Source: Frondihabitans sp. PhB188
GTDB lineage: Bacteria; Actinomycetota; Actinomycetes; Actinomycetales; Microbacteriaceae
Reading direction: 5' to 3'
Length of the DNA: 64,000 nt
Assembly: GCF_003752365.1 (NCBI RefSeq)
Contig: NZ_RJUO01000004.1
Coordinates: forward strand, 162,355-226,354
Made by a program: the position numbers and the translations under genes
Part shown: in pieces, positions 1 through 64,000 of the stretch
Layout: each line of letters opens with the position of its first letter
Numbering within the stretch: the stretch's first letter is position 1
Notes under the pieces: model-generated
What the model was told of the DNA's origin: nothing
What the model saw: the letters and a program-made list of their open reading frames with translations, nothing else
Databases searched by the model: none

Positions 1-100
1 ACCATTCTTCACCCAGGAACTGCCTTCCGGTGACCACTCCTCGCCGCCGGCCCCTCGCCGCCTGGGGCAATTCTGGGAGACGGCGCGCGACACTCCTCCC

Positions 101-850
101 ATGAGCACCCTCAGCCGCCCCCGCAGCCGTCACTCGACCAGGCCCGCCGTGCAGCGCAACCTCGTGACCCGGACGGTGCTGGGGGCTGCGGCTCTCGTCG
201 CCGTGTGCATCGTCGGGTTCGTCATCGTCTCGTCGCCCGCGCACTCGACCTTCGACCTCGGCGTCGACCAGTGGCTCAGTGCCCACCACGTGGCTCCCCT
301 GGTCGCGATCGCCACCGCCGTCCACTGGCTCCTCGATCCGCTGCAGGCGATCCTGCTGACCCTCGTCGCCGTCGTCGCCATCGCCCTCCGGACGCGCGAC
401 CTGCGCCGAGCCATCGGCTTCGGCGCCGTCGTGGCCGTCAGCTGGGTGCCGAGCGATCTGCTCAAGCTCGCCGTCGACCGGGCCCGACCCGCGGCGTCGT
501 CGCTGGCCCACCCGTTCACCCCGGCGCAGCTCGACCCGTCGTACCCGAGCGGCCACGTCGTCTTCGCAGCGTCGCTCGCCATAGCGGCCTTCCTGCTGCT
601 GCGCACGGGCGACCCCCGCCGCCCGGTCGTCGCCGTGATCGGGGCGGTGCTGGTCGCGGTCGTCGCGGGGAGCGTCCTCGTCATCGGCATCCATTTTCCG
701 AGCGACGTCATCGCGTCGATGGTGTGGGCGCTCGGGGCGACGACGCTGATCCGCGTCGCGTATCTCCGGTTCGTGGGGCCCTGGCTCGACTCGCGCTTCG
801 ACGAGATCACGAAGGGCCTGGCGTCGGTCGACGACGAGCTCGAGTCGTAG
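101..850 (+). CDS. PAP2-family membrane phosphatase
   Basis: A 249-residue polytopic membrane protein of the type 2 phosphatidic acid phosphatase superfamily, expected to remove phosphate from a lipid or isoprenoid phosphate at the membrane. Motif 1 (K122 to RP at 129-130) and motif 2 (PSGH, 149-152) are clear. Motif 3 is recognisable as GIHFPSD (H198, D202), but the arginine usually found just before it is replaced: the segment reads GSVLVIGIH. The first 25 residues are basic and precede a membrane span at about 25-45. A GACACT -10-like box ends 6 nt before the ATG, so the message may be leaderless. It converges on the SRAP gene with 9 nt between. The substrate cannot be read from sequence. 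Confidence 0.85.
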   Translation: MSTLSRPRSRHSTRPAVQRNLVTRTVLGAAALVAVCIVGFVIVSSPAHSTFDLGVDQWLSAHHVAPLVAIATAVHWLLDPLQAILLTLVAVVAIALRTRDLRRAIGFGAVVAVSWVPSDLLKLAVDRARPAASSLAHPFTPAQLDPSYPSGHVVFAASLAIAAFLLLRTGDPRRPVVAVIGAVLVAVVAGSVLVIGIHFPSDVIASMVWALGATTLIRVAYLRFVGPWLDSRFDEITKGLASVDDELES

Positions 851-859
851 GAGCCTCCG

Positions 860-1561
860 TCAGCCGAGCGGCTCGATCAGCTCGGGCCCGTTGTTCTTGA
901 CGCTGTTGGCCGCCTTCGAGACGGCGTAGTGCGCGAGGGTGTGCGCGACCTCGAGGCTCCGGGCGTCGAGCAGGGCGAGGGCGTCGTCGGCGCCGACCGC
1001 CGGGTCGAGCCAGGCGTCGTACGCGTCGGGTGTCAGGCAGGCGGGCATGCGGTCGTGGACCTCGCCGGGCGCGACGTGCGCGTCGCGGGTGATGATCGCC
1101 GTCGAGATCACCCACCGGTCGGGGTCGTCGTCGGCTTTCGACCTGTCGGGCCAGGCAGTGACGATGCCGGCCATTGCGAGGGCCCCGTCGGGCTCGTGGA
1201 TGTAGTGGGGCTGCTTGCCGTCGTCGGTCAGCACCCACTCGTAGTACCCCTGGGCCGGGATGATGCAGCGGCTCGACGCGAACGCCTTGCGGAACATCCC
1301 GCTCGTGGCGACGGTCTCGATCCGTGCGTTGATCGGCTGCGGGCGCTTCTTCAGGTCGGGGTACCACGCGGGCACGAAGCCCCACCGCGGCGTGGCCAGC
1401 TCACGCTCGCCGTGTCGGAGGCGGACGGCGGCGACCGGGTCGGTGGGCGCGACGTTGTACGACTCCACGAGGTCCGGCCCGGTGCTCGGCAGACTCAGTC
1501 CGCTCAGCAGATCGGGCAGGAGATCGGACGTGGCTCGGGCTACGACGAAGCGACCGCACAT
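860..1561 (-). CDS. SRAP-domain abasic-site crosslinking protein (YedK/HMCES family)
   Basis: A 233-residue SOS response-associated peptidase (SRAP) protein. Members form a thiazolidine crosslink between Cys2 and abasic sites in single-stranded DNA, shielding them during replication. The start is fixed by the family hallmark MCGRF, where Cys2 is exposed after removal of Met1. Other expected residues are present: N36 in YNVAPT, R80/E82 in NARIET, E109 in GYYEW and H169 in VHDRMP. Longer in-frame extension upstream runs through the ROK regulator on the other strand and is not real. Divergent from the ROK gene with an 81-nt spacer. No LexA box was recognised in the spacer. Confidence 0.93.
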   Translation of the reverse strand: MCGRFVVARATSDLLPDLLSGLSLPSTGPDLVESYNVAPTDPVAAVRLRHGERELATPRWGFVPAWYPDLKKRPQPINARIETVATSGMFRKAFASSRCIIPAQGYYEWVLTDDGKQPHYIHEPDGALAMAGIVTAWPDRSKADDDPDRWVISTAIITRDAHVAPGEVHDRMPACLTPDAYDAWLDPAVGADDALALLDARSLEVAHTLAHYAVSKAANSVKNNGPELIEPLG

Positions 1562-1642
1562 GCGGACAGTCTGCGCCCACCCTCCGACATCGGCTCGACG
1601 GGGGTTCTCGAGATAATGCGACTTATCCGCAATAATGGCCGC
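1562..1642. promoter_or_regulatory. divergent promoter region with imperfect inverted repeat
   Basis: The spacer between the divergent SRAP and ROK genes contains an AT-rich island (about 1611-1636) in otherwise GC-rich DNA. It reads ATAATGCG, then ACTTATC, then CGCAATAAT, an imperfect inverted repeat. AATAAT at 1631-1636 lies 6 nt before the ROK ATG and fits a leaderless -10 box. The inverted repeat overlaps it, as expected for an autoregulatory ROK operator; this role is inference. Confidence 0.5.
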
Positions 1643-2830
1643 ATGCCAGGTCTCGATCAGACGGCCGTGCGTCGCGTGAACACGGGCGTCGTGCTCCGCG
1701 CGCTCGCTGACGCCGACGCCGACGTCACTCTGCAGGAGCTGGTCTCGGCGACGGGACTGTCGCGCCGCACGATCGAGCTGATCCTCGGCGAGCTCGCCGC
1801 CGACGGGTGGGTCGCCCTGGCCGTGCCGACGGTCAGCGGCGGAGCCGGCCGACCGGCCAAGCGCTTCCGGTTCGAGTCGAGGCGCCTCGTCGTCGCGGCC
1901 GTCGTGCTCGACAGCCACAGCGCGGTGGCCGTCATCGCCGACCTCCGCGGGGGCGAGCTGGCGCGTGCGGCGGTGGCCCTTCCCGACGAGTCGCGCGATC
2001 CTGCGCTGACGGTCGCTCTCGCCTCCGACGCCGTTCGACGCGCCCTGGCCGAAGCGGGCGTGGCACCCGAGCGCCTGGCCGCCGGAACCGTCGCCGCCGG
2101 CGGCGTCATCGACGCGCGAGGCGTCGTGGGCCGGCTCGTCAACGCGCCGCTCTGGTCGGGGTTCGCGCTGGCTGCCGCCTTCGAGCAGGCGCTGGGCATC
2201 CCGTTCGCCGCCGAGAACGACGCCAACCTCGCCGCCCTGGCCGAGCACTGGGCGGGCGCGTCGATCGGCCGTCCCGACAGCGCCTGGCTGATCCTCGGCC
2301 ACCGCACCGGCGCGGGCTTCCTGCTCGGCGGCGAGATCCACCGCGGCCCCCGAGGCACCGCGGGCGAGCTCGTCGAGTCGCGGGTGCTGAACCTGCACGG
2401 CGTCCCCGACGAGGCGATCCGCTCCCTCACGTCGCCCATCGAGGCCGACCGGCGGCGCGCCCGCGAGGCCGTCGTCGCTGCGGCCGCGGGCGATCCCCGT
2501 GCCGTGAGCGACGCGCGGGCGTTCGCCGAGCAGATCGCCGACGTGATCGACGTGCTCACCTGGACGATCGCACCCGAGACGGTGGTGCTCGGGGGAGGGC
2601 TGGAGGTCGGCGCCGGCGTTCTGGTGCCTCTGGTGTCCGAGTTCCTGCGCGATCGCGGCACACCCGAGGTCGAGCTCGTCGCCACCCGCCTCGGCGGCGA
2701 GGCGCCACTCGTCGGGGCGATCCGGCGGGCCCTCGTCGACGTCGACTCGTGGCTGTACTCCGCACCCGGCGCGCAGCCGCCGCGATCATCCGAACCGAGC
2801 CGAGACGAACCACGGGAGCTACGCCGATGA
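1643..2830 (+). CDS. ROK-family transcriptional regulator
   Basis: A 395-residue NagC/XylR-type regulator. Residues about 12-60 form a winged helix-turn-helix (GLSRRTIELILGEL), followed by a ROK sugar-kinase fold from about residue 80 with a DNDANLAALAEHW-like segment and a C-terminal GGG(L)EVG motif. The usual ROK zinc motif (CxCGxxGC) is absent; the corresponding stretch reads RGPRGTAGELVESRV. The ATG at 1643 was chosen because it follows an AATAAT box by 6 nt and begins at conserved sequence; an in-frame ATG at 1616 lies inside the presumed promoter. Its stop overlaps the GMC oxidoreductase start (ATGA), so it probably controls that gene and the isomerase behind it. Confidence 0.85.
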   Translation: MPGLDQTAVRRVNTGVVLRALADADADVTLQELVSATGLSRRTIELILGELAADGWVALAVPTVSGGAGRPAKRFRFESRRLVVAAVVLDSHSAVAVIADLRGGELARAAVALPDESRDPALTVALASDAVRRALAEAGVAPERLAAGTVAAGGVIDARGVVGRLVNAPLWSGFALAAAFEQALGIPFAAENDANLAALAEHWAGASIGRPDSAWLILGHRTGAGFLLGGEIHRGPRGTAGELVESRVLNLHGVPDEAIRSLTSPIEADRRRAREAVVAAAAGDPRAVSDARAFAEQIADVIDVLTWTIAPETVVLGGGLEVGAGVLVPLVSEFLRDRGTPEVELVATRLGGEAPLVGAIRRALVDVDSWLYSAPGAQPPRSSEPSRDEPRELRR

Positions 2831-4261
2831 CCGAACCCGACCTTCCCGCCGACTACCTGGTGATCGGCAGCGGGATCATGGGCAGCATCGTCGCCCGGCA
2901 GATCCGCGCGGCCGAGCCCTCGGCGACCATCGTGATGGTCGACGGCGGTCGGCCGATCGGGGCCCGCGGCGGCGTGCACCTGCACGACGTGGCCGAACCC
3001 GAGATCTGGGAGCTCTACAACTCCCGCGTCGAGAGCGGCATCCAGGGCTTCTACGCCGGCGCCGCACCCGTGCTCTCGACGGCTCGCGGCGTCTCGGACC
3101 TCGAGTCGGGCATGCACCTGCTGTCGACCCTCGGCGAGCACTCCGGCGCGATGCCGAACGCCGCGGCCGCCTGGAACGTCGGCGGCATGGGCTCGCACTG
3201 GACTGCGGCGACGCCGTGGCCGTGGGGCCACGAGGTGTTCGGCGAGGGCGAGCCGTGGCGGGCCGACCTCGAGACCGCGCGCACGGCCCTCGGCGTGACC
3301 GCCCCGGCGCTCGGCCCGACCGCCGTCGGCGAGCGGCCTGCTCGCCCGCACAGGCCCCGCGACGATCTTCCCTCCGATCGCCGACGGCGGGGCGCACTTC
3401 ACTCTGCTCGCAGGAACTCAGGCGACCGCCATCGAGCACGACGGAACGCGGGCCCGTGGAGCCCGGCTCCGCGACACGGCCACGGGTGCGGAGCGCTTCG
3501 TCGCGGCCCGCGCCGTCGTCGTGTGCGCCGACACCTTCCGCACGCCGCAGCTCCTGTTCGCATCGGGCATCCGGCCGCCGGCGCTCGGCCGGTACCTGAA
3601 CGAGCACGCCTTCCTGACCGGGCGCGTGCTGCTCGACCTCGAGCGCTTCGGCCTCACGCGGGCCGACCTGCCTCCGGTGCGCGGCGGGGAGTTCGCGACG
3701 GACTCGCTGTGGCTTCCGCAGAACGGCGCCGAGCAGCCGTTCCACGGGCAGATCATGAACACCACCTATGTCGACGACGGCGGCGCCGCGCTCGCCCACT
3801 CGGTCGGCCTGTCGCTCTACACACCCGTCGAGTCGCGGGCCGAGAACCGCGTCGTCTTCCGTGACGACGATCTCGACCTGACCGGGATGCCCCGCTTCTC
3901 GATCGAGTTCTCGTACAGCGACGCCGACCTCGCCCTAGTCGAGGCGGCCCGCGTCGAGATGGCGCGCGTCGCCGCGGCCTTCGGCGCCTTCGACCCCGAC
4001 ACGGAGTCGGCACTGCTCCTTCCGGGCTCGTCGCTGCACCAGACCGGGACCGTCCGACTCGGTCCGGTCGACGACGGTACGTCCGTCTGCGACCCCGACG
4101 GCCGGGTGTGGGACTTCGACAACCTCTTCGTCGCCGGCAACGGCGTGATCCCGACCGCCGTCGTCGCGAACACCACGCTGACCGGGGCCGTCACCGCCGT
4201 GCGTGCCGCGCGCGCCGCCCGCCGCGTGGTCGCCGGTGCGGCCGCAGCGCCCCTCGTCTGA
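2827..4261 (+). pseudogene. GMC-family FAD oxidoreductase (pyranose oxidase-like), frameshifted
   Basis: Two reading frames together encode a glucose-methanol-choline oxidoreductase resembling bacterial pyranose oxidase/C-glycoside 3-oxidases. The first frame (2827 to about 3334) has the FAD-binding GSGIMG at residues 14-19 and WNVGGMGSHW. The second frame (about 3335-4261) has the CADTFRTPQLL segment, SSLHQTGTVRLG and the C-terminal VAGNGVIPTAVVANTTLTG. The switch from frame 1 to frame 2 falls near GERP/GLLARTG. The joined product would be about 478 residues, short for the family, and the middle of the substrate domain seems missing, so an out-of-frame deletion is likelier than a single miscalled base. 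The start overlaps the ROK stop (ATGA). The product is probably inactive unless this is a sequence error. Confidence 0.75.
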
Positions 4262-4324
4262 CCCGCGCCCCTCGTCTGACCCGCACCACTCGTCTGACCC
4301 GCACCACTCGTCTGACCCGCATTG
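4253..4324 (+). repeat. 18-bp tandem repeat, four copies, spanning the GMC stop codon
   Basis: Four copies of a unit close to CTCGTCTGACCCGCACCA begin at 4253, 4271, 4289 and 4307. The first copy supplies the stop codon of the oxidoreductase frame (TGA at 4259-4261), and the others fill the spacer before the isomerase. Copies 2 and 3 are identical; copies 1 and 4 differ at the end. The period is a multiple of 3, and every copy carries TGA in the register used for termination. Confidence 0.9.
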
Positions 4325-4383
4325 GCCCGGCCGACGTCGCCGCCGCCCGGGGTCGCACCCACCGCCCTACCGAGGAGAACCGC

Positions 4384-5349
4384 ATGACTGCCATCCCCGT
4401 CCGCCAGAACCGCATCGCGCTCAACGCGATCCAGTGGATCAACATCAAGGCCGACCCGACGAACCCCGACAGCGAAGACCTCTGGCGCTACGCCGACCCG
4501 ACGTTCCGCGCCGACTACCCCGGCGTCCTGGCCGAGATCCGCCGCTCGGGCTTCTCGGCCGTGATGATGGAGGTCCTCGCAACCCAGACGCTGCAGGACT
4601 TCGGCCGCATGATCGCCGACTCCGGCCTCGAGCTGGCACCCGGCTACGTCGGGGTCCCCATCCCGCGCGACCACGGCGTGACCCTGGCCAAGGGAACCGG
4701 CGAGCGGATCCGGTGGTTCGACCTCGTCCGCCGCCGCGCCGAGGAGTCGAACACGGTCGGCCTGGAGACGGTGTTCATCGCGCCCGAGGTCTCGTGGGAG
4801 CCCGGCTTCGTCCGCACCCTCGACGCGGTCGGAGTCGGCGCCGGGTTCGATCAGGGGCGCCTCGACGAGCAGATCGAGTTCGTCGGCGAGGCGGCGTCGA
4901 TCCTGCAGGCCGAGGGCGTGCGTGCCGGCCTGCACAACCACGTCGGAACCTGGATCGAGACCGAGGACGAGATCGAGCAGACCCTCGCGGCGATCCCGGC
5001 CGACCTGCTCGGCGCCTCGTTCGACATCGGCCACCTCGCCTGGGCCGGCATCGACCCGGTCGAGATGATCATGCGCCACAGCGACCGAGTCGTCGACCTC
5101 CACATCAAGGACCTCGACATGGCCATCGCCGATGCCAGCCGCGAGACGCCGACCTCCTACCGGAAGGCGACCGACTCGGGCATCTTCCTCGAGCCGGGCC
5201 TCGGCACCCTCGACATCGTCGGTTCTCTCGCGGCCCTCCCCGCCGACTTCGACGGCTGGGTGATCGTCGAGGTCGACCGCGCGAGTATGGACCCGAGCGC
5301 CTCCGCCGACGTCAGCTGGAAGTGGGTCGCCGAGAACGTCCCGGCGTAG
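4384..5349 (+). CDS. sugar phosphate isomerase/epimerase-like TIM barrel protein
   Basis: A 321-residue xylose isomerase-like TIM barrel (AP endonuclease 2 fold). Visible metal and substrate positions are those expected of the fold: LHNHVG (about 180-186), FDIGHLAW (about 206-213), VDLHIKDLD (about 238-246) and IVEVD near the C terminus. A good ribosome site (GAGGAG) precedes the ATG. It follows the oxidoreductase in the ROK-controlled cluster. Pairing of a pyranose oxidase-like GMC enzyme with such a barrel is seen in C-glycoside and 3-keto-glycoside degradation, so a 3-keto-sugar isomerase or lyase role is plausible. The small partner subunit of known C-glycoside lyases is not present here. 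Confidence 0.8.
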   Translation: MTAIPVRQNRIALNAIQWINIKADPTNPDSEDLWRYADPTFRADYPGVLAEIRRSGFSAVMMEVLATQTLQDFGRMIADSGLELAPGYVGVPIPRDHGVTLAKGTGERIRWFDLVRRRAEESNTVGLETVFIAPEVSWEPGFVRTLDAVGVGAGFDQGRLDEQIEFVGEAASILQAEGVRAGLHNHVGTWIETEDEIEQTLAAIPADLLGASFDIGHLAWAGIDPVEMIMRHSDRVVDLHIKDLDMAIADASRETPTSYRKATDSGIFLEPGLGTLDIVGSLAALPADFDGWVIVEVDRASMDPSASADVSWKWVAENVPA

Positions 5350-5393
5350 GGTCCGGTGCTGTGGCAGCGCGGATCGAGTGCTTGACTGACGTC

Positions 5394-6230
5394 ATGACAC
5401 CGACCCTCGCCATCACCGGCTCCACCGGCAACATCGGCGGCGCCGTCGCTCGAGCGCTCGCGGAGACCGGGCTCGCCCAGCGCCTGATCGTCCGGACGCC
5501 GTCGCGCGCCCCCGAACTCCCCGCCGCGTCGATCGCCGTCGCGACGTACGGCGACCACGCCGCCTCGATCGCAGCTCTGCAGGGCATCGACGTGCTGCTC
5601 ATGGTGTCCGCAGCGGAGGCCCCCGACCGGCTGGCGCAGCACCTCGACTTCGTCGACTCCGCCGTCGAGGCCGGCGTCGGCCACATCGTCTACACGTCCT
5701 TCGTCGGAGCCGCCGAAGACGCCGTCTTCACGCTGGCGCGCGACCACTGGGCGACCGAGCAGCGCATCCGCGAGTCGGGGGCGGCGTTCACGATCCTCCG
5801 CGACAGCTTCTACCTCGACTTCGTGCCCGAGCTCGTCGGAGACGACGGAGTCATCCGCGGGCCGGCCGGCGAGGGCCGCATGTCGGCGGTCGCCCGGGCC
5901 GACGTCGCCGCCGTCGCGACGGCCGTGCTGCGCGACCCGGCCGCTCACGCCGGAGCCACCTACGAGCTCACCGGCCCCGAGGCGTTCTCGCTCGCCGAGG
6001 CCGCCGCGGTGCTCTCGAGCGCCACCGGCCGCACCGTGACATTCCACGACGAGACCCTCGACGAGGCGTACGAGTCGCGCCAGCAGTGGAACCCCGAGCC
6101 GTGGCAGGCCGACGCCTGGGTGTCGACCTACACCTCCATCGCCTCGGGCGAGCTGGAGGCCGTGTCGGGCGACGTCGAGCGCGTCACCGGTCGTGCCCCG
6201 CTCTCGCTCGGGCAGTTCCTGCGCCTCTGA
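5394..6230 (+). CDS. NmrA/SDR-like NAD(P)-binding oxidoreductase
   Basis: A 278-residue atypical short-chain dehydrogenase of the NmrA/QorB type. The N terminus has the dinucleotide-binding pattern GSTGNIGGAVARAL (about residues 8-21), and YTSFVGA and LRDSFYLDF match the quinone oxidoreductase-like subgroup. The classical YxxxK pair of SDR enzymes is not evident, so it may be a redox sensor or a quinone reductase. The ATG at 5394 places the glycine-rich loop at the usual distance; an in-frame GTG at 5361 would add 11 residues. It lies 44 nt after the isomerase and ends at a palindromic element. Confidence 0.78.
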   Translation: MTPTLAITGSTGNIGGAVARALAETGLAQRLIVRTPSRAPELPAASIAVATYGDHAASIAALQGIDVLLMVSAAEAPDRLAQHLDFVDSAVEAGVGHIVYTSFVGAAEDAVFTLARDHWATEQRIRESGAAFTILRDSFYLDFVPELVGDDGVIRGPAGEGRMSAVARADVAAVATAVLRDPAAHAGATYELTGPEAFSLAEAAAVLSSATGRTVTFHDETLDEAYESRQQWNPEPWQADAWVSTYTSIASGELEAVSGDVERVTGRAPLSLGQFLRL

Positions 6231-6240
6231 CGCCAGTCAG

Positions 6241-6304
6241 CCCCGCCGAATCGGCACGACCCCGTCTGCGCGCAGGAGGGATCGAGCCGAAACGGCGGGC
6301 ACAA
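6241..6304. repeat. intergenic palindromic element, copy A
   Basis: This is one of three related elements in the window (others at 19463-19531 and 31147-31205). It opens with CCCGCCGAATCGGCACGAC and closes with GATCGAGCCGAAACGGCGGG, so its ends are inverted repeats that can pair over about 17 bp, each with an inner GCCGAWTCGGC-like palindrome. It lies between convergent genes and could end transcription in both directions. There is no T-tract, so Rho-independent strength is uncertain. Confidence 0.7.
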
Positions 6305-6311
6305 GCGCGAG

Positions 6312-6356
6312 CGCAAGAACGCGGGGCGCAGGAACGCGGGTCGCAGGAACGCGGGT
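6312..6356. repeat. 15-bp tandem repeat, three copies, abutting the MFS stop codon
   Basis: Three copies of CGCAGGAACGCGGGT (first copy CGCAAGAACGCGGGG) run head to tail from 6312 to 6356 and stop exactly at the reverse-strand stop codon of the MFS gene. The CGCAGGAAC core is shared with the reverse complement of the dispersed 14-mer GAGTTCCTGCGCCC. Confidence 0.9.
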
Positions 6357-7643
6357 CTACCGCACCTTCCGCGCCGAGAGCACCCCGCTCACGCCGAGGA
6401 CCAGCACCGAGACGAACACGACGATCATCGGCGCAGCCCACGAGCGGGTCGCGTCGTGCACGCCGCCCACCACGAGCGGGCCGAGCGACGCGAGCGCGTA
6501 GCCGCCGCCCTGCACGAGCGCGGACAGCCGCCGGGCCTCGACGTCGCTCGTGACCATCCGCACGATGATGATGAAGACGATGGTGATGCCGCCGCCCTGG
6601 GCGATCCCGCCGAACAGCGACCAGACGAACCAGAGCTGCGGGGCGAAGAGCAGCCCGAGCGGCATGAACAGCCAGAGGGTCGCGACCAGCCCGATGATGT
6701 ACACGGGCCGCCAGCGGAGCGACAGCAGGGGCACGCCGAGCGCCCCGACGACGGCGAGGATCTGGAAGATCGACGAGCTCGCGCCGGCCCCGGCCCGCGA
6801 GAGGCCGACCTCGTCGTGCAGCAGGGTGGGGATCCAGGCGGTGAGGCCGTAGTAGCCGAACGCCTGGCCGGCGAAGGCGAGGGTGAGGCCCCAGGTCGAC
6901 CAGCGCCTGAAGAGCGAGGTCGTCGGCGGCCGGGCGCCGGCGCTGACCACCGGGATGCTCGCGGTGATGACTTCGACCGGGCCCGTCAGGAGTTCCTGCG
7001 CCCGGTTCTCGCCGGTGCCGCGGAGGGCCGAGCGGAATCCGATGGCGACGATCCAGACGGCGCCGGCGATGATCGCGAACGATCCCCAGACCACCAGGGC
7101 GAGGGGCCAGCCGGTGGATGCCGCCAGCGGCGCGGTGCCGAGCGACGTGATCATCGAGCCGACGTTGAGAGCCGACGTGTAGACGCCGGTGATGAAGCCG
7201 GCGCGCTCGGGCGAGAAGTCGCGGCGGATGATGACCGGGAGCACGACGTTGCCGACGGTGATCGAGACGCCGATCACGATGGTTCCGACGATGAGCCAGG
7301 TCTGGGTGCCGAGCGAGCGGAGGATGGTGCCGACGACGATCCCCAGCAGGCCGACCGTGACGGCGCGCTCGGCGCCGAGGCGGCCGATGACCGCCGACGC
7401 GAGCGGGCTGGCGACGGCGAAGCAGAGCACGGGGATGCTCGTCAGCAGGCCCGCGACGAGGGCCCCGAGCGCGAGGTCGGACTTGATGTCGTCGAGCACG
7501 GGCGCCGTGGCGACGATGGGGCCGCGCAGGTTGAGAGCGATCAAGACGATCGCGAGGGTCAGCAGCCAGGCGGCCGGCGACTTCGCGGCGCGACGGACGG
7601 CGTCGCCTGTGCGGCCGCCGCCAGTCGAATCGGCCGCGCTCAT
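6357..7643 (-). CDS. MFS transporter, CynX/NimT type
   Basis: A 428-residue, 12-span major facilitator. The sequence LNLRGPIVATAPVLDDI in the first span region and VGNVVLPVIIRRDFS near span 4-5 are typical of the CynX/NimT (cyanate/nitroimidazole) branch. A central cytoplasmic loop of about 45 residues separates the two six-helix halves. Its ATG overlaps the stop of the upstream HAD phosphatase gene (ATGA), so the two are translationally coupled. The gene ends directly at a 15-bp tandem repeat. The substrate is unknown; members export or import small organic anions and drugs. Confidence 0.87.
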   Translation of the reverse strand: MSAADSTGGGRTGDAVRRAAKSPAAWLLTLAIVLIALNLRGPIVATAPVLDDIKSDLALGALVAGLLTSIPVLCFAVASPLASAVIGRLGAERAVTVGLLGIVVGTILRSLGTQTWLIVGTIVIGVSITVGNVVLPVIIRRDFSPERAGFITGVYTSALNVGSMITSLGTAPLAASTGWPLALVVWGSFAIIAGAVWIVAIGFRSALRGTGENRAQELLTGPVEVITASIPVVSAGARPPTTSLFRRWSTWGLTLAFAGQAFGYYGLTAWIPTLLHDEVGLSRAGAGASSSIFQILAVVGALGVPLLSLRWRPVYIIGLVATLWLFMPLGLLFAPQLWFVWSLFGGIAQGGGITIVFIIIVRMVTSDVEARRLSALVQGGGYALASLGPLVVGGVHDATRSWAAPMIVVFVSVLVLGVSGVLSARKVR

Positions 7644-8473
7644 GCCGGGTTCGCGGTGGGGGCGACCCCTTCGGCATCGGTGTCGTCGGTGCCGGTCAGA
7701 ACACTGCCGGTCAGAACACTGCCGGTCGGAACACTGCCGGTCGGGACGCTGCCGGTCGGGACGCTGCCGGTCGGGACGCTGCCGGCCGGGACGGCGTCCG
7801 CGTCACCGGAAGCGGGGAGCCCGAGCAGCTCCGCGAGCTCGTCGGCCGTGTCGACGACGGCGACAGCGCCGACCTGCTCGGCGGGGGAGCCGTAGCCCCA
7901 GGTGACGAAGATCGTGGGCACGCCGTGGGCCGCGGCACCGTCGACGTCGTGGTGGCGGTCGCCGATCAGGACGGGACGCGAGACGTCGACACCGAGGGCG
8001 CGAAGGCGGGCGAGCGCCTCTTCGACGACGTCGGCCTTGGCGCCGCGCTTCTCGTCGTCGCTGGCGCCCGTGATGACGTCGAGGTAGCGGCTGAGGCCGA
8101 AGTGGTTCAGCATCATGGTGGCCGGCGTCTCGGGCTTCGAGGTCGCCGTCGAGATGGGGATCCCGGCCTCGTGGACACGGCGGAGCAGGTCTTCCATTCC
8201 CGCGAAGATCACGCTGTCGAGCGCCCCGCCGGCCAGGTACTCGCCGCGGTACAGGGCCATGGCGTGGTCGAGCTCGTCGCCCGTGATGCCGAGGTGCCTG
8301 GTGAAGCTCTCGGGAAGCGGCGGGCCTACCCATTCGAGGAGCTCCGCCGGTGTCGGCACGGCCTCGCCGAGCTGTGCGAGGGTGCTGGCCAGGGTCTTCG
8401 TGATGCCGGGTGCGGAGTCGGCGATGGTGCCGTCGAGGTCGAACAGCACGGCCGAGTAGGGGAAGTCGCTCAT
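7640..8473 (-). CDS. HAD-superfamily hydrolase with pentapeptide-repeat tail
   Basis: A 277-residue phosphoglycolate phosphatase-like HAD enzyme. Motif I is FDLDGT (D12, D14), motif II TSK, and motif IV IGDRHHDVDGA; a helical cap lies between motifs I and II. The catalytic domain ends by about residue 222. Residues about 227-261 are then seven repeats of VPTGS/VLTGS, encoded by a 15-bp tandem repeat (7691-7795), making the protein about 50 residues longer than usual. A TAGGCT box 7 nt before the ATG implies a leaderless or very short leader, and the GGAGGGG between them could also serve as ribosome site. Coupled to the MFS gene, it may process that transporter's substrate; this is conjecture. 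Confidence 0.87.
   Translation of the reverse strand: MSDFPYSAVLFDLDGTIADSAPGITKTLASTLAQLGEAVPTPAELLEWVGPPLPESFTRHLGITGDELDHAMALYRGEYLAGGALDSVIFAGMEDLLRRVHEAGIPISTATSKPETPATMMLNHFGLSRYLDVITGASDDEKRGAKADVVEEALARLRALGVDVSRPVLIGDRHHDVDGAAAHGVPTIFVTWGYGSPAEQVGAVAVVDTADELAELLGLPASGDADAVPAGSVPTGSVPTGSVPTGSVPTGSVLTGSVLTGTDDTDAEGVAPTANPA
7691..7795 (-). repeat. 15-bp coding tandem repeat, seven copies
   Basis: Seven 15-bp units begin at 7691, 7706, 7721, 7736, 7751, 7766 and 7781 on the plus strand (GCCGGTCRGRACRCT-like, last unit diverged). They lie in frame inside the HAD hydrolase gene and encode consecutive VPTGS or VLTGS pentapeptides. Unit differences form a gradient (A-rich units at the 3' end of the gene, G-rich units further in), as expected from stepwise expansion. 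Confidence 0.95.
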
Positions 8474-8506
8474 CCCCTCCAGCCTACGGTCTGGCAGGGG
8501 AGCGGA

Positions 8507-8767
8507 TCAGCGGACCTCGTGGAAGGGCCAGCGACGCTTCGACGTCGTGTCGTCGTCGAGCATGCGGAGGATCAGTCGCGCGACGGAGCCGCCCATCTCG
8601 GCGACGATCTCACGCTCGGCGGTGGTCAGCTCGTCGACCGTGAGCGGCTCGGTCTCGGAGAGGACGGGTGCGGCGGGCTGGCGGCGGCGGGTCGCGATCG
8701 GGGCGACGACGTGGCGGGAGAGCGGGGAGGCGGTCGAGACGAGCTGGTCGAAGAGCGGAGTGGACAT
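8507..8767 (-). CDS. small protein of unknown function
   Basis: An 86-residue soluble protein with no recognised domain. It has a basic, proline-containing middle (RRRQPAAP) followed by an acidic, probably helical C-terminal half (LTVDELTTAEREIVAEMGGSVARLILRML). The ATG at 8767 is preceded by GAAAGG at a 7-nt spacing; the longer in-frame extension would run through the promoter. It sits alone between the HAD hydrolase and nucS, with its own strong promoter bracketed by two copies of an 11-bp motif. The promoter arrangement suggests a tightly repressed or stress-induced gene, but the function is not known. Confidence 0.72.
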   Translation of the reverse strand: MSTPLFDQLVSTASPLSRHVVAPIATRRRQPAAPVLSETEPLTVDELTTAEREIVAEMGGSVARLILRMLDDDTTSKRRWPFHEVR

Positions 8768-8785
8768 GAGAGAGCCTTTCGGATT

Positions 8786-8837
8786 GTGTATTTCACATCC
8801 TACGAGGTCTCTCCACGAAGTCAATACTGTATTTCAG
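8786..8837 (-). promoter_or_regulatory. promoter with two flanking operator-like repeats
   Basis: On the minus strand a TTGACT -35 (8824-8819) and a TAGGAT -10 (8802-8797) are 16 nt apart. CTGAAATACAG (8837-8827) lies just upstream of the -35 and GTGAAATACAC (8796-8786) just downstream of the -10, covering the likely start of transcription. The two 11-mers share TGAAATACA, have inverted outer triplets and are 41 bp apart, about four helical turns. This is a typical repressor arrangement; the regulator is unknown. Confidence 0.7.
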
Positions 8838-8847
8838 AAGCCGATCG

Positions 8848-9543
8848 TCAGAACAGGCGCGAGTGTCCGTCGTCCATGCCGCGCATCTCGTCGTAGTCGA
8901 GCACGACGCAGCGGATGCCCCGGTCTTCGGCGAGCGTGCGGGCCTGCGGCTTGATCTCCTGAGCGGCGAACACGCCCTGCACCGGCTTCAGGTGCGGGTC
9001 GCGGTTCATCAGCTCGAGGTACCGGGTGAGCTGCTCGACGCCGTCGATGTCTCCGCGCCGCTTGATCTCGACAGCGACGGCGCCGCCCTTCGCGTCGCGC
9101 GCCAGGATGTCGACCGGCCCGATCGCGGTCATGTACTCGCGGCGCACCAGGGTGTGACCGTCGCCCAGCACCTCGATCTGCTCGGCCATCAGCTTCTGCA
9201 GGTGCGCCTCGACGCCGTCCTTGACCAGGCCGGGATCGATGCCGAGCTCATGAGCCGAATCGTGCAGGAACTCGTGGATCGACACCAGGAGCACGTCGTT
9301 GGTCTTGCCCTGCGTGACCTTCCAGAGCTCGACGATCCCGGCTTCGCGCTGGTCGTCGTCGGGCTCCTCCGTCGTGATGCTGCACGGCGGGCTCATCCAG
9401 TTGAGCGGCTTGTAGCTGCCGCCGTCGGAGTGGACCAGCAGGCTGCCGTCGCTCTTCACCATCAAAAGGCGGGTGGCGAGCGGGAGATGGGCCGAGAGGC
9501 GCCCCGCGTAGTCGACGGAGCAGCGGGCAATGACGAGACGCAC
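8848..9543 (-). CDS. nucS: mismatch-specific endonuclease NucS
   Basis: A 231-residue NucS/EndoMS. In actinobacteria that lack MutS/MutL, it cuts both strands at G-T, G-G and T-T mismatches and lowers mutation rate. The N-terminal half forms the dimerisation and DNA-binding domain. The C-terminal nuclease core shows [18 protein letters not shown] and QLTRYLEL, giving the Asp, Glu and Lys of a PD-(D/E)XK-like site. The extreme C terminus SRLF matches the sliding-clamp binding tail of the family. The start is GTG; a TAGGCT box ends 7 nt upstream, so the message is probably leaderless. Length is normal. Confidence 0.96.
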
Positions 9544-9573
9544 GACGACGAGCCTAACGCGCGGCGGGGGCGG

Positions 9574-10827
9574 CTAGCTCTCGACGGGGCGGCGCCGCGA
9601 CGGCTCGCGCGCGGCACCCGATACGAGCCCGGCGACGACGATCAGCGCGAACACCACGAACAGCGAGTGCAGCAGCCCGAAGCGCTCGCCGAGCACGCCG
9701 ATCACCGGCGGCAGGGCCAGGAAGGCGACGTAGCCGATCGTGGCGACGGCGCTCACGCGGGCCGCCGCGTTGCGGGAGTCGTCGGCGGCGGCCGAGAGGC
9801 CGACCGGGAAGCCGAGAGCGGCCCCGAAGCCCCAGAACACGACGCCGATCACGGCCAGCCACACGACCGGCGACAGGATCACGAGCAGCAGGCCCACGAT
9901 CGCCGACACGGCCGAGAGGCGCAGCATCAGCACGCGGCCGTACCGGTCGATGAGCGGCGAGCCGGCGACGCGTGCCACGGTCATCGCGGTCAGGAAGACG
10001 AAGAGGATGCTCGATCCGGCGGCGTTGCTCACGCCATGGCCGTCGACCATCGCGAGGGCCAGCCAGTCGTTCGCCGAGCCCTCGGCGGTCGACATGCCGA
10101 GCACGATGAGGCCGATCAGGATCGTGCCGGGTGTGGCCCAGATGGCCAGGCGGCCGCGCCACGAGCTCTCGGTCGCGCCGGCGCCGTCGGTCTGGGCGGC
10201 GTGCCCGAGCTCCTCGGACTGGAAGCGGCGCACGAAGACGACTCCGGCGACGGCGATCACGACGGCGACCGTCGAGACGTGGACGGCGACGGGCAGCGAC
10301 AGCCGCTCCGCACCGGCGCCGAGCAGAGCCCCGACCATCGTGCCGAGGCTGAAAGAGGCGTGGAAGAGCGGCATCACGGTCTTGCCGAGCACGCGCTCGC
10401 AGGCCGCGGCCGAGACATTCATCGCGACGTCGAGCGTGCCGTTGCCGAAGCCGACGATCGCCATGCCGACGAGGATCGCCCAGAACCCGGCGCCGAGGGT
10501 GGCGCTGATGCCGGCCACGATCAGGCCGACGGCGACGACGAGGAGCGCGCCGGTCGCGGTCTTCTTCGCACCGAACGAGGCGATGATGTGGCTCGACGAG
10601 ATGACGCCGACGATGGCTCCGACGCTGATGCCGAACGCGAGGAACCCCATCTGCAGGGTGCTGGCGTGCAGCAGGTCGCGGATCGACGGCACACGGCCGA
10701 GCCAGGTCGCGATGGCCAGGCCCGACAGGGCGAAGATCACGAAGAGGGCATTGCGCCAGCGGACCACGTCGCGCCGGGTCAGGCCGCCGTCGTAGGTGCG
10801 GGTGTCGAGGGAGGAGGGGGTCGCCAT
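9574..10827 (-). CDS. MFS transporter, YbjJ-like
   Basis: A 417-residue, 12-span major facilitator related to YbjJ and sugar permease-like proteins: FALSGLAIATWLGRVPSIRDLL opens the first half, and GNGTLDVAMNVSAAACE is the conserved segment near span 4-5. The second half begins after a hydrophilic loop at about residue 205. The ATG at 10827 follows GAAGAG; longer extensions cross the operator region. It is divergent from a LacI-family regulator, and two identical palindromic operators lie between them, so it is likely repressed by that regulator and induced by a carbohydrate. The substrate is not identifiable. Confidence 0.85.
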   Translation of the reverse strand: MATPSSLDTRTYDGGLTRRDVVRWRNALFVIFALSGLAIATWLGRVPSIRDLLHASTLQMGFLAFGISVGAIVGVISSSHIIASFGAKKTATGALLVVAVGLIVAGISATLGAGFWAILVGMAIVGFGNGTLDVAMNVSAAACERVLGKTVMPLFHASFSLGTMVGALLGAGAERLSLPVAVHVSTVAVVIAVAGVVFVRRFQSEELGHAAQTDGAGATESSWRGRLAIWATPGTILIGLIVLGMSTAEGSANDWLALAMVDGHGVSNAAGSSILFVFLTAMTVARVAGSPLIDRYGRVLMLRLSAVSAIVGLLLVILSPVVWLAVIGVVFWGFGAALGFPVGLSAAADDSRNAAARVSAVATIGYVAFLALPPVIGVLGERFGLLHSLFVVFALIVVAGLVSGAAREPSRRRPVES

Positions 10828-10861
10828 CGGTTCTCTTCGGTTCGTGCGTGCAGGTGGCGCG

Positions 10862-10878
10862 ACTCGAATCGATTCGAC
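10862..10878. promoter_or_regulatory. LacI-type operator O1
   Basis: The 14-bp perfect palindrome TCGAATCGATTCGA (10864-10877) lies within ACTCGAATCGATTCGAC. It is 35 bp from the MFS start codon and fits an operator for the neighbouring LacI-family regulator, whose family binds short CG-centred palindromes; here the centre is ATCGAT. Confidence 0.85.
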
Positions 10879-10931
10879 CCGCGGGATCGACCACACGCTA
10901 TCAAGCCACCGGCGACTCCGACAAGACCTTC

Positions 10932-10948
10932 GTCGAATCGATTCGAGT
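10932..10948. promoter_or_regulatory. LacI-type operator O2
   Basis: A second copy of TCGAATCGATTCGA (10933-10946), embedded in a 17-mer that is the exact reverse complement of the O1 17-mer. The centres are 69 bp apart, and O2 lies just upstream of the regulator's TACAGT -10 box (10954-10959). Binding at both sites would cover both divergent promoters and allow looping. Confidence 0.85.
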
Positions 10949-10967
10949 GCGACTACAGTTCTGGAGC

Positions 10968-12014
10968 ATGAGCATCGCGACCCGGCCCACCCTCGCCTCC
11001 GTGGCGAAGCTGGCCGGTGTCTCGGCGTCGACGGCCTCCCTGGCCTTCAACGACTCCGGCCCCGTGTCGGCGTCCACGCGCGAGAAGGTGCTCGACGCGG
11101 CACGGACGCTCGGCTACGCCGGTCCCGACCCGCGCGCCCGGTCGCTGCGGCGCGGACGGTCGGGCATCGTCGGCGTGGTGCTCGAGGAGTCCCTGCGCGA
11201 CGCCTTCCGCGACCCGATGAACCTCGCGATGCTCGACGGGATCGCCGACCTGACAGGCCCGGCGGGCAACTCGCTGCTGCTGCTCACCGAGACCGCCGCC
11301 GGTCGGTCCACCCTCGTCGACGCACCGGTCGACGCGGCCGTGCTGTTCGGGTGCAGCCCGGTCGTCGACGAGAAGGTCGCGATCCTGCTGCGTCGCGGTA
11401 TCCCGGTGGTCGCCATCGAGGGCCGCCCGATCCCCGGGGTGCTCGACATCGGCCTCGACAACCGCGAGGCCACGCGCTCGCTCGCCGAGCACCTCAAGGG
11501 CCTGGGCCACTCCGACGTCGCTCTGGTCACCCTCGAGCTCGACCGCGACCGCCGCAGAAGCAGAGTGACGCAGAAACTCCTCGCCCGAGCCACGTCGCAC
11601 ACTGCCCTCGAGCGCGTCCACGGCGCCCGCGAGGTCTTCCCCGCGGCCGGCGGGCTCACCACGCTCGGAAGCACGGTCGACGAGGGGCGCATCGCCGGGC
11701 TGGCGCTGCTCGGCGATCCCGAGACGCGGCCGACCGCCGTCATCGCGCAGAGCGACCTCCTCGCCGTCGGGGTCATCCGGGCCGCGGCCGAGCTCGGCCT
11801 GGCCGTGCCCGGCGACCTCAGCGTCGTCGGGTTCGACGGCGTGCGGATCGACGACCCGGTCGCCGCCGAGCTGACGACCATGGTGCAGCCGGGGTTCGCG
11901 AAGGGGCAGGCGGCGGGGCGCGGCATCCTCGAGCTGCTCGCCGGCCGCGAGGGCCGCTCGGTCTCGTTCACGTCGGCGTTCCGGCGCGGGGCGACGACGG
12001 CCCCGCCGCGCTAG
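10968..12014 (+). CDS. LacI-family transcriptional regulator
   Basis: A 348-residue repressor. Residues about 8-55 are the LacI helix-turn-helix and hinge (TLASVAKLAGVSASTASLAF). The rest is a periplasmic binding protein-like ligand domain, ending with VPGDLSVVGFDGVRIDDPVA and a TTMVQPG segment typical of sugar-responsive members. The ATG at 10968 is 8 nt after a TACAGT box. Two palindromic operators sit in the divergent spacer. Its stop overlaps the stop of the MATE gene on the other strand (shared CTAG). The likely target is the divergent MFS gene plus itself. Confidence 0.92.
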   Translation: MSIATRPTLASVAKLAGVSASTASLAFNDSGPVSASTREKVLDAARTLGYAGPDPRARSLRRGRSGIVGVVLEESLRDAFRDPMNLAMLDGIADLTGPAGNSLLLLTETAAGRSTLVDAPVDAAVLFGCSPVVDEKVAILLRRGIPVVAIEGRPIPGVLDIGLDNREATRSLAEHLKGLGHSDVALVTLELDRDRRRSRVTQKLLARATSHTALERVHGAREVFPAAGGLTTLGSTVDEGRIAGLALLGDPETRPTAVIAQSDLLAVGVIRAAAELGLAVPGDLSVVGFDGVRIDDPVAAELTTMVQPGFAKGQAAGRGILELLAGREGRSVSFTSAFRRGATTAPPR

Positions 12015-13324
12015 GCGCCGGTGACGATCCAGCGCGAGCCGGCGGCGCGGACGCCGAGCGTGACGGCTCGAGCCCCGATGTAGCCGATGCCGAAGGCCAG
12101 CCAGAGCGCGACCGGCCCGCCGTCGCCCGCGACCGCCCACCACAGCAGCGGGAGGTACACGGCCACGTCGACGAGGCCGGTCCAGGCGAGGTAGCGGGCG
12201 TCGCCGGCGCCGAGCAGGACCCCGTCGAGCACGAAGACCAGGCCGGCGAGCGGCACCCCGACGGCCATGGCGCGCAGGATCCCGGGGAGCATCGCCCGCA
12301 CGGCCCCATCGCCCGTGAAGACGCCGGGCAGCACCCCCGCCGCGCTGGCGAGCAGCAGCCCGAGCACGGCTCCGCCCGCGACGCCCCATGTCAGCAGTCT
12401 CCGCGTGACGGCGCGCACCCGCGCCGCATCGCCGGCCCCGAGCGCGTGCCCGACCATCGCCTGGCCGGCGATCGCGAGGGCATCCAGCGCGAACGCCAGC
12501 GTCGAGAAGAGGGTCAGGGCGACCTGCACGGCGGCGAGCCCCGGCACGCCGAGCATCCCGGCCGCCCAGACCGTGGCGAGCATGGCCAGCCGAAGGGCCG
12601 CGCTCCTGATCAGCAGCCAGCCGCCGGCGGAGGCCGTCCTGCCCACGCCTCCGAGTCCCGGTCGCAGCGGGGCCCCGACGGCGCGGGCCGCCCGGACAGC
12701 GATGACCGCGTAGACCGCCGCCATGCCCCACTGCGCGACGACGGTGCCCGCCGCCGACCCGGCGATGCCCCAGTGGAAGCCGTAGATGAACAGGGCGTTG
12801 AGGCCCGCGTTGGCGGCGAATCCCGCCGTCGCGACGACGAGCGGCGTGCGGGTGTCCTGGAGTCCGCGCAGGAGCCCCGTCGCCGCGATGACGAACAGCA
12901 TCGCCGGGAGGCCGAGCACCGAGATGACGAGGTACTTCGTGGCCTGCTCGGAGACGGCGGGCCCGGTCTGGAACGCGAGCACCAGGGTTCCTGCACCCAG
13001 AGCACCCACCACGAGCAGGACGACGCCGATCAGCAGCGCGAACCACAGCCCGTCGATGCCGGCCCGGAGCGCCCCGGTGCGATCGCCCGCGCCGAGGCGT
13101 CTGGCCACGGTCGGAGTCGTCGCGTAGGCGAGGAAGATCAGCAGCCCCACCGCCGTCTGGAGGATCACGCCGGCGATGCCGAGGCCGGCCAGCGGCGCCG
13201 CCCCGAGGTGGCCGACGAGGGCCGTGTCGGTCAGCAGGAAGAGCGGCTCGGCGATCAGGGCACCCAGCGCCGGGACGGCCAGCCGGGCGATCTCGCGGTC
13301 GAGCGCCCGCGCGGGTGCGGTCAC
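12011..13324 (-). CDS. MATE-family efflux transporter (DinF-like)
   Basis: A 437-residue, 12-span multidrug and toxin extrusion protein. Each half begins with the MATE signature (LAVPALGALIAEPLFLLTDTALVGHLG in the first; VALTLFSTLAFALDALAIAGQAMVGHALGAGD in the second). The DinF subgroup typically exchanges protons or sodium for organic cations. The start is a GTG that overlaps the stop of the uracil permease gene (GTGA), so the two are coupled. The stop codon is shared with the convergent LacI gene. Confidence 0.9.
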   Translation of the reverse strand: MTAPARALDREIARLAVPALGALIAEPLFLLTDTALVGHLGAAPLAGLGIAGVILQTAVGLLIFLAYATTPTVARRLGAGDRTGALRAGIDGLWFALLIGVVLLVVGALGAGTLVLAFQTGPAVSEQATKYLVISVLGLPAMLFVIAATGLLRGLQDTRTPLVVATAGFAANAGLNALFIYGFHWGIAGSAAGTVVAQWGMAAVYAVIAVRAARAVGAPLRPGLGGVGRTASAGGWLLIRSAALRLAMLATVWAAGMLGVPGLAAVQVALTLFSTLAFALDALAIAGQAMVGHALGAGDAARVRAVTRRLLTWGVAGGAVLGLLLASAAGVLPGVFTGDGAVRAMLPGILRAMAVGVPLAGLVFVLDGVLLGAGDARYLAWTGLVDVAVYLPLLWWAVAGDGGPVALWLAFGIGYIGARAVTLGVRAAGSRWIVTGA

Positions 13325-14586
13325 TCGGTGCCGCGCGCCCGCCCGATCGCGCTCATCAGGTGGTAGACGACGACGGCGGCGACGGTGCCGATGATGATGC
13401 CCTCGAAGACCGCGCCGCCGGCCGTGAAGGTCAGGTTCGCGATGCCGGCGACGAGTGCGATCCCGGCGGTGAGCTGGTTCTTCGGCTTCGAGAAGTCGAC
13501 CCCGTTCTCGACCCAGATGCGGATTCCGATGATCCCGATCAGACCGTAGAGCGCCACGGTCACGCCGCCGATGACGCCCGGGGGCACGGTTGCGATGACG
13601 GCGCCGATCTTGGGCGAGAGCCCGAGCAGGATCGCGATGACGCCGGCGACCCAGTAGGCCGCGGTCGAGAACACGCGCGTCGCGCTCATGACGCCGATGT
13701 TCTCGCCGTAGGTCGTGGTCGCCGAGCCCCCGCCGATGCCAGCGATCACGGTGCTGAGGCCGTCGGCGAAGAGCGCTCGGCCGGTGAGGTCGTCGAGGTT
13801 GCGGCCGGTGAGCTGGCCGACCCCCTTCACATGGCCGACGTTCTCGGCGACGAGGGCGAGCACGACCGGCAGGAAGCCCACGTAGACGGCGATGTGCGTC
13901 GCCTCGAACGACGGCGCCGTGAACTGGGGGAGGCCGAGCCACGCCGCGTCGTCGACCTTGCTGAAGTCGACGGCCCCGCTGATGACGGCGGCGACATAGC
14001 CCACGACGACGCCGACGACGATCGAGAGCCGGCCGAGGATGCCGCGGAACACGACCGCCGCGAGGACGACCGCGGCCAGGGTGATGACGGCGATCACCGG
14101 CGCCTTCTGGAAGTTCGCCCCCGCCGTCGGGGCCAGGTTGAAGCCGATGAGGGCGACGATCGAGCCCGACACGACGGGCGGCAGCAACGCGTCGATCCAC
14201 TTCGTGCCGAGCACGTGGACGATGAGGCCGACGACCGCCAGCAGCGCGCCGACGACGATGATGCCGCTGAGCGCGAGCGGGATCCCGCCGATCTTGGTCG
14301 CGGCGCCGATCGGGGCGATGAAGGCGAACGACGAGCCGAGGTAGCTGGGCAGGCGGTTCTTCGTGATGACCAGGAAGAGCAAGGTGCCGATGCCCGAGAA
14401 GAGGAGCGTCGTGGTGGGCGGGAAGCCGGTGATGATGGGAACCAGGAACGTGGCGCCGAACATGGCGACCACGTGCTGTGCGCCCAGCCCCACCGTGCGC
14501 GGCCAGGACAGCCGCTCCTCCGGGAGCACGATCGCGGTCTGGTCGACCGCCTTGCCGTCGGCGTGGAGCTTCCAGGGGAGGGCCAT
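13321..14586 (-). CDS. uracil/xanthine permease (NCS2 family)
   Basis: A 421-residue nucleobase:cation symporter-2 protein. It contains the UraA-type GLGAQHVVAMFGATFLVP start, SSFAFIAPI, the family motif EN(V)GHVKGVGQLTGRNLD (about residues 240-257) and GGSATTTYGENIGVMSATRVFS, which carries a substrate-binding glutamate. About 14 membrane spans are expected. A TACAGT box ends 6 nt before the ATG. It is divergent from the M13 peptidase gene with a 59-nt spacer and is followed by an overlapping MATE gene. Uracil is the likeliest substrate. Confidence 0.92.
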   Translation of the reverse strand: MALPWKLHADGKAVDQTAIVLPEERLSWPRTVGLGAQHVVAMFGATFLVPIITGFPPTTTLLFSGIGTLLFLVITKNRLPSYLGSSFAFIAPIGAATKIGGIPLALSGIIVVGALLAVVGLIVHVLGTKWIDALLPPVVSGSIVALIGFNLAPTAGANFQKAPVIAVITLAAVVLAAVVFRGILGRLSIVVGVVVGYVAAVISGAVDFSKVDDAAWLGLPQFTAPSFEATHIAVYVGFLPVVLALVAENVGHVKGVGQLTGRNLDDLTGRALFADGLSTVIAGIGGGSATTTYGENIGVMSATRVFSTAAYWVAGVIAILLGLSPKIGAVIATVPPGVIGGVTVALYGLIGIIGIRIWVENGVDFSKPKNQLTAGIALVAGIANLTFTAGGAVFEGIIIGTVAAVVVYHLMSAIGRARGTE

Positions 14587-14645
14587 GCAGTGACTGTACT
14601 GGGAGCCGATCGCGGCTGTCGGACCACACGCCTAGGCTTGCCCCC

Positions 14646-16610
14646 ATGACCGATGTCTCCTCGAAGTCCGGAATCGCCACCGACGCCCTCGACCCCGCCA
14701 CCCGGCCCCAAGACGACCTCTTCCGCCACGTCAACGGCACCTGGATCCGCGAGACCGAGATCCCCGAAGACAAGGCTCGCTGGGGCTCGTTCTACCTGCT
14801 GGCCGAGGCCGCCGAGCAGGCCGTGCGCGACATCATCGACGAGTCGCAGGAGGCCGAGCCGGGCAGCGAGGCCCGCAAGGTCGGCGACCTGTTCGCGAGC
14901 TTCCTCGACGAAGACCGCGCCGAAGAGCTCGGGGCGACACCGATCCAGCCGCTGCTGGCGAGCGTCGACGACGTGACGGACGTCGCCGCGCTGCTGCAGG
15001 CCGTCGGCCGGTTCGAGCTGCAGGGCGTCTCGGGCTTCGCGCAGCTCTTCGTCGACAACGACCCGGGCAACCCGGAGCGCTACATGGTGTTCCTCGAGCA
15101 GGCCGGCCTCGGCCTCCCCGACGAGTCCTACTACCGCGACGAGAAGTTCACGTCGATCCGCACCGCCTACGAGGCGTTCGTCGCCTCGCAGCTCGAGCGC
15201 GCCGGCTTCGACCAGGCGGCCGAGCGCGCCGCTCGCGTCGTCGCGCTCGAGACCGCCATCGCCTCGCACCACTGGGACAACGTGGCGACCCGCGAGTCCG
15301 AGAAGACCTACAACCTCCTGCCGTGGTCCGATGCGGCGGCGCTCGCCGAGGGCGTCGACCTCTCGATCTGGCGCGACGCGGTCGGCGCTCCCGCCGGCGT
15401 CTTCGACGAGATCGTCGTGCGCCAGCCCTCGTTCGTCACCGGCCTCGCAACGCTGCTCGTCGACGACCAGCTCGACGCGTGGCGCGACTGGCTGCGCTGG
15501 CAGATCGTCCGCTCGTTCGCCGCGTACCTCTCGAGCGGCTTCGTGAAGGCGAACTTCGAGTTCTACGGCAAGACCCTCACCGGCACCCCCGTGCAGCGCG
15601 CCCGCTGGAAGCGCGGCGTCTCGCTGGTCGAGGGCGCCATGGGCGAGGCCGTCGGCCGCATCTACGTCGAGCGGAACTTCCAGCCCGAGGCGAAGGTCGC
15701 GATGGACGTCCTGGTCGCGAACCTCGTCGAGGCCTACCGCCAGAGCATCACGGGCCTCGCGTGGATGACCGACGAGACGCGCACCCGCGCCCTCGACAAG
15801 CTCGACAAGTTCACGCCCAAGATCGGCTTCCCGGTGAAGTGGCGCGACTACTCGAAGCTCGAGATCGATGCGACCGACCTCGTCGGCAACATCCGCGCCA
15901 CCGCCGTCTTCGGCTTCGACCGCGAGCTCGGCAAGATCGGCAAGCCGATCGACCGCGACGAGTGGTTCATGACCCCGCAGACGATCAACGCGTACTACAA
16001 CCCGGGCTTCAACGAGATCGTGTTCCCGGCGGCGATCCTGCAGTTCCCGTTCTTCGACGAGAACCGCGACGCGGCCGCCAACTACGGTGCGATCGGAGCG
16101 GTGATCGGCCACGAGATCGGCCACGGCTTCGACGACCAGGGCTCGAAGTACGACGGCGACGGCAAGCTCACCGACTGGTGGACCCCGGCCGACCGCGAGG
16201 CGTTCGAGAAGCTCACCTCATCGCTCATCGCCCAGTACGACGCGCTCGAGCCGGCGCAGACCCCCGGTCACCATGTCAACGGCGCGCTCACCATCGGCGA
16301 GAACATCGGCGACCTCGGCGGCCTCTCGATCGCGTGGAAGGCGTACCTGATCTCGCTCGACGGCCAGGAGCCGCCGGTGATCGACGGACTGACCGGCGCG
16401 CAGCGCTTCTTCCTGAGCTGGGCGCAGGCCTGGCAGATGAAGATCCGCGACGAGGAGGCCATCCGTCTCATGTCGATCGACCCGCACTCGCCCAACGAGT
16501 TCCGGTGCAACCAGATCGTCCGCAACATCGACGAGTTCTACGTCGCCTTCGCGGTGTCCGACGCCGACGCGCTCTGGCTGCCAGAAGATGAGCGCGTCAC
16601 GATCTGGTAG
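14646..16610 (+). CDS. M13-family metallopeptidase (neprilysin-like)
   Basis: A 654-residue zinc endopeptidase of the neprilysin/PepO family, of usual length. The catalytic zinc motif is HEIGH (H489, E490, H493), followed by GFDDQG, and the third ligand lies in GENIGDLGG (E552, D556). NAYYNPGFNEI is the substrate-binding segment. There is no signal peptide or membrane anchor, so it should be cytosolic, acting on oligopeptides. A TAGGCT box 7 nt before the ATG implies leaderless translation. The serine hydrolase-like gene follows after 8 nt and is probably cotranscribed. Confidence 0.95.
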   Translation: MTDVSSKSGIATDALDPATRPQDDLFRHVNGTWIRETEIPEDKARWGSFYLLAEAAEQAVRDIIDESQEAEPGSEARKVGDLFASFLDEDRAEELGATPIQPLLASVDDVTDVAALLQAVGRFELQGVSGFAQLFVDNDPGNPERYMVFLEQAGLGLPDESYYRDEKFTSIRTAYEAFVASQLERAGFDQAAERAARVVALETAIASHHWDNVATRESEKTYNLLPWSDAAALAEGVDLSIWRDAVGAPAGVFDEIVVRQPSFVTGLATLLVDDQLDAWRDWLRWQIVRSFAAYLSSGFVKANFEFYGKTLTGTPVQRARWKRGVSLVEGAMGEAVGRIYVERNFQPEAKVAMDVLVANLVEAYRQSITGLAWMTDETRTRALDKLDKFTPKIGFPVKWRDYSKLEIDATDLVGNIRATAVFGFDRELGKIGKPIDRDEWFMTPQTINAYYNPGFNEIVFPAAILQFPFFDENRDAAANYGAIGAVIGHEIGHGFDDQGSKYDGDGKLTDWWTPADREAFEKLTSSLIAQYDALEPAQTPGHHVNGALTIGENIGDLGGLSIAWKAYLISLDGQEPPVIDGLTGAQRFFLSWAQAWQMKIRDEEAIRLMSIDPHSPNEFRCNQIVRNIDEFYVAFAVSDADALWLPEDERVTIW

Positions 16611-16618
16611 CCGCTCCG

Positions 16619-17563
16619 ATGGCTGACCCCGGTATCGACAGTCGACGCGGCCGCCGGTCGCGCGACGTGCCGCGCGATCCGGGCCGGCACCGCGGCGAGC
16701 GGGCGGCCGAGCCGTTCGAGCGCAGCTTCACGGCGCTCGGCACCCTGGCCTTCGCCGAGGCACGGGTGTCGGCGTCGGCCGCCGATCTCGACACCGGCGA
16801 GGTCGTGCTGGCGATCGACGAGAAGATCGCCCTGCCGACCGCCGAGGTCGGCGGGCTGCTGCTGCTCGTCGAGGTCGCCGCGCGCCTTGCGGACGGTCGT
16901 CTGGGGCCGGTCGACGAGGTGTCGCGCGAGTCGGCCACGGGTGACGGCGCGGGCGAGACGCGCGTCGACGACCCCCGCGTCGTCGGGCTCTGGTCGTCGA
17001 TGCTGGTGCCGTCGCTCCGGGTGCTCGATGCCGCGACCCTCGTGGGGGCCTTCCGCGACCCCGTCGCCACGAACGCCCTGATCCGGCTCGTCGGCCTCGA
17101 TGCCGTCCACGCCCGCGCCGAAGAGCTCGGCCTGAACCGAACGGCGCTGCTCGACTACGCCCGGGCCACCCGCGGGCCCGACGACGCACCGCAGTTCTCG
17201 ATCGGATCAGCCCTCGAGCTGCAGGGCCTCTTCGGCGACCTCGTCGGCGGCCGCTGCGTCGACACCGCCGTCAGCAACCGCGTGCTGGGCTGGCTCTCCA
17301 CCGGCAGCGACCTGAGCATGGTCGCCGCCGCCTTCGGGCTCGACCCCGTCGCCCATCGGGCGCGCGACCACGGCCTCCAGCTCGTGAACCTCACCGGGGC
17401 CGACCAGGGTGTTCGCTCTGAAGCCGGGGCGCTGCGCGGTCGCCGCCGGGGCGTCGCGTACGCGGCGACCGTGGCGTTCGACGATGCCGACCTGCCGACG
17501 CGGCTGCGGGTGCTCGACGTGCTCCGGACCGTCGGGCTGGATCTGCTCGAGTACGTGAGCTAG
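16619..17563 (+). CDS. beta-lactamase-fold serine hydrolase homologue lacking the catalytic motif
   Basis: A 314-residue protein with the outline of class A beta-lactamase-like serine hydrolases: an early AEARVSASAADLDTGEV strand pair, a helical domain, and a late NLTGADQGVRSEAG where KTG normally stands. The SxxK motif expected at the start of the first long helix is replaced by TAEVGG, so both the nucleophile and the general base appear lost, and KTG is NLTG. No signal peptide is present. It is 8 nt downstream of the M13 peptidase. A binding or regulatory role is more likely than hydrolysis; the function is unknown. Confidence 0.65.
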   Translation: MADPGIDSRRGRRSRDVPRDPGRHRGERAAEPFERSFTALGTLAFAEARVSASAADLDTGEVVLAIDEKIALPTAEVGGLLLLVEVAARLADGRLGPVDEVSRESATGDGAGETRVDDPRVVGLWSSMLVPSLRVLDAATLVGAFRDPVATNALIRLVGLDAVHARAEELGLNRTALLDYARATRGPDDAPQFSIGSALELQGLFGDLVGGRCVDTAVSNRVLGWLSTGSDLSMVAAAFGLDPVAHRARDHGLQLVNLTGADQGVRSEAGALRGRRRGVAYAATVAFDDADLPTRLRVLDVLRTVGLDLLEYVS

Positions 17564-17615
17564 TTCCTGCGCCCCGTGCTTGCCGCTGGCCTGTGCTCGA
17601 CGCGTGCGCCGCGGG

Positions 17616-18257
17616 CTACTGCAGCGCGCCGACGGTGAGCAGCTGCACCGACGTCGACTTGCAGCCGGTCACGCCCTTGTAGGCGGCGAAGACCGAGGCC
17701 TTCTGCCCGGGAGGGTAGACGCGGAACCCGTCGGTCGCGGTCGGCTTGCACTTGGCCCTGTCGAAGTTGCCGGCCTGCAGGTAGCGGAGGTCGGCCTTCG
17801 CGGTCGAGCCCGACGCGAGAGTGACTGTGCCGTGGGGGGTCGTGCGATCGAACTTCGCCGCGGCGCCGATCTGCGTGCCGGTGCCGCCGCCCACGAGCGA
17901 GACGCCGGGCCATCCCTGCAGGGTGCACGAGGCCGACCCCTTGTTGGTGAGCACGAGGGTGATCCCGATCGTGCCGGCGGCGCCTCCGTCGCCCTCGGCG
18001 ATGCTCGCGGCGAGGTTCGACGAGGTGCACGAGGAGACCGTCGTGCCGCCGCCGCCCGCCGGCGTCGTCTTCGTCGGCGTGGCGGAGACGGATTCGCTCG
18101 GCGTCGGAGTCGTCGCCGGGGTGGTCGGCTCGGCCGTCGTCGTCACCGTCTCGGTCGCGGTGGGCTCGGCGGCGTCGTTCGACGAGGAGCACCCGGCGAG
18201 ACCGGCGACCGTGAGGGCGCTGAGGGCGAGGACGGTGAAAGTGGTTCTGGTGCGCAT
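17616..18257 (-). CDS. DUF4232 lipoprotein
   Basis: A 213-residue secreted lipoprotein. A basic start (MRTRTTF), hydrophobic core and lipobox LAGC place the lipid-modified cysteine at residue 23. A Ser/Thr/Pro-rich linker (about 24-75) follows, then a DUF4232 domain with paired cysteines (SCTSSNL, SCTLQGWPGVSL, AKCKPT, TGCKST) that probably form disulfides. ASCTLQGWPG is the most recognisable motif of the family. It is anchored on the outer face of the membrane. The ATG at 18257 has a CACAGT box 6 nt upstream. The family function is unknown. Confidence 0.88.
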   Translation of the reverse strand: MRTRTTFTVLALSALTVAGLAGCSSSNDAAEPTATETVTTTAEPTTPATTPTPSESVSATPTKTTPAGGGGTTVSSCTSSNLAASIAEGDGGAAGTIGITLVLTNKGSASCTLQGWPGVSLVGGGTGTQIGAAAKFDRTTPHGTVTLASGSTAKADLRYLQAGNFDRAKCKPTATDGFRVYPPGQKASVFAAYKGVTGCKSTSVQLLTVGALQ

Positions 18258-18283
18258 GGCTCCACTGTGCCACGCAGACCGGG

Positions 18284-18682
18284 TCAGTCGATCAGTCCGA
18301 GGGATGACAATCGCCGGAGCGTCTCCCGTCCTGCAGGCGGACACCGCCAGGCATCGGCCGTCGTGGTCCAGGTGATCGCGCCGACCTCGGCTGAGGGGAC
18401 GGGCTCGTCGGGCGTGTCGGCTGTGAAGAGGGTCATCTCGACCAGGCGGCCGTCGGGCTCGCCGTGAGCCTGCTCGCTCACGGTGAAGAGCTCCACGATC
18501 GATGCCGGATCGAGGGCCAGCGACACTTCTTCGAGCGACTCGCGCACGACGGCCTCCGCACCGGACTCACCCGGCTCGACCTTGCCGCCCGGCAGGTAGA
18601 GCACGTCGCGGCCCCGGGCGGTGACCATGAGCAGCCTCCGCTCGCGGACGAGGGCCAGCGCGGAGACGACGATCGGGTGCAT
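18284..18682 (-). CDS. NUDIX hydrolase
   Basis: A 132-residue NUDIX-fold pyrophosphohydrolase. The box reads G-x5-E-x7-RESLEEV within GGKVEPGESGAEAVVRESLE, so the metal-binding glutamates are intact. The C-terminal WTTTADAWRCPPAGRETL segment resembles MutT-like small members acting on nucleotide derivatives. Two starts are possible: ATG 18691 (three residues longer) has its only SD-like GGGAG immediately adjacent, whereas ATG 18682 has it at a 10-nt spacing, so 18682 is preferred. One copy of the 14-mer GAGTTCCTGCGCCC lies just upstream. Confidence 0.88.
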   Translation of the reverse strand: MHPIVVSALALVRERRLLMVTARGRDVLYLPGGKVEPGESGAEAVVRESLEEVSLALDPASIVELFTVSEQAHGEPDGRLVEMTLFTADTPDEPVPSAEVGAITWTTTADAWRCPPAGRETLRRLSSLGLID

Positions 18683-18718
18683 GGGAGACATTCTCCCGAG
18701 TTCCTGCGCCCTCTGCTA

Positions 18719-18749
18719 TTGACGAGCGGATATAACTGTGAAATATTGC
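18719..18749 (+). promoter_or_regulatory. candidate promoter of the GntR-like gene
   Basis: TTGACG (18719-18724) is followed by an AT-rich run with AATATT (18742-18747) at 17 nt. The run is the only AT-rich stretch in this spacer. The leader to the ATG at 18791 is about 35 nt. Confidence 0.45.
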
Positions 18750-18790
18750 ATTCATCACCCGTTCACCCCGATGAGATCAGGACCTCCCCC

Positions 18791-19444
18791 ATGACCGCAG
18801 GGACCACCGCCACCGCTACCGCCCTTCTGCCCGCCATCGTCATCGACCCCGTCGACTACCTGCTCGTCGACATCGCCACCGGGCGGCACCTTCCCGGCGA
18901 CGGCGTCCACGTCGAGCAGCTCGCCCACGAGCACGGACTGTCGCTGGCCGAGGCCGGCGCCGCGCTCGACGAGGCCTGGTGCCTCGGGCTTGTCTCGCGT
19001 CGGGCGACGACGACGGGCGGCATCGTCTGCTGGACCCCGGAGGCCACTCAGGTGATGCTGCACCGGCTCGCGCGGGCCATGGTCTCTGCGGTGACCGCCG
19101 GCCCCCGGTGCGACGCGAAGCGCGGACTCATCGACGGCGACGCGCAGCGGTTCACCGTCGTCGAGCTGTTCGGGCTGACGGCGCCCTGCGACGTCGCGCT
19201 CTTCCTCGAGGTAGCCCGCGCGCTGCTCGGCGCGTGGGCGCCCGATCTCCTCGACGAGCTGATCATGCCCGTCGCCGTGCTGTTCTCGCAGTCGGCCCAG
19301 CGCGTGCACGGCTTCGAGCCTGCGGCCGAGGCCGACGTGCGCTGCGAGATGGTGCGCGAGCTGGTGTCGAGCCTCATCGACGGCCGCACCGCCGACTTCG
19401 AGTCGACCGTGGCCGACTACGTGCTGGCGCTCTCGACGCACTGA
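18791..19444 (+). CDS. divergent GntR/FCD-like regulator
   Basis: A 217-residue protein that looks like a diverged GntR-type regulator. Residues about 20-60 (GRHLPGDGVHVEQLAHEHGLSLAEAGAAL...LGLVSRR) align with the GntR winged helix, including the GERL-like PGDGV turn and the GLV end of the wing. The rest is helical and ends with LVSSLIDGRTADFESTVADYV, like the last helices of FCD ligand domains. It shares this outline with the three tandem GntR proteins at 32-34 kb, but the EANRYTR motif is missing. No HTH arginine of the SRTPxREA type is retained, so DNA binding is not assured. It is monocistronic and followed by palindromic element B. Confidence 0.6.
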   Translation: MTAGTTATATALLPAIVIDPVDYLLVDIATGRHLPGDGVHVEQLAHEHGLSLAEAGAALDEAWCLGLVSRRATTTGGIVCWTPEATQVMLHRLARAMVSAVTAGPRCDAKRGLIDGDAQRFTVVELFGLTAPCDVALFLEVARALLGAWAPDLLDELIMPVAVLFSQSAQRVHGFEPAAEADVRCEMVRELVSSLIDGRTADFESTVADYVLALSTH

Positions 19445-19462
19445 GTCCTGCCGCCGGGCGTC

Positions 19463-19531
19463 GTGCCCGCCGTTTCGGTTCGAGCCCTCCACCTCTGGGG
19501 AGGGACCGTGCCGGTTCGGCGGGATCGTGCC
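19463..19531. repeat. intergenic palindromic element, copy B
   Basis: Inverted relative to copy A. It opens with GTGCCCGCCGTTTCGGTTCG and closes with CCGGTTCGGCGGGATCGTGC, with an inner CCCTCC...GGAGGG pair. Aligned in reverse complement, it matches copy A in both arms. It lies between the convergent GntR-like gene and hemA and can form a long hairpin. Confidence 0.72.
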
Positions 19532-19570
19532 GTCCGGTGCGGGCCGCGCCCGACGGCTACGGTCGCAGGA

Positions 19571-20848
19571 TCAGCCCGCCGCCGCCTCGCCGGCCGAGCG
19601 GGGCAGCGCCGAGAGCGTCGCGGCCCGCGTCTCCGTCAGCCCGAAGAGCGCTTCGAGTCCGTCGCGGAACTCCTCGCCGCGACCCTCGCGGGCAAGCTCG
19701 CGAGCGCGGACCGACGGCGTGTGGAGCAGGACTCCGGCGAGGTGCCGCAGCGCCTGCTCGGTGCGCTCGCTGGAATCGCCGCGCGAGCGGGCGCGCTCGA
19801 TCTCGCCGTCGAGGAGGTCGAAGACGTGCTTGCGGAGGGCTACTACGGCGGGCGACAGAGACTGCTCGGCGGCCACGGCCTGGAACTCGGCGGCGGCCGT
19901 GGACACGAGCGCGCGGGCATCGTCGGCGGCGGTCAGCTCGGCGAGCGGGGCGTGGAGGCTGATGGTCTCGAGGTCGAGCATCTCGACGCCCTCGACTCGG
20001 GCGACCAGCGGGTCGACGTTGCGGGGAAGGCCGAGGTCGATGACGAGGCGGCGCGGGCCTGCCTCGACGACATCGGGCGTGACGAGCGGGGTGGCCGTCG
20101 ACGTGCAGGTGATGAGGATGTCGCTCCAGGCGATCGCCTCGGCGAGGTCGGTGTGCGCCGCGACCTCGTGCTTGGCGGCGAACCACGGGGCGCGGCCGGA
20201 GGCGGAGTAGACGCCGATGTCGCCGGCACCGCGGTCGCGCAGGGCGGCGACGGTCGTCGCGGCGTACTGCCCGGTGCCGACGAGGAGGATGCGCGCCTGG
20301 GCCCAGTCGGTGACCCGGCTCGACGCGAGCTCGAGGGCCAGGCGGACGAGCGAGCGGCCGGCGCCGCCGACGTTGGTGCGGTTCTTGACGCCGCGCGAGG
20401 TGTGCGAGGCCTGCTGGAAGAGTCGCTCCAGATCGGACGACGTCGTGCCGTCCTGCCGGGCCCGCTCGAGCGCGCGGCGCACCTGACCGGATATCTCGTC
20501 TTCGCCGACGACGACCGACTCGAGGCCGGAGCTGACGGCGAAGAGGTGCTCGACGACCCCGTCGCCGGTGATGACGTCGACGCTGGTGCGGAGCGCGACG
20601 GGGTCGACGCCCGAGGCCTCGCTCATGGTCTGGATCGTGGCCTCGACGGCCACGGCGCTCGCCGCGGTGAGGGGCTCGTCGACGTCGAGGTACGCCTCGA
20701 AGCGGTTGCACGTCGCGAGCACGACGGCGCCCGAGACGAAATCGCTCGATTCGACCAGGGTGCCCGCCGCCAGGGGTGCACCGACGCTCAACTTCTCGAG
20801 GAGGTCGAAGCTGGCGTTCTGATGAGACGCCGTCAGGCAGATGAGCAC
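19571..20848 (-). CDS. hemA: glutamyl-tRNA reductase
   Basis: A 425-residue GluTR, which reduces Glu-tRNA to glutamate-1-semialdehyde in the first committed step of heme synthesis. The catalytic cysteine is C47 in [22 protein letters not shown](SG)QVR is the conserved catalytic-domain block, and [16 protein letters not shown] begins the NADPH domain. The C-terminal helical dimerisation domain is present. The start is GTG 20848; a TACCAT box ends 7 nt upstream, consistent with a leaderless message. It is divergent from the GNAT-hemE-hemY operon, and its product feeds HemL at the far end of the locus. Confidence 0.96.
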
Positions 20849-20928
20849 GACAGATATGGTAACTCTCCCGTTTCACCTGTGCATGGGCTGAACTCGGCGT
20901 CGAGTGATCCCCTCGGTAGGGTCGGGGC

Positions 20929-21450
20929 GTGATCCTCTTCCGTACCGCGACCCCCGTCGACTCCGCGGCGATCGTCGAGCTCGTCACGTCGGCCTACCGG
21001 GGCGACGCCAGCCGCGCCGGCTGGACGACCGAGGCCGACCTGCTCGAGGGGCCGCGTATCGACGCCGACATCCTCGCGGTCGACCTCGCGAATCCGGACG
21101 GACGCGTGATCGTCGCCGTCGAGGACGACCGGATCGTGGCGTGCTGCAACGTCGTGCGCCGGCCCGACGGCGTCGGCTACTTCGGCATGTTCGCGGTCAC
21201 GCCGACCGGGCAGGGCGGCGGCCTCGGATCACGGGTGCTGGCCGAGGCCGAGCGCATCGCGCGCGACGAGTGGCACCTGACCGAGATCGAGATGACGGTC
21301 ATCGAGCAGCGCGCCGAGCTCATCGCCTTCTACGAGCGTCGGGCCTACGTGCGCACGGGCGGGTTCATCCCCTTCCCCTACGGCGACGAGCGCTTCGGGG
21401 TGCCGCTCCGCGACGACCTCCGCATGGCGGTTCTGCGCAAGGCGATCTGA
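20929..21450 (+). CDS. GNAT-family N-acetyltransferase
   Basis: A 173-residue acetyltransferase. The acetyl-CoA loop is [21 protein letters not shown] (the Q/RxxGxG/A motif), followed by [11 protein letters not shown] near the C terminus, where the Tyr general acid is often found. The start is GTG 20929 with TAGGGT ending 6 nt upstream. It lies between divergent hemA and hemE, 37 nt from the latter. The acceptor is unknown and nothing ties it chemically to heme synthesis. Confidence 0.88.
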
Positions 21451-21487
21451 GCCCGACCGCCCAGCGCGGGATGCGACAATTCACGAC

Positions 21488-22552
21488 GTGATCACGACCG
21501 CCCTCCCCGCCACGCACCCGCTCGCCTCCGGCCTGACCGCGGGGTCGAGCCTGGTGCGCGCCCTCCGCGGCGACCGCCCCGAGACGCTCCCCGTATGGTT
21601 CATGCGGCAGGCCGGACGGTCGCTGCCCGAGTACCGCAAGCTGCGCGTGGGCACGAAGATGCTCGACGCCTGCCTCGACCCCGAGCTCTCGAGCGAGATC
21701 ACCCTGCAGCCGGTCCGTCGCCACGGCGTCGACGCCGGCATCTTCTTCAGCGACATCGTCGTGCCGGTCAAGCTCGCGGGCGTGGGCGTCGAGATCGTCC
21801 CCGGTCGCGGCCCCGTCCTCAACGAGCCGATCCGCACCGCCGCCGACGTGGCGAAGCTGCGCCCGATCGATCCCGACTCGCTGGCGCCGGTCGCCGAGGG
21901 CGTCGCGCGCACGGTCGCCGAGCTCGGCGCGACCCCGCTGATCGGCTTCGCCGGGGCGCCCTTCACCCTGGCGGCGTACCTCGTCGAGGGCGGGCCGTCG
22001 AAAGACCACATCCGCGCACGGACGCTGATGCACGCGGAGCCCGAGACGTGGCGCGCCCTGATGGAGTGGGCCGCGGACACGACGGGCGAGTTCCTGCGCG
22101 CGCAGATCATGGCCGGGGCGAGCGCCGGTCAGCTGTTCGACTCGTGGGTGGGCTCGCTGTCGCTGGCCGACTACGTCGAGCACGTCGCGCCCTGGTCGGC
22201 CCGCGCGCTGTCGCACATCGACGACCTCGGGGTGCCCCGCATCCACTTCGGCGTCGGCTCGGGCGAGCTGCTCGCGGCGATGCGCGACGTGGGCACCGAC
22301 GCGGTGGGAGTCGACTGGCGGATCCCGCTCGACGAGGCCTCGCGTCGTCTCGGCGGGCGCACCGTCGTGCAGGGCAACATCAACCCCGCGCTGCTGCAGG
22401 CGCCGTGGCCGGTGCTGGAGGCGCACGTCCGCGATGTGGTCGAGCGCGGCAGGGCGGCGCCGGCGCACGTGCTGAACCTGGGGCACGGCGTGAGCCCCGA
22501 CACCGACCCGGCGGTCCTGACCCGGATCGTCGAGCTGGCCCACGAACTGTGA
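21488..22552 (+). CDS. hemE: uroporphyrinogen decarboxylase
   Basis: A 354-residue TIM-barrel enzyme that converts uroporphyrinogen III to coproporphyrinogen III, the last shared step before the coproporphyrin branch. [16 protein letters not shown] is the hallmark substrate-binding segment. [26 protein letters not shown] and [12 protein letters not shown] are the other conserved blocks. The start is GTG 21488 with GACAAT ending 7 nt upstream. The stop overlaps the next gene's GTG (GTGA), coupling it to hemY. Confidence 0.97.
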
Positions 22553-23862
22553 GCGGATCTCTGGACGCGATCGTCGTCGGCGGCGGCATCGCCGGCCTCG
22601 TCGTCGCGCGCGACCTGGGCAAGGCCGGTCGCCGCGTCGTGCTCCTGGAGGCCTCCGAGCGGCTGGGCGGCGAGGTGATGCGCCACACGGTCGCGGGGAT
22701 CGACCTCGATGCCGGAGCCGAGAGCTTCGCGACGAAGACCGACTCCGTCGCGACCCTGGCGACGCAGATCGGCCTGGGCAGTGAGATCGTGGCGCCCGAC
22801 CCGCGCGGCGCCTGGATCATCCAGGCCGACGGCGCGCCCTTCCCGTTGCCGAAGACGGGACTGCTGGGCATCCCGGGCACGGCCATGGCGAAAGACGTGA
22901 TCGACGTGATCGGCACGGGCGCGGCTCTCCGCGCCGAGCTCGACTCGCTCCTGCCCGGCCCGATCGGGGCGAAGGAGCAGAAGCTCGGACCCCTCGTGCG
23001 CCGCCGCATGGGCCGCGCAGTGCTCGACAAGCTGGTGACGCCCGTGGTCATGGGCGTGCACTCGGCGCACCCCGACACCCTCGACGTCGACCGGGTCGCC
23101 CCCGGTCTGCGGGCGGCGCTGCTGCACCAGAACTCGCTCGCCCGTGCCGTGCGCGAGCTGCGGGAGTCGTCGGCCGCGGGGTCAGCCGTCGGCGGCATCC
23201 GCGGCGGAGTCGTCCGCCTCGTCGACGAGCTCGTCGCCGACCTCGAGACGTACGGGGTCGAGGTCCGGCTCGGCGCGTCCGTCCGCTCCGTCGACGGCAC
23301 CGGCGTCGTCCTCGACGGCGGCGAGGCCCTGTCGGCGAGGGCCGTCGTCGTCGCGCTGGGCGGCCGCGACAGCGCCCTCCTCTCGGGCGAACGGGCCGAC
23401 ACGGGCGTCATCACGCTCGCGACCCTCGTGATCCGGGCGCAGGAACTCGACACCGCCCCCCGCGGCACAGGCGTCCTGGTCACACCCGGCGCCCCCGGCA
23501 TCCGCGCGAAGGCCCTCACGCACGCCAGCATCAAGTGGGCGTGGGTGGCCGAGCGCGCCGAGGGCCGGCACGTGCTGCGCCTCAGCTACGACTCGCCCGT
23601 GGCGGAACCCGCGACGACCGACGCCGATCTGCGGCAGGTCGCGCTCGCCGACGCGTCGGCGATCCTCGGCGCGGGGCTCGACCCGGCCGCCGTCGACGGC
23701 TTCGCCCGAGTCGAGTGGGCGTCGCCCGTCCGGGGCGCCGCACCTGCCGACGGGAGCGGGGTCGTCCGCGTCGGGGGCGCCGTGGCAGGTCGTGGCCTCG
23801 CCGGAGTGATCGCCGACGCCCGGGCCAAGGCCGCCGACCTGCTCGAGGGCGCGCTGCGCTGA
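22549..23862 (+). CDS. hemY: coproporphyrinogen III oxidase (HemY/CgoX type)
   Basis: A 437-residue FAD oxidase of the Gram-positive HemY family. With ChdC and CpfC nearby, its substrate should be coproporphyrinogen III rather than protoporphyrinogen IX. The FAD loop is [15 protein letters not shown] at the N terminus, [12 protein letters not shown] follows, and the C-terminal FAD contact is [23 protein letters not shown]. The start is a GTG overlapping the hemE stop. It uses oxygen and releases peroxide, so its placement with catalase-independent ChdC fits the pathway. A copy of the dispersed 14-mer (reverse complement) lies inside at 23435-23448. Confidence 0.94.
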
Positions 23863-23965
23863 GCACGTCGCCCACCGCCCCTGTCGGACGGCACCCGCGA
23901 GACCGGACTAACCTAAGAACGTGCTGCGGCCGCGGGGCCGCACATCAGAGACTTCTGGAGGCTTC

Positions 23966-24226
23966 ATGCGAGGCAAGCTGATCTTCGTCGCGGGAGCGGC
24001 CATCGGGTACGTGCTCGGTTCACGTGCGGGCCATCAGCGCTACGAGCAGATCGCGGCCGGTGCATCGAAGGTGTGGAGCAGCGCTCCCGTCCAGAAGCAG
24101 GTCGTCAAGGCCGAGCGCGCCGCCGGTGCCGTGCTTCCCGCGATCGTGACCGGTCTCTTCCACGCGGCCGTCTGGGCCGTGAAGAAGGTCCTCGGGATCC
24201 AGTCGAAGCCCGCAGCCACCCGCTGA
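23966..24226 (+). CDS. YtxH-like small membrane-associated protein
   Basis: An 86-residue protein. Residues 4-20 (KLIFVAGAAIGYVLGSRAG) form a glycine-rich membrane segment of the YtxH type, and a helical tail rich in Lys and Ala follows. CTGGAG precedes the ATG. A TAACCT -10-like box near 23909 and a short TGCGGCC/GGCCGCA hairpin in the leader suggest its own promoter within the heme locus. Family members are linked to envelope stress; no enzymatic function is known. Confidence 0.75.
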   Translation: MRGKLIFVAGAAIGYVLGSRAGHQRYEQIAAGASKVWSSAPVQKQVVKAERAAGAVLPAIVTGLFHAAVWAVKKVLGIQSKPAATR

Positions 24227-24272
24227 CGGCTCCATTGCTCCGCCCAGCACCCACCGTCCTGAGAGGCACTCC

Positions 24273-24725
24273 ATGACCGAGTCGACGCGCGCCGACAGCA
24301 TCCACCACGCGAAGAAGAACCGCTCGCTGTTCGGGCTCCTGAGCGACATCCCCACGCTCGTCACCGACCTCGTCAAGGGCGAGATCGCCCTGCTGAAGGC
24401 CGAGCTCATCGCCAAGGCGAAGGTGTTCGGAATCGGTGCGGGCCTCGTCGTGGGCGCTCTGCTCTTCCTCTTCCTGATGCTGCTGTGCCTCATCGGCGCC
24501 GGCATCGCCGCCCTGTCGCTCGTCATGCCGCTCTGGCTGGCCGCGCTGCTGGTCGCGGCTCTGTTCCTGGTGATCGCGGGCATCCTCGGGTTCCTGGGCT
24601 ACAGGCAGATCAAGAAGGGCCTGCCACCGCTGCCGAAGAAGACGATCGACAGCGTCAAGAGCGACATCAAGGCAGTGAAGGGCGTCGGGCGCATCCCGCG
24701 CTCCGACGTGGGAGGACGTTTCTGA
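24273..24725 (+). CDS. phage holin superfamily III-like (DUF1469) membrane protein
   Basis: A 150-residue protein with two membrane spans (about 50-75 and 80-105) and charged ends. SLFGLLSDIPTLVTDLVKGEIALLKAEL is the typical N-terminal amphipathic stretch of actinobacterial DUF1469 proteins, annotated as holin superfamily III although they are chromosomal and not linked to lysis. The stop overlaps the start of the DUF3618 gene by one base (TGATG); the two are nearly always paired in actinobacteria. Confidence 0.85.
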   Translation: MTESTRADSIHHAKKNRSLFGLLSDIPTLVTDLVKGEIALLKAELIAKAKVFGIGAGLVVGALLFLFLMLLCLIGAGIAALSLVMPLWLAALLVAALFLVIAGILGFLGYRQIKKGLPPLPKKTIDSVKSDIKAVKGVGRIPRSDVGGRF

Positions 24726-24952
24726 TGAGTGGCACCGAAGACATCCAGGCGGCCATCGACCGCACCCGCGCCGACCTGGCCGCGACGCTGAACGAGCTCG
24801 AAGAGAAGCTCAACGTGCCGAAGCAGCTCGGCATCAAGGCCCACCAGGCGAAGGTGTCGTTCTCGAAAGACCCCAAGCCGTTCCTGGCTGCCGCGGCTGC
24901 CGTGGCCGCCGCAGTCGGCGGTCTCACGCTGATCGCCCTGCGTCGTCGCTGA
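24725..24952 (+). CDS. DUF3618 protein
   Basis: A 75-residue protein of the DUF3618 family: DIQAAIDRTRADLAATLNELEEKL is the defining helical motif, followed by a C-terminal membrane anchor (about 55-72) and a basic end (LRRR). It overlaps the DUF1469 gene by one base. Together with the YtxH-like protein it forms a small envelope module placed inside the heme locus. The function is unknown. Confidence 0.85.
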   Translation: MSGTEDIQAAIDRTRADLAATLNELEEKLNVPKQLGIKAHQAKVSFSKDPKPFLAAAAAVAAAVGGLTLIALRRR

Positions 24953-25045
24953 CGCTCTCCCTCGCCCCATCGCGGGCCGCTGAGGGTCTCTCGATCCTGA
25001 GCCAGACGGTTCGCCGTTCCCAGAATGACAAGGGATGATGGACGC

Positions 25046-25804
25046 ATGAATTCCAGCGCCGACGCGCACTCGCAGCACGCACCCTCGCCTGAATCCGACG
25101 CGGCGGCGACCGACGCACCCGTCGAGGTCCTCGGCTACACGCTGTGGGCAGTCCTTCGCCGAGACCCGCTCCGGCCCTACGTGGCCGAGGGCGAGCGCAC
25201 CTCGATCGGCGACGACATCGCCGAGCTCGACGCGACTGTCGCCCGCCTCGCCGAGAACGGCGTCGTCGTCCGGGGCTTCTACGACGTCAGCGCCGTGAAG
25301 GCCGACAGCGACGTGATGATCTGGCTGCACGGCCCGATCCCGGAAGACATCCAGGCCGGCTACCGCGACCTGCTCCGCACGCACCTGCTCAAGAACCTCC
25401 TGCCGACGTGGAACGCGCTCGGCATGCACCGCGAGGCCGAGTTCGCGAAAGACCACAGCCCCGCGTTCATGCGCGGCAAGGAGCCCGAGACCTGGCTCAC
25501 GGTCTACCCGTTCGTCCGCAGCTACGAGTGGTACCTCCTGCCTGACGCCGAGCGCAATCAGATGCTCCGCGATCACGGCATGAAGGGCTCGGCGCACCGC
25601 TCCGTCCTGACCAACACCGTCGCCAGCTTCAGCCTGGGCGACTACGAGTGGATCCTGGCGCTCGAGGCCCCCGAGCTGGTCCAGCTCGTCGACCTCATGC
25701 GCGAGCTCCGCTACACCGAGGCGCGCATGCACGTGCGCGAAGAGGTGCCCTTCTACACGGGTCGGCGCATCCCGACCACCGCGATCCCCGAGGTTCTCTC
25801 TTGA
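25046..25804 (+). CDS. chdC: coproheme decarboxylase (ChdC/HemQ)
   Basis: A 252-residue chlorite dismutase-fold enzyme that decarboxylates coproheme twice, with peroxide, to give heme b in the coproporphyrin pathway. Conserved blocks are WAVLRRDP, RGFYDVSAVKADSDVMIWLHG, YPFVRSYEWYLLP (with the catalytic tyrosine) and LRDHGMKG for the heme-ligating His. About 20 extra acidic/Ala-rich residues precede the fold. The ATG at 25046 follows a GATGAT box by 6 nt. Its stop overlaps the TTG start of the ferrochelatase (TTGA). ChdC decarboxylates the product of that neighbour. Confidence 0.95.
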   Translation: MNSSADAHSQHAPSPESDAAATDAPVEVLGYTLWAVLRRDPLRPYVAEGERTSIGDDIAELDATVARLAENGVVVRGFYDVSAVKADSDVMIWLHGPIPEDIQAGYRDLLRTHLLKNLLPTWNALGMHREAEFAKDHSPAFMRGKEPETWLTVYPFVRSYEWYLLPDAERNQMLRDHGMKGSAHRSVLTNTVASFSLGDYEWILALEAPELVQLVDLMRELRYTEARMHVREEVPFYTGRRIPTTAIPEVLS

Positions 25805-27003
25805 CCAACATCACCAACGGCCAGCTCGTCCCCAACGCCACCGACGCGGCGGCGCAGGGTCCGGAGTGGGTCACGCAGGGCACGGACTACGACGCGATCC
25901 TCCTGGCCGGCTTCGGCGGGCCCGAGGGGCAGGACGACGTGATCCCGTTCCTGCGCAACGTCACCCGCGGCCGCGGGATCCCCGAGGAGCGCCTCGAGGA
26001 GGTCGCGCACCACTACCGCCACTTCGGCGGCATCAGCCCGATCAACCAGCACAACCGCGAGCTCAAGGCCGCACTCGAGGCCGAGCTCGCGCGCCGCGAG
26101 ATCGACCTGCCCGTGCTGTGGGGCAACCGCAACTGGGAGCCCTACATGGCCGACGCCGTCCGCGAGGCGGCCGACCAGGGCTACACGAAGCTGATCGCCA
26201 TCGCGACCAGCGCCTACAGCTCGTACTCGTCGTGCCGGCAGTACCGCGAGGACTTTGCGATGGCCCTCGACGACACCGAGCTGCGCGACCGCGTGCAGAT
26301 CGACAAGGTGCGTCAGTTCTTCGACCACCCCGGCTTCGTGCAGCCGTTCATCGACGGTGTCCGCGACGCGCTCGTGAAGGCTCGCGCCGAGATCGACGGC
26401 ATCGACCTCACGACCGAGGTGCAGGTGCTGTTCTCGACCCACTCGATCCCGTCGACCGACGCCGCCAAGAGCGGTCCCGAGGCGCGCGGCTTCGACGCCG
26501 ACGGCGCCTACGCCGCCCAGCACAGGGCCGTCGCCGAGGTCGTCATGGCCGCAGCGGAGGCCGCTCTCGAGCTCCGCTCGGACGCGACCGTGCCGTGGCA
26601 GCTCGTCTTCCAGTCGCGCTCCGGCCCTCCGTCGATGCCCTGGCTCGAGCCCGACATCAACGACGCGATCCACGCCCTGAAGGGCGGCCCGACCAAGGCC
26701 GTCGTCATCGTGCCGCTCGGCTTCGTCAGCGACCACATGGAGGTCATGTGGGACCTCGACAACGAGGCGCTCGAGTCGTGCGAGGAGGAGGGCTTCTGGG
26801 CCGTCCGCACGCCGACCCCCGGCATCGACCCGAACTACGTCACCGGCCTCGTCGACCTGGTGCTGGAGCGCCGCGACGGCGTCGCCGCGGCCGACCGCCC
26901 GCACCTGACCGACCTCGGGCCCTGGTACGACGTCTGCCGTCCGGGCTGCTGCGAGAACGTCCGCCTCGGCTTCAAGCCGATCGTCGCCGGCCTGGTTCCG
27001 TAG
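25801..27003 (+). CDS. cpfC: coproporphyrin ferrochelatase
   Basis: A 400-residue ferrochelatase (HemH), which inserts ferrous iron into coproporphyrin III. STHSIPSTDA contains the metal-binding histidine, and PYMADAVREAADQG and QSRSGPPSMPWLEPDI are the other family blocks. C145, C379, C383 and C384 match the four cysteines that bind a [2Fe-2S] cluster in actinobacterial enzymes. The start is TTG 25801, overlapping the chdC stop; the first 25 residues precede the conserved DYDAILLAGFGGPEG. It belongs to one long operon with hemC to hemL. Confidence 0.95.
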   Translation: MTNITNGQLVPNATDAAAQGPEWVTQGTDYDAILLAGFGGPEGQDDVIPFLRNVTRGRGIPEERLEEVAHHYRHFGGISPINQHNRELKAALEAELARREIDLPVLWGNRNWEPYMADAVREAADQGYTKLIAIATSAYSSYSSCRQYREDFAMALDDTELRDRVQIDKVRQFFDHPGFVQPFIDGVRDALVKARAEIDGIDLTTEVQVLFSTHSIPSTDAAKSGPEARGFDADGAYAAQHRAVAEVVMAAAEAALELRSDATVPWQLVFQSRSGPPSMPWLEPDINDAIHALKGGPTKAVVIVPLGFVSDHMEVMWDLDNEALESCEEEGFWAVRTPTPGIDPNYVTGLVDLVLERRDGVAAADRPHLTDLGPWYDVCRPGCCENVRLGFKPIVAGLVP

Positions 27004-27010
27004 GGCACCC

Positions 27011-27958
27011 GTGACAGCACTTCGAATCGGAACCCGGGCGTCGACCCTCGCCGTCGCCCAGTCCACTCTCATGCGCGACCGCCTCGCCAAGACGACCGGC
27101 CGCGAGGTCGAGCTCGTCGAGATCACGAGCCACGGCGACACGACGTCCGAGTCCCTCGCCTCCCTCGGCGGCACCGGCGTCTTCGCGACGGCACTGCGCG
27201 ACTCCCTGCTCGCCGGCAAGTGCGACCTCCTGGTCCACTCGCTGAAAGACCTCCCCACCGACCCGTTCCCGGGTCTCACGATCGGCGCGACCCCGGCCCG
27301 CGCCGATGCGCGCGACGCCCTGTGCGCGCGTGACGGGCTCACGCTCGACGCGCTGCCCGAGGGCGCTCGAGTCGGCACCGGCTCGCCCCGCCGGGTCGCC
27401 CAGCTGCTCGCCCGCCGGCCCGACCTCGAGGTCGTCGACATCCGCGGCAACGTCGACACGCGACTCTCGCGCGTCGGCGACGACCTCGACGCCGTCCTCC
27501 TCTCGGCGGCCGGCCTCGGCCGCATCGGCCGGCTCGCCGAGGCGACCGATCTCCTGTCGCTGGGCTTCTGGCCGAGCGCGCCCGGTCAGGGCGCCCTCGC
27601 GATCGAGGTCCGCGACGCCGAGCTCGAGCCCGACCTGCAGAAGGGCCTCCGCGCCCTCGACCACCGCGAGACGCGCCTGACGGTCACGGCCGAGCGCTCG
27701 GTCCTCGCCGGTCTCGAGGCCGGCTGCGCGGCTCCCATCGGTGCGACTGCCGTCATCGACGCCGGGCTGCTCCTCCTGAGCGCGACGGTCTACAAGCCCG
27801 ACGGCTCGCAACGGCTGACCGCGTCCCACGGCGTGACGCTCGAACCGGGCTCGCTCGCGACGCAGCTGATCGAGGTCGACGACGCCGCCGGGCGCACCGT
27901 CGCCGAGCTGCTCGACAACGGCGCGGCCGACCTGGCGCCGCTGGGCTCCGCATCATGA
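27011..27958 (+). CDS. hemC: hydroxymethylbilane synthase (porphobilinogen deaminase)
   Basis: A 315-residue enzyme that joins four porphobilinogens into hydroxymethylbilane. The N-terminal IGTRASTLAVAQS is the family start. VHSLKDLPT carries substrate-binding Lys and Asp, and C239 in LEAGCAAPIGA is the attachment site of the dipyrromethane cofactor. The start is GTG, 7 nt after cpfC. The stop overlaps the hemD ATG (ATGA). Confidence 0.97.
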   Translation: MTALRIGTRASTLAVAQSTLMRDRLAKTTGREVELVEITSHGDTTSESLASLGGTGVFATALRDSLLAGKCDLLVHSLKDLPTDPFPGLTIGATPARADARDALCARDGLTLDALPEGARVGTGSPRRVAQLLARRPDLEVVDIRGNVDTRLSRVGDDLDAVLLSAAGLGRIGRLAEATDLLSLGFWPSAPGQGALAIEVRDAELEPDLQKGLRALDHRETRLTVTAERSVLAGLEAGCAAPIGATAVIDAGLLLLSATVYKPDGSQRLTASHGVTLEPGSLATQLIEVDDAAGRTVAELLDNGAADLAPLGSAS

Positions 27959-28761
27959 GCGAGCGGGGCTCCGCCGAGAAGCCGCTGCGCGGCGTCCGCG
28001 TGCTGGTGCCTCGCGGGGGCAAGTGGGGCGACAACGTCTCTGCGCGGCTGCGCGGCTTCGGGGCGTCCCCGGTGATCGCTCCGCTCATCAACTTCGCACC
28101 GACCGAGAACCGCCACGAGCTGATGGTGGCCCTGCTGCGGCTCGAGGCCGGTGACTACGACTGGCTCGTCGTCACGAGCGCCACGACCGTCGACGTGCTC
28201 ATGGGCAACAGCATCCGCCCGGCGCCGACGACCCGGGTGGCCGCCGTGGGCGAGACGACGGCCGCCGCGCTGAGCCTCGCCGGCATCCGCGTCGACTTCA
28301 TCCCCGAGGGCGACAACTCGGCCCGGGGCCTCGTCAAGGAATGGCCGTCGGCCCACATCAGCGGCCGGGTGCTGGTGCCGCAGTCCGAGATCGCCGAGCC
28401 GACCCTGGTCAAGGGGCTGGCCGAACGCGGACTCGAGCCCGAGTTCGTGGCCGCGTACCGGACGGTCGGAGTTCCTGCGACCCCCGAGGTCAAGGCCGCG
28501 GTCGCCGACGGCAGCATCTCGGTGATCCTCGTCACCTCGGGCAGCGTCGCCCGTCAGATCCACGAGCAGTTCGTCCCGCTGCCCGCCGGCACCCTCGTGG
28601 CCTGCATCGGCCCGCGCACCGCCTTCGACGCCCGCGCCGCCGGACTCCCGGTGCACCTCATCGCCGAGACCCGCTCCGCCGACTCGCTCGTCGAAGCCGT
28701 CGTCGACAACGCCCTGGCCGGCTGGCCGGAGCACCCCGATCCGCACACTGAGAGCAACTGA
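27955..28761 (+). CDS. hemD: uroporphyrinogen-III synthase
   Basis: A 268-residue HemD, which cyclises hydroxymethylbilane with inversion of ring D. Sequence conservation in the family is low; the recognisable parts are LVPRGGKWGDNVSARLRGFG, WLVVTSATTVDVL, VAAVGETTAAALSLAG, LVTSGSVARQ and CIGPRTAFDARAAGL, alternating between two Rossmann-like lobes. It overlaps hemC at the start and hemB at the stop (TGATG), as expected within the operon. No methyltransferase fusion is present. Confidence 0.93.
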   Translation: MSERGSAEKPLRGVRVLVPRGGKWGDNVSARLRGFGASPVIAPLINFAPTENRHELMVALLRLEAGDYDWLVVTSATTVDVLMGNSIRPAPTTRVAAVGETTAAALSLAGIRVDFIPEGDNSARGLVKEWPSAHISGRVLVPQSEIAEPTLVKGLAERGLEPEFVAAYRTVGVPATPEVKAAVADGSISVILVTSGSVARQIHEQFVPLPAGTLVACIGPRTAFDARAAGLPVHLIAETRSADSLVEAVVDNALAGWPEHPDPHTESN

Positions 28762-29774
28762 TGTCGTCCTTCCCCGCCGTTCGCGGCCGCCGCCTCCGCG
28801 CCACCCCGGCGCTCCGTCGCCTGGTCGCCGAGACCCGCCTCCACCCCGCCGATCTGGTGCTGCCCGTGTTCGTCCGGGAGGGCATCTCGGACGAGGCGCC
28901 GATCGCCTCGATGCCGGGCGTCTCGCATCACTCGCTCGAGAGCCTCAAGCCCGCCCTGGCCCGTGCAGCCGAGGCCGGCATCGGCGGCGTCATGCTGTTC
29001 GGGGTGCCGCTCGACGAGAAGAAAGACGGCGCAGGAACGAGCGCCACCGACCCCGAGGGCATCCTCAATGCCGCAACACGGGCTGCTGTCGCCGAGGTCG
29101 GCGACGCGCTCGTCGTGCAGACCGACCTGTGCCTCGACGAGTTCACCGACCACGGCCACTGCGGCGTGCTCGGCGCAGGCGGCGAGGTCGACAACGACGC
29201 CACCCTCGAGCGCTACCGCGACATGGCCGTCGTGCAGGCCGAGGCGGGCTCGCAGCTCATCGCGCCCAGCGGCATGATGGACGGCCAGGTCGCCGCCATC
29301 CGCGACGCCCTCGACTCGCACGGGTTCGCCGACCGCGCGATCCTCGCCTACGCCGCCAAGTACGCCAGCGCCTTCTACGGGCCGTTCCGCGAGGCCGTCC
29401 AGTCGTCGCTCTCGGGCGACCGCCGCACGTACCAGATGGACAACGGCAACCGACGCGAGGGCCTTAGAGAGGTCGGTCTCGACCTCGAGGAGGGCGCCGA
29501 CATCGTCATGGTGAAGCCGGCGATGAGCTACCTCGACGTGCTCGCCGACGTCGCCGCGACGAGCGACGTGCCGGTGTGGGCCTACCAGATCTCGGGGGAG
29601 TACTCGATGATGCAGGCCGCCGCCGCGAACGGCTGGATCGACCTCGACGCCGCCAGCTACGAAAGCGTGCTCGGCATCAAGCGCGCCGGCGCGGACGCGA
29701 TCCTGACCTACTGGGCCGTCGACCTGGCCGAGCGCCTGACCGGCCGCAGCGCTCCCGAGCGGAGCATCCGATGA
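28761..29774 (+). CDS. hemB: delta-aminolevulinic acid dehydratase (porphobilinogen synthase)
   Basis: A 337-residue TIM-barrel enzyme that condenses two 5-aminolevulinates. [19 protein letters not shown] is the metal-site region; here it keeps C, D and C-type ligand positions. [17 protein letters not shown] carries one active-site lysine and [11 protein letters not shown] the Schiff-base lysine. The start overlaps the hemD stop and its stop overlaps the hemL ATG (ATGA), so all four genes hemC-hemD-hemB-hemL are coupled. Confidence 0.97.
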
Positions 29775-31108
29775 CCGCCAACGAGCAGGCCTTCGCGCGC
29801 GCTCGCGCGTCCATCCCCGGCGGCGTGAACTCGCCGGTCCGGGCGTACGGCTCGGTCGGGGGCACCCCGCGCTTCCTCGTCAAGGCGCAGGGCGCGTACG
29901 TCACCGACGCCGACGGCCGCGAGTACGTCGACCTCGTCGCGTCGTGGGGGCCCGCCATCCTCGGGCACGCCCACCCCGCCGTGGTCGACGCCGTCCAGTC
30001 GGCGGCGGCCCGCGGCCTCTCCTTCGGCGCATCGACGCCGGGCGAGACCGAGCTGGCCGAGATCGTGCGCGAGCGCGTCAGCGTCGGCGAGCAGCGGCCC
30101 ATCGGCAAGATCCGCATGGTGTCCACCGGCACCGAGGCCACCATGACGGCCATCCGCCTGGCGCGCGGCTACACCGGCCGCGACCTGCTGGTGAAGTTCG
30201 CCGGCCACTACCACGGCCACTCCGACTCGCTGCTGGCCGAGGCCGGCTCCGGCGTCGCCACGCTCGCCCTGCCCGGATCGGCCGGCATCACGGCCGAGAC
30301 AGCGGCGCAGACGCTCGTGCTGCCGTACAACGACCTCGACGCCGTGCGCCGGGCGTTCGACGAGCACTCGGAGCGCATCGCCGCTGTGATCGTCGAGGCC
30401 GCCGCCGCCAACATGGGCGTCCTGGCGCCCGACCGCGGCTTCAACCGGTCGCTCTCGGAGATCACGCGGCGCCACGGCGCGCTGCTGATCGTCGACGAGG
30501 TGCTGACCGGGTTCCGCGTCGGCCGCGCCGGCTGGTGGGGGCTCGAGGCCTCGCGCGTCGTGCCAGACGGAGCCGGCTGGGAGCCCGACCTCATCACGTT
30601 CGGCAAGGTCATCGGCGGAGGCATGCCGCTCGCCGCGCTCGGCGGCCGCGCCGAGATCATGGACTTCCTCGCGCCCCTCGGGCCGGTGTACCAGGCCGGA
30701 ACCCTCAGCGGCAATCCCGTCGCCGTCGCCGCCGGAATCACGACCCTCCGCCTCGCCGAAGCCGACGTGTACCGTGCGATCGACTCGGCCGCCGATGTGG
30801 TCGCCCGCGAGACCTCGGCCGCTCTCTCGCGCGAGGGCGTCGAGCACACCGTGCAGCGCGCCGGCAACCTGTTCTCGTTCGCGTTCACCGCGACCCCGCC
30901 GCGCAACTACGACGACGTGCGGGCTCAGCAGGCATTCCGCTACCCGCCGTTCTTCCACGCGATGCTCGACGCCGGAGTCAACCTGCCCCCGTCGGTGTTC
31001 GAGGCGTGGTTCCTGACGGCTGCGCACGACGATGCGGCGCTCGGGCGGATCGTCGACGCGCTGCCTGCGGCGGCGAGGGCTGCGGCCGCGGCGGTCGAGT
31101 CGCGCTAG
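29771..31108 (+). CDS. hemL: glutamate-1-semialdehyde 2,1-aminomutase
   Basis: A 445-residue PLP enzyme that makes 5-aminolevulinate from the product of Hem[20 protein letters not shown] is the characteristic N terminus. [38 protein letters not shown] and the PLP-lysine segment [14 protein letters not shown] are intact. The start overlaps hemB. It is the last gene of the operon and is followed by palindromic element C before the convergent ABC gene. Confidence 0.97.
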
Positions 31109-31146
31109 CGGCGGTGGGCGGGTTGCGTCGGGCTGGCGGCGTCGAA

Positions 31147-31205
31147 CCCGCCGATTCGGCTCGGCCCCGCCGGGATTCGCGCGGGGGTGTGCCGATCCGG
31201 CGGGC
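31147..31205. repeat. intergenic palindromic element, copy C
   Basis: It opens with CCCGCCGATTCGGCTCGGCC and closes with GTGTGCCGATCCGGCGGG, with an inner CCCCGCCGGG/CGCGGGGG region. The outer arms pair over about 16 bp and match copies A and B. It lies between the convergent ends of hemL and the ABC ATPase gene, the same setting as the other two copies. Confidence 0.7.
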
Positions 31206-31231
31206 CTAGCCCGCGCGCCGGGACGGCGAGG

Positions 31232-32086
31232 TCACGCGCCGACGGCACCAGCGCGCCGCGCCGCCCACCGCCCAGCCGTCCGGGTGATCTCGAGCGGAAA
31301 GTCGAACGCCGCCGACACCAGCTCGCTCGTCAGGACGTCGTCGGCCGGCCCGCGGGCGGCGATGCGCCCGTCGCGAAGGAGCATGGCGTGCGTGGTCGAC
31401 GCCGGAAGGTCTTCGAGGTGGTGCGTCACGGTGACGCTCGCGATCGACGGGTGGGCCTCGCGCAGGGCGTCCACGGTCTCGAGCAGCTGCTCGCGGGCGG
31501 CGACGTCGAGGCCCGTGGCGGGCTCATCGAGAAGGAGGAGCGCCGGAACGGCGATGAGAGCCCGCGCGATGAGGGCGCGTCCGCGTTCGCCCTGCGAGAG
31601 GGTGCTCCAGCGGGCGTCGAGGCGGCGGGCGAGGCCGACGCCGGTGGCGAGTTCCTGCGCCCGGAGCAGGTCGGCCAGCTCGGCCTCCCACCGCGGGACC
31701 GGGTCGCTCGAACCGGTGAGGCCGGTCAGGACGACCTCGGTCACGGTGTTGTCGCCGAGCATGCGGTGCCTCGGGTCGACGTGGCCGATGTGGGTGCGGA
31801 GCTCGCGGAGCTCGACTCTGCCGAGGCGCCTGCCGAGCACGGTGACCGTGCCCGAGGAGGGATGGCCGAGGGCGCCGCACATCGTCAGCATCGTCGTCTT
31901 GCCGGCGCCGTTCGGGCCGATCAGGGCCCAGTGCTCTCCGGCGCGGACCTCGAGGTCGATGTGCTCGACGAGGTTGCGCCCGGCGCGGGTGACCCGGACG
32001 TCGTCGAGTGCCAGGACGACGGGCGCGGTGTCGGCCGCGACGTCACCCAGGCCAGCGAGCCCGCCGGCGTCGTCGCCGCCACCCAC
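31232..32086 (-). CDS. ABC transporter ATP-binding protein (orphan)
   Basis: A 284-residue ABC ATPase. Walker A is GPNGAGKTT, the signature LSQGERGRA, Walker B LLLLDEPATGLD, with the switch histidine in VTHHLEDLP. About 20 extra Gly/Ala/Asp-rich residues precede the domain. No permease gene is adjacent. It resembles YlmA/ModF-like stand-alone ATPases that may act in translation or serve a distant transporter. The GTG at 32086 was chosen; it begins 8 nt after the GntR stop with no strong ribosome site, so the start is uncertain. It probably belongs to the transcript of the upstream GntR gene. Confidence 0.85.
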   Translation of the reverse strand: MGGGDDAGGLAGLGDVAADTAPVVLALDDVRVTRAGRNLVEHIDLEVRAGEHWALIGPNGAGKTTMLTMCGALGHPSSGTVTVLGRRLGRVELRELRTHIGHVDPRHRMLGDNTVTEVVLTGLTGSSDPVPRWEAELADLLRAQELATGVGLARRLDARWSTLSQGERGRALIARALIAVPALLLLDEPATGLDVAAREQLLETVDALREAHPSIASVTVTHHLEDLPASTTHAMLLRDGRIAARGPADDVLTSELVSAAFDFPLEITRTAGRWAARRAGAVGA

Positions 32087-32094
32087 CGTGCCGC

Positions 32095-32796
32095 TCAGCG
32101 GACCGGCGCGGCCTCGGGGAACACGCCGGCGGCCGAGGCGGCTCCGACGTAGTCGCCCAGGCCGTCGAACGCCGTCTCGAACGCCGCCGCCGCTGCCACG
32201 CCGTCGCGCTTCTCGACACCCGAGCGGAGACGGGCGAGGAGGTCGCCCGAGATGTGGAACTCCACGGAGCGGCTGACGATGCTGAGGAGGAGGGCGGCTC
32301 GGTCTCCGACGGTCTCGAGGAGTCGGAACAGGCTCTTGCTCTGCGCGGCCGTCGCGATGATCTCGATGGCGCGGGCGAAGCTCGGGAGGCTCTCGGCTGC
32401 CAGCTTGCCCTTCGAGTCGCGGCCGACCGACGCGAGGAGGCTCACGACCTCGCGCGCCTCGGCGTCGCTCAGCTTCGGGACGCCGCGCCGGACGACGATC
32501 GCCCAGACGGCGAAGGCGGTCTCGGTGGTGTCGGCGAAGTCGGCCATGGTCGGCGAGATGACGCGCGTGTAGCGGTTCGCCTCGATGTCGACGAGGCCGT
32601 AGTCGGCCAGCTTGGCGATGGCCTCGCGCACCGGCGTGCGAGAGACTCCGAGCCAGCGGACCAGCTCGTCGTCGTTCAGTCGCTCGCCGAGCTCGAGGGT
32701 GCCGTCGCCGATGGCGGCGAGCATCTTGTCGAAGACGACGTCGCGCAGGAGGCGGCGGGGTGCGGGGGCTTCGGTGTTCGGAACGGGAACAGGCAT
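32095..32796 (-). CDS. GntR-family regulator, tandem paralogue 1
   Basis: A 233-residue FCD-type GntR regulator. Residues about 14-80 are the winged helix (LRDVVFDKMLAAIGDGTLEL, RLNDDELVRWLGVSRTPVRE, then VDIEANRYTRV). The remainder is an all-helical ligand domain that ends in an AAFETAFDGLGDYV helix. It is nearly identical in its DNA-binding half to the two genes upstream but differs in the ligand half. The metal-binding Asp/His pattern of classical FCD domains is not obvious. The ABC ATPase follows after 8 nt. Confidence 0.9.
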   Translation of the reverse strand: MPVPVPNTEAPAPRRLLRDVVFDKMLAAIGDGTLELGERLNDDELVRWLGVSRTPVREAIAKLADYGLVDIEANRYTRVISPTMADFADTTETAFAVWAIVVRRGVPKLSDAEAREVVSLLASVGRDSKGKLAAESLPSFARAIEIIATAAQSKSLFRLLETVGDRAALLLSIVSRSVEFHISGDLLARLRSGVEKRDGVAAAAAFETAFDGLGDYVGAASAAGVFPEAAPVR

Positions 32797-32850
32797 GCGT
32801 ATGCGGCTTTCGGGTTCGGGTGCGTATCGGGTGGGCGCCGGAGCGCGGGG

Positions 32851-33540
32851 TCAGGCGGGGTAGATGCCGCTCTCGCGCACGGCGGCGTAGTAGTCGCCGA
32901 AGCGGTCGGGCTGGCCCGAGACGAGGTCGTGGGCCGTACGAGCATCGGAGGCCTCGACGGCGTCGCGGAGTCGGCGGCTCATCTCGATCGAGGCGTCCCA
33001 CGGGAAGTGCCCCTGGGCGGCGGCGCGGCGGATGAGCAGGACGGTCATCGGCGCCGTCACGGAGTACAGGCGCGCCAGCATGGGGCTCTTCGCCGCCTCG
33101 AGCACCGTGACCGTGAATGCGTCGAGGTCGATGACGCTCTCGGCGGAGTGGGCCTCGAATGCCTTCACGCGCGCATCTAGGGCTGCCACGACGGACTTGC
33201 GGCTCGCGGCGTCCAGCTCGCCGACGCCGCGCAGCATGATGAGGGCCCAGACGTCGTAGCAGGCGCGCAGCGTGTCGACGAACTCGGCGAAGGTCGGAGC
33301 GATGACGCGCGTGTAGCGGTTGGCCTCGATGTCGACGAGGCCCTGCTCGGCCAGCTTGGCGATGGCCTCGCGCACCGGCGTGCGGGAGACGCCGAGCCAG
33401 CGGACCAGCTCCTCGTCGTTGAGGCGCTCGCCGAGCTCGAGGGTTCCGTCGAGGATGGCGAAGAACATCTTGTCGTAGACGACGTCGCGCAGCAGGCGGC
33501 GCGGCTCCTGGTTCTCGGGGGTGGGGACGGGGACTGGCAC
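32851..33540 (-). CDS. GntR-family regulator, tandem paralogue 2
   Basis: A 229-residue GntR regulator with the same N-terminal block as its neighbours (RLLRDVVYDKMFFAILDGTL, ERLNDEELVRWLGVSRTPVR, EANRYTRVIAPTFAEF). The start is GTG, with AGGGAG upstream. The ligand half (about 80-229) contains FTVTVLEAAKSPMLARLYSV and ends SGQPDRFGDYYAAVRESGIYPA, the last part resembling the C terminus of paralogue 3 (AVQRSGAIPV). It is separated by 54 nt from paralogue 1. A tandem duplication followed by divergence in ligand choice is the simplest reading. Confidence 0.9.
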   Translation of the reverse strand: MPVPVPTPENQEPRRLLRDVVYDKMFFAILDGTLELGERLNDEELVRWLGVSRTPVREAIAKLAEQGLVDIEANRYTRVIAPTFAEFVDTLRACYDVWALIMLRGVGELDAASRKSVVAALDARVKAFEAHSAESVIDLDAFTVTVLEAAKSPMLARLYSVTAPMTVLLIRRAAAQGHFPWDASIEMSRRLRDAVEASDARTAHDLVSGQPDRFGDYYAAVRESGIYPA

Positions 33541-33600
33541 TGGGACTCCCTGAGGTCGTGCGGATGGGGGGTTGTACTGGCGGGTTGGTGCGAGGCGGGC

Positions 33601-34281
33601 TCAGACCGGGATCGCACCCGATCGCTGGACCGCCTGGAGGTGCGCCGTCGTGAGCTGCTGGTAGGTCTCGAAGGCGGCGATGACGGCCTCTCTGTCACGG
33701 GCCGTCGCGGCCGCGCGCAGCTGCTCGACGTAGTCGGCCGTGGCCTCCCACTGGAACTCGTCGAGGGCCGCCTGGATCATGAAGACGACGCGGGCGTTCA
33801 GCGTGGCCTCGAGCTGCGGCAGCAGAGGGTTGCCCGTGCGCGCGAGCGTGAAGCTCGTCATCGCGCCGATCCGGTTGACGGCCTCCGTGTCGTGCGCCGC
33901 CAGGTACGCGAGCGTCTGGTCGCACATCGCCGAGAACTCGCGGACGTCGTCGTCGGTGAACCGCGGGAACGCCCAGCGGGCGCTGAGCTCGTGGAAGCCG
34001 CCGAGCATCTGCACCGCGTGCTCGTACATCTCGAAGGTGGGGCGCACGATCCGCGTGTAGCGGTTCGCCTCCATCTCGACGAGGCCGTAGTCGACGAGCT
34101 TCGCGATCGCCTCGCGGATCGGCGTGCGCGAGACGCCGAGCCAGGAGACCAGCTCGTCGTCGTTGAGCCGCTCGCCCGCCTGAAGGGTGCCGTCCTGGAT
34201 CGCCGCGATCATCTTCTCGAAGACGACGTCTCGGAGCAGACGCCGGGGCGCCGGGTTGTCGGGTCCGTTCGGGACAGGCAT
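33601..34281 (-). CDS. GntR-family regulator, tandem paralogue 3
   Basis: A 226-residue GntR regulator and the first gene of the three-member array. The winged helix is conserved (RLLRDVVFEKMIAAIQDGTL, RLNDDELVSWLGVSRTPIRE, MEANRYTRIV). The ligand domain differs and contains AMTSFTLARTGNPLLPQLEA. GGTGAGG precedes the ATG. The region upstream (34300-34350) is AT-rich with GTATC and GATAC in inverted arrangement and GAGT/ACTC around it, likely promoter and operator. The ligand is unknown. Confidence 0.9.
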   Translation of the reverse strand: MPVPNGPDNPAPRRLLRDVVFEKMIAAIQDGTLQAGERLNDDELVSWLGVSRTPIREAIAKLVDYGLVEMEANRYTRIVRPTFEMYEHAVQMLGGFHELSARWAFPRFTDDDVREFSAMCDQTLAYLAAHDTEAVNRIGAMTSFTLARTGNPLLPQLEATLNARVVFMIQAALDEFQWEATADYVEQLRAAATARDREAVIAAFETYQQLTTAHLQAVQRSGAIPV

Positions 34282-34303
34282 TCCTCACCTTCCATGCGGC
34301 TGA

Positions 34304-34340
34304 ATGTATCGAGTATCTCAGACTCTAGGATACGCCGTAC
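34304..34340 (-). promoter_or_regulatory. promoter/operator region of the GntR array
   Basis: Upstream of the first GntR gene lies a short AT-rich stretch with GTATC and GATAC half-sites separated by 18 nt, enclosing GAGT ATCTCAG ACTC. GntR proteins usually bind such short inverted repeats and repress themselves. A TATCCT on the minus strand may be the -10. The assignment is inferred from position. Confidence 0.4.
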
Positions 34341-34389
34341 GGATTTGTCGAGCGGTCGGCGGCCTGGTCGATGACGTATCAGCGACCCG

Positions 34390-35379
34390 TCAGCGTCGCA
34401 CGTCGACGACGGTCCGCCCGCGGACCCGTCCGCGCAGGATCTCGCCCGCCAGGCCCGGCACCTCGCCCAGAGCGACCTCGTCGGTCAGTGAGTCGAGCAG
34501 GTCGAGGTCGAGGTCGACCGCGAGGCGCTCCCAGGCGGTCCGTCGGAGCGCCGCGGGTGCATCGACCGAGTTGATGCCGTGCAGGGAGACCCCGCGGAGG
34601 ATGAACGGCAGCACCGTCGTCGGCAGGTCGCTGCCCTGGGCTAGGCCGCACGCGGTGACAGCGCCGCCCCACTTCGTCTGCGCGAGAGCGTTCGCCAGAG
34701 TCGCGCTGCCGACGGAGTCGACGGCCCCGGCCCAGCGCGGCTTCTGCAGGGGCTTGCCGGCGTCCGAGAGCTCGGCGCGGTCGATCACGTCGGCGGCGCC
34801 GAGCGACCGGAGGAAGTCCGCCTGCTCGGGGCGCCCGGTCGAGGCGACGACGCGGTACCCGAGGCGGGCGAGGAGTGCGATGGACACGGATCCGACGCCG
34901 CCCGCGGATCCGGTGACGAGCACGTCGCCGTCGTCGGGCGCGACGTCGCGCTCGAGGCGCAGCACGCTGAGCATGGCGGTGAAGCCGGCCGTGCCGATGG
35001 CGGCGGCCCGGCGCGGGGTGATGTCCTCGGGCAGCTCGACCAGCGAGGCCGCGCTCACGTACGCCGTCTCGGCGTAGCCGCCGTGCCGGGTCTCGCCGAG
35101 ACCCGCGCCGTTCACGACCACGCTGTCGCCGGCGTTGAACCGCCCGGCCGCGTCGCCCTCGGCGACTGTCCCGACCACGTCGATCCCCGGCACGAGCGGC
35201 AGCCGTCGGGCCACGCCGCGATCGCCTGTGAGCGCCATCCCGTCTTTGAAGTTGAGGCTCGACCACTCGACGTCGACGGTCACCCCGTCGGCGTCCGGGG
35301 ATCCAGGGCGCAGGAACTCGGAGCCGACGTCCTGCACGGACGCCGACGCGGACTCGGTCACGACGACAGCTCGGGTCAT
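34390..35379 (-). CDS. YhdH/AcuI-type quinone/acrylyl-CoA reductase
   Basis: A 329-residue zinc-free medium-chain dehydrogenase/reductase. VEWSSLNFKDGMALTG and VPGIDVVGTV are characteristic of the YhdH/YhfP/AcuI group, and VLVTGSAGGVGSVSIALLARLGY is the NADPH-binding loop. AcuI enzymes reduce acrylyl-CoA to propionyl-CoA. GLAQGSDLPTTVLPFILRGVSLHGI is the conserved C-terminal substrate-loop segment. A TACGGT box ends 6 nt before the ATG. A copy of the dispersed 14-mer near the start encodes SEFLRP. Independent of the neighbouring pfk gene. Confidence 0.88.
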   Translation of the reverse strand: MTRAVVVTESASASVQDVGSEFLRPGSPDADGVTVDVEWSSLNFKDGMALTGDRGVARRLPLVPGIDVVGTVAEGDAAGRFNAGDSVVVNGAGLGETRHGGYAETAYVSAASLVELPEDITPRRAAAIGTAGFTAMLSVLRLERDVAPDDGDVLVTGSAGGVGSVSIALLARLGYRVVASTGRPEQADFLRSLGAADVIDRAELSDAGKPLQKPRWAGAVDSVGSATLANALAQTKWGGAVTACGLAQGSDLPTTVLPFILRGVSLHGINSVDAPAALRRTAWERLAVDLDLDLLDSLTDEVALGEVPGLAGEILRGRVRGRTVVDVRR

Positions 35380-35430
35380 GCCGCCACCGTACGCCCGGCC
35401 CCGTGGCGCTCCCGGGAGCGACCGCCTGCG

Positions 35431-36456
35431 CTACCCGAAGAGGATCGCCGCTTCGTCGTACCGGTTCTGCGGCACGACCTTGAGCGTGCCGAGCGCCTCC
35501 TCGAACGACACGTGCACGATGTCGGTGCCGCGCAGGGCCACCATCCGGCCCCAACGGCCCTCGACGACCGAGTCGCTGGCGGCCATGCCGAGGCGCGTCG
35601 CGAGCACGCGGTCGTAGGCGGACGGCGTGCCGCCGCGCTGGATGTGGCCCAGCGTCGTGGCGCGGGTCTCGATGCCGGTGAGCTCCTCGATGAGCGGAGC
35701 GAGGCGCTCGCCGATGCCGCCGAGGCGGGGTCGCCCGAAGGCGTCGAGGCCGCGCTCGGAGTGCGCGTCGTCGGACTCGTCGGGGACGAACCCCTCGGCC
35801 ACCACGACGAGCGGCGCGCGGCCGCGATCGTAGGCGGACCGGACCCATTCGGCGAGCTGCTCGACGCTCGTCTTCTGCTCGGGGATGAGGATCGCGTGCG
35901 CGCCGGCGGCCATGCCCGAGTGAAGGGCGATCCAGCCGACGTGGCGGCCCATGACCTCGGCGACCATGCAGCGGCTGTGCGACTCGCCGGTCGTTCGGAG
36001 GCGGTCCATCGCGTCGACGGCGATCTGGACGGCGGTGTCGAAGCCGAAGGTGTAGTCGGTGGCGCCGAGGTCGTTGTCGACCGTCTTGGGAACGCCGACG
36101 ATCTTGAGGCCGGCGTCGGTGAGGCGCTTGGCGGCGGCCAGGGTGCCCTCGCCGCCGATCGCGATCACGGCGTCGATGCCGCGGCGCTCGAGGTTCTCGG
36201 TGATGCGGTCGACGCCGCCGTTGCCCTCGAAGGGGTTCGTGCGGCTGGTGCCGAGGATCGTGCCGCCCTGCTTGGCGATGCCCTGGATCTCCTTGCGGCC
36301 GAGCGGGACCATGTCGCCCTCGACGACGCCGCGCCAGCCGTCGCGGAAGCCCACGAACTCCTGGCCGTGGATCTGCATGCCCTTGAGGACGGCGCCGCGG
36401 ATGACCGCGTTCAGGCCGGGGCAGTCGCCGCCGCTCGTGAGGATTCCGATTCGCAT
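35431..36456 (-). CDS. pfkA: 6-phosphofructokinase
   Basis: A 341-residue PFK of the actinobacterial mixed-substrate clade. SGGDCPGLNAVIRG binds the phosphate donor, IGGEGTL gives Gly at the position that selects ATP, PKTVDNDLGATDYTFGFDTA contains the catalytic Asp, and MGRHVGWIALHSGMAAGA and HIQRGGTPSAYDR are conserved. PKTVDND rather than GTIDND is typical of this clade. Two adjacent ATGs exist (36459 and 36456); the second was used. It converts fructose 6-phosphate to the 1,6-bisphosphate in glycolysis. Divergent from the DUF4190-like gene. Confidence 0.95.
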   Translation of the reverse strand: MRIGILTSGGDCPGLNAVIRGAVLKGMQIHGQEFVGFRDGWRGVVEGDMVPLGRKEIQGIAKQGGTILGTSRTNPFEGNGGVDRITENLERRGIDAVIAIGGEGTLAAAKRLTDAGLKIVGVPKTVDNDLGATDYTFGFDTAVQIAVDAMDRLRTTGESHSRCMVAEVMGRHVGWIALHSGMAAGAHAILIPEQKTSVEQLAEWVRSAYDRGRAPLVVVAEGFVPDESDDAHSERGLDAFGRPRLGGIGERLAPLIEELTGIETRATTLGHIQRGGTPSAYDRVLATRLGMAASDSVVEGRWGRMVALRGTDIVHVSFEEALGTLKVVPQNRYDEAAILFG

Positions 36457-36558
36457 CATTGCTCTCCGTGCTCGCGCGGTCGGGAGTGGGGGCCGCGGTG
36501 GCTCCATCATGGCGCACACACGCTCATCGTGGAGCCGGGGCGTATTAGGGTCGAGTCG

Positions 36559-37173
36559 ATGTCAACTCCCAGTGGCGACGACCCGCGGTACGCGCGCTTC
36601 CGGCGCGGCGCGAGCACCCCGTCGGCGTCCGCCGCGCCCCCTCCCGCCCCGCCGCAGTACGCCGGGCCCGAGGCCGGGTCGCCGTACGCGCCGCCGCCGC
36701 TCGCGAAGCCCGACGCCGCCGCGGGAGCGGCGGGTGCCCCGGCGACGCTGTGGGGGCCGCCCGGCGAGCCGGAGACGACGGTGGCCGGCCGAGTTCCTGC
36801 GCCCGATCAGCTCTTCGCCGCCGAGCTCGGCGGCGCGCAGGCCCAGCCCCTCTACGAGACGCCGTCGTACGACTGGCTCCCGGTCGACGCCGATCCCGGC
36901 CGCGGCTCGGGCATCGCGTCGATCGCCGTGGGCATCTTCGTCGGCATCGTCGGGCTCTTCATCGGCATCCACTCGCTGCGCAAGTCGCGCTCCGTCGGCC
37001 TCGCCGGCACGGTCGGCATCGTCGGGATCGTGGTCTCGTCGCTGAGCATGATCCTGTTCGGGGCCTACGTCGGCTCGTGGATCAAATACGAGGCCGACCT
37101 CGCGTCGCAGTGCGCGCAGGTCGGCCCCGGTCAGTACTTCACGTCGTCGGGCGACGTCGTCACCTGCAGCTAG
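36559..37173 (+). CDS. DUF4190-like membrane protein with Pro-rich N terminus
   Basis: A 204-residue protein. Residues 1-110 are Pro/Ala-rich and probably disordered. Two membrane spans follow (about 115-135 and 145-170), separated by IHSLRKSRSVGLAG, the pattern seen in DUF4190 proteins. The C-terminal tail (about 175-204) has two cysteines and may face outside. A TAGGGT box ends 7 nt before the ATG. The 14-mer GAGTTCCTGCGCCC lies at 36791-36804, here read as VPAP. It converges on the flavin-binding gene with a 4-nt overlap. The function is unknown. Confidence 0.75.
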   Translation: MSTPSGDDPRYARFRRGASTPSASAAPPPAPPQYAGPEAGSPYAPPPLAKPDAAAGAAGAPATLWGPPGEPETTVAGRVPAPDQLFAAELGGAQAQPLYETPSYDWLPVDADPGRGSGIASIAVGIFVGIVGLFIGIHSLRKSRSVGLAGTVGIVGIVVSSLSMILFGAYVGSWIKYEADLASQCAQVGPGQYFTSSGDVVTCS

Positions 37174-37658
37174 AGCTGGATGGTGGCGTTCTCGCCGACG
37201 TTCTCGGGGTGGCCGCCGGTCGCCGCCGCCTTCGCGTACTTCAGCAGCGTGATCGCCTTGGGCTCCGTGCTGGTCCACGACTCGACCGTGTGGGCCTCGA
37301 CCTCGAGCAGGGCGACCTGAGGGTCGTCGCGGCCCTGGTCGAACCAGGCCTCGGCGCCGGTGTTCCAGAGCTCGTCGATCTTCGCGGCGTCGGTGGTGAG
37401 CGACGCCGTACCCGAGATCGACAGCCAGCCCTTCGAGGTGTCGACGCCGACGTTGACCTGCGGGTTCGACTCGATGTCGTGGACCTTGTGGCTGTCTTTC
37501 TGCACGAAGAACCACACGGAGCCGGCGAAGTCCTGGTCGACGAGCGCCAGCGGACGGCAGACGAGGTGGCCCGCCTCGTCGACGGTGGTCAGCAGGCCGA
37601 TCCGCGCCTTGTCGAGCACATCGGCGACGGTCTTGATCTCTTCAGCTGTAGCAGTCAT
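37170..37658 (-). CDS. pyridoxamine 5'-phosphate oxidase-like / general stress protein 26 family
   Basis: A 162-residue split-barrel flavin- or F420-binding protein related to general stress protein 26. DVLDKARIGLLTTVDEAGHLVCRPLA is the first strand pair, WFFVQKDSHKVHDIESNPQVNV the second, and GWLSISGTASLTTDAAKIDELW the third. The C terminus WTSTEPKAITLLKYAKAA is typical. The ATG at 37658 has a TAGCGT box 7 nt upstream; an in-frame GTG at 37667 lies closer to the box and is less likely. The substrate is unknown. Confidence 0.87.
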   Translation of the reverse strand: MTATAEEIKTVADVLDKARIGLLTTVDEAGHLVCRPLALVDQDFAGSVWFFVQKDSHKVHDIESNPQVNVGVDTSKGWLSISGTASLTTDAAKIDELWNTGAEAWFDQGRDDPQVALLEVEAHTVESWTSTEPKAITLLKYAKAAATGGHPENVGENATIQL

Positions 37659-37668
37659 GGATCGCACG

Positions 37669-38544
37669 CTACGCCGCGGACGCGTGCTCCTCGCACAGGG
37701 GATTCCGAGGCGTGCACGCGTCGCAGACGACCAGGCGCTGCCGGCACGACGGGTCGGCGCAGTTCTGCAGGTGCGACGTCGTCTCGCCGCAGACGGCGCA
37801 GGTGCTCAGGATCGCCGTGTGGTCAGAGAACCGCACCTCTTCGCGGCCGTCGAAGACGTACAGCGGCCCCTCCCACAGTCCGTCGTCGCCGAAGCGCTCG
37901 CCGTAGCGGACGATGCCTCCGTCGAGCTGGTACACCTCCTGGAAGCCGCGGTCGACCATCAGCGAGGAGAGGACCTCACAGCGGACGCCGCCGGTGCAGT
38001 AGGTGACGACGGGCTTGTCTTTGAGGTGGTCGTAGCGGCCCGACTCAAGCTCGGCGACGAACTCGCGGGTGTTCTGCACGTCGGGCACGACCGCGCCCTT
38101 GAAGCGGCCGATCCTCGCCTCGAACTCGTTGCGGCCGTCGAAGAACGTCACGTCTCTGCGCGCCACCAGCTCGTGCAGCGCGTCGGGGTCGAGACGCGTG
38201 CCGCCGCCGACGACCCCGTGCTTGTCGACCCGGAGCTCGCCGGGCGCGCCGAAGCTGACGATCTCGTCGCGCACCTTGACGCTGAGCTTCGGGAAGTCGG
38301 AGCCTCGGCCCTCGCCCCACTTGACGTCCATGTCGCGGAAGGCCGGGTACTCGCGGGTCGTGCGGAGGTAGCGCTTCACATCCGGCAGGTCGCCGCCGAC
38401 GGTGCCGTTGAGGCCGTCCTTCGAGATGACGATGCGGCCGGTCAGCCCCAGCGACTCGCAGAGGTCGCGCTGCCACAGCCGGATCGCGTCGGGGTCGGGC
38501 AGCGGCGTGAACACGTAGTAGAGCAGGATCTTGGGGGTCGCCAC
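37669..38544 (-). CDS. trhO: tRNA uridine(34) hydroxylase (rhodanese-related TrhO)
   Basis: A 291-residue TrhO/YceA, which makes 5-hydroxyuridine at tRNA position 34 using oxygen. The N-terminal acylphosphatase-like domain includes [14 protein letters not shown] and [16 protein letters not shown]. The rhodanese domain has the active-site loop YCTGGVRCE. The C-terminal zinc-type cysteine cluster is [19 protein letters not shown] followed by CDAC and C. The start is GTG 38544; TACCAT ends 6 nt upstream. Divergent from the glycosylase gene with a 39-nt spacer. Confidence 0.93.
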
Positions 38545-38583
38545 CCGAGCATGGTAGTCGGTGGCTGCGGTTAGCCTTCTGGC

Positions 38584-39606
38584 ATGTCGATCGCCGCTCA
38601 GCCCGCCTCCTCGGACGCAGCGGTGCCGAGTGGGGCTGTGCCGAGTGGGGCGGTGCCGAGTGGGTCTGTGCCGCTTACGTCTGTGGCGGCCGGTCCGGCG
38701 ATCTCGACCGTGTACCGTCCCGAGTCGGTCGTGTCGGTGCTGCCGACTCTGCGCCCGCTGATGCGCGGCATCGGCGACCCGGCGTTCCGCGTCGTGGGCG
38801 ATTCCGTGTGGAGGGGCGTCCGCACCCCCGTGGGCCCCGCCACCGTGTGCCTGTCGGGCGGCCGAGACGGCGTGCGCGCGACGGCCTGGGGGCCGGGCGC
38901 CGAGTGGGCGATCGACGGCATCCCCGAGCTGATGGGCCGCGGCGACGACTGGTCGGGCCTCGACGTGTCGGGCACCGAGCTGCTGCGCGAGGCGCGGAGG
39001 CGCAACCCCGGGCTGAGGCTCACCCGCACCAACCAGGTCGTGCAGATGCTCGTGCCCGCCGTGCTCGAGCAGAAGGTGACGAGCCGCGAGGCGTGGCGCG
39101 CCTGGCGCACGCTGGTCCGCGCCCACGGGACGACCGCGCCCGGTCCGGCGCCCGACGGGCTCGTCGTGCCGCCCGACGCCGCCACCTGGGCGCGCATCCC
39201 GAGCTGGGAGTGGCACCGGGCCGGCGTCGGGCCGCAGCGATCGGCCACCGTCATGCGCGTGTGCGCCGTGGCGGCCGGCCTCGAGCGCACCCTCGCGCTC
39301 GGCCGGGGCGGCGACGAGATCCAGCGCCGCCTGCGCTCGGTCGTCGGGGTCGGCGTGTGGACCGCCGCCGAGACCAGCCAGCGCGCGCACGGCGACGCCG
39401 ACTCGCCCAGCGTGGGCGACTACCACCTGCCGGCGCTCGTCGGCTGGGCCCTGATCGGCAAGCCCGTCGACGACGACGGGATGCTCGAGCTGCTGGAGCC
39501 GTGGCGCGGCAATCGGGAGCGCGTCATGCGCCTGATCGGTGTCAGCGGCTTCAGCAAGCCGAAGTTCGGACCCAGAATGACGATCCAGGACCACCGAGAC
39601 CACTGA
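38584..39606 (+). CDS. AlkA-like DNA-3-methyladenine glycosylase with repeat-encoded N-terminal tail
   Basis: A 340-residue HhH-GPD glycosylase, predicted to excise alkylated purines. The helix-hairpin-helix is [14 protein letters not shown], and the catalytic Asp is D279 in [31 protein letters not shown] is the conserved core helix. Residues about 13-28 are VPSGA repeats from a 15-bp tandem repeat (38622-38681) and are probably disordered. TAGCCT ends 6 nt before the ATG. Six nt separate its end from the convergent MarR gene. Confidence 0.87.
38622..38681 (+). repeat. 15-bp coding tandem repeat, four copies
   Basis: Four units of about GTGCCGAGTGGGGCT (the last diverged to GTGCCGCTTACGTCT) lie near the 5' end of the glycosylase gene and encode [20 protein letters not shown]. 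The encoded pentapeptide resembles the VPTGS tail of the HAD hydrolase at 7.7 kb, but the DNA units are different. Confidence 0.9.
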
Positions 39607-39612
39607 CGCGCG

Positions 39613-40071
39613 TCAGGGGCGGGCGTCTTCGCCGATCGCCTCGACGACGCGCTTCGAGAACTCCTGCAGCAGCGGCGCCGAGTCGCCGAGCACGTCGACG
39701 AAGTACGTCCGGATCGCCTCGTTGTGCCCGCGGCTCGCCTCGAGCATCGCGCGCCGGCCGTCCGGCGTCAGCTCCACCCAGGTGCCGCGGCCGTCCTGAT
39801 CGCAGTCGCTGCGGCGCACGAGGCCGCGCTTCTCCATGCGCGTCACCTGGTGGCTGACGCGACTCTTCTCCCAGCCGATCTGCTCGGCGATGTCGCGCAC
39901 GCGGAGACGTCGATCGCTCGATCGGCCGAGCCCCGCGAGGATCTCGTACTCCGGCGCCGACACGCCCGAGCCCTCGTGCAGACGGAGCTCGAGGGCGCGG
40001 TCGAGCCGTCGGCGCATCACGTAGAAGGCATCCCAGACGGCCCAGTCGTCTTCCGTCAGCTCGTCGGCCAT
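39613..40071 (-). CDS. MarR-family transcriptional regulator
   Basis: A 152-residue winged-helix regulator. The recognition region is LRVRDIAEQIGWEKSRVSHQ, followed by the wing KRGLVRRSDCDQDGRGTWVELTPDG with the conserved Asp-Arg type turn. The N- and C-terminal helices form the dimer interface. It starts 41 nt from the divergent putA gene, and the two -10 boxes (TACACT for this gene, TATCCT for putA) lie inside that spacer, so it could control putA; no clear palindrome was seen. TACACT ends 6 nt before the ATG. Confidence 0.92.
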   Translation of the reverse strand: MADELTEDDWAVWDAFYVMRRRLDRALELRLHEGSGVSAPEYEILAGLGRSSDRRLRVRDIAEQIGWEKSRVSHQVTRMEKRGLVRRSDCDQDGRGTWVELTPDGRRAMLEASRGHNEAIRTYFVDVLGDSAPLLQEFSKRVVEAIGEDARP

Positions 40072-40112
40072 TCGCCCAGTGTAGGGAGGGGTGCGCGGCA
40101 TATCCTCGAAGC

Positions 40113-43100
40113 ATGTCCGACCCCCTCCCCGCAGACCTCGCGACCGAGACTGTCGAGACGGTGCGCCGGTGGCTCGACGAGTCGGCCGGGGCCAAGGTCT
40201 CGCCGGCGGCGGCCCGCCTGGCCGGGGTCCTGCGCGACCCCGAGGGCCTCGCCTTCACGCTCGGCTTCGTCGACCGCGTGGTGCGGCCGGAGGACATCCG
40301 GGTGGCGGGGCGCAGCCTGGAGGAGCTCAGTCACGGGATCCCCAAGTTCCTGCCCTGGTATCTGCGATCGGCCATCGCGGCGGGCGGGAGCCTCGCGCCG
40401 GGAGCGCCGTGGCCGACGGTGCCGATGGCGCGCCGGGCGCTGCGCCGCATGGTCGAGCACCTGATCGTCGACGCGACCCCCGCCAAGCTCGGCGCGAGCC
40501 TGGCGAAGCTGCGGGCCGACGGATCGCGCCTCAACCTGAACCTGCTCGGGGAGGCGGTGCTGGGCGACGCCGAGTCGGATCGCCGTCTCGCCGGCACCCG
40601 CCAGCTGCTGTCGCGCGACGACGTCGACTACGTGTCGATCAAGGTCAGCGCCGTGGCCAGCCAGCTCTCGCTCTGGGGCTTCGAGGAGACGAGCGACCGT
40701 CTGGTCGAGCGCCTGCGTCCGCTGTACGAGCTGGCGGCGTCGAGCGCCGGGACGAAGTTCATCAACCTCGACATGGAGGAGTACCACGACCTCGATCTGA
40801 CCATCGACGTGTTCACGAGGATCCTCGACGACCCCGAGATGCTCGAGCTCGAGGCGGGGATCGTGCTGCAGGCCTACCTGCCCGACTCGATGGGGGCGCT
40901 CCAGCTGCTGACCGAGTGGTCGCGGGCGCGAGTGCTGCGCGGTGGTGCGCCGATCAAGATCCGCATCGTCAAGGGCGCCAACCTCGCGATGGAACGCGTC
41001 GACGCCGCCCTGCACGGCTGGCCGCTCGCGACCTGGGGGTCGAAGATCGAGACCGACACGAACTACAAGCGGCTGCTGGGCTGGGCGCTGACGCCCGACA
41101 ACGCCTCCGTGGTCAAGATCGGCATCGCCGGCCACAACCTCTTCGACGTCGCCTACGCGTGGAACCTCGCGAAGCGACGCATGATCACCAACCGCGTCGA
41201 CTTCGAGATGCTGCTCGGCATGGCCACCGCGCAGGCGGCCGTCGTGCGCGCCGACGTCGGCCAGCTCCTGCTCTACACGCCTGTCGTGCACCCCCGCGAG
41301 TTCGACTCCGCGATCAGCTACCTCGTGCGCCGTCTCGAGGAGAACTCGTCGAGCGAGAACTTCCTGTCGGGCGCCTTCGAGCTCGCCGACGACCCCGAGG
41401 TGTTCGACCGCGAGAAGGAGCGGTTCCTCGCCTCGGTCGCCGCGCTCGACGACCGCACGCCGCGGCCCAACCGCCGGCAGGACAGATCGCGCCGCCTGTC
41501 GTCGGCCCCGGTCACCAGCGACTTCGGCAACGAGCCCGACACCGACCCGGCCATCGAGGCCAACCGGGCGTGGGGCCGCAAGATCCTGACGCGCGCCGCG
41601 ACCAGCCATCTCGGCGTCGAGACGATCGATGAGGCCCTCGTCGACGATGCCGGTGCCCTCGAGGGCACCGTGGCCGCCGTCGTCCAGGCGGGCGTGAAGT
41701 GGGGCCGCGAGGACCCCGCCACCCGCGCCGAGCTTCTCGACCTCGTCGGCATCGCGCTCGCCGTGCACCGCGGCGAGCTGATCGAGGTCATGGCGTCCGA
41801 GACCGGCAAGACCATCGCCGAGGGCGACCCCGAGGTCAGCGAGGCGATCGACTTCGCCCACTACTACGCCGACCAGGCGCGCGAGCTGGCACGCGTGGAG
41901 GGCGCCGAGCCGGTGCCCCCGCGCCTGACGGTCGTCGCCCCGCCGTGGAACTTCCCCGTCTCCATCCCCGTCGGGGGAGTGCTCGGCGCGCTCGCGGCGG
42001 GCAGCGGCGTCATCCTGAAGCCGGCGCCCCAGGCACGCCGCACGGCCGCGGTCGTCGCCGAGATCCTCTGGAAGGCGGGTGTGCCGAAGTCGCTGCTCGC
42101 CCTCGTCGACCTCGACGAGCAGCACCTCGGCCGGTCGCTCATCGCCCACCCGGCCGTCGACCGCGTCGTGCTGACCGGCGCGTTCGAGACGGCCCGGGCC
42201 TTCCGCTCCTGGCGCCCCGACCTCCCGCTCTTCGCCGAGACGAGCGGCAAGAACGCCATCGTCGTCACGCCGAGCGCCGACCTCGACCTGGCCGTCGCCG
42301 ACATCGTCGCCAGCGCCTTCGGGCATGCCGGGCAGAAGTGCTCGGCGGCGTCGCTCGTCATCGCCGTCGGCTCGGTGGGCGAGAGCGAGCGGTTCACGCG
42401 CCAGCTCGTCGACGCCGCGGCCAGCATGAAGGTCGGCTACCCCGACGTGCCGACGACGCGCATGGGCCCGCTCATCGACCCGCCCGGGGGCAGGCTCGAG
42501 CGCGGCCTCCGCTCGCTGGGCGACGGCGAGAGCTGGCTGCTGAAGCCCGAGCCGGCCGACGACACCGACGTTCTCTGGAAGCCCGGCATCCGTGCGGGCG
42601 TGCAGCCCGGCTCCGAGTTCCACCTCACCGAGTACTTCGGCCCGGTGCTCGGCATCATGCACGCCGAGACGCTCGAGCAGGCCATCGAGTGGCAGAACGC
42701 GGTCGACTACGGCCTGACGGCGGGTCTCCACTCGCTCGACCCCGACGAGATCGCCCTGTGGTCGTCGCGGGTCGAGGCCGGCAACCTCTACGTGAACCGC
42801 ACGACGACGGGTGCGGTAGTGCGGCGCCAGCCGTTCGGCGGCTGGAAGCGCTCGACCGTCGGCACCGGCACCAAGGCCGGCGGCCCGAACTACGTCACGA
42901 CGCTCTCGGGCTGGCGCCGCTCCACCCGCGAGCCCGTCGCGTCGCTCAGCCTCGAAGGGGTTCCCGAGGTCGGGGTCCGCCTGATCGAGGCGACCCGAGG
43001 CGTGCTGTCGTTCGAGGAGTTCGACTTCGTCCGTGCCGGCAGCGCCTCCGATCTGCGCGCCTGGCTCGACCTCTACGCGCGGTCGACCGACGTCTCGGGC

Positions 43101-43739
43101 CTCGGAGTCGAGCGCAACGAGTTCCGCTACCTGCCCGTGCCGGTGATCCTGCGCCTGTCGACCGACGGCCGCATGGCCGACCTGATCCGCCTGATCTGCG
43201 CCGCGGCCCTGGCCGGAGCCCCGCTCTCGATCAGCTCGGCCGCACCCCTGCCGTCGACCCTGGTGCAGCTCCTCCGTGCCGAGGGCGCACCCGTCCGGGT
43301 CGACGACATCACCGTCGAGAACGAGGGGCTCTGGCTGGCCCGCGCCGCTGCGGGTCTTCTCCAGGGGGCGCAGGAACTCCCCGTCGTCGACGACCTCGCC
43401 CTCATCGAGCGAGCGACCCAAGACACGAGCCACCTCCAGCTCGGTCTGCAGAACACCGTCGCGCTCGACCGTGCCGCCCTGCTCCTGGCGGATCCCACGA
43501 CCCGTCTCGACGGTCCCGGCCCCGAGACGTACCGGGCTCTGCGGATTCGAACGGTCGGCGGCGACCCCGTCGCGCTCGCCCGAGCCGTCGGAGGCAGCCC
43601 CGACGTGGCGATCCACGCCCGCGAGGTCACCGAGTCGGGGCGCTTGGAGCTCCTGCCCTTCTTGAAGGAGCAGGCCGTCTCCCTCACCGCCCACCGATTC
43701 GGCAACCCGGTGCCGGAGCTCGCGCGGCTGCGGTTCTGA
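40113..43739 (+). CDS. putA: bifunctional proline dehydrogenase / L-glutamate gamma-semialdehyde dehydrogenase
   Basis: A 1208-residue PutA that oxidises proline to glutamate in two steps. The proline dehydrogenase barrel spans about 80-400 (LNLLGEAVLG, VSIKVSAVASQLS, FINLDMEEYHDLD, AYLPDS). The aldehyde dehydrogenase half spans about 500-950 (APPWNFPVSIPVGG, with E709 in FAETSGKN and catalytic C743 in HAGQKCSAAS). The last 250 residues form the C-terminal domain usual in long PutA proteins. No N-terminal ribbon-helix-helix is present, so it is not a PutA repressor. TATCCT ends 6 nt before the ATG. A long hairpin follows the stop. Confidence 0.97.
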   Translation: MSDPLPADLATETVETVRRWLDESAGAKVSPAAARLAGVLRDPEGLAFTLGFVDRVVRPEDIRVAGRSLEELSHGIPKFLPWYLRSAIAAGGSLAPGAPWPTVPMARRALRRMVEHLIVDATPAKLGASLAKLRADGSRLNLNLLGEAVLGDAESDRRLAGTRQLLSRDDVDYVSIKVSAVASQLSLWGFEETSDRLVERLRPLYELAASSAGTKFINLDMEEYHDLDLTIDVFTRILDDPEMLELEAGIVLQAYLPDSMGALQLLTEWSRARVLRGGAPIKIRIVKGANLAMERVDAALHGWPLATWGSKIETDTNYKRLLGWALTPDNASVVKIGIAGHNLFDVAYAWNLAKRRMITNRVDFEMLLGMATAQAAVVRADVGQLLLYTPVVHPREFDSAISYLVRRLEENSSSENFLSGAFELADDPEVFDREKERFLASVAALDDRTPRPNRRQDRSRRLSSAPVTSDFGNEPDTDPAIEANRAWGRKILTRAATSHLGVETIDEALVDDAGALEGTVAAVVQAGVKWGREDPATRAELLDLVGIALAVHRGELIEVMASETGKTIAEGDPEVSEAIDFAHYYADQARELARVEGAEPVPPRLTVVAPPWNFPVSIPVGGVLGALAAGSGVILKPAPQARRTAAVVAEILWKAGVPKSLLALVDLDEQHLGRSLIAHPAVDRVVLTGAFETARAFRSWRPDLPLFAETSGKNAIVVTPSADLDLAVADIVASAFGHAGQKCSAASLVIAVGSVGESERFTRQLVDAAASMKVGYPDVPTTRMGPLIDPPGGRLERGLRSLGDGESWLLKPEPADDTDVLWKPGIRAGVQPGSEFHLTEYFGPVLGIMHAETLEQAIEWQNAVDYGLTAGLHSLDPDEIALWSSRVEAGNLYVNRTTTGAVVRRQPFGGWKRSTVGTGTKAGGPNYVTTLSGWRRSTREPVASLSLEGVPEVGVRLIEATRGVLSFEEFDFVRAGSASDLRAWLDLYARSTDVSGLGVERNEFRYLPVPVILRLSTDGRMADLIRLICAAALAGAPLSISSAAPLPSTLVQLLRAEGAPVRVDDITVENEGLWLARAAAGLLQGAQELPVVDDLALIERATQDTSHLQLGLQNTVALDRAALLLADPTTRLDGPGPETYRALRIRTVGGDPVALARAVGGSPDVAIHAREVTESGRLELLPFLKEQAVSLTAHRFGNPVPELARLRF

Positions 43740-43750
43740 GCCGCTGCTCG

Positions 43751-43812
43751 GGCGGGTCGTGGTCGGCTCGGGCGCGTCTCCGGGGACGCGCCCGAACCGA
43801 CCATCGCCCGCC
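43751..43812. terminator. bidirectional hairpin between putA and the Lrp gene
   Basis: Arms of 28 nt (43751-43778 and 43785-43812) pair with about four mismatches around a 6-nt loop: GGCGGGTCGTGGTCGGCTCG... against ...CGAACCGACCATCGCCCGCC. It lies between convergent genes. It lacks a T-tract. Its GGCGGG ends recall the palindromic elements A-C, though the interior differs. Confidence 0.8.
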
Positions 43813-43818
43813 GATCAG

Positions 43819-44256
43819 CTAGGCCGGCTGACGGTTGATCAGCTTGCTGAGCACGATCGCGCTTCGCGTGTGATCGACGTTGGGCGCGTTGCGGACGCGC
43901 TCCAGCGCGCCCTCGAGGCTCGGGATGTCGCGCGAGCGCATGTGCACGATCGCGTCGGCGCTTCCCGTGACGGTCCCGGCGTCGACGACCTCGGGCACCG
44001 TGCTCAGGATGCGCTGGAGCTCGGCGGGCGAGACTGTTCCCCGGCAGAAGAGCTCCACGTATGCCTCGGTCGCAAGACCGTCGACTGCGGGGTCGACCTG
44101 CACGGTGAACCCGCGGATGACTCCTTCGCCGACCATCCTGTCGACGCGCCGCTTCACGGCGGAGGCGCTCAGGCCGACGACGGCGCCGATGTCGCCGTAG
44201 CCTGCGCGGGCGTTCTGGCGGAGGAGGTCGATGATGCTGAAGTCGAGGTTGTCCAC
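43819..44256 (-). CDS. Lrp/AsnC-family transcriptional regulator
   Basis: A 145-residue feast/famine regulator. The helix-turn-helix is at about 6-50 (DFSIIDLLRQNARAGYGDIG, VGLSASAVKRRVDRMVGEGV), and the RAM ligand domain follows (AYVELFCRGTVSPAELQRIL, AGTVTGSADAIVHMRSRDI). The GTG at 44256 follows a TACAGT box by 7 nt; another GTG lies 9 nt upstream inside the box. It is divergent from the ddaH-rocD operon, with an 11-bp perfect inverted repeat in the spacer. This pairing suggests control of arginine/ornithine breakdown in response to an amino acid. Confidence 0.93.
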   Translation of the reverse strand: MDNLDFSIIDLLRQNARAGYGDIGAVVGLSASAVKRRVDRMVGEGVIRGFTVQVDPAVDGLATEAYVELFCRGTVSPAELQRILSTVPEVVDAGTVTGSADAIVHMRSRDIPSLEGALERVRNAPNVDHTRSAIVLSKLINRQPA

Positions 44257-44273
44257 GCCAGGCACTGTAGCGG

Positions 44274-44312
44274 TCTTTTCTTGCGCCGTTGTTCGCAGAG
44301 TGCAAGAAAAGA
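44274..44312. promoter_or_regulatory. perfect inverted repeat between lrp-type gene and ddaH
   Basis: TCTTTTCTTGC (44274-44284) and GCAAGAAAAGA (44302-44312) are exact reverse complements 17 nt apart. They lie directly upstream of the TACAGT box of the regulator gene and about 50 nt before ddaH. AT-rich inverted arms with this spacing fit an Lrp-family dimer-of-dimers site. Confidence 0.75.
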
Positions 44313-44359
44313 GCGTCCAATGCCTGCCCAATGCGCGATCGTCGTGTGAAACTGGCTCC

Positions 44360-45235
44360 GTGAGCATCGCTGAGTCGTCAAACGACACCGACCCCAACCA
44401 GGCCTCCTTCCCCACGCGCGTCGCGTCCCACCGCACGATCCTCATGTGCCGGCCGTCGCACTTCACGGTCAGCTACCGGATCAACCCGTGGATGCACCCC
44501 GAGGACCCCACCGACACCTCGAAGGCCGTCGCCCAGTGGCAGACGCTCTACGACACCTACGTCGGCCTCGGCTTCGACGTGCAGCTCATCGACCCGATCG
44601 ACGGACTGCCCGACATGGTGTACTCGGCCAACGGCGGCTTCGTGCTCGACGGCAAAGCCTACGGCGCGAGCTTCACCTACCCCGAGCGCCAGCCCGAGGG
44701 GCCCGCCTACATGGACTGGTTCGCCGACAACGGGTTCGACGTGAAGGTGCCCGAGCAGATCAACGAGGGCGAGGGCGACTTCCTCCTCGTCGGCGACGTG
44801 ATCCTCGCCGGCACCGGCTTCCGCAGCGACTCCACCTCGCACGAGGAGATCGCCGGCATCTTCGGCCGCGAGGTCATCACCCTGAAGCTCATCAACCCGA
44901 GCTTCTACCACCTCGACACCGCCATCGCCGTGCTCGACCCGGTGCCGGTCGACGGCCACAGCAACATCGCCTACCTCGAGAGCGCCTTCGACGAGCCCTC
45001 GCTGGAGATCCTGCGCGCGCGCTACCCCGACGCGATCATCGTGTCGGAGGAGGACGCCGCCATCCTCGGCCTCAACTCCTACAGCGACGGCTACAACGTC
45101 GTCATCGCCGCTCGCGCCACCGGCTTCGAGAAGCAGCTGCGCGAGCGCGGCTACAACCCCATCGGCGTCGATCTCTCCGAGCTCCTGCTCGGCGGCGGCG
45201 GCGTGAAGTGCTGCACGCTCGAGCTGCGACGATGA
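44360..45235 (+). CDS. ddaH: dimethylargininase / arginine-modifying amidinotransferase-fold hydrolase
   Basis: A 291-residue pentein-fold enzyme of the DDAH family, expected to hydrolyse methylated arginine (or arginine) to citrulline. NPWMHPEDPTD, YSANGGFVLDG and NEGEGDFLLVGD provide the acidic substrate-binding residues, PSFYHLDTAIAVLD the catalytic histidine, and C284 in GGGVKCCTLE the nucleophile. The start used is GTG 44360, which lacks a strong ribosome site. The stop overlaps rocD (ATGA). Products would be channelled through ornithine to glutamate semialdehyde, also a PutA intermediate. Confidence 0.88.
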   Translation: MSIAESSNDTDPNQASFPTRVASHRTILMCRPSHFTVSYRINPWMHPEDPTDTSKAVAQWQTLYDTYVGLGFDVQLIDPIDGLPDMVYSANGGFVLDGKAYGASFTYPERQPEGPAYMDWFADNGFDVKVPEQINEGEGDFLLVGDVILAGTGFRSDSTSHEEIAGIFGREVITLKLINPSFYHLDTAIAVLDPVPVDGHSNIAYLESAFDEPSLEILRARYPDAIIVSEEDAAILGLNSYSDGYNVVIAARATGFEKQLRERGYNPIGVDLSELLLGGGGVKCCTLELRR

Positions 45236-46446
45236 CCACGACCTCGGCGACCACGGCCGCGATCGCCGTCGAGGAGCACGCGCTCGCCCACAACTACCAC
45301 CCGCTGTCCGTCGTGGTCGCGACCGCCGAGGGCGCCTGGGTCACCGACGTCGACGGCAAGCGCTACCTCGACTGCCTCGCCGCCTACTCCGCGGTCAACT
45401 TCGGCCACTCGAACCCGCGCCTGATCGCTGCCGCCAAGGCGCAGCTCGACCGGGTCACCCTGACCAGCCGCGCGTTCCACAACGACCAGCTCGGTCCGTT
45501 CGCCGACGCCCTGGCGACCCTGCTCGGCAAGGAGATGGTCCTCCCGATGAACACCGGGGCCGAGGCCGTCGAGTCGGCCATCAAGGTGGCCCGCGCCTGG
45601 GGCTACCGCGTCAAGGGCGTGCCGGAGGGCCGTGCGAAGATCATCGTGATGGACGGCAACTTCCACGGCCGGACGACGACGATCATCAGCTTCTCGAACG
45701 ACCCCGAGGCACGGGCCGACTTCGGCCCCTACACGCCCGGCTTCACGTCGGTGCCCTACGGCGACATCGACGCCGTCGCAGCCGCGATCGACGACGACAC
45801 GGTCGCCGTGCTCGTCGAGCCCATCCAGGGCGAGGCCGGAGTCGTCGTGCCGCCGGCCGAGTTCCTGCCCGCTCTCCGTGCGCTCGCGACGGACCGCCGC
45901 GTGCTCATGATCGCCGACGAGATCCAGTCGGGGCTGGGGCGGACCGGGTCGACGGTCAGCTGCGATCTGGTGGGCGTAGTTCCTGATCTCTATCTTCTGG
46001 GCAAGGCGCTCGGCGGCGGCATCGTGCCCGTCAGCGCCGTGGTCGGCGACGCCTCGGTGCTCGGCGTGCTGCGCCCCGGCGAGCACGGCTCGACGTTCGG
46101 CGGTAACCCGCTGGCCGCGGCCGTGGGCCTCGAGGTCGTCTCGATGCTGTCGACGGGGGAGTTCCAGGAGCGCGCGTCGGTGCTCGGGGCGCACCTGCGG
46201 TCGTCGCTCGAGGGCCTGATCGGGTCGGGCGTCGTCGAGGTGCGCGGCGCGGGGCTGTGGGCCGGCATCGACATCGACCCCGCTCTCGCGTCGGGTCGCG
46301 CCGTGTGCGAGGCGCTCATGGAGCGCGGCGTGCTGGCCAAGGACACCCACGGGTCGACGATCCGTCTGGCGCCGCCGCTCGTCGTCACGGCCGAAGAGCT
46401 CGACTGGGCTGTCGAGCAGCTGCGGGCGGTGCTCGCCTCGTTCTGA
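45232..46446 (+). CDS. rocD: ornithine aminotransferase
   Basis: A 404-residue PLP class III aminotransferase that converts ornithine to glutamate-5-semialdehyde. NYHPLSVVVATAEGAWVTDV is the RocD N terminus. MNTGAEAVESAIKVARAWGY binds PLP phosphate, VMDGNFHGRTTTIISFS is typical, DEIQSGLGRTG carries the PLP Asp, and LLGKALGGGIVPVSA the Schiff-base lysine. The ATG overlaps the ddaH stop. With PutA nearby, the semialdehyde can be oxidised to glutamate. Likely regulated by the divergent Lrp protein. Confidence 0.96.
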   Translation: MTTTSATTAAIAVEEHALAHNYHPLSVVVATAEGAWVTDVDGKRYLDCLAAYSAVNFGHSNPRLIAAAKAQLDRVTLTSRAFHNDQLGPFADALATLLGKEMVLPMNTGAEAVESAIKVARAWGYRVKGVPEGRAKIIVMDGNFHGRTTTIISFSNDPEARADFGPYTPGFTSVPYGDIDAVAAAIDDDTVAVLVEPIQGEAGVVVPPAEFLPALRALATDRRVLMIADEIQSGLGRTGSTVSCDLVGVVPDLYLLGKALGGGIVPVSAVVGDASVLGVLRPGEHGSTFGGNPLAAAVGLEVVSMLSTGEFQERASVLGAHLRSSLEGLIGSGVVEVRGAGLWAGIDIDPALASGRAVCEALMERGVLAKDTHGSTIRLAPPLVVTAEELDWAVEQLRAVLASF

Positions 46447-46456
46447 GGCGCGTGTC

Positions 46457-46575
46457 GTGCGCGGCCTTCGGGTGCGGCCGTGGTGCGCGGCCTTCGGGCA
46501 CGGCCGTGAGGTGCGACCTGTGGGCACGGCCGTGAGGTGCGACCTGTGGGCGCGGCCGTGGTGCGCGGCTTCGTG
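46457..46575. repeat. 24-28 bp imperfect tandem repeat after rocD
   Basis: Units starting GTGCGCGGCC or GTGCGACCTG and ending GGCCGTG(AG) begin at 46457, 46483, 46511, 46537 and 46561. Units 3 and 4 share GTGCGACCTGTGGGC. It is in the spacer immediately after rocD; no gene is read across it. Confidence 0.85.
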
Positions 46576-46582
46576 TCTGAGA

Positions 46583-46614
46583 AGCGAGGGGCCAGCCGTA
46601 CCCAGCCCCTCGCT
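46583..46614 (+). terminator. hairpin downstream of rocD
   Basis: AGCGAGGGGC (46583-46592) pairs with GCCCCTCGCT (46605-46614) around a 12-nt loop. It is the first strong hairpin after the ddaH-rocD operon. No T-tract follows. Confidence 0.55.
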
Positions 46615-46830
46615 CTGACATACAGCATACGCGCCTGAGGCATGAATGCCTCATCTGCACGCGCTCTGCGTGTCCTTGTGAAATCTGCGTGTCCTTGCGA
46701 AAGGAGACGGCGTCGCCTCGAAAGGACAAGCGACACGACGTGCACGCGCGACAAGGAACTCGGCGCCGATTGAGTCCTCTGCAGAGGACGCGTCGCCCAA
46801 GGCTCCTTGCGAATCTCACCGCAGACGCGA
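46615..46830. other. gene-free spacer with short palindromes and a duplicated 19-mer
   Basis: This stretch has no credible coding frame. It holds a perfect 8-bp palindromic hairpin (TGAGGCAT GA ATGCCTCA, 46636-46653), a 19-bp direct duplication (TCTGCGTGTCCTTGYGAAA at 46665 and 46684) and a 16-bp perfect palindrome GTCCTCTGCAGAGGAC (46774-46789). The role is unknown; a small RNA or regulatory DNA is possible. Confidence 0.6.
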
Positions 46831-46862
46831 AGAAGGGCCCCACCTCGCGGTGGGGCCCTTCT
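46831..46862 (-). terminator. intrinsic terminator of the tRNA cluster
   Basis: A perfect 14-bp stem AGAAGGGCCCCACC / GGTGGGGCCCTTCT with a 4-nt loop, 20 nt beyond the 3' end of tRNA-Phe in the direction of transcription. It is followed on the minus strand by TTCG and is the strongest hairpin in the window. Confidence 0.88.
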
Positions 46863-46882
46863 CACGTTGGCTGAATGTGTTC

Positions 46883-46958
46883 TGGTGGCTGGACGCGGCA
46901 TCGATCCGCGGACCTTTCGATTTTCAGTCGAACGCTCTACCAACTGAGCTACCCAGCC
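46883..46958 (-). tRNA. tRNA-Phe (GAA)
   Basis: A cloverleaf of 76 nt including an encoded CCA. The acceptor GGCTGGG pairs with TCCAGCC (one G-T pair), the D arm is GCTCAGTTGGTAGAGC, the anticodon loop is ACTGAAAAT with GAA, and the T loop is GGATCGATGCC-like. Discriminator A73. Confidence 0.95.
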
Positions 46959-46959
46959 A

Positions 46960-47036
46960 TGGCGACCCTGACCGGACTTGAACCGGCGACCTCCGCCGTG
47001 ACAGGGCGGCGCGCTAACCAACTGCGCTACAGGGCC
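46960..47036 (-). tRNA. tRNA-Asp (GTC)
   Basis: A 77-nt cloverleaf with encoded CCA. The acceptor GGCCCTG pairs with CAGGGTC, the D arm is GCGCAGTTGGTTAGCGC, the anticodon loop CTGTCAC has GTC, and the T arm CCGGTTCAAGTCCGG is perfect. Discriminator G73. It is one base upstream of tRNA-Phe. Confidence 0.96.
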
Positions 47037-47097
47037 AAACTTTTTACTTGTTGTGCCATCTTACTTGCCTTGCGACTGTCGTGAGACAAACACAGGG

Positions 47098-47170
47098 TGA
47101 CCCCAACGGGATTCGAACCCGTGCTGCCGCCGTGAAAGGGCGGTGTCCTAGGCCACTAAACGATGGGGCC
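47098..47170 (-). tRNA. tRNA-Glu (TTC)
   Basis: A 73-nt cloverleaf. The acceptor GGCCCCA pairs with TGGGGTC, the anticodon loop CTTTCAC has TTC, and the T arm is ACGGGTTCGAATCCCGT. CCA is not encoded (CCC follows the discriminator A), unlike the other two genes of the cluster. It is the first gene of the cluster, 61 nt before tRNA-Asp. Glu-tRNA is also the substrate of HemA. Confidence 0.95.
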
Positions 47171-47500
47171 GTGAAAAGCGTGAAGGCGTTCCAGCAACCG
47201 AGGGACAAGCATACGGATGACCGGGCGGATTGCAAAATCGGGGCCGTGGGGCTGAGAAAACGCCCTCTTCCTCTCCCCAATTGAGGGGTCACCACGTTAT
47301 CCCCAGATCCGCCACTCCGCCTCGGCGAATCCCCGGAAACCCTTGTCACCATTACGTTCAAGCTGTTCTTGAGGCTTTTCGACGGGAAGCCTCTGGCTGG
47401 ACTGCCACGCCGCCGAAGGTTTCTTGACCCTTGGGGGCGAGGCGGCGCGTTGCTACTGTTACTCGTGTTAACGGTGTGACCAAGCCATCCGGCCGCAACC
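47171..47500. other. spacer between tRNA cluster and wall hydrolase genes
   Basis: Divergent regulatory spacer of 330 nt with no coding frame of normal composition. A TACTGT box (47454-47459) with TTGGGG 17 nt upstream is a candidate promoter for the M23 gene, leaving a leader of about 35 nt. No ydaO (c-di-AMP) riboswitch consensus was found, although such elements precede wall hydrolases in other actinobacteria. Confidence 0.5.
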
Positions 47501-48835
47501 GTGACGACGATTCGGGATCTCATGCACCTCTTCTTCCGCTCCGGCAGCGCCGCGCCCTCGACCAGGGCCGCAGGCGCCCCTCGGTCGCGCGCCCGCGCAC
47601 TCCGTCGCTCCCGGGTGGCCGTCGCGATGACCCTGGCCGGCGCCGTGATGACGGCGGGGGTCGTCCTCGGCACCCCGCTCGAGGCCAGCGCCGCGTCGAA
47701 GTACCCGACCTGGCACGACGTCCAGGTCGCCGCGAACAACCAGACCGTGAAGGCCCGCGAGGTCACGGCGATCCAGAAGCTGCTCGTCTCGCTCGAGGCC
47801 GACGTCAAGTCGAAGAACGAGATCGCCGCGAAGAAGGGCACCGAGCTGCAGGAGGCCCAGCTCGCCTACGACAAGCAGGAGAACGAGAAGGCCAAGCTCC
47901 AGGCCAAGGCCGACCAGGCCGACCGTGTCGCCAAGGCGAGCGAGACCCGCGCCGGCCAGCTCGCCGCGCAGCTCGGCCGCTCGGGATCGAACAACATCTC
48001 CTCCGACCTGATCGCAAACCCGGGGTCGGCGAGCAACCTGCTCTACAAGCTCGGCGCGATGAGCAAGCTGACCGAGCAGGCGAACGGCATCTACGCCCAG
48101 GCAGTCCAAGACCGAAACGCCGCGCAGGGCCTCACCGATCAGGCGGCCGTCGCCGCCAAGGCGCTGAACGCCCTGAAGGTGAAAGCCGCGTCCGCCCTCG
48201 AGGACGCCACGTCGGCCGCCGCCGCAGCGCAGGCGGCCCAGCAGGAACAGGCCGGCAACGCCACTCGTCTCCAGGCGCAGCTCACGGCCATCAAGGCCAA
48301 GCGCGTGCTCACCCAGGCGAAGTACAACAAGGGCGAGAAGATCCGCAAGGAGCGCGCCGCAGCCGCGTTGCGCCGCCAGCAGGAGGCCGCCGCCAAGGCG
48401 AGCGGCGCCACGGGAGTCGCCAACAACCAGGGCTGGACCAGGCCCGCCGGCGGCTACATCACCAGCGGCTTCGGCATGCGCGTCGACCCGGTCACCGGCG
48501 TCTACACGCTGCACGCCGGCACCGACCTCGGCGCCGCCTGCGGCTCCAACATCTACGCCGCGCACTCGGGCACCGTCGTCTACGCCGGCCCCTACGGCGG
48601 CTACGGCAACTTCGTCCTGATCGACAATGGCTCCGGCATCTCGACCGGCTACGGCCACATCGTCGACGGCGGCATCCACGTGGCTGTCGGCCAGACGGTC
48701 ACCGTCGGCCAGATCGTCGCGCAGGTCGGCTCGACCGGCTGGTCGACCGGCTGCCACCTCCACTTCGAGACGCGCGTCGGCGGCGTCGCGCAAGACGCAG
48801 TCCCCTTCATGTCGGCACGAGGAGTGACCCTGTAA
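47501..48835 (+). CDS. secreted M23-family peptidoglycan endopeptidase with coiled-coil
   Basis: A 444-residue exported protein. An arginine-rich n-region and hydrophobic core (about 40-60) end at a signal cleavage site near LEASAASK. A long coiled coil (about 75-300) opens with YPTWHDVQVAANNQ. The C-terminal M23 (LytM) domain has H338 and D342 in HAGTDLG and H419/H421 in CHLHFE, which bind zinc. It probably cleaves peptidoglycan crosslinks near the septum, as EnvC/NlpD-like proteins do, or activates the next gene's product. The start is uncertain: GTG 47501 or ATG 47522 (GGGA upstream of the latter). Confidence 0.9.
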   Translation: MTTIRDLMHLFFRSGSAAPSTRAAGAPRSRARALRRSRVAVAMTLAGAVMTAGVVLGTPLEASAASKYPTWHDVQVAANNQTVKAREVTAIQKLLVSLEADVKSKNEIAAKKGTELQEAQLAYDKQENEKAKLQAKADQADRVAKASETRAGQLAAQLGRSGSNNISSDLIANPGSASNLLYKLGAMSKLTEQANGIYAQAVQDRNAAQGLTDQAAVAAKALNALKVKAASALEDATSAAAAAQAAQQEQAGNATRLQAQLTAIKAKRVLTQAKYNKGEKIRKERAAAALRRQQEAAAKASGATGVANNQGWTRPAGGYITSGFGMRVDPVTGVYTLHAGTDLGAACGSNIYAAHSGTVVYAGPYGGYGNFVLIDNGSGISTGYGHIVDGGIHVAVGQTVTVGQIVAQVGSTGWSTGCHLHFETRVGGVAQDAVPFMSARGVTL

Positions 48836-48866
48836 TGAGTACCCGCACACCCCAGGTCTCCGCTCT

Positions 48867-50252
48867 GTGACGCCCCGGCGCCGCACACTGGGTGTGCTTC
48901 TCGTTCTCTGCGTCTCCACGGCCGTGATCGCGTCGTCCGCGATCGGTCTCGCCGCGCCCGCCTCAGCCTCCCCGTACCCGTCGTGGTCAGAGGTGCAGGC
49001 CGCCAAGAAGAACCAGGCGAAGGCCGCCAAGGCCATCTCCGAGCTCGACGACGCGATCACCACGTTGCAGCAGCGCGCAGGATCAGCCAACGACAGCGCG
49101 TCCGGCGCAGGCGAGCGCTATCAGGTCGCCGTGCTCGCCGAGCAGGACGCCCAGTCGACGCTCGCCGGCCTTCAGAAGAAGAAGGCCAAGGCGGCGGCCA
49201 GCGCCGAGAAGTCGCGCCAGGAGGTCGGCCAGCTCGTCGCCGAGCTCTCCCACACCGGCGGAGGCCAGCTCACGGTGACGATGCTCACCGAGTCCGACAA
49301 GGCGTCCGACCTGCTCTACCAGCTCGGCACGATGTCGAACCTGACGTCGCGCACCAGCGGCCTGCTCGATCAGGCCCGCCAGGACGAGAAGGTCGCGTCG
49401 TCGCTCGCCGACCAGGCGTCGGCCGCCAAGAAGGCGCTCGCGGCGAAGACCAAGGCCGCGTCCGACGCGCTGGCCACGGCGAACGACCTCGCGGCCACAG
49501 CCGCAGCGGCCGTGGCGACGCAGCAGAAGAGCCAAGACCAGCTGATCAAGCAGGTCGCTTACCTCAAGGGCACGACCGCCGCCGTCGAGAAGAAGTACTA
49601 CGAGGGTCAGGCTGTCGGAACGATCGCCGACATCTCGCCGTCGGCACCGGCGGCCAGCACCGGTTCGGGTAGCACCGGATCGGGCGCTACGGGTTCAGGC
49701 AGCGGCGGCTCGTCGTCGGGCGGCTCCTCGAGCCCGGCCCCGTCGCCGTCGAAGTCGACCAGCCCGGCGCCCAACCCCTCGCCGAGCAGATCGACCGCAC
49801 CGGCACCCACCCCGAGCAAGTCGCCGACTCCGGCGCCTGCTCCCGCGCCGGCCCCGGCACCCTCGACCGGAACCCCGGCGGCCGTCACGACGGCGATGAA
49901 CTTCGCCAAGGCGCAGCTCGGCAAGACCTACGTGTGGGGCGGTGCCGGCCCGAACGTGTGGGACTGCTCGGGCCTGATGATGGGCTCCTACAACGCGGCC
50001 GGCGTCTACATCGGCGGCCACTCGGTGCGCTGGCAGTACGACTACCTGAACGGCCAGGGTCGGCTCGTGTCGATCTCGTCGATGAAGCTCGGCGACATCC
50101 TCTTCTACTACAACGGCACCGACGGGATGTACCACGACGCCATGTACGTCGGCAACGGCCAGATGCTCGAGGCGCCGAACCCGAACGCCAAGGTCAGGAT
50201 CGTCGCGGTGCGCTACTTCCAGCTGTACGCCGTGGGCCGCCCCGTCGGCTGA
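48867..50252 (+). CDS. secreted NlpC/P60-family peptidoglycan hydrolase with coiled-coil
   Basis: A 461-residue exported protein, similar to RipA/RipC-like endopeptidases. The signal peptide ends near ASASPYPSW. The coiled-coil region (about 40-245) begins YPSWSEVQAAKKNQ, homologous to the upstream M23 protein. A Ser/Gly and Pro/Ala/Lys linker (about 255-335) follows, then NlpC/P60 with C367 in WDCSGLM and H423 in YHDAMYVGNG. The start is GTG 48867, 31 nt after the M23 gene. It should cut stem peptides during cell division. The low-complexity linker may cross the wall. Confidence 0.93.
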   Translation: MTPRRRTLGVLLVLCVSTAVIASSAIGLAAPASASPYPSWSEVQAAKKNQAKAAKAISELDDAITTLQQRAGSANDSASGAGERYQVAVLAEQDAQSTLAGLQKKKAKAAASAEKSRQEVGQLVAELSHTGGGQLTVTMLTESDKASDLLYQLGTMSNLTSRTSGLLDQARQDEKVASSLADQASAAKKALAAKTKAASDALATANDLAATAAAAVATQQKSQDQLIKQVAYLKGTTAAVEKKYYEGQAVGTIADISPSAPAASTGSGSTGSGATGSGSGGSSSGGSSSPAPSPSKSTSPAPNPSPSRSTAPAPTPSKSPTPAPAPAPAPAPSTGTPAAVTTAMNFAKAQLGKTYVWGGAGPNVWDCSGLMMGSYNAAGVYIGGHSVRWQYDYLNGQGRLVSISSMKLGDILFYYNGTDGMYHDAMYVGNGQMLEAPNPNAKVRIVAVRYFQLYAVGRPVG

Positions 50253-50350
50253 GCCCCCTGGTCGCGATGCCCGTCCTGGCACCGGGCCTTCGTGCGAGCC
50301 TCCGCCGCCCGCCAGTGCGACGGCGATCGCGAGATCCTGCCCCGAAGACA

Positions 50351-50389
50351 GCTCTGGCGGTGCGGCCCCGAGGGGTGCACCGCCAGAGC
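50351..50389. terminator. bidirectional hairpin between NlpC/P60 gene and ppa
   Basis: GCTCTGGCGGTGC (50351-50363) and GCACCGCCAGAGC (50377-50389) are perfect 13-bp arms with a 13-nt loop. It lies between convergent genes and has no T-tract. Confidence 0.78.
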
Positions 50390-50412
50390 GGGTGGCATCT
50401 CAGCCCGTAGGG

Positions 50413-50907
50413 TCAGTGCCCGCCCTCTTCGTCGAACTTCACGAAGCCGGCCTGCACGATGGCCTCGGCCTCGGCAGCGTCGCCCCAGCCGTCGGCCTTG
50501 ACCCACTTGTTGGGCTCGAGGTCTTTGTAGCGCTCGAAGAAGTGGCCGATCTCGGCCTTGGTCTGGTCGTCGACGTCGTCGATGTCCTGGATGTGCGCCC
50601 AGCGCGGGTCTTTCGCCGGCACGACGAGGACCTTGGCGTCCGAGCCCGCCTCGTCGCTCATGTTGAAGACGCCGACCGGGCGCACCGAGACGCCGACGCC
50701 CGGGTAGACGGGGTACTCGAGCAGCACGAGAGCGTCGACGGGGTCGCCGTCGAGGCCGAGCGTGTTCTCGAAGTAGCCGTAGTCGGTCGGGTAGACGAAC
50801 GAGGTGAAGAGCACGCGGTCGAGGTACACGCGGCCGGTCTCGTGGTCGACCTCGTACTTGTTGCGGCTTCCTTTGGGGATTTCTACGACGACGTCATACG
50901 AGGCCAT
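50413..50907 (-). CDS. ppa: inorganic pyrophosphatase
   Basis: A 164-residue family I pyrophosphatase. [38 protein letters not shown] (with the metal-binding DGDPVD aspartates) and [19 protein letters not shown] are diagnostic. It hydrolyses PPi released by biosynthesis. AAGGAG precedes the ATG at good spacing, so unlike many neighbours this gene uses a ribosome site. It is divergent from tilS, and the spacer contains a palindrome (CGAAGGC/GCCTTCG, 50934-50949). Confidence 0.96.
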
Positions 50908-50933
50908 GTGTGCTCCTTGGTAAGTGTGAAAGG

Positions 50934-50949
50934 CGAAGGCACGCCTTCG
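50934..50949. promoter_or_regulatory. 16-bp palindrome in the ppa-tilS spacer
   Basis: CGAAGGC and GCCTTCG are separated by AC and lie directly upstream of the TAACGT box (50951-50956) of tilS. The position suits an operator for either divergent gene. The regulator is unknown. Confidence 0.4.
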
Positions 50950-50962
50950 ATAACGTTACAAG

Positions 50963-52051
50963 GTGCCGCCGAGACCTCGCCTGACCCCCGCCATCGCCGA
51001 CGTGCGCCGTGCCGTCCGCGACGTCCTCGCCTCCCTCGAGATCACTGGGGCGCCGGAACTGCGGGGCCCCGCCGAAGCCGACGTCCTCGTCGCGCTCAGC
51101 GGCGGCCCCGACTCCCTCGCCCTGGCCGCGGCGACCGCGTTCGAGGCTCCCCGCGTCGGGTCGTCGAGCCGGGAGCGCGGCGCGGCCGGCAGCGACTTCG
51201 ACCTCGACGGAGGCCTCCGGGCCGGCGCGGTCGTCGTCGACCACGGCCTGCAGCCGGGGTCGGCCGACGTCGCCGCTGCCGCCGCCGCACAGGCCGAGGC
51301 GCTGGGTCTGGCACCGGTGATCGTGGTCCGCGTCGAGGTCGGCACCGAGGGCGGACCCGAGGCGGCTGCCCGAGCAGCTCGCTACGCGGCACTGGAGCAA
51401 GCCGCCCGTGACACCGGTGCTCGCGGCGTGCTGCTCGGCCACACCCTCGACGACCAGGCCGAGACCGTCCTGCTCGGCCTCGCCCGCGGATCCGGCCCGT
51501 CGAGCCTCTCCGGCATGGAGTCCCGCACCGGCCTCTGGCTGCGCCCCCTCCTCGGCCTGCGCCGCAGCGCCACCGAGGGGTTCTGCGCCGACTCGGGCCT
51601 CGCACCGTGGCACGACCCGCAGAACGACGACCCGGCCTTCACCCGGGTGCGCGTGCGCCGCACCCTCCTCCCGCTTCTCGAGCAGGAACTCGGCCCCGGC
51701 ATCGTCGAGGCCCTCGGCCGCACGGCCGACCAGCTCCGCGAGGACTCCGCCGCCCTCGACCACTTCGCCGAGGAGCAGGCCGAAGACCTCGCCGACCACG
51801 CCGAGGCCGGTATCTCGCTCACCGTCTCGGGGCTCGCCGCGAACCCGCCCGCCCTGCGCCAGCGGCTCATCCGGCTCGCCGTCGAGGGGGAGTTCGCGAT
51901 CTCGCTCAGCCGCTCGCAGACGCTCGAGGTGGCCCGCCTCGTGACCGATTGGCACGGGCAGGGCGCCGTCCACCTGCCGGGCGTTACAGTGGTGAGGCGC
52001 GGCGGGGTCCTCCATTTCGAGGCCGCTGCGGGCGGCGCCACAAGCGACTGA
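50963..52051 (+). CDS. tilS: tRNA(Ile)-lysidine synthase
   Basis: A 362-residue enzyme that adds lysine to C34 of tRNA-Ile(CAU), changing it to an AUA decoder. The PP-loop is LSGGPDSLAL, LLGHTLDDQAETVLLGLARGS is the second conserved block, and RPLLGLRRSATEGFC and WHDPQNDDPAFTRVRVRRTLLPLLE follow. The C-terminal domain is short. The start is GTG with TAACGT ending 6 nt upstream. It heads the tilS-hpt-ftsH order that is usual in actinobacteria. Confidence 0.95.
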   Translation: MPPRPRLTPAIADVRRAVRDVLASLEITGAPELRGPAEADVLVALSGGPDSLALAAATAFEAPRVGSSSRERGAAGSDFDLDGGLRAGAVVVDHGLQPGSADVAAAAAAQAEALGLAPVIVVRVEVGTEGGPEAAARAARYAALEQAARDTGARGVLLGHTLDDQAETVLLGLARGSGPSSLSGMESRTGLWLRPLLGLRRSATEGFCADSGLAPWHDPQNDDPAFTRVRVRRTLLPLLEQELGPGIVEALGRTADQLREDSAALDHFAEEQAEDLADHAEAGISLTVSGLAANPPALRQRLIRLAVEGEFAISLSRSQTLEVARLVTDWHGQGAVHLPGVTVVRRGGVLHFEAAAGGATSD

Positions 52052-52116
52052 CCGACCCGCACCCGCGCTTTTCGACCGTCTGACCCCCCACGACGAAAGC
52101 ACGACGAGAACACGCC

Positions 52117-52668
52117 ATGGACACCAGCGACATCGAGGGCGACCTCTCCTCCATCCTCCTCACCGAGGAGCAGATCCACGCCAAGATCGCGGAGGTGGCG
52201 AGACAGGTCGAGATCGACTACGCCGGCCGCGAGCCCCTGCTGGTCGGCGTGCTGAAGGGAGCGGTCATGGTCATGGCCGACTTCGCGCGCGAGCTGCGCA
52301 TCGCCGCCCCCATGGACTGGATGGCCGTCTCGTCGTACGGGTCGGGCACCAAGTCGTCGGGCGTCGTCCGCATCCTCAAAGACCTCGACGCCGATCTGCA
52401 CGGGCGCGACGTGATCATCGTCGAGGACATCATCGACTCGGGTCTGACCCTCTCCTGGCTCCTCGCCAACCTCCGCGGCCGCGGTGCCGCGTCGGTCGAG
52501 ATCTTCGCCCTGCTCCGCAAGCCGGAGGCCGCCGCCGTGGAGGTGGACGTCAAGTACGCGGGCTTCGACATCCCGAACGAGTTCGTCGTCGGCTACGGCC
52601 TCGACTACGCCGAGAAGTACCGCAACCTGCGGGCCATCGGGATCCTCGCACCGCACGTCTACTCGTAG
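52117..52668 (+). CDS. hpt: hypoxanthine phosphoribosyltransferase
   Basis: A 183-residue purine salvage enzyme. [17 protein letters not shown] is the conserved N-terminal block, [17 protein letters not shown] the PRPP-binding motif, and [26 protein letters not shown] the purine-binding segment. It converts hypoxanthine or guanine to IMP or GMP. It follows tilS by 65 nt and is followed by a small GC stem (GGGGTC/GACCCC, 52674-52690). Confidence 0.96.
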
Positions 52669-52794
52669 CGGCGGGGGTCGGCAAGACCCCGAGTGCGCGC
52701 ACGGCGAACACCCATACGCCTGCAAGGTGAGGCGATGTAACCTTCAACTCACGTTCTTTCCTGCAGAAAGGTGTCGGGCGCCCCCCGGATCTCT

Positions 52795-54801
<2,007 letters not shown>

Positions 54802-54804
54802 GCC

Positions 54805-56436
54805 GTGAGCGACCTCACTCCCAGGGAGGCCGCTCGGGCTGCGCATCGCGCGCCCGCAGAGCCCGACCAGGCGTCAGCCACGTCGCTCGACCTCGATCCC
54901 GAGGTCGAGCAGACGTGGCTGCGCCCGCGTGGGCGCGACCGGTACCCCGGTGCGACCCCCTGGACCCCGTCGCCTCCCCCCGGCTCAGGCGATCCCGCTG
55001 ATGCCACCGACACGGCGACCCGCGTGGAGCCCGTAGCGTCGCCCCGCGCGGCGTCGTCCGCGGTGTCTCGCCGGTCGTCCGAGCCCTTCGCTCCAGACGC
55101 GCCCCGCTCCCGTGGTCGTCGCGCCAGCCCGAACCTCGACCCCGAGGCTCTAGCCGCAGAGCGCCTCGCCTCCGATCGCGCCACCGTCGCGGCCCAGGGC
55201 GAGGCGCTTCGCCGCGTCGCCCAGTCGCGGATGGAGCAGCACCGGGCGGCGCACACGGCCAGTGCGCCGAGCCCCGCTGCGTCTGCCGCGCCGAGCCCCG
55301 AGTCGGAGGCAGTGCGCCCGCGGGCCTCGTTCAACGGCGAGGTGCAGCACGTGCCGCAGCCCACGGCACACGCGGAGCCGGTGGCCGAGTCGGCGACGAC
55401 CACTGCCGCCCGAGTGGCCGCGGCCCCCGAGCGGCGGCTGATCGCCGGCGGCGTGTACTCCGAGCCGCTCCGGGCGCCCGAGGCGGCGGCCGGTCTCGCC
55501 GGGGGAGTCGGGGTGCGGATCGAGCCCGGAGTTCCTGCGCCCGAGAGCGACTCGTCGTACGTCGACGTCGCCACCCGCGCCATCACCGTGGTCCGCGAGG
55601 CCGCGCCGACGCCGACCCCCGCGGCGCCCGCCCGCACGCTGATCATGGGGATCCTCAACGTCACGCTCGACTCGTTCAGCGACGGCGGCCGGTACGCCCG
55701 CTTCGACGACGCCATCGCCCACGCGCGCTCGCTGGTCGCCGACGGAGCCGACATCATCGACGTCGGCGGTGAGTCGACCCGGCCCGGCGCACCCCGCGTG
55801 GATGTCCACGAGGAGCAGCGTCGCGTCGTCCCGGTGATCCGCGAGCTGGTAGCGCTCGGCTACCGCGTCAGCGTCGACACGATGAACGCCGCCACCGCCT
55901 TCGCTGCTGTCTCGGCCGGAGCCGACATCATCAACGACGTCTCGGGCGGGCTCGCCGACCCCAACATGGCGCAGGTCGTCGCCGACACCGACCGCACCTA
56001 CGTGGCCATGCACTGGCGCGGGCACTCCGACGTGATGAACTCCCGCGCCACCTACTCGAACGCGATCGCCGAGGTGAAGGCCGAGCTGTTCCAGCGCGTC
56101 GCCGAGCTCGTCGTGCAGGGCGTGGAGCCCGATCGCCTCGTCATCGACCCGGGTCTCGGCTTCGCCAAGCTCGCGGAGCACAACTGGCAGCTGCTCGGGC
56201 ATCTGCACGAGCTCTCCGAGATCGGACTCCCGATCCTCGTCGCCGCGTCGCGCAAGCGCTTCCTCGGCGGGCTGCTGCCCGAAGAGGCCGGCGTTCGCGA
56301 GCGCGACCCCGCGACCGCCGTCATCTCGGCCCTCAGCGCCCAGGCCGGCGCCTGGGGCGTTCGAGTGCACGACGTCGCATCCACCCGCGCCTCCCTCGAC
56401 GTCTGGGAAGCGTGGCAGAAAGGCAGCCGTGGTTGA
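54805..56436 (+). CDS. folP: dihydropteroate synthase with long disordered N-terminal extension
   Basis: A 543-residue protein. The DHPS barrel occupies only about 279-543: MGILNVTLDSFSDGGRY from M281, DIIDVGGESTRPGA, VSVDTMNAATAFAAV, DIINDVSGG, VAMHWRG, DPGLGFAKLAEHNW, AASRKRF and RVHDV. It condenses p-aminobenzoate with dihydropterin pyrophosphate. The first ~275 residues are Ala/Pro/Ser/Glu-rich with no domain and roughly double the usual size. Codon bias in that part is like the rest, so it seems translated from GTG 54805, but an internal start closer to the barrel cannot be excluded. One dispersed 14-mer lies at 55529-55542. It overlaps folB by 8 nt. Confidence 0.88.
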   Translation: MSDLTPREAARAAHRAPAEPDQASATSLDLDPEVEQTWLRPRGRDRYPGATPWTPSPPPGSGDPADATDTATRVEPVASPRAASSAVSRRSSEPFAPDAPRSRGRRASPNLDPEALAAERLASDRATVAAQGEALRRVAQSRMEQHRAAHTASAPSPAASAAPSPESEAVRPRASFNGEVQHVPQPTAHAEPVAESATTTAARVAAAPERRLIAGGVYSEPLRAPEAAAGLAGGVGVRIEPGVPAPESDSSYVDVATRAITVVREAAPTPTPAAPARTLIMGILNVTLDSFSDGGRYARFDDAIAHARSLVADGADIIDVGGESTRPGAPRVDVHEEQRRVVPVIRELVALGYRVSVDTMNAATAFAAVSAGADIINDVSGGLADPNMAQVVADTDRTYVAMHWRGHSDVMNSRATYSNAIAEVKAELFQRVAELVVQGVEPDRLVIDPGLGFAKLAEHNWQLLGHLHELSEIGLPILVAASRKRFLGGLLPEEAGVRERDPATAVISALSAQAGAWGVRVHDVASTRASLDVWEAWQKGSRG

Positions 56437-56791
56437 CCAGCTCACATTGACCGGCGTGAAGGCGACAGGCCATCACGGAGTCTTCGACTTCGAGCGCGAG
56501 AACGGCCAGGAGTTCGTGGTCGACGTGATCGTCGACATCGACGCCGTGCGTTCCGCGACCTCGGGGGATCTCGACGCGACCGTGCACTACGGCGTGCTCG
56601 CCGAAGAGATCGTCCGCGACATCGAGACCGATCCGGTCGACCTCATCGAGACGCTCGCCGAGCGAATCGCGGCCACCGTGCTGTCGCACCCGGCGGCCCT
56701 CCGCACCAGCGTCACGGTCCACAAGCCGCAGGCGCCGATCACCGTGCCGTTCACCGACGTGTCGATCACGATCGACCGGGGTCGCTCGTGA
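56429..56791 (+). CDS. folB: dihydroneopterin aldolase
   Basis: A 120-residue tunnelling-fold enzyme of folate synthesis that splits dihydroneopterin to hydroxymethyl-dihydropterin. TGVKATGHHGVFDFERENGQ is the family N terminus with the substrate-binding Glu; VHYGVLAEEI and SVTVHKPQAPI, the latter with the catalytic lysine, are conserved. The start is GTG inside the end of folP; its stop overlaps folK (GTGA). Confidence 0.95.
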   Translation: MVDQLTLTGVKATGHHGVFDFERENGQEFVVDVIVDIDAVRSATSGDLDATVHYGVLAEEIVRDIETDPVDLIETLAERIAATVLSHPAALRTSVTVHKPQAPITVPFTDVSITIDRGRS

Positions 56792-57339
56792 CCCGGGCCG
56801 TGATCGCGCTCGGCTCGAACCTCGGGCACAGCGACGCGATCCTGCGTGCCGCCGTCAAGGAGATCGGCTTCGTCGACGGCACCCGGGTCGTCGCGGCCTC
56901 GGCCCCGGTCGAGTCCGTGGCGCTGACGATCGACGGGCTTGACGAGTCGAAGCCCCTCTATCTGAACGGCGCCGCGATCGTCGAGACGTCGCTCGAGCCC
57001 CTCGCGCTGCTCGACGAGCTCAACCGGATCGAAGACGAGCTCGGGCGAGTCCGCCTCGAGCGCTGGGGCGACCGCACCCTCGATCTCGACCTCGTCGTCT
57101 TCGGCGACGTGGAGCTCGACACCCCGCGGCTGACTCTGCCGCATCCGCGCGCTCACGAGAGGTCGTTCGTGCTGGAGCCCTGGGCGCAGATCCAGCCCGA
57201 CGCCGTGCTTCCGGGTCACGGTCCGATCGCGTCGCTGCTGGCGCGGCTCGAGGATGCAGTCGCGCACGTCGACGGCGCCACCGTGCTGACGGCGCCGCCA
57301 GCCCCTGTCGCGCTCTCCTCGCACGGGGGCACAGCATGA
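56788..57339 (+). CDS. folK: 2-amino-4-hydroxy-6-hydroxymethyldihydropteridine diphosphokinase
   Basis: A 183-residue HPPK, which pyrophosphorylates hydroxymethyl-dihydropterin for FolP. ALGSNLGH is the N-terminal motif, and RWGDRTLDLDLVVFGD carries the metal-binding aspartates, followed by LPHPRAHERSFVLEPWA. The start is GTG, overlapping folB; the stop overlaps the DUF3180 ATG. The C terminus beyond about residue 160 is a poorly conserved Ala/Pro tail. Confidence 0.96.
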   Translation: MTRAVIALGSNLGHSDAILRAAVKEIGFVDGTRVVAASAPVESVALTIDGLDESKPLYLNGAAIVETSLEPLALLDELNRIEDELGRVRLERWGDRTLDLDLVVFGDVELDTPRLTLPHPRAHERSFVLEPWAQIQPDAVLPGHGPIASLLARLEDAVAHVDGATVLTAPPAPVALSSHGGTA

Positions 57340-57815
57340 AGCGCACCCGCGTCTCGACCATCGTGTCGTTCCTCGTCGTCGCAGTCGTGGCGGGCTTCGC
57401 GTTCGACGCGGCCCTCGCCGCGACGCTGCACCCCGTCGCCGTGCCGTCGATCACACTCGGTCTGGCGCTGCTCGCCATCGCCGCCATCGTCATCTCGCTC
57501 GCCGTGCCGGTCTTCCGCGTCGCCCGCGGCCGCACGCACGAGCCGATCGACGCCTACTACGCGACCCGGGTCGTGCTCATCGCGAAGGCGTCGAGCCTGG
57601 CTGGCGCCCTGTTCGGCGGATTCGTCGGCGGCATGCTCGTCTACATGCTCACTCGCGGCGTCAGCGTCGCCGCCGGCTCGCTGGTGCCCATGGTGGTCTC
57701 GGTCGTGGGCGGCGTCGTGCTGCTGGCGGCAGGACTGGTCGGGGAGTACATGTGCACTGTCCCGCCCGACGATGACGACAAGAACCGCGGCGGCGGTCTG
57801 CAGCAGCGCATCTGA
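57336..57815 (+). CDS. DUF3180 membrane protein
   Basis: A 159-residue protein with four predicted spans (about 8-28, 38-60, 85-107, 115-137) and an acidic C-terminal tail (PPDDDDKNRG). DUF3180 proteins follow folK in most actinobacteria; here the ATG overlaps the folK stop. ARGRTHEPIDAYYATRVVLIAKASSLAGAL is the conserved core. The function is unknown, and nothing indicates a direct role in folate synthesis. Confidence 0.9.
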   Translation: MKRTRVSTIVSFLVVAVVAGFAFDAALAATLHPVAVPSITLGLALLAIAAIVISLAVPVFRVARGRTHEPIDAYYATRVVLIAKASSLAGALFGGFVGGMLVYMLTRGVSVAAGSLVPMVVSVVGGVVLLAAGLVGEYMCTVPPDDDDKNRGGGLQQRI

Positions 57816-57943
57816 CCCTCTGCGCGCCCAGCTGCGGGTCCAGAAGCGGTTGCCAGACGCCCGGGAGGAGACGCTCACCTGCCCCTACACTGGATGTTCT
57901 CGCGCTCCAAGGGGTGTGGGCGACGGTGAAGGGGTAGAGCGCC

Positions 57944-58141
57944 ATGAACACGAAGACGCGCACTTCGCGCCGGGCCTACGGCGTTCTCGCGGTGGCCGTG
58001 CTGGCCGGGCTCATCCTGCTCGTCGTGGGGGTGGCGACCGACGCCGCTTTCACGAGAACGCTCGGCTACCTGCTCGCCGTCTGCTCGGCTGGCACCGGGG
58101 TCTTCACCTTCCTCCGCGAGCGACGTCGGCCTCGAGGCTGA
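57944..58141 (+). CDS. small two-span membrane protein, unknown
   Basis: A 65-residue protein with two hydrophobic segments (about 11-30 and 38-55) and basic ends (N-terminal KTRTSRR, C-terminal RERRRPRG). No family was recognised. A TACACT box at 57886 gives a leader of about 50 nt. The ribosome site GAAGGGG lies about 12 nt before the ATG. The basic composition is typical of small inner membrane proteins. Confidence 0.6.
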   Translation: MNTKTRTSRRAYGVLAVAVLAGLILLVVGVATDAAFTRTLGYLLAVCSAGTGVFTFLRERRRPRG

Positions 58142-58265
58142 GCGTCGGGAACGGGTTGCGCGGCACCCCGTCAGGCTACCCGAAGGGGACGATCACCCGG
58201 CGACGGTCGGCGGCAGGCGGTAGCGTTCCGAGGTGAACCGCCGTCCGACCAGCTCAGGAGCCCCC

Positions 58266-58748
58266 GTGACCGACCGCCTCGACCTCGACGGTGCCTCGTG
58301 GACCGGCATCAGCCCCAAGTACAAGTGGCCCGAGATGGTCAGCTACGCGCTGAGCGGCCTCGTCGTCGCCGCGCTCAGCGCTCTCACCTGGCTCGCGGGC
58401 GAGTGGTGGGGCTACGCCCTGACCGCCGTGATCGTCGTCGTCACGATCCTCGTCGTCGCGTTCACGCCCCGCCGCGTCCGCGCCATCGGCTACCAGCTGC
58501 GCGACGACGACCTCCTGGTGCGCCGCGGCATCCTCTTCTTGCGCTTCGTCGCCGTCCCGTACGGCCGCATGCAGCTGATCGACGTCAATCGCGGCCCGGT
58601 CGTCCGCGCGCTGGGCCTGAGCGACCTCAAATTCGTCACGGCGGCCGCCGCGTCGGCGGTCACGATCCCGGGTGTCCCCGCCGACGATGCCGAGCGCCTC
58701 CGCGACCGCCTGGTCGAGCTGGCCGAGTCGCGGCGGGCCGGCCTGTGA
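58266..58748 (+). CDS. PH domain-containing membrane protein (YdbS-like)
   Basis: A 160-residue protein with two spans (about 25-65) followed by one bacterial PH domain (bPH2): IGYQLRDDDLLVRRGILFLRFVAVPYGRMQLIDVNRGPV. The GTG at 58266 has CAGGAG 5 nt upstream and is preferred over the GTG at 58233, which has none. The stop overlaps the next gene (GTGA). Such YdbS/YdbT pairs are found across Gram-positive bacteria and have been linked to envelope function; their activity is unknown. Confidence 0.88.
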   Translation: MTDRLDLDGASWTGISPKYKWPEMVSYALSGLVVAALSALTWLAGEWWGYALTAVIVVVTILVVAFTPRRVRAIGYQLRDDDLLVRRGILFLRFVAVPYGRMQLIDVNRGPVVRALGLSDLKFVTAAAASAVTIPGVPADDAERLRDRLVELAESRRAGL

Positions 58749-60523
58749 GCTGGACTCCCGGCGGCGACTTCACGCCCCCCAAAGACTTCCGCGCGCAGGA
58801 ACCCGCCCCGCCGTCGTCGACCGACTTCACCGACGGCGAGTGGCACCGACTCCACCCCGCCACCCCGCTGCTCAAGGGCGGCATCGTCTTCGTGGTGATC
58901 CTGGGCATCTTCATCAACAACGCCCGCGAGCAGCTGATCGGCTTCTTCATCCCGGGCCCCGACGGCAACCGGGGAGGCCGGGGCGATGACGGCGACCCCG
59001 TGGGCTACGCCGTCGGCCACGGCCTGATCGGGTTCGTGGTGCTCGGCATCGTCGCCCTGCTGGTGATCATCATCGCCATCTTCTACGTCTCCTGGCGGGT
59101 CAACACCTTCCGCGTCACCGCCGACACGGTCGAGGTGCGCAGCGGCATCCTGTTCCGCACGAACCGCCGCGCCCGCCTCGACCGGATCCAGGGCATCAAC
59201 ATCGAACGCCGGCTGCTGGCGCGGATCTTCGGCGCCGCGAAGCTCGAGATCAGCCAGGCCGGTCACGATGCGAACGTGCCGCTGGCCTATCTCCGCTCGG
59301 CATCGGCCGACGCCGTGCGGTCCGAGATCCTGCGCCGGGCAAGCGGAACGCGCGAGGCCGAGAAGGGCGAGCCAGGCCAGCACCAGGGCACCGGCGTCAT
59401 CGAGAAGCGGCTCAACGAGTTCCTCGCCGAGCCGCTGGGGGAGGGGCAGACCGAGCCGCAGTCCGTCGTCAAGATGCACCCAGGGCGTCTCGTCGGGTCG
59501 GCGATCCTGAGCCCGTTCACGCTCTTCCTCGCCGCCGTGATCGCGGCCGTGATCATCAGCATCGCGACGACGGGCCAGTACGTGCTGCTGGTCGTGTTCT
59601 TCCCGACGATCCTGGGCTCGTTCAGCTACTACTCGCGCCGCGTCGTGAAGTCGCTCCGCTACTCGATCGCCTCGACTCGCGACGGCATCCGCATCGGCTG
59701 GGGCCTCCTGTCGACGAGCAACGAGACTCTGCCACCGGGCCGGATCCACTCCATCCGCCTCAGTCAGCCGCTCGCCTGGCGGCCCTTCGGCTGGTGGGAG
59801 GTCAAGATCAACGTCGCCTCGCACTCGTCGGCCAAGGGCGCCGACAACCAGGCGAACACGACGATCCTGCCGGTCGGCTCGGCTGACGACGTGACGCGCG
59901 TGCTCGGGCTCGTGCTGCCGGAGCTCGTCGGGCTCACCGCCGCCGACGTGGCCGCCGAGGACGCCCTCGCTCGCGGCGAGACCACGGCCGACGAGGTCGC
60001 CGCCGGGTCGCCGCAGCGGGCCGTCGAGGAGAGCACGCGCACCCTGTCGCTGATCGAGGCCGGCATGACGTCGTCGGGCACGGAGGGCGGCTTCACCGTG
60101 TCGCCCCGGCGCGCGGCCGTGCTGCGCTGGTTCTCCTGGCGGCGCAACGGCTTCCGCGAAGCACCGGGAGCCGTCCTGCTGCGCAAGGGCGCGATCTGGA
60201 GGGAGCTGATCGTGGTGCCCCTGCCCCGACTGCAGAGCGTCGGCGTGCGTCAGGGGCCGATCCTGCGTCGCCTTCGCCTCGCCTCGCTCGAGTTCCACAC
60301 CGTCCAGGGCCCCATCACGGCGAACGTCGGAGCGCTCGACCAAGGCGACGCACGCGACTTCTTCAGCAAGGCCGCCGCCGATGCCGTCTCGGCCGCCAAG
60401 GCCGACCGCACGCACCGGTGGCTCGAGACGCAGGTGGCGCCGGGTGCCGGTGAGCCGCAGGCGGACGACGCGACGGCGTTCCCTGCTCCTGACGCCTCGA
60501 CGCGTCTCGGTGACGACCGATGA
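58745..60523 (+). CDS. PH domain-containing membrane protein (YdbT-like)
   Basis: A 592-residue partner of the preceding protein. Spans at about 40-60 and 95-120 precede a first bPH2 domain (FRVTADTVEVRSGILFRTNRRARLDRIQGINI). A second membrane pair (about 255-300) leads to another bPH2 domain (YSIASTRDGIRIGWGLLSTSNETLPPGRIHSI), and a third occurs near the C terminus (GAVLLRKGAIWRELIVVPLPRLQSVGVRQGPI). The start is GTG overlapping the upstream stop. Its own stop overlaps the DUF2520 gene (ATGA). Confidence 0.9.
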   Translation: MSWTPGGDFTPPKDFRAQEPAPPSSTDFTDGEWHRLHPATPLLKGGIVFVVILGIFINNAREQLIGFFIPGPDGNRGGRGDDGDPVGYAVGHGLIGFVVLGIVALLVIIIAIFYVSWRVNTFRVTADTVEVRSGILFRTNRRARLDRIQGINIERRLLARIFGAAKLEISQAGHDANVPLAYLRSASADAVRSEILRRASGTREAEKGEPGQHQGTGVIEKRLNEFLAEPLGEGQTEPQSVVKMHPGRLVGSAILSPFTLFLAAVIAAVIISIATTGQYVLLVVFFPTILGSFSYYSRRVVKSLRYSIASTRDGIRIGWGLLSTSNETLPPGRIHSIRLSQPLAWRPFGWWEVKINVASHSSAKGADNQANTTILPVGSADDVTRVLGLVLPELVGLTAADVAAEDALARGETTADEVAAGSPQRAVEESTRTLSLIEAGMTSSGTEGGFTVSPRRAAVLRWFSWRRNGFREAPGAVLLRKGAIWRELIVVPLPRLQSVGVRQGPILRRLRLASLEFHTVQGPITANVGALDQGDARDFFSKAAADAVSAAKADRTHRWLETQVAPGAGEPQADDATAFPAPDASTRLGDDR

Positions 60524-61272
60524 GCCCCGCCCAGCGGCCCAGCGGCCGCCTCGGCGTCGGGATCATCGGCGCCGGTCACGTGGGGCCCGTCCTGGGCGCG
60601 GCCCTCGCCGCGGCGGGCCACGCCGTCGTGGGCATCTCGGCGGTCTCGGAGCGCAGCCGCGACCGCGCCGACGCGATCCTGCCGGGCGTTCCGATCCTGC
60701 CGGTGCACGAGATCGTCGAGCGCAGCGAGCTCGTCCTGATCGCCGTGCCCGACGACCAGCTCGAGGGCCTCGTCACCGGGCTCGCCTCGACGAACGCCTG
60801 GCAGGCCGGCCAGCTCGTCGTGCACACCTCGCCGGTGCACGGCCTGTCGGTGCTCGATCCTGCCCGGGCTGCCGGCGCGATCCCGCTGGCGATCCACCCC
60901 GCGCTGCAGTTCACCGGCACCACGATCGACCTGGTGCGCCTCCGCGACGCCTACTGCGCCGTCACCGCGCCCGGCCCCGTGCTGCCCATCGGCCAGGCCC
61001 TCGTCGTCGAGATGGGCGCCGAGCCCGTCGTGATCGACGACGCCGACCGCCCGCGGTACGCCGAGGCCGTCGAGACCGCGACGACCTTCTCGGCCGCCAT
61101 CGTGTCGCAGTCCGTCGGCATCCTGAAAGAGCTCGGCCTCGAAGAGCCCGGCCGCGTCATCGCGCCCCTCGTCCGCTCGGCGATGGACCGCGCCCTGGGG
61201 ACGGCAGACGCCACCGTCGGCCCCGGTACCATCGAGATGCCGTCGTTCGACGACGACGACCCCCTCGCCTGA
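60520..61272 (+). CDS. Rossmann-like/DUF2520 protein
   Basis: A 250-residue protein with an N-terminal NAD(P)-binding loop (VGIIGAGHVGPVLGAALAAAGH) and a C-terminal DUF2520 helical domain (EPVVIDDADRPRYAEAVETA, then SVGILKELGLEEPGRVIAPLV). The fold resembles pyrroline-5-carboxylate and ketopantoate-type reductases. In many actinobacteria it precedes panC and lysS, hinting at a pantothenate link; panC is not present here. The ATG overlaps the upstream stop. Confidence 0.88.
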   Translation: MSPAQRPSGRLGVGIIGAGHVGPVLGAALAAAGHAVVGISAVSERSRDRADAILPGVPILPVHEIVERSELVLIAVPDDQLEGLVTGLASTNAWQAGQLVVHTSPVHGLSVLDPARAAGAIPLAIHPALQFTGTTIDLVRLRDAYCAVTAPGPVLPIGQALVVEMGAEPVVIDDADRPRYAEAVETATTFSAAIVSQSVGILKELGLEEPGRVIAPLVRSAMDRALGTADATVGPGTIEMPSFDDDDPLA

Positions 61273-61287
61273 CACCTGGAGCACCAA

Positions 61288-62787
<1,500 letters not shown>

Positions 62788-62847
62788 GCCTCGCGCTCGT
62801 CGAGCGATGCCAGCTCGCGGGCGTCACGAGTGACGTACCCTTGGAGG

Positions 62848-63033
62848 GTGCCTCACTCTCTGATCGGCGGGATCGTCTTCTCCGTCACCCCGACCATCCT
62901 CGTCGGGCTGATCTTCTGGTTCGCCATGCGCGCGATTTTCCGCGCCGACAAGTCGGAGCGCGCCGTGTACTCCGAGATCGAGGCCGAGGAGCGCGCACGC
63001 GCCGAAGCCGAAGAGGCTGCCGGCCGCGCCTGA
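62848..63033 (+). CDS. small single-span membrane protein, unknown
   Basis: A 61-residue protein with one span (about 5-28) and a charged helical tail (AEERARAEAEEAAG). A TACCCT box ends 6 nt before GTG 62848; GGAGG lies directly against the start codon, so leaderless translation is likely. It is followed by an intrinsic terminator. Such short proteins are common next to lysS in related genomes as hypothetical proteins; the function is unknown. Confidence 0.7.
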   Translation: MPHSLIGGIVFSVTPTILVGLIFWFAMRAIFRADKSERAVYSEIEAEERARAEAEEAAGRA

Positions 63034-63047
63034 TCCGCTGACTCGCG

Positions 63048-63078
63048 AACGCCCCCGCCCTCGTGCGGGGGCGTTTTC
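63048..63078 (+). terminator. intrinsic terminator
   Basis: AACGCCCCCGC (63048-63058) and GCGGGGGCGTT (63065-63075) pair fully around a 6-nt loop and are followed by TTTTCG. It closes the transcript of the small membrane protein and separates it from the sigma-factor leader. Confidence 0.92.
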
Positions 63079-63468
63079 GCGTCTGTTCGTCCCCCGTGGT
63101 GAGGTCCGTCGTACACCTCTCGGAAACGCTTCGTTAAGACTGGACGTACCCCGTTACGTGAAATCGGGGTGCAGAAACCCTCAATGATCAAGGGATCTGC
63201 TGGTAGAACCGTACCCCGGGCCAGAGTCCCGCCGCCTACACCCGCCGATGCACCTCTGTCAAAAGATCGGCCCCCGCGTACCCCGTAACGCCCTTTTTCC
63301 TGTGAGCGCACTCCGAGGTTACTTGGGAAGACCCTGAACGGTTTCTCTCAGGACGTACCCGATCGGAAGACTCGTAGTGCGGCGAAAGACCTCCGAGAAC
63401 GTGGGGCTTCACCGTCGGATCGACTCCTGAACAACAGGACCGACCTCGCTAGGGATGGAGAAGAAGAC
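63079..63468 (+). promoter_or_regulatory. long leader/promoter region of the sigma factor with CGTACCCC repeats
   Basis: A 390-nt stretch without a gene. CGTACCC(C) recurs at 63145, 63210, 63277 and 63354 (spacings 65, 67 and 77 nt); two copies are embedded in CGTACCCCGTTACG and CGTACCCCGTAACG. Three of the four continue with CCC or CCG. The stretch is relatively A/T-rich for this genome. It may contain several promoters or binding sites that control the sigma factor. Confidence 0.55.
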
Positions 63469-64000
63469 ATGTCGACTGCAATTGATCACGTCCGCGAGAA
63501 CAGCGCCACCAGCACCCGCGCCACGAGCGCCAGCACCACGACCACCGCTCCGGACGACGACGTCGAAGTCGAAGTCCTCGGTCAGGTTCGCGGTGCGTCC
63601 ACCGACCAGGTCGGCGACTACCTCCGCCACATCGGCCGCATGCCGCTCCTCGACGCCCAAGAGGAGACCGAGATCGCCCGCCGCATCGAGGTCGGCCTCT
63701 TCGCCGAGGAGAAGCTCGCCGAGATGCAGGCCGCCGGCAAGGTCAGCGCCTCCGACCGCAGCGACTACCGCTGGCTCATCCACGACGGCGAGCGTGCGAA
63801 GGACCGCATGATCACCGCCAACCTCCGCCTGGTCGTCTCGATCGCCAAGCGCTACACGCAGCGCGGCCTTCCCTTCATGGACGTCATCCAGGAGGGCAAC
63901 CTCGGCCTCGTGCGTGCCGTCGAGAAGTTCGACTACACACAGGGCTACAAGTTCTCTACCTACGCCACCTGGTGGATCCGCCAGGCGATCGCCCGCGGCC
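63469..64000 (+). CDS. RpoD/SigA-type RNA polymerase sigma factor (partial, runs off the window)
   Basis: The first 177 codons of a sigma-70 protein. A short Ser/Thr/Ala-rich N terminus (about 1-35) leads into region 1.2 ([21 protein letters not shown]), then region 2 with [40 protein letters not shown] and [18 protein letters not shown], the -10 binding helix. The lack of a long N-terminal extension makes it resemble SigB-like principal sigma factors of actinobacteria as much as SigA/HrdB; the rest would decide. GATGGAGAAGAAGAC precedes the ATG. Confidence 0.93.

Follow-up and report, generated by a model that had tools for sequence, protein, structure and literature searches.

The window, the whole stretch of 64,000 nucleotides that was analysed (C4:162355-226354 of the 3.79 Mb genome G000), contains three adjacent GntR regulators, A, B and C, whose winged helices are nearly identical and whose ligand-binding halves are strongly different. 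This contrast between a frozen helix and a fast-changing sensor half is real and strong, and it characterises the whole clade and not the array alone. We read the locus, with a probability of about 0.5, as a self-regulated operon in which one shared operator would be read by one to three repressors, with a solitary ABC ATPase as output. It is clearly a lineage-specific variant of a regulator family that is common in bacteria, and not a new kind of system.

The array and the two halves of its regulators

On the minus strand the acuI/YhdH-like gene is followed by A, B, C and the ABC ATPase, and then by the convergent hemL of a heme cluster. Gene names (acuI, hemL and so on) were assigned by reading the sequences, and the gene calls in the window and at the loci of relatives come from our own gene caller, with some starts misplaced. 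The features of the array are as follows.

35379-34390, minus strand: acuI/YhdH-like gene, preceding A with an intergenic stretch between
34322-34351, minus strand: candidate promoter TCGACA-N18-TAGAGT, a 9/12 consensus match whose position is kept in relatives
34306-34317, plus strand: candidate operator GTATCGAGTATC, a GTATC direct repeat with a 7-nt step, just downstream of the -10 element and within the best-conserved 20 intergenic columns
33601-34281, minus strand: GntR paralogue A, 226 aa, ATG start, first gene of the array; PF00392; predicted FCD/VanR-like ligand half
32851-33540, minus strand: GntR paralogue B, 229 aa, GTG start; PF00392
32095-32796, minus strand: GntR paralogue C, 233 aa; PF00392; no Pfam FCD match, predicted fold FCD-like
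31232-32086, minus strand: NBD-only ABC ATPase, 284 aa if the start is the GTG 8 nt past the stop of C

An earlier note on this DNA had described three adjacent GntR regulators with near-identical helices and strongly different ligand domains, and the present analysis agrees with that description. A, B and C are complete same-strand ORFs separated by 60 nt (A-B) and 54 nt (B-C), and each product matches PF00392 (45.2, 48.1 and 41.7 bits, respectively) above the cut-off of 27. The motifs listed in the note as shared, RLLRDVV, ERLND, WLGVSRTP and EANRYTR, are present in all three; the recognition segment SRTP[IV]REAIA[KR]L and the wing EANRYTR are common to A, B, C and 39 of 39 clade rows. Winged-helix identity is 74% for A-B, 81% for A-C and 88% for B-C, and the ligand halves of the same pairs share 23, 19 and 30%. 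Among 168 other GntR pairs of the genome, winged-helix identity has a mean of 33%, a 95th percentile of 53 and a maximum of 65%, and ligand-half identity has a mean of 16%; this background compares 19 proteins out of 22 PF00392 places, includes relatives from the same wider GntR family and contains picks chosen by position in L126 (a short mis-called frame), L128 and L131, which are absent from the family-profile search matches. The gap between helix and ligand-half identity is 51-62 points in the A/B/C pairs, compared with a largest value of 46 among the 168 others. The note had allowed that the DNA-binding halves might prove no more similar than those of typical GntR pairs; they lie far above the ordinary pairs of this genome.

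The Pfam FCD domain (PF07729) is matched by A and B at 21.8 and 22.2 bits, under the cut-off of 24.3, and is not matched by C. At E <= 0.01, PF00392 was found in all 28 of the members scanned and PF07729 in 25. The AlphaFold2 models of A (pLDDT 90.8; 28 sequences) and C (pLDDT 86.4; 16 sequences) each have a winged helix and, in the C-terminal half, helices only. Foldseek matches both models to GntR proteins; within the 50 listed matches per model, the highest target TM-scores are with 9isw (AlkR/VanR; 0.79/0.85) for A and with 9isw and 3fms (TM0439; 0.71/0.78) for C. The ligand halves of A and C are thereby predicted to be FCD/VanR-like in fold. A winged helix with an all-helical FCD-like half is likewise found in the GntR regulators of FCD/VanR type AlkR (9isw), McbR (4p9f), PmiR (7xp0), Atu1419 (6za3) and TM0439 (3sxy), which figure among the structural matches of A and C and from which the present array differs in its tandem arrangement, its strongly conserved helices and its solitary ATPase partner. 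TM0439 has three histidines in the aligned region, which we take to bind metal, whereas the family profile alignment has no histidine opposite the three of 3sxy.

The contrast between the halves recurs between genomes. From G000 to G004, A retains 94% identity in the helix and 72% in the ligand half, and C retains 96 and 58%. B has no orthologue in G004, its best match being C2 (helix 88%, ligand half 29%). Four well-matched controls from outside the family (L122, L127, L128 and L129) have 84-92% in the helix and 76-84% in the ligand half, and the other eight have 47-81 and 32-69%, four of these belonging to the wider family and some probably not being orthologous in the strict sense; the control set leaves out 11 GntR places of G004 (unfetched or in other loci). 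One wider-family control (L100 6308-7000; helix 81, ligand half 56) has a 25-point gap, as large as that of A, and in L125 the ligand half is slightly higher than the helix (69 versus 64). In 20 single-copy A genes of Curtobacterium type (190 pairs) the mean identity is 96.7% for the helix and 50.5% for the ligand half, and these helices are 88-91% identical to that of A in the window.

In eight Frondihabitans/Frigoribacterium pairs, dN/dS is 0.01-0.2 for the helix and 0.2-0.7 for the ligand half, values that are to be taken as relative only since dS is high and GC3-biased; dN in the ligand half is 7 to 61 times that in the helix. Ligand-half dN/dS is less than 1 in 20 of 20 pairs. Eight of 12 close Curtobacterium pairs have zero amino-acid changes in the helix, and in the pair L016/L018 the halves are nearly equal in divergence (ratio 1.4). 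As the contrast also occurs with a single GntR copy, we ascribe it mainly to selection on the DNA-binding half, and by itself it provides no argument for a three-signal device. The fast ligand halves could mean relaxed constraint and not new ligands.

We also considered whether the helices are kept alike by gene conversion restricted to that domain, acting between B and C and, in G004, between C and C2, and regard this as very improbable. The tree of helix DNA and the tree of ligand-half proteins, which the earlier note had proposed to compare, agree in setting A against B and C, with the 11 B genes together in each and no significant conflict. The helix DNA tree groups the B genes with support of 96/92 and not by genome, and the five C-type genes also group in it, though not strongly (75/74). 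None of the constraint tests for conversion is significant (p-AU 0.30, 0.23, 0.11 and 0.08). Synonymous-codon identity in the helix is 0.86 for the same-genome B-C (or C-C2) pair in three of four genomes, compared with between-genome B-C means of 0.73-0.75, and C2 of G004 joins a C-like helix (96% of amino acids) to a ligand half of only 34%. However, the B-C value in G001 is 0.66, and between-genome values reach 0.83 for B-C and 0.86 for B-B, so that the raised same-genome identity is a hint only. The single-copy Curtobacterium A helix is, moreover, equally frozen. We therefore do not adopt conversion as the cause, the trees, synonymous sites and AU tests together yielding only a hint of it.

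Position, copy number and the ATPase in relatives

A profile of the winged helices of A, B and C finds matches at E <= 1e-33 in 13 of 199 genomes of the family Microbacteriaceae, four Frondihabitans among them, and in four of 85 genera. The position of the locus (pfkA, acuI, one to three GntR genes, the ATPase and usually hemL) is kept in Frondihabitans, Frigoribacterium and Curtobacterium, so that the synteny check which the earlier note had suggested gives a conserved place in three genera with a varying number of GntR genes. We surveyed 27 loci outside the window and G001-G005 (L013-L035, L112-L114 and L119), of which L112-L114 were classed as Frigoribacterium-type and L119 as Curtobacterium-type by gene order and protein identities (for example hemB, 90-92 and 85%, respectively, to named loci). 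pfkA is present in 27/27. acuI stands directly before the GntR gene in 26 (the exception is L119), and the ATPase directly after the last GntR gene in 26 (the exception is L029, with two genes between). hemL comes next after the ATPase in 19 loci, one gene later in L031 and L033 and further on in L015 and L022; it was not seen in four of the 27 (L014, L024, L034 and L035), in L035 since the locus ends. From the stop of the last GntR gene to the first aligned ATPase codon there are at most 88 nt, on the same strand, in 27 of 28 rows including the window, and 1224 nt in L029. The ATPase also follows the GntR genes in G001-G004.

The GntR sets at this place are as follows.

G000 (window): A, B, C
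G004: A, C2, C
G001: B, C
G003: B, C, with an N gap in B
G002: A, B
G006 (L017): A (interrupted), B
G005: B only, with the ATPase gone from the locus
Frigoribacterium-type loci: two GntR genes (L013, L014) or one (L112-L114)
Curtobacterium-type loci: one GntR gene, A-type

Copy sets across the clade thus include A only, B only, A+B, B+C and A+B+C. B-type genes are present in six of the seven Frondihabitans genomes (all except G004) and in all five of the Frigoribacterium-type loci read, and C-type genes occur beyond the window in G001, G003 and G004. A has matches of 79% in G004 and 76% in G002. In a fourth genus (g65; L116-L118) a single A-like gene lies elsewhere, without the ATPase. The GntR frames of the array are open apart from the interrupted A of G006 and the N gap in B of G003; as G006 also has split or shortened hemB, trhO and putA frames, its broken A may be a sequencing error. 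Where A has been lost, a leader and an ATG-containing remnant stand before B in G001 and G003, and the leader alone in G005. No ATPase remnant was found in the G005 locus. Since G005 keeps B without a locus ATPase, the ATPase cannot be the only purpose of the array there. An ATPase gene that is 63% identical stands alone elsewhere in the G005 genome (L096, L098).

Near trhO, about 4-7 kb away, relatives carry another GntR gene or pair that is more diverged and seems to have a promoter of its own (pairs in L092, L094, L095, L096 and L114; single genes in L093, L097, L112 and L113, some of these at the locus edge). In the window the gene calls show none between trhO and the AlkA-like gene (38544-38683), and the best match to a remnant in 38301-38900 (E 0.009, 31% identity) was judged to be chance. 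Short imperfect repeats (GTGCCGAGTGGGG...) lie around the start of the AlkA-like gene, at about 38610-38690 of the window.

The ATPase matches PF00005 at 91.2 bits, and its Walker A, signature (LSQGERG), Walker B and H-loop (VTHH) are intact. At the expected place of the Q-loop glutamine it has DPRH, a difference set against general expectation and not against the residue of 2ihy itself. None of the 32 locus orthologues (34 rows, two duplicates) has the glutamine; they read IGHVDPRH, or VGHVDPRH in L112. Six more distant relatives (56-63%, elsewhere in the genomes) have [DNT]PRH in five cases and TSRY in L073. The Q-loop glutamine normally touches the permease, and its loss therefore fits an ATPase working without one. 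There is no permease beside the ATPase in the window, where its neighbours are GntR, hemL and acuI, and none was recognised directly beside it among the labelled genes at the loci of relatives; other transporter genes lie at a greater distance in L014 and L024. To judge from these features, the ATPase is unlikely to drive transport in the conventional manner. The earlier note was right that no permease adjoins it, the neighbours being GntR genes and the convergent hemL, but the label 'orphan' hides a GntR-ATPase linkage that is conserved across relatives.

The best PDB sequence match of the ATPase is 2ihy (2.9e-41), which we take to be a YlmA/ModF-like protein of S. aureus. Like NBD-only ATPases of the 2ihy type, the present enzyme has a single nucleotide-binding domain, a VTHH H-loop and no permease nearby; it differs from them in being tied to GntR genes in three genera. 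The locus is a tractable setting for the poorly understood solitary ABC ATPases with an altered Q-loop. We note that solitary ABC ATPases whose Q-loop mostly lacks the glutamine form two families in the relatives (31232-32086; L062-L091). The second family, at 40-45% identity, is present in most of 40 relatives searched, and at the Q-loop place it has glutamine in L074 and L075, a gap in L088 and another residue in the remaining rows.

Promoter, candidate operator and readings of the array

A search of 31050-34700 for sigma-70-like promoters found one, just before A (shuffled sequences, 0.2, sd 0.4), and no internal promoter before B, C or the ATPase at that stringency, at which weak ones would be missed. 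In the intergenic stretch of seven Frondihabitans and five Frigoribacterium-type loci the best-conserved 20-column windows are located at and right after the -10 element. One of these, GTCTGAGATACTCGATACAT, the reverse complement of which contains GTATCGAGTATC, has a pairwise identity of 0.91 in the seven Frondihabitans and 0.79 in all 12 rows; the best Frigoribacterium-type window (0.85) is two columns away. Median intergenic identity is 0.78 in Frondihabitans, 0.62 in all rows and 0.53 in the Frigoribacterium-type loci, and the acuI coding windows have means of 0.73 (maximum 0.85), 0.68 (maximum 0.78) and 0.68, respectively. As intergenic windows in Frondihabitans are generally well conserved, the peak of 0.91 stands out less there than the peak in Frigoribacterium does. 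The conserved block precedes whichever GntR gene comes first.

GTATCGAGTATC occurs in the 3.79 Mb genome as one exact copy, the home site, and one copy with a single mismatch (C1:1028040), compared with 1 for the reversed control pattern. Matches with two mismatches number 2 in the window against 1.94 expected, so that only the exact match is meaningful. An inverted repeat, GTATC-N11-GATAC, was rejected as the operator because the Frigoribacterium-type loci and some Frondihabitans lack its outer GTATC, and the direct repeat in the conserved block is preferred as the candidate; this choice is a guess. Separate operators before B and C were also set aside, no conserved element being apparent when the upstream stretches were read by eye. 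The promoters of Curtobacterium share a different element, CAAGCGTTTGC, upstream of TAGGAT (taken as the -10 element), and the GTATC repeat is not clear in them. Given that their A helix is so close to that of the window, this argues against one ancient operator for the clade, or else the right bases have been missed. A palindrome like CAAGCGTTTGC, which in our view resembles LacI-family operators, lies at most 75 nt upstream of the single GntR start in most of L015-L035 (L017 excluded) and is absent in L024. The suggestion of the earlier note that one operator set answers three signals is therefore upheld in part: there is one conserved promoter/operator-like block for the array, but the helix/ligand contrast offered with it also occurs in single-copy loci.

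In the self-regulated operon that we favour, A, B, C and the ATPase would be transcribed from the single promoter upstream of A, and A, B and C would be homologous FCD/VanR-type GntR repressors of their own operon. Having the same DNA-reading surface, they would share a binding site over the start region, an operator comprising GTATCGAGTATC and the bases around it, and each would be released by its own ligand; the output would be the array itself and the NBD-only ATPase. Species would differ in the sensor modules they have acquired or lost, with the operator unchanged. If all three repress through one operator, the logic of full induction would be AND, each active repressor having to be released and one signal not sufficing; loss of a copy would simplify the input and gain of a copy would add a condition. 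GntR ligand halves usually form a dimer, and as those of the array are very different, same-with-same dimers are likelier than mixed ones. We infer co-transcription, repression, shared binding, distinct ligands and the non-transport role of the ATPase alike. That the locus is a multi-input switch evolving by sensor swapping, in which one to three repressors, co-expressed and alike in their DNA-reading surface but strongly different in their pockets, would act through a fixed operator and jointly set the level of a non-transport ATPase, seems to us rather unlikely.

The array might instead be a relic of tandem duplication, its helices held by autoregulation and cross-interference, its ligand halves relaxed and without distinct ligands, and its copies near-redundant and being lost. 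We hold this to be a possible reading, on the unlikely side. It would account for the one, two or three GntR genes beside the ATPase among the seven Frondihabitans, for the leader and start-codon remnants of the missing A in G001, G003 and G005, for ligand-half dN/dS values of up to 0.7 and for Pfam FCD scores that fall under the cut-off in A and B and vanish in C. It sits less well with a ligand-half dN/dS that stays below 1 in every pair, with frames that are all open but for the N gap in B of G003 and the interrupted A of G006, a record in which further frames are broken, and with the confident, FCD-like predicted folds of A and C. If instead each regulator had a distinct distant regulon, the shared promoter would serve only their own expression. 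GntR/FCD proteins commonly have distant metabolic genes under their control, and both the persistence of B in G005 without the ATPase and the A-like gene of genus g65 that stands elsewhere without one are in keeping with this; but regulators with identical DNA-contact segments would be expected to share a motif, and a genome-wide count of exact and single-mismatch copies of the candidate motif gives one of each. We consider such distinct regulons quite improbable.

A partial parallel to the self-regulated operon is the expanded Lrp/FFRP family of Halobacterium salinarum, in which paralogues differ in effector preference and regulate similar genes (PMC4236453). Variation of the DNA-binding domain is part of the divergence described there, whereas here the genes are in tandem and the helix is nearly fixed. 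Titles and abstract openings in the literature revealed no treatment of the GntR array or of its ATPase. Should A, B and C share one operator, the locus would be a natural experiment in adding and dropping signals at a fixed promoter; the seven Frondihabitans genomes carry different GntR sets in this one chromosomal position, so that the contribution of each sensor would be directly measurable.

Other GntR relatives in the genome

The gene at 18791-19444, which the earlier note had put forward as a possible fourth relative, is at best a very remote and doubtful one. Its product itself has no Pfam match and lacks the SRTPxRE segment; its N-terminal half aligns to the GntR helix in register, with an hhalign probability of 0.5%. 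The protein was found in seven of 25 genomes searched, all of the same genus, and one of the seven orthologues matches PF00392 (1.8e-5). The gene adjoins hemA, from which it is divergent, and its product has a degenerate GntR-like N-terminus. The G004 orthologue (L138) carries a repetitive insert of about 30 residues in mid-protein that is absent from the six others aligned.

Better kin of the array in this genome are located at C4:4460, at C2:637978 and in a tandem pair at C2:138313/138992. Beyond the array, the wider GntR family has members in this genome at L099 4424-5080, L100 6308-7682 and L101 5973-6659, among them a second tandem pair; the gene beside that pair is, from a look at its sequence, presumably a PLP-dependent sulfhydrylase.
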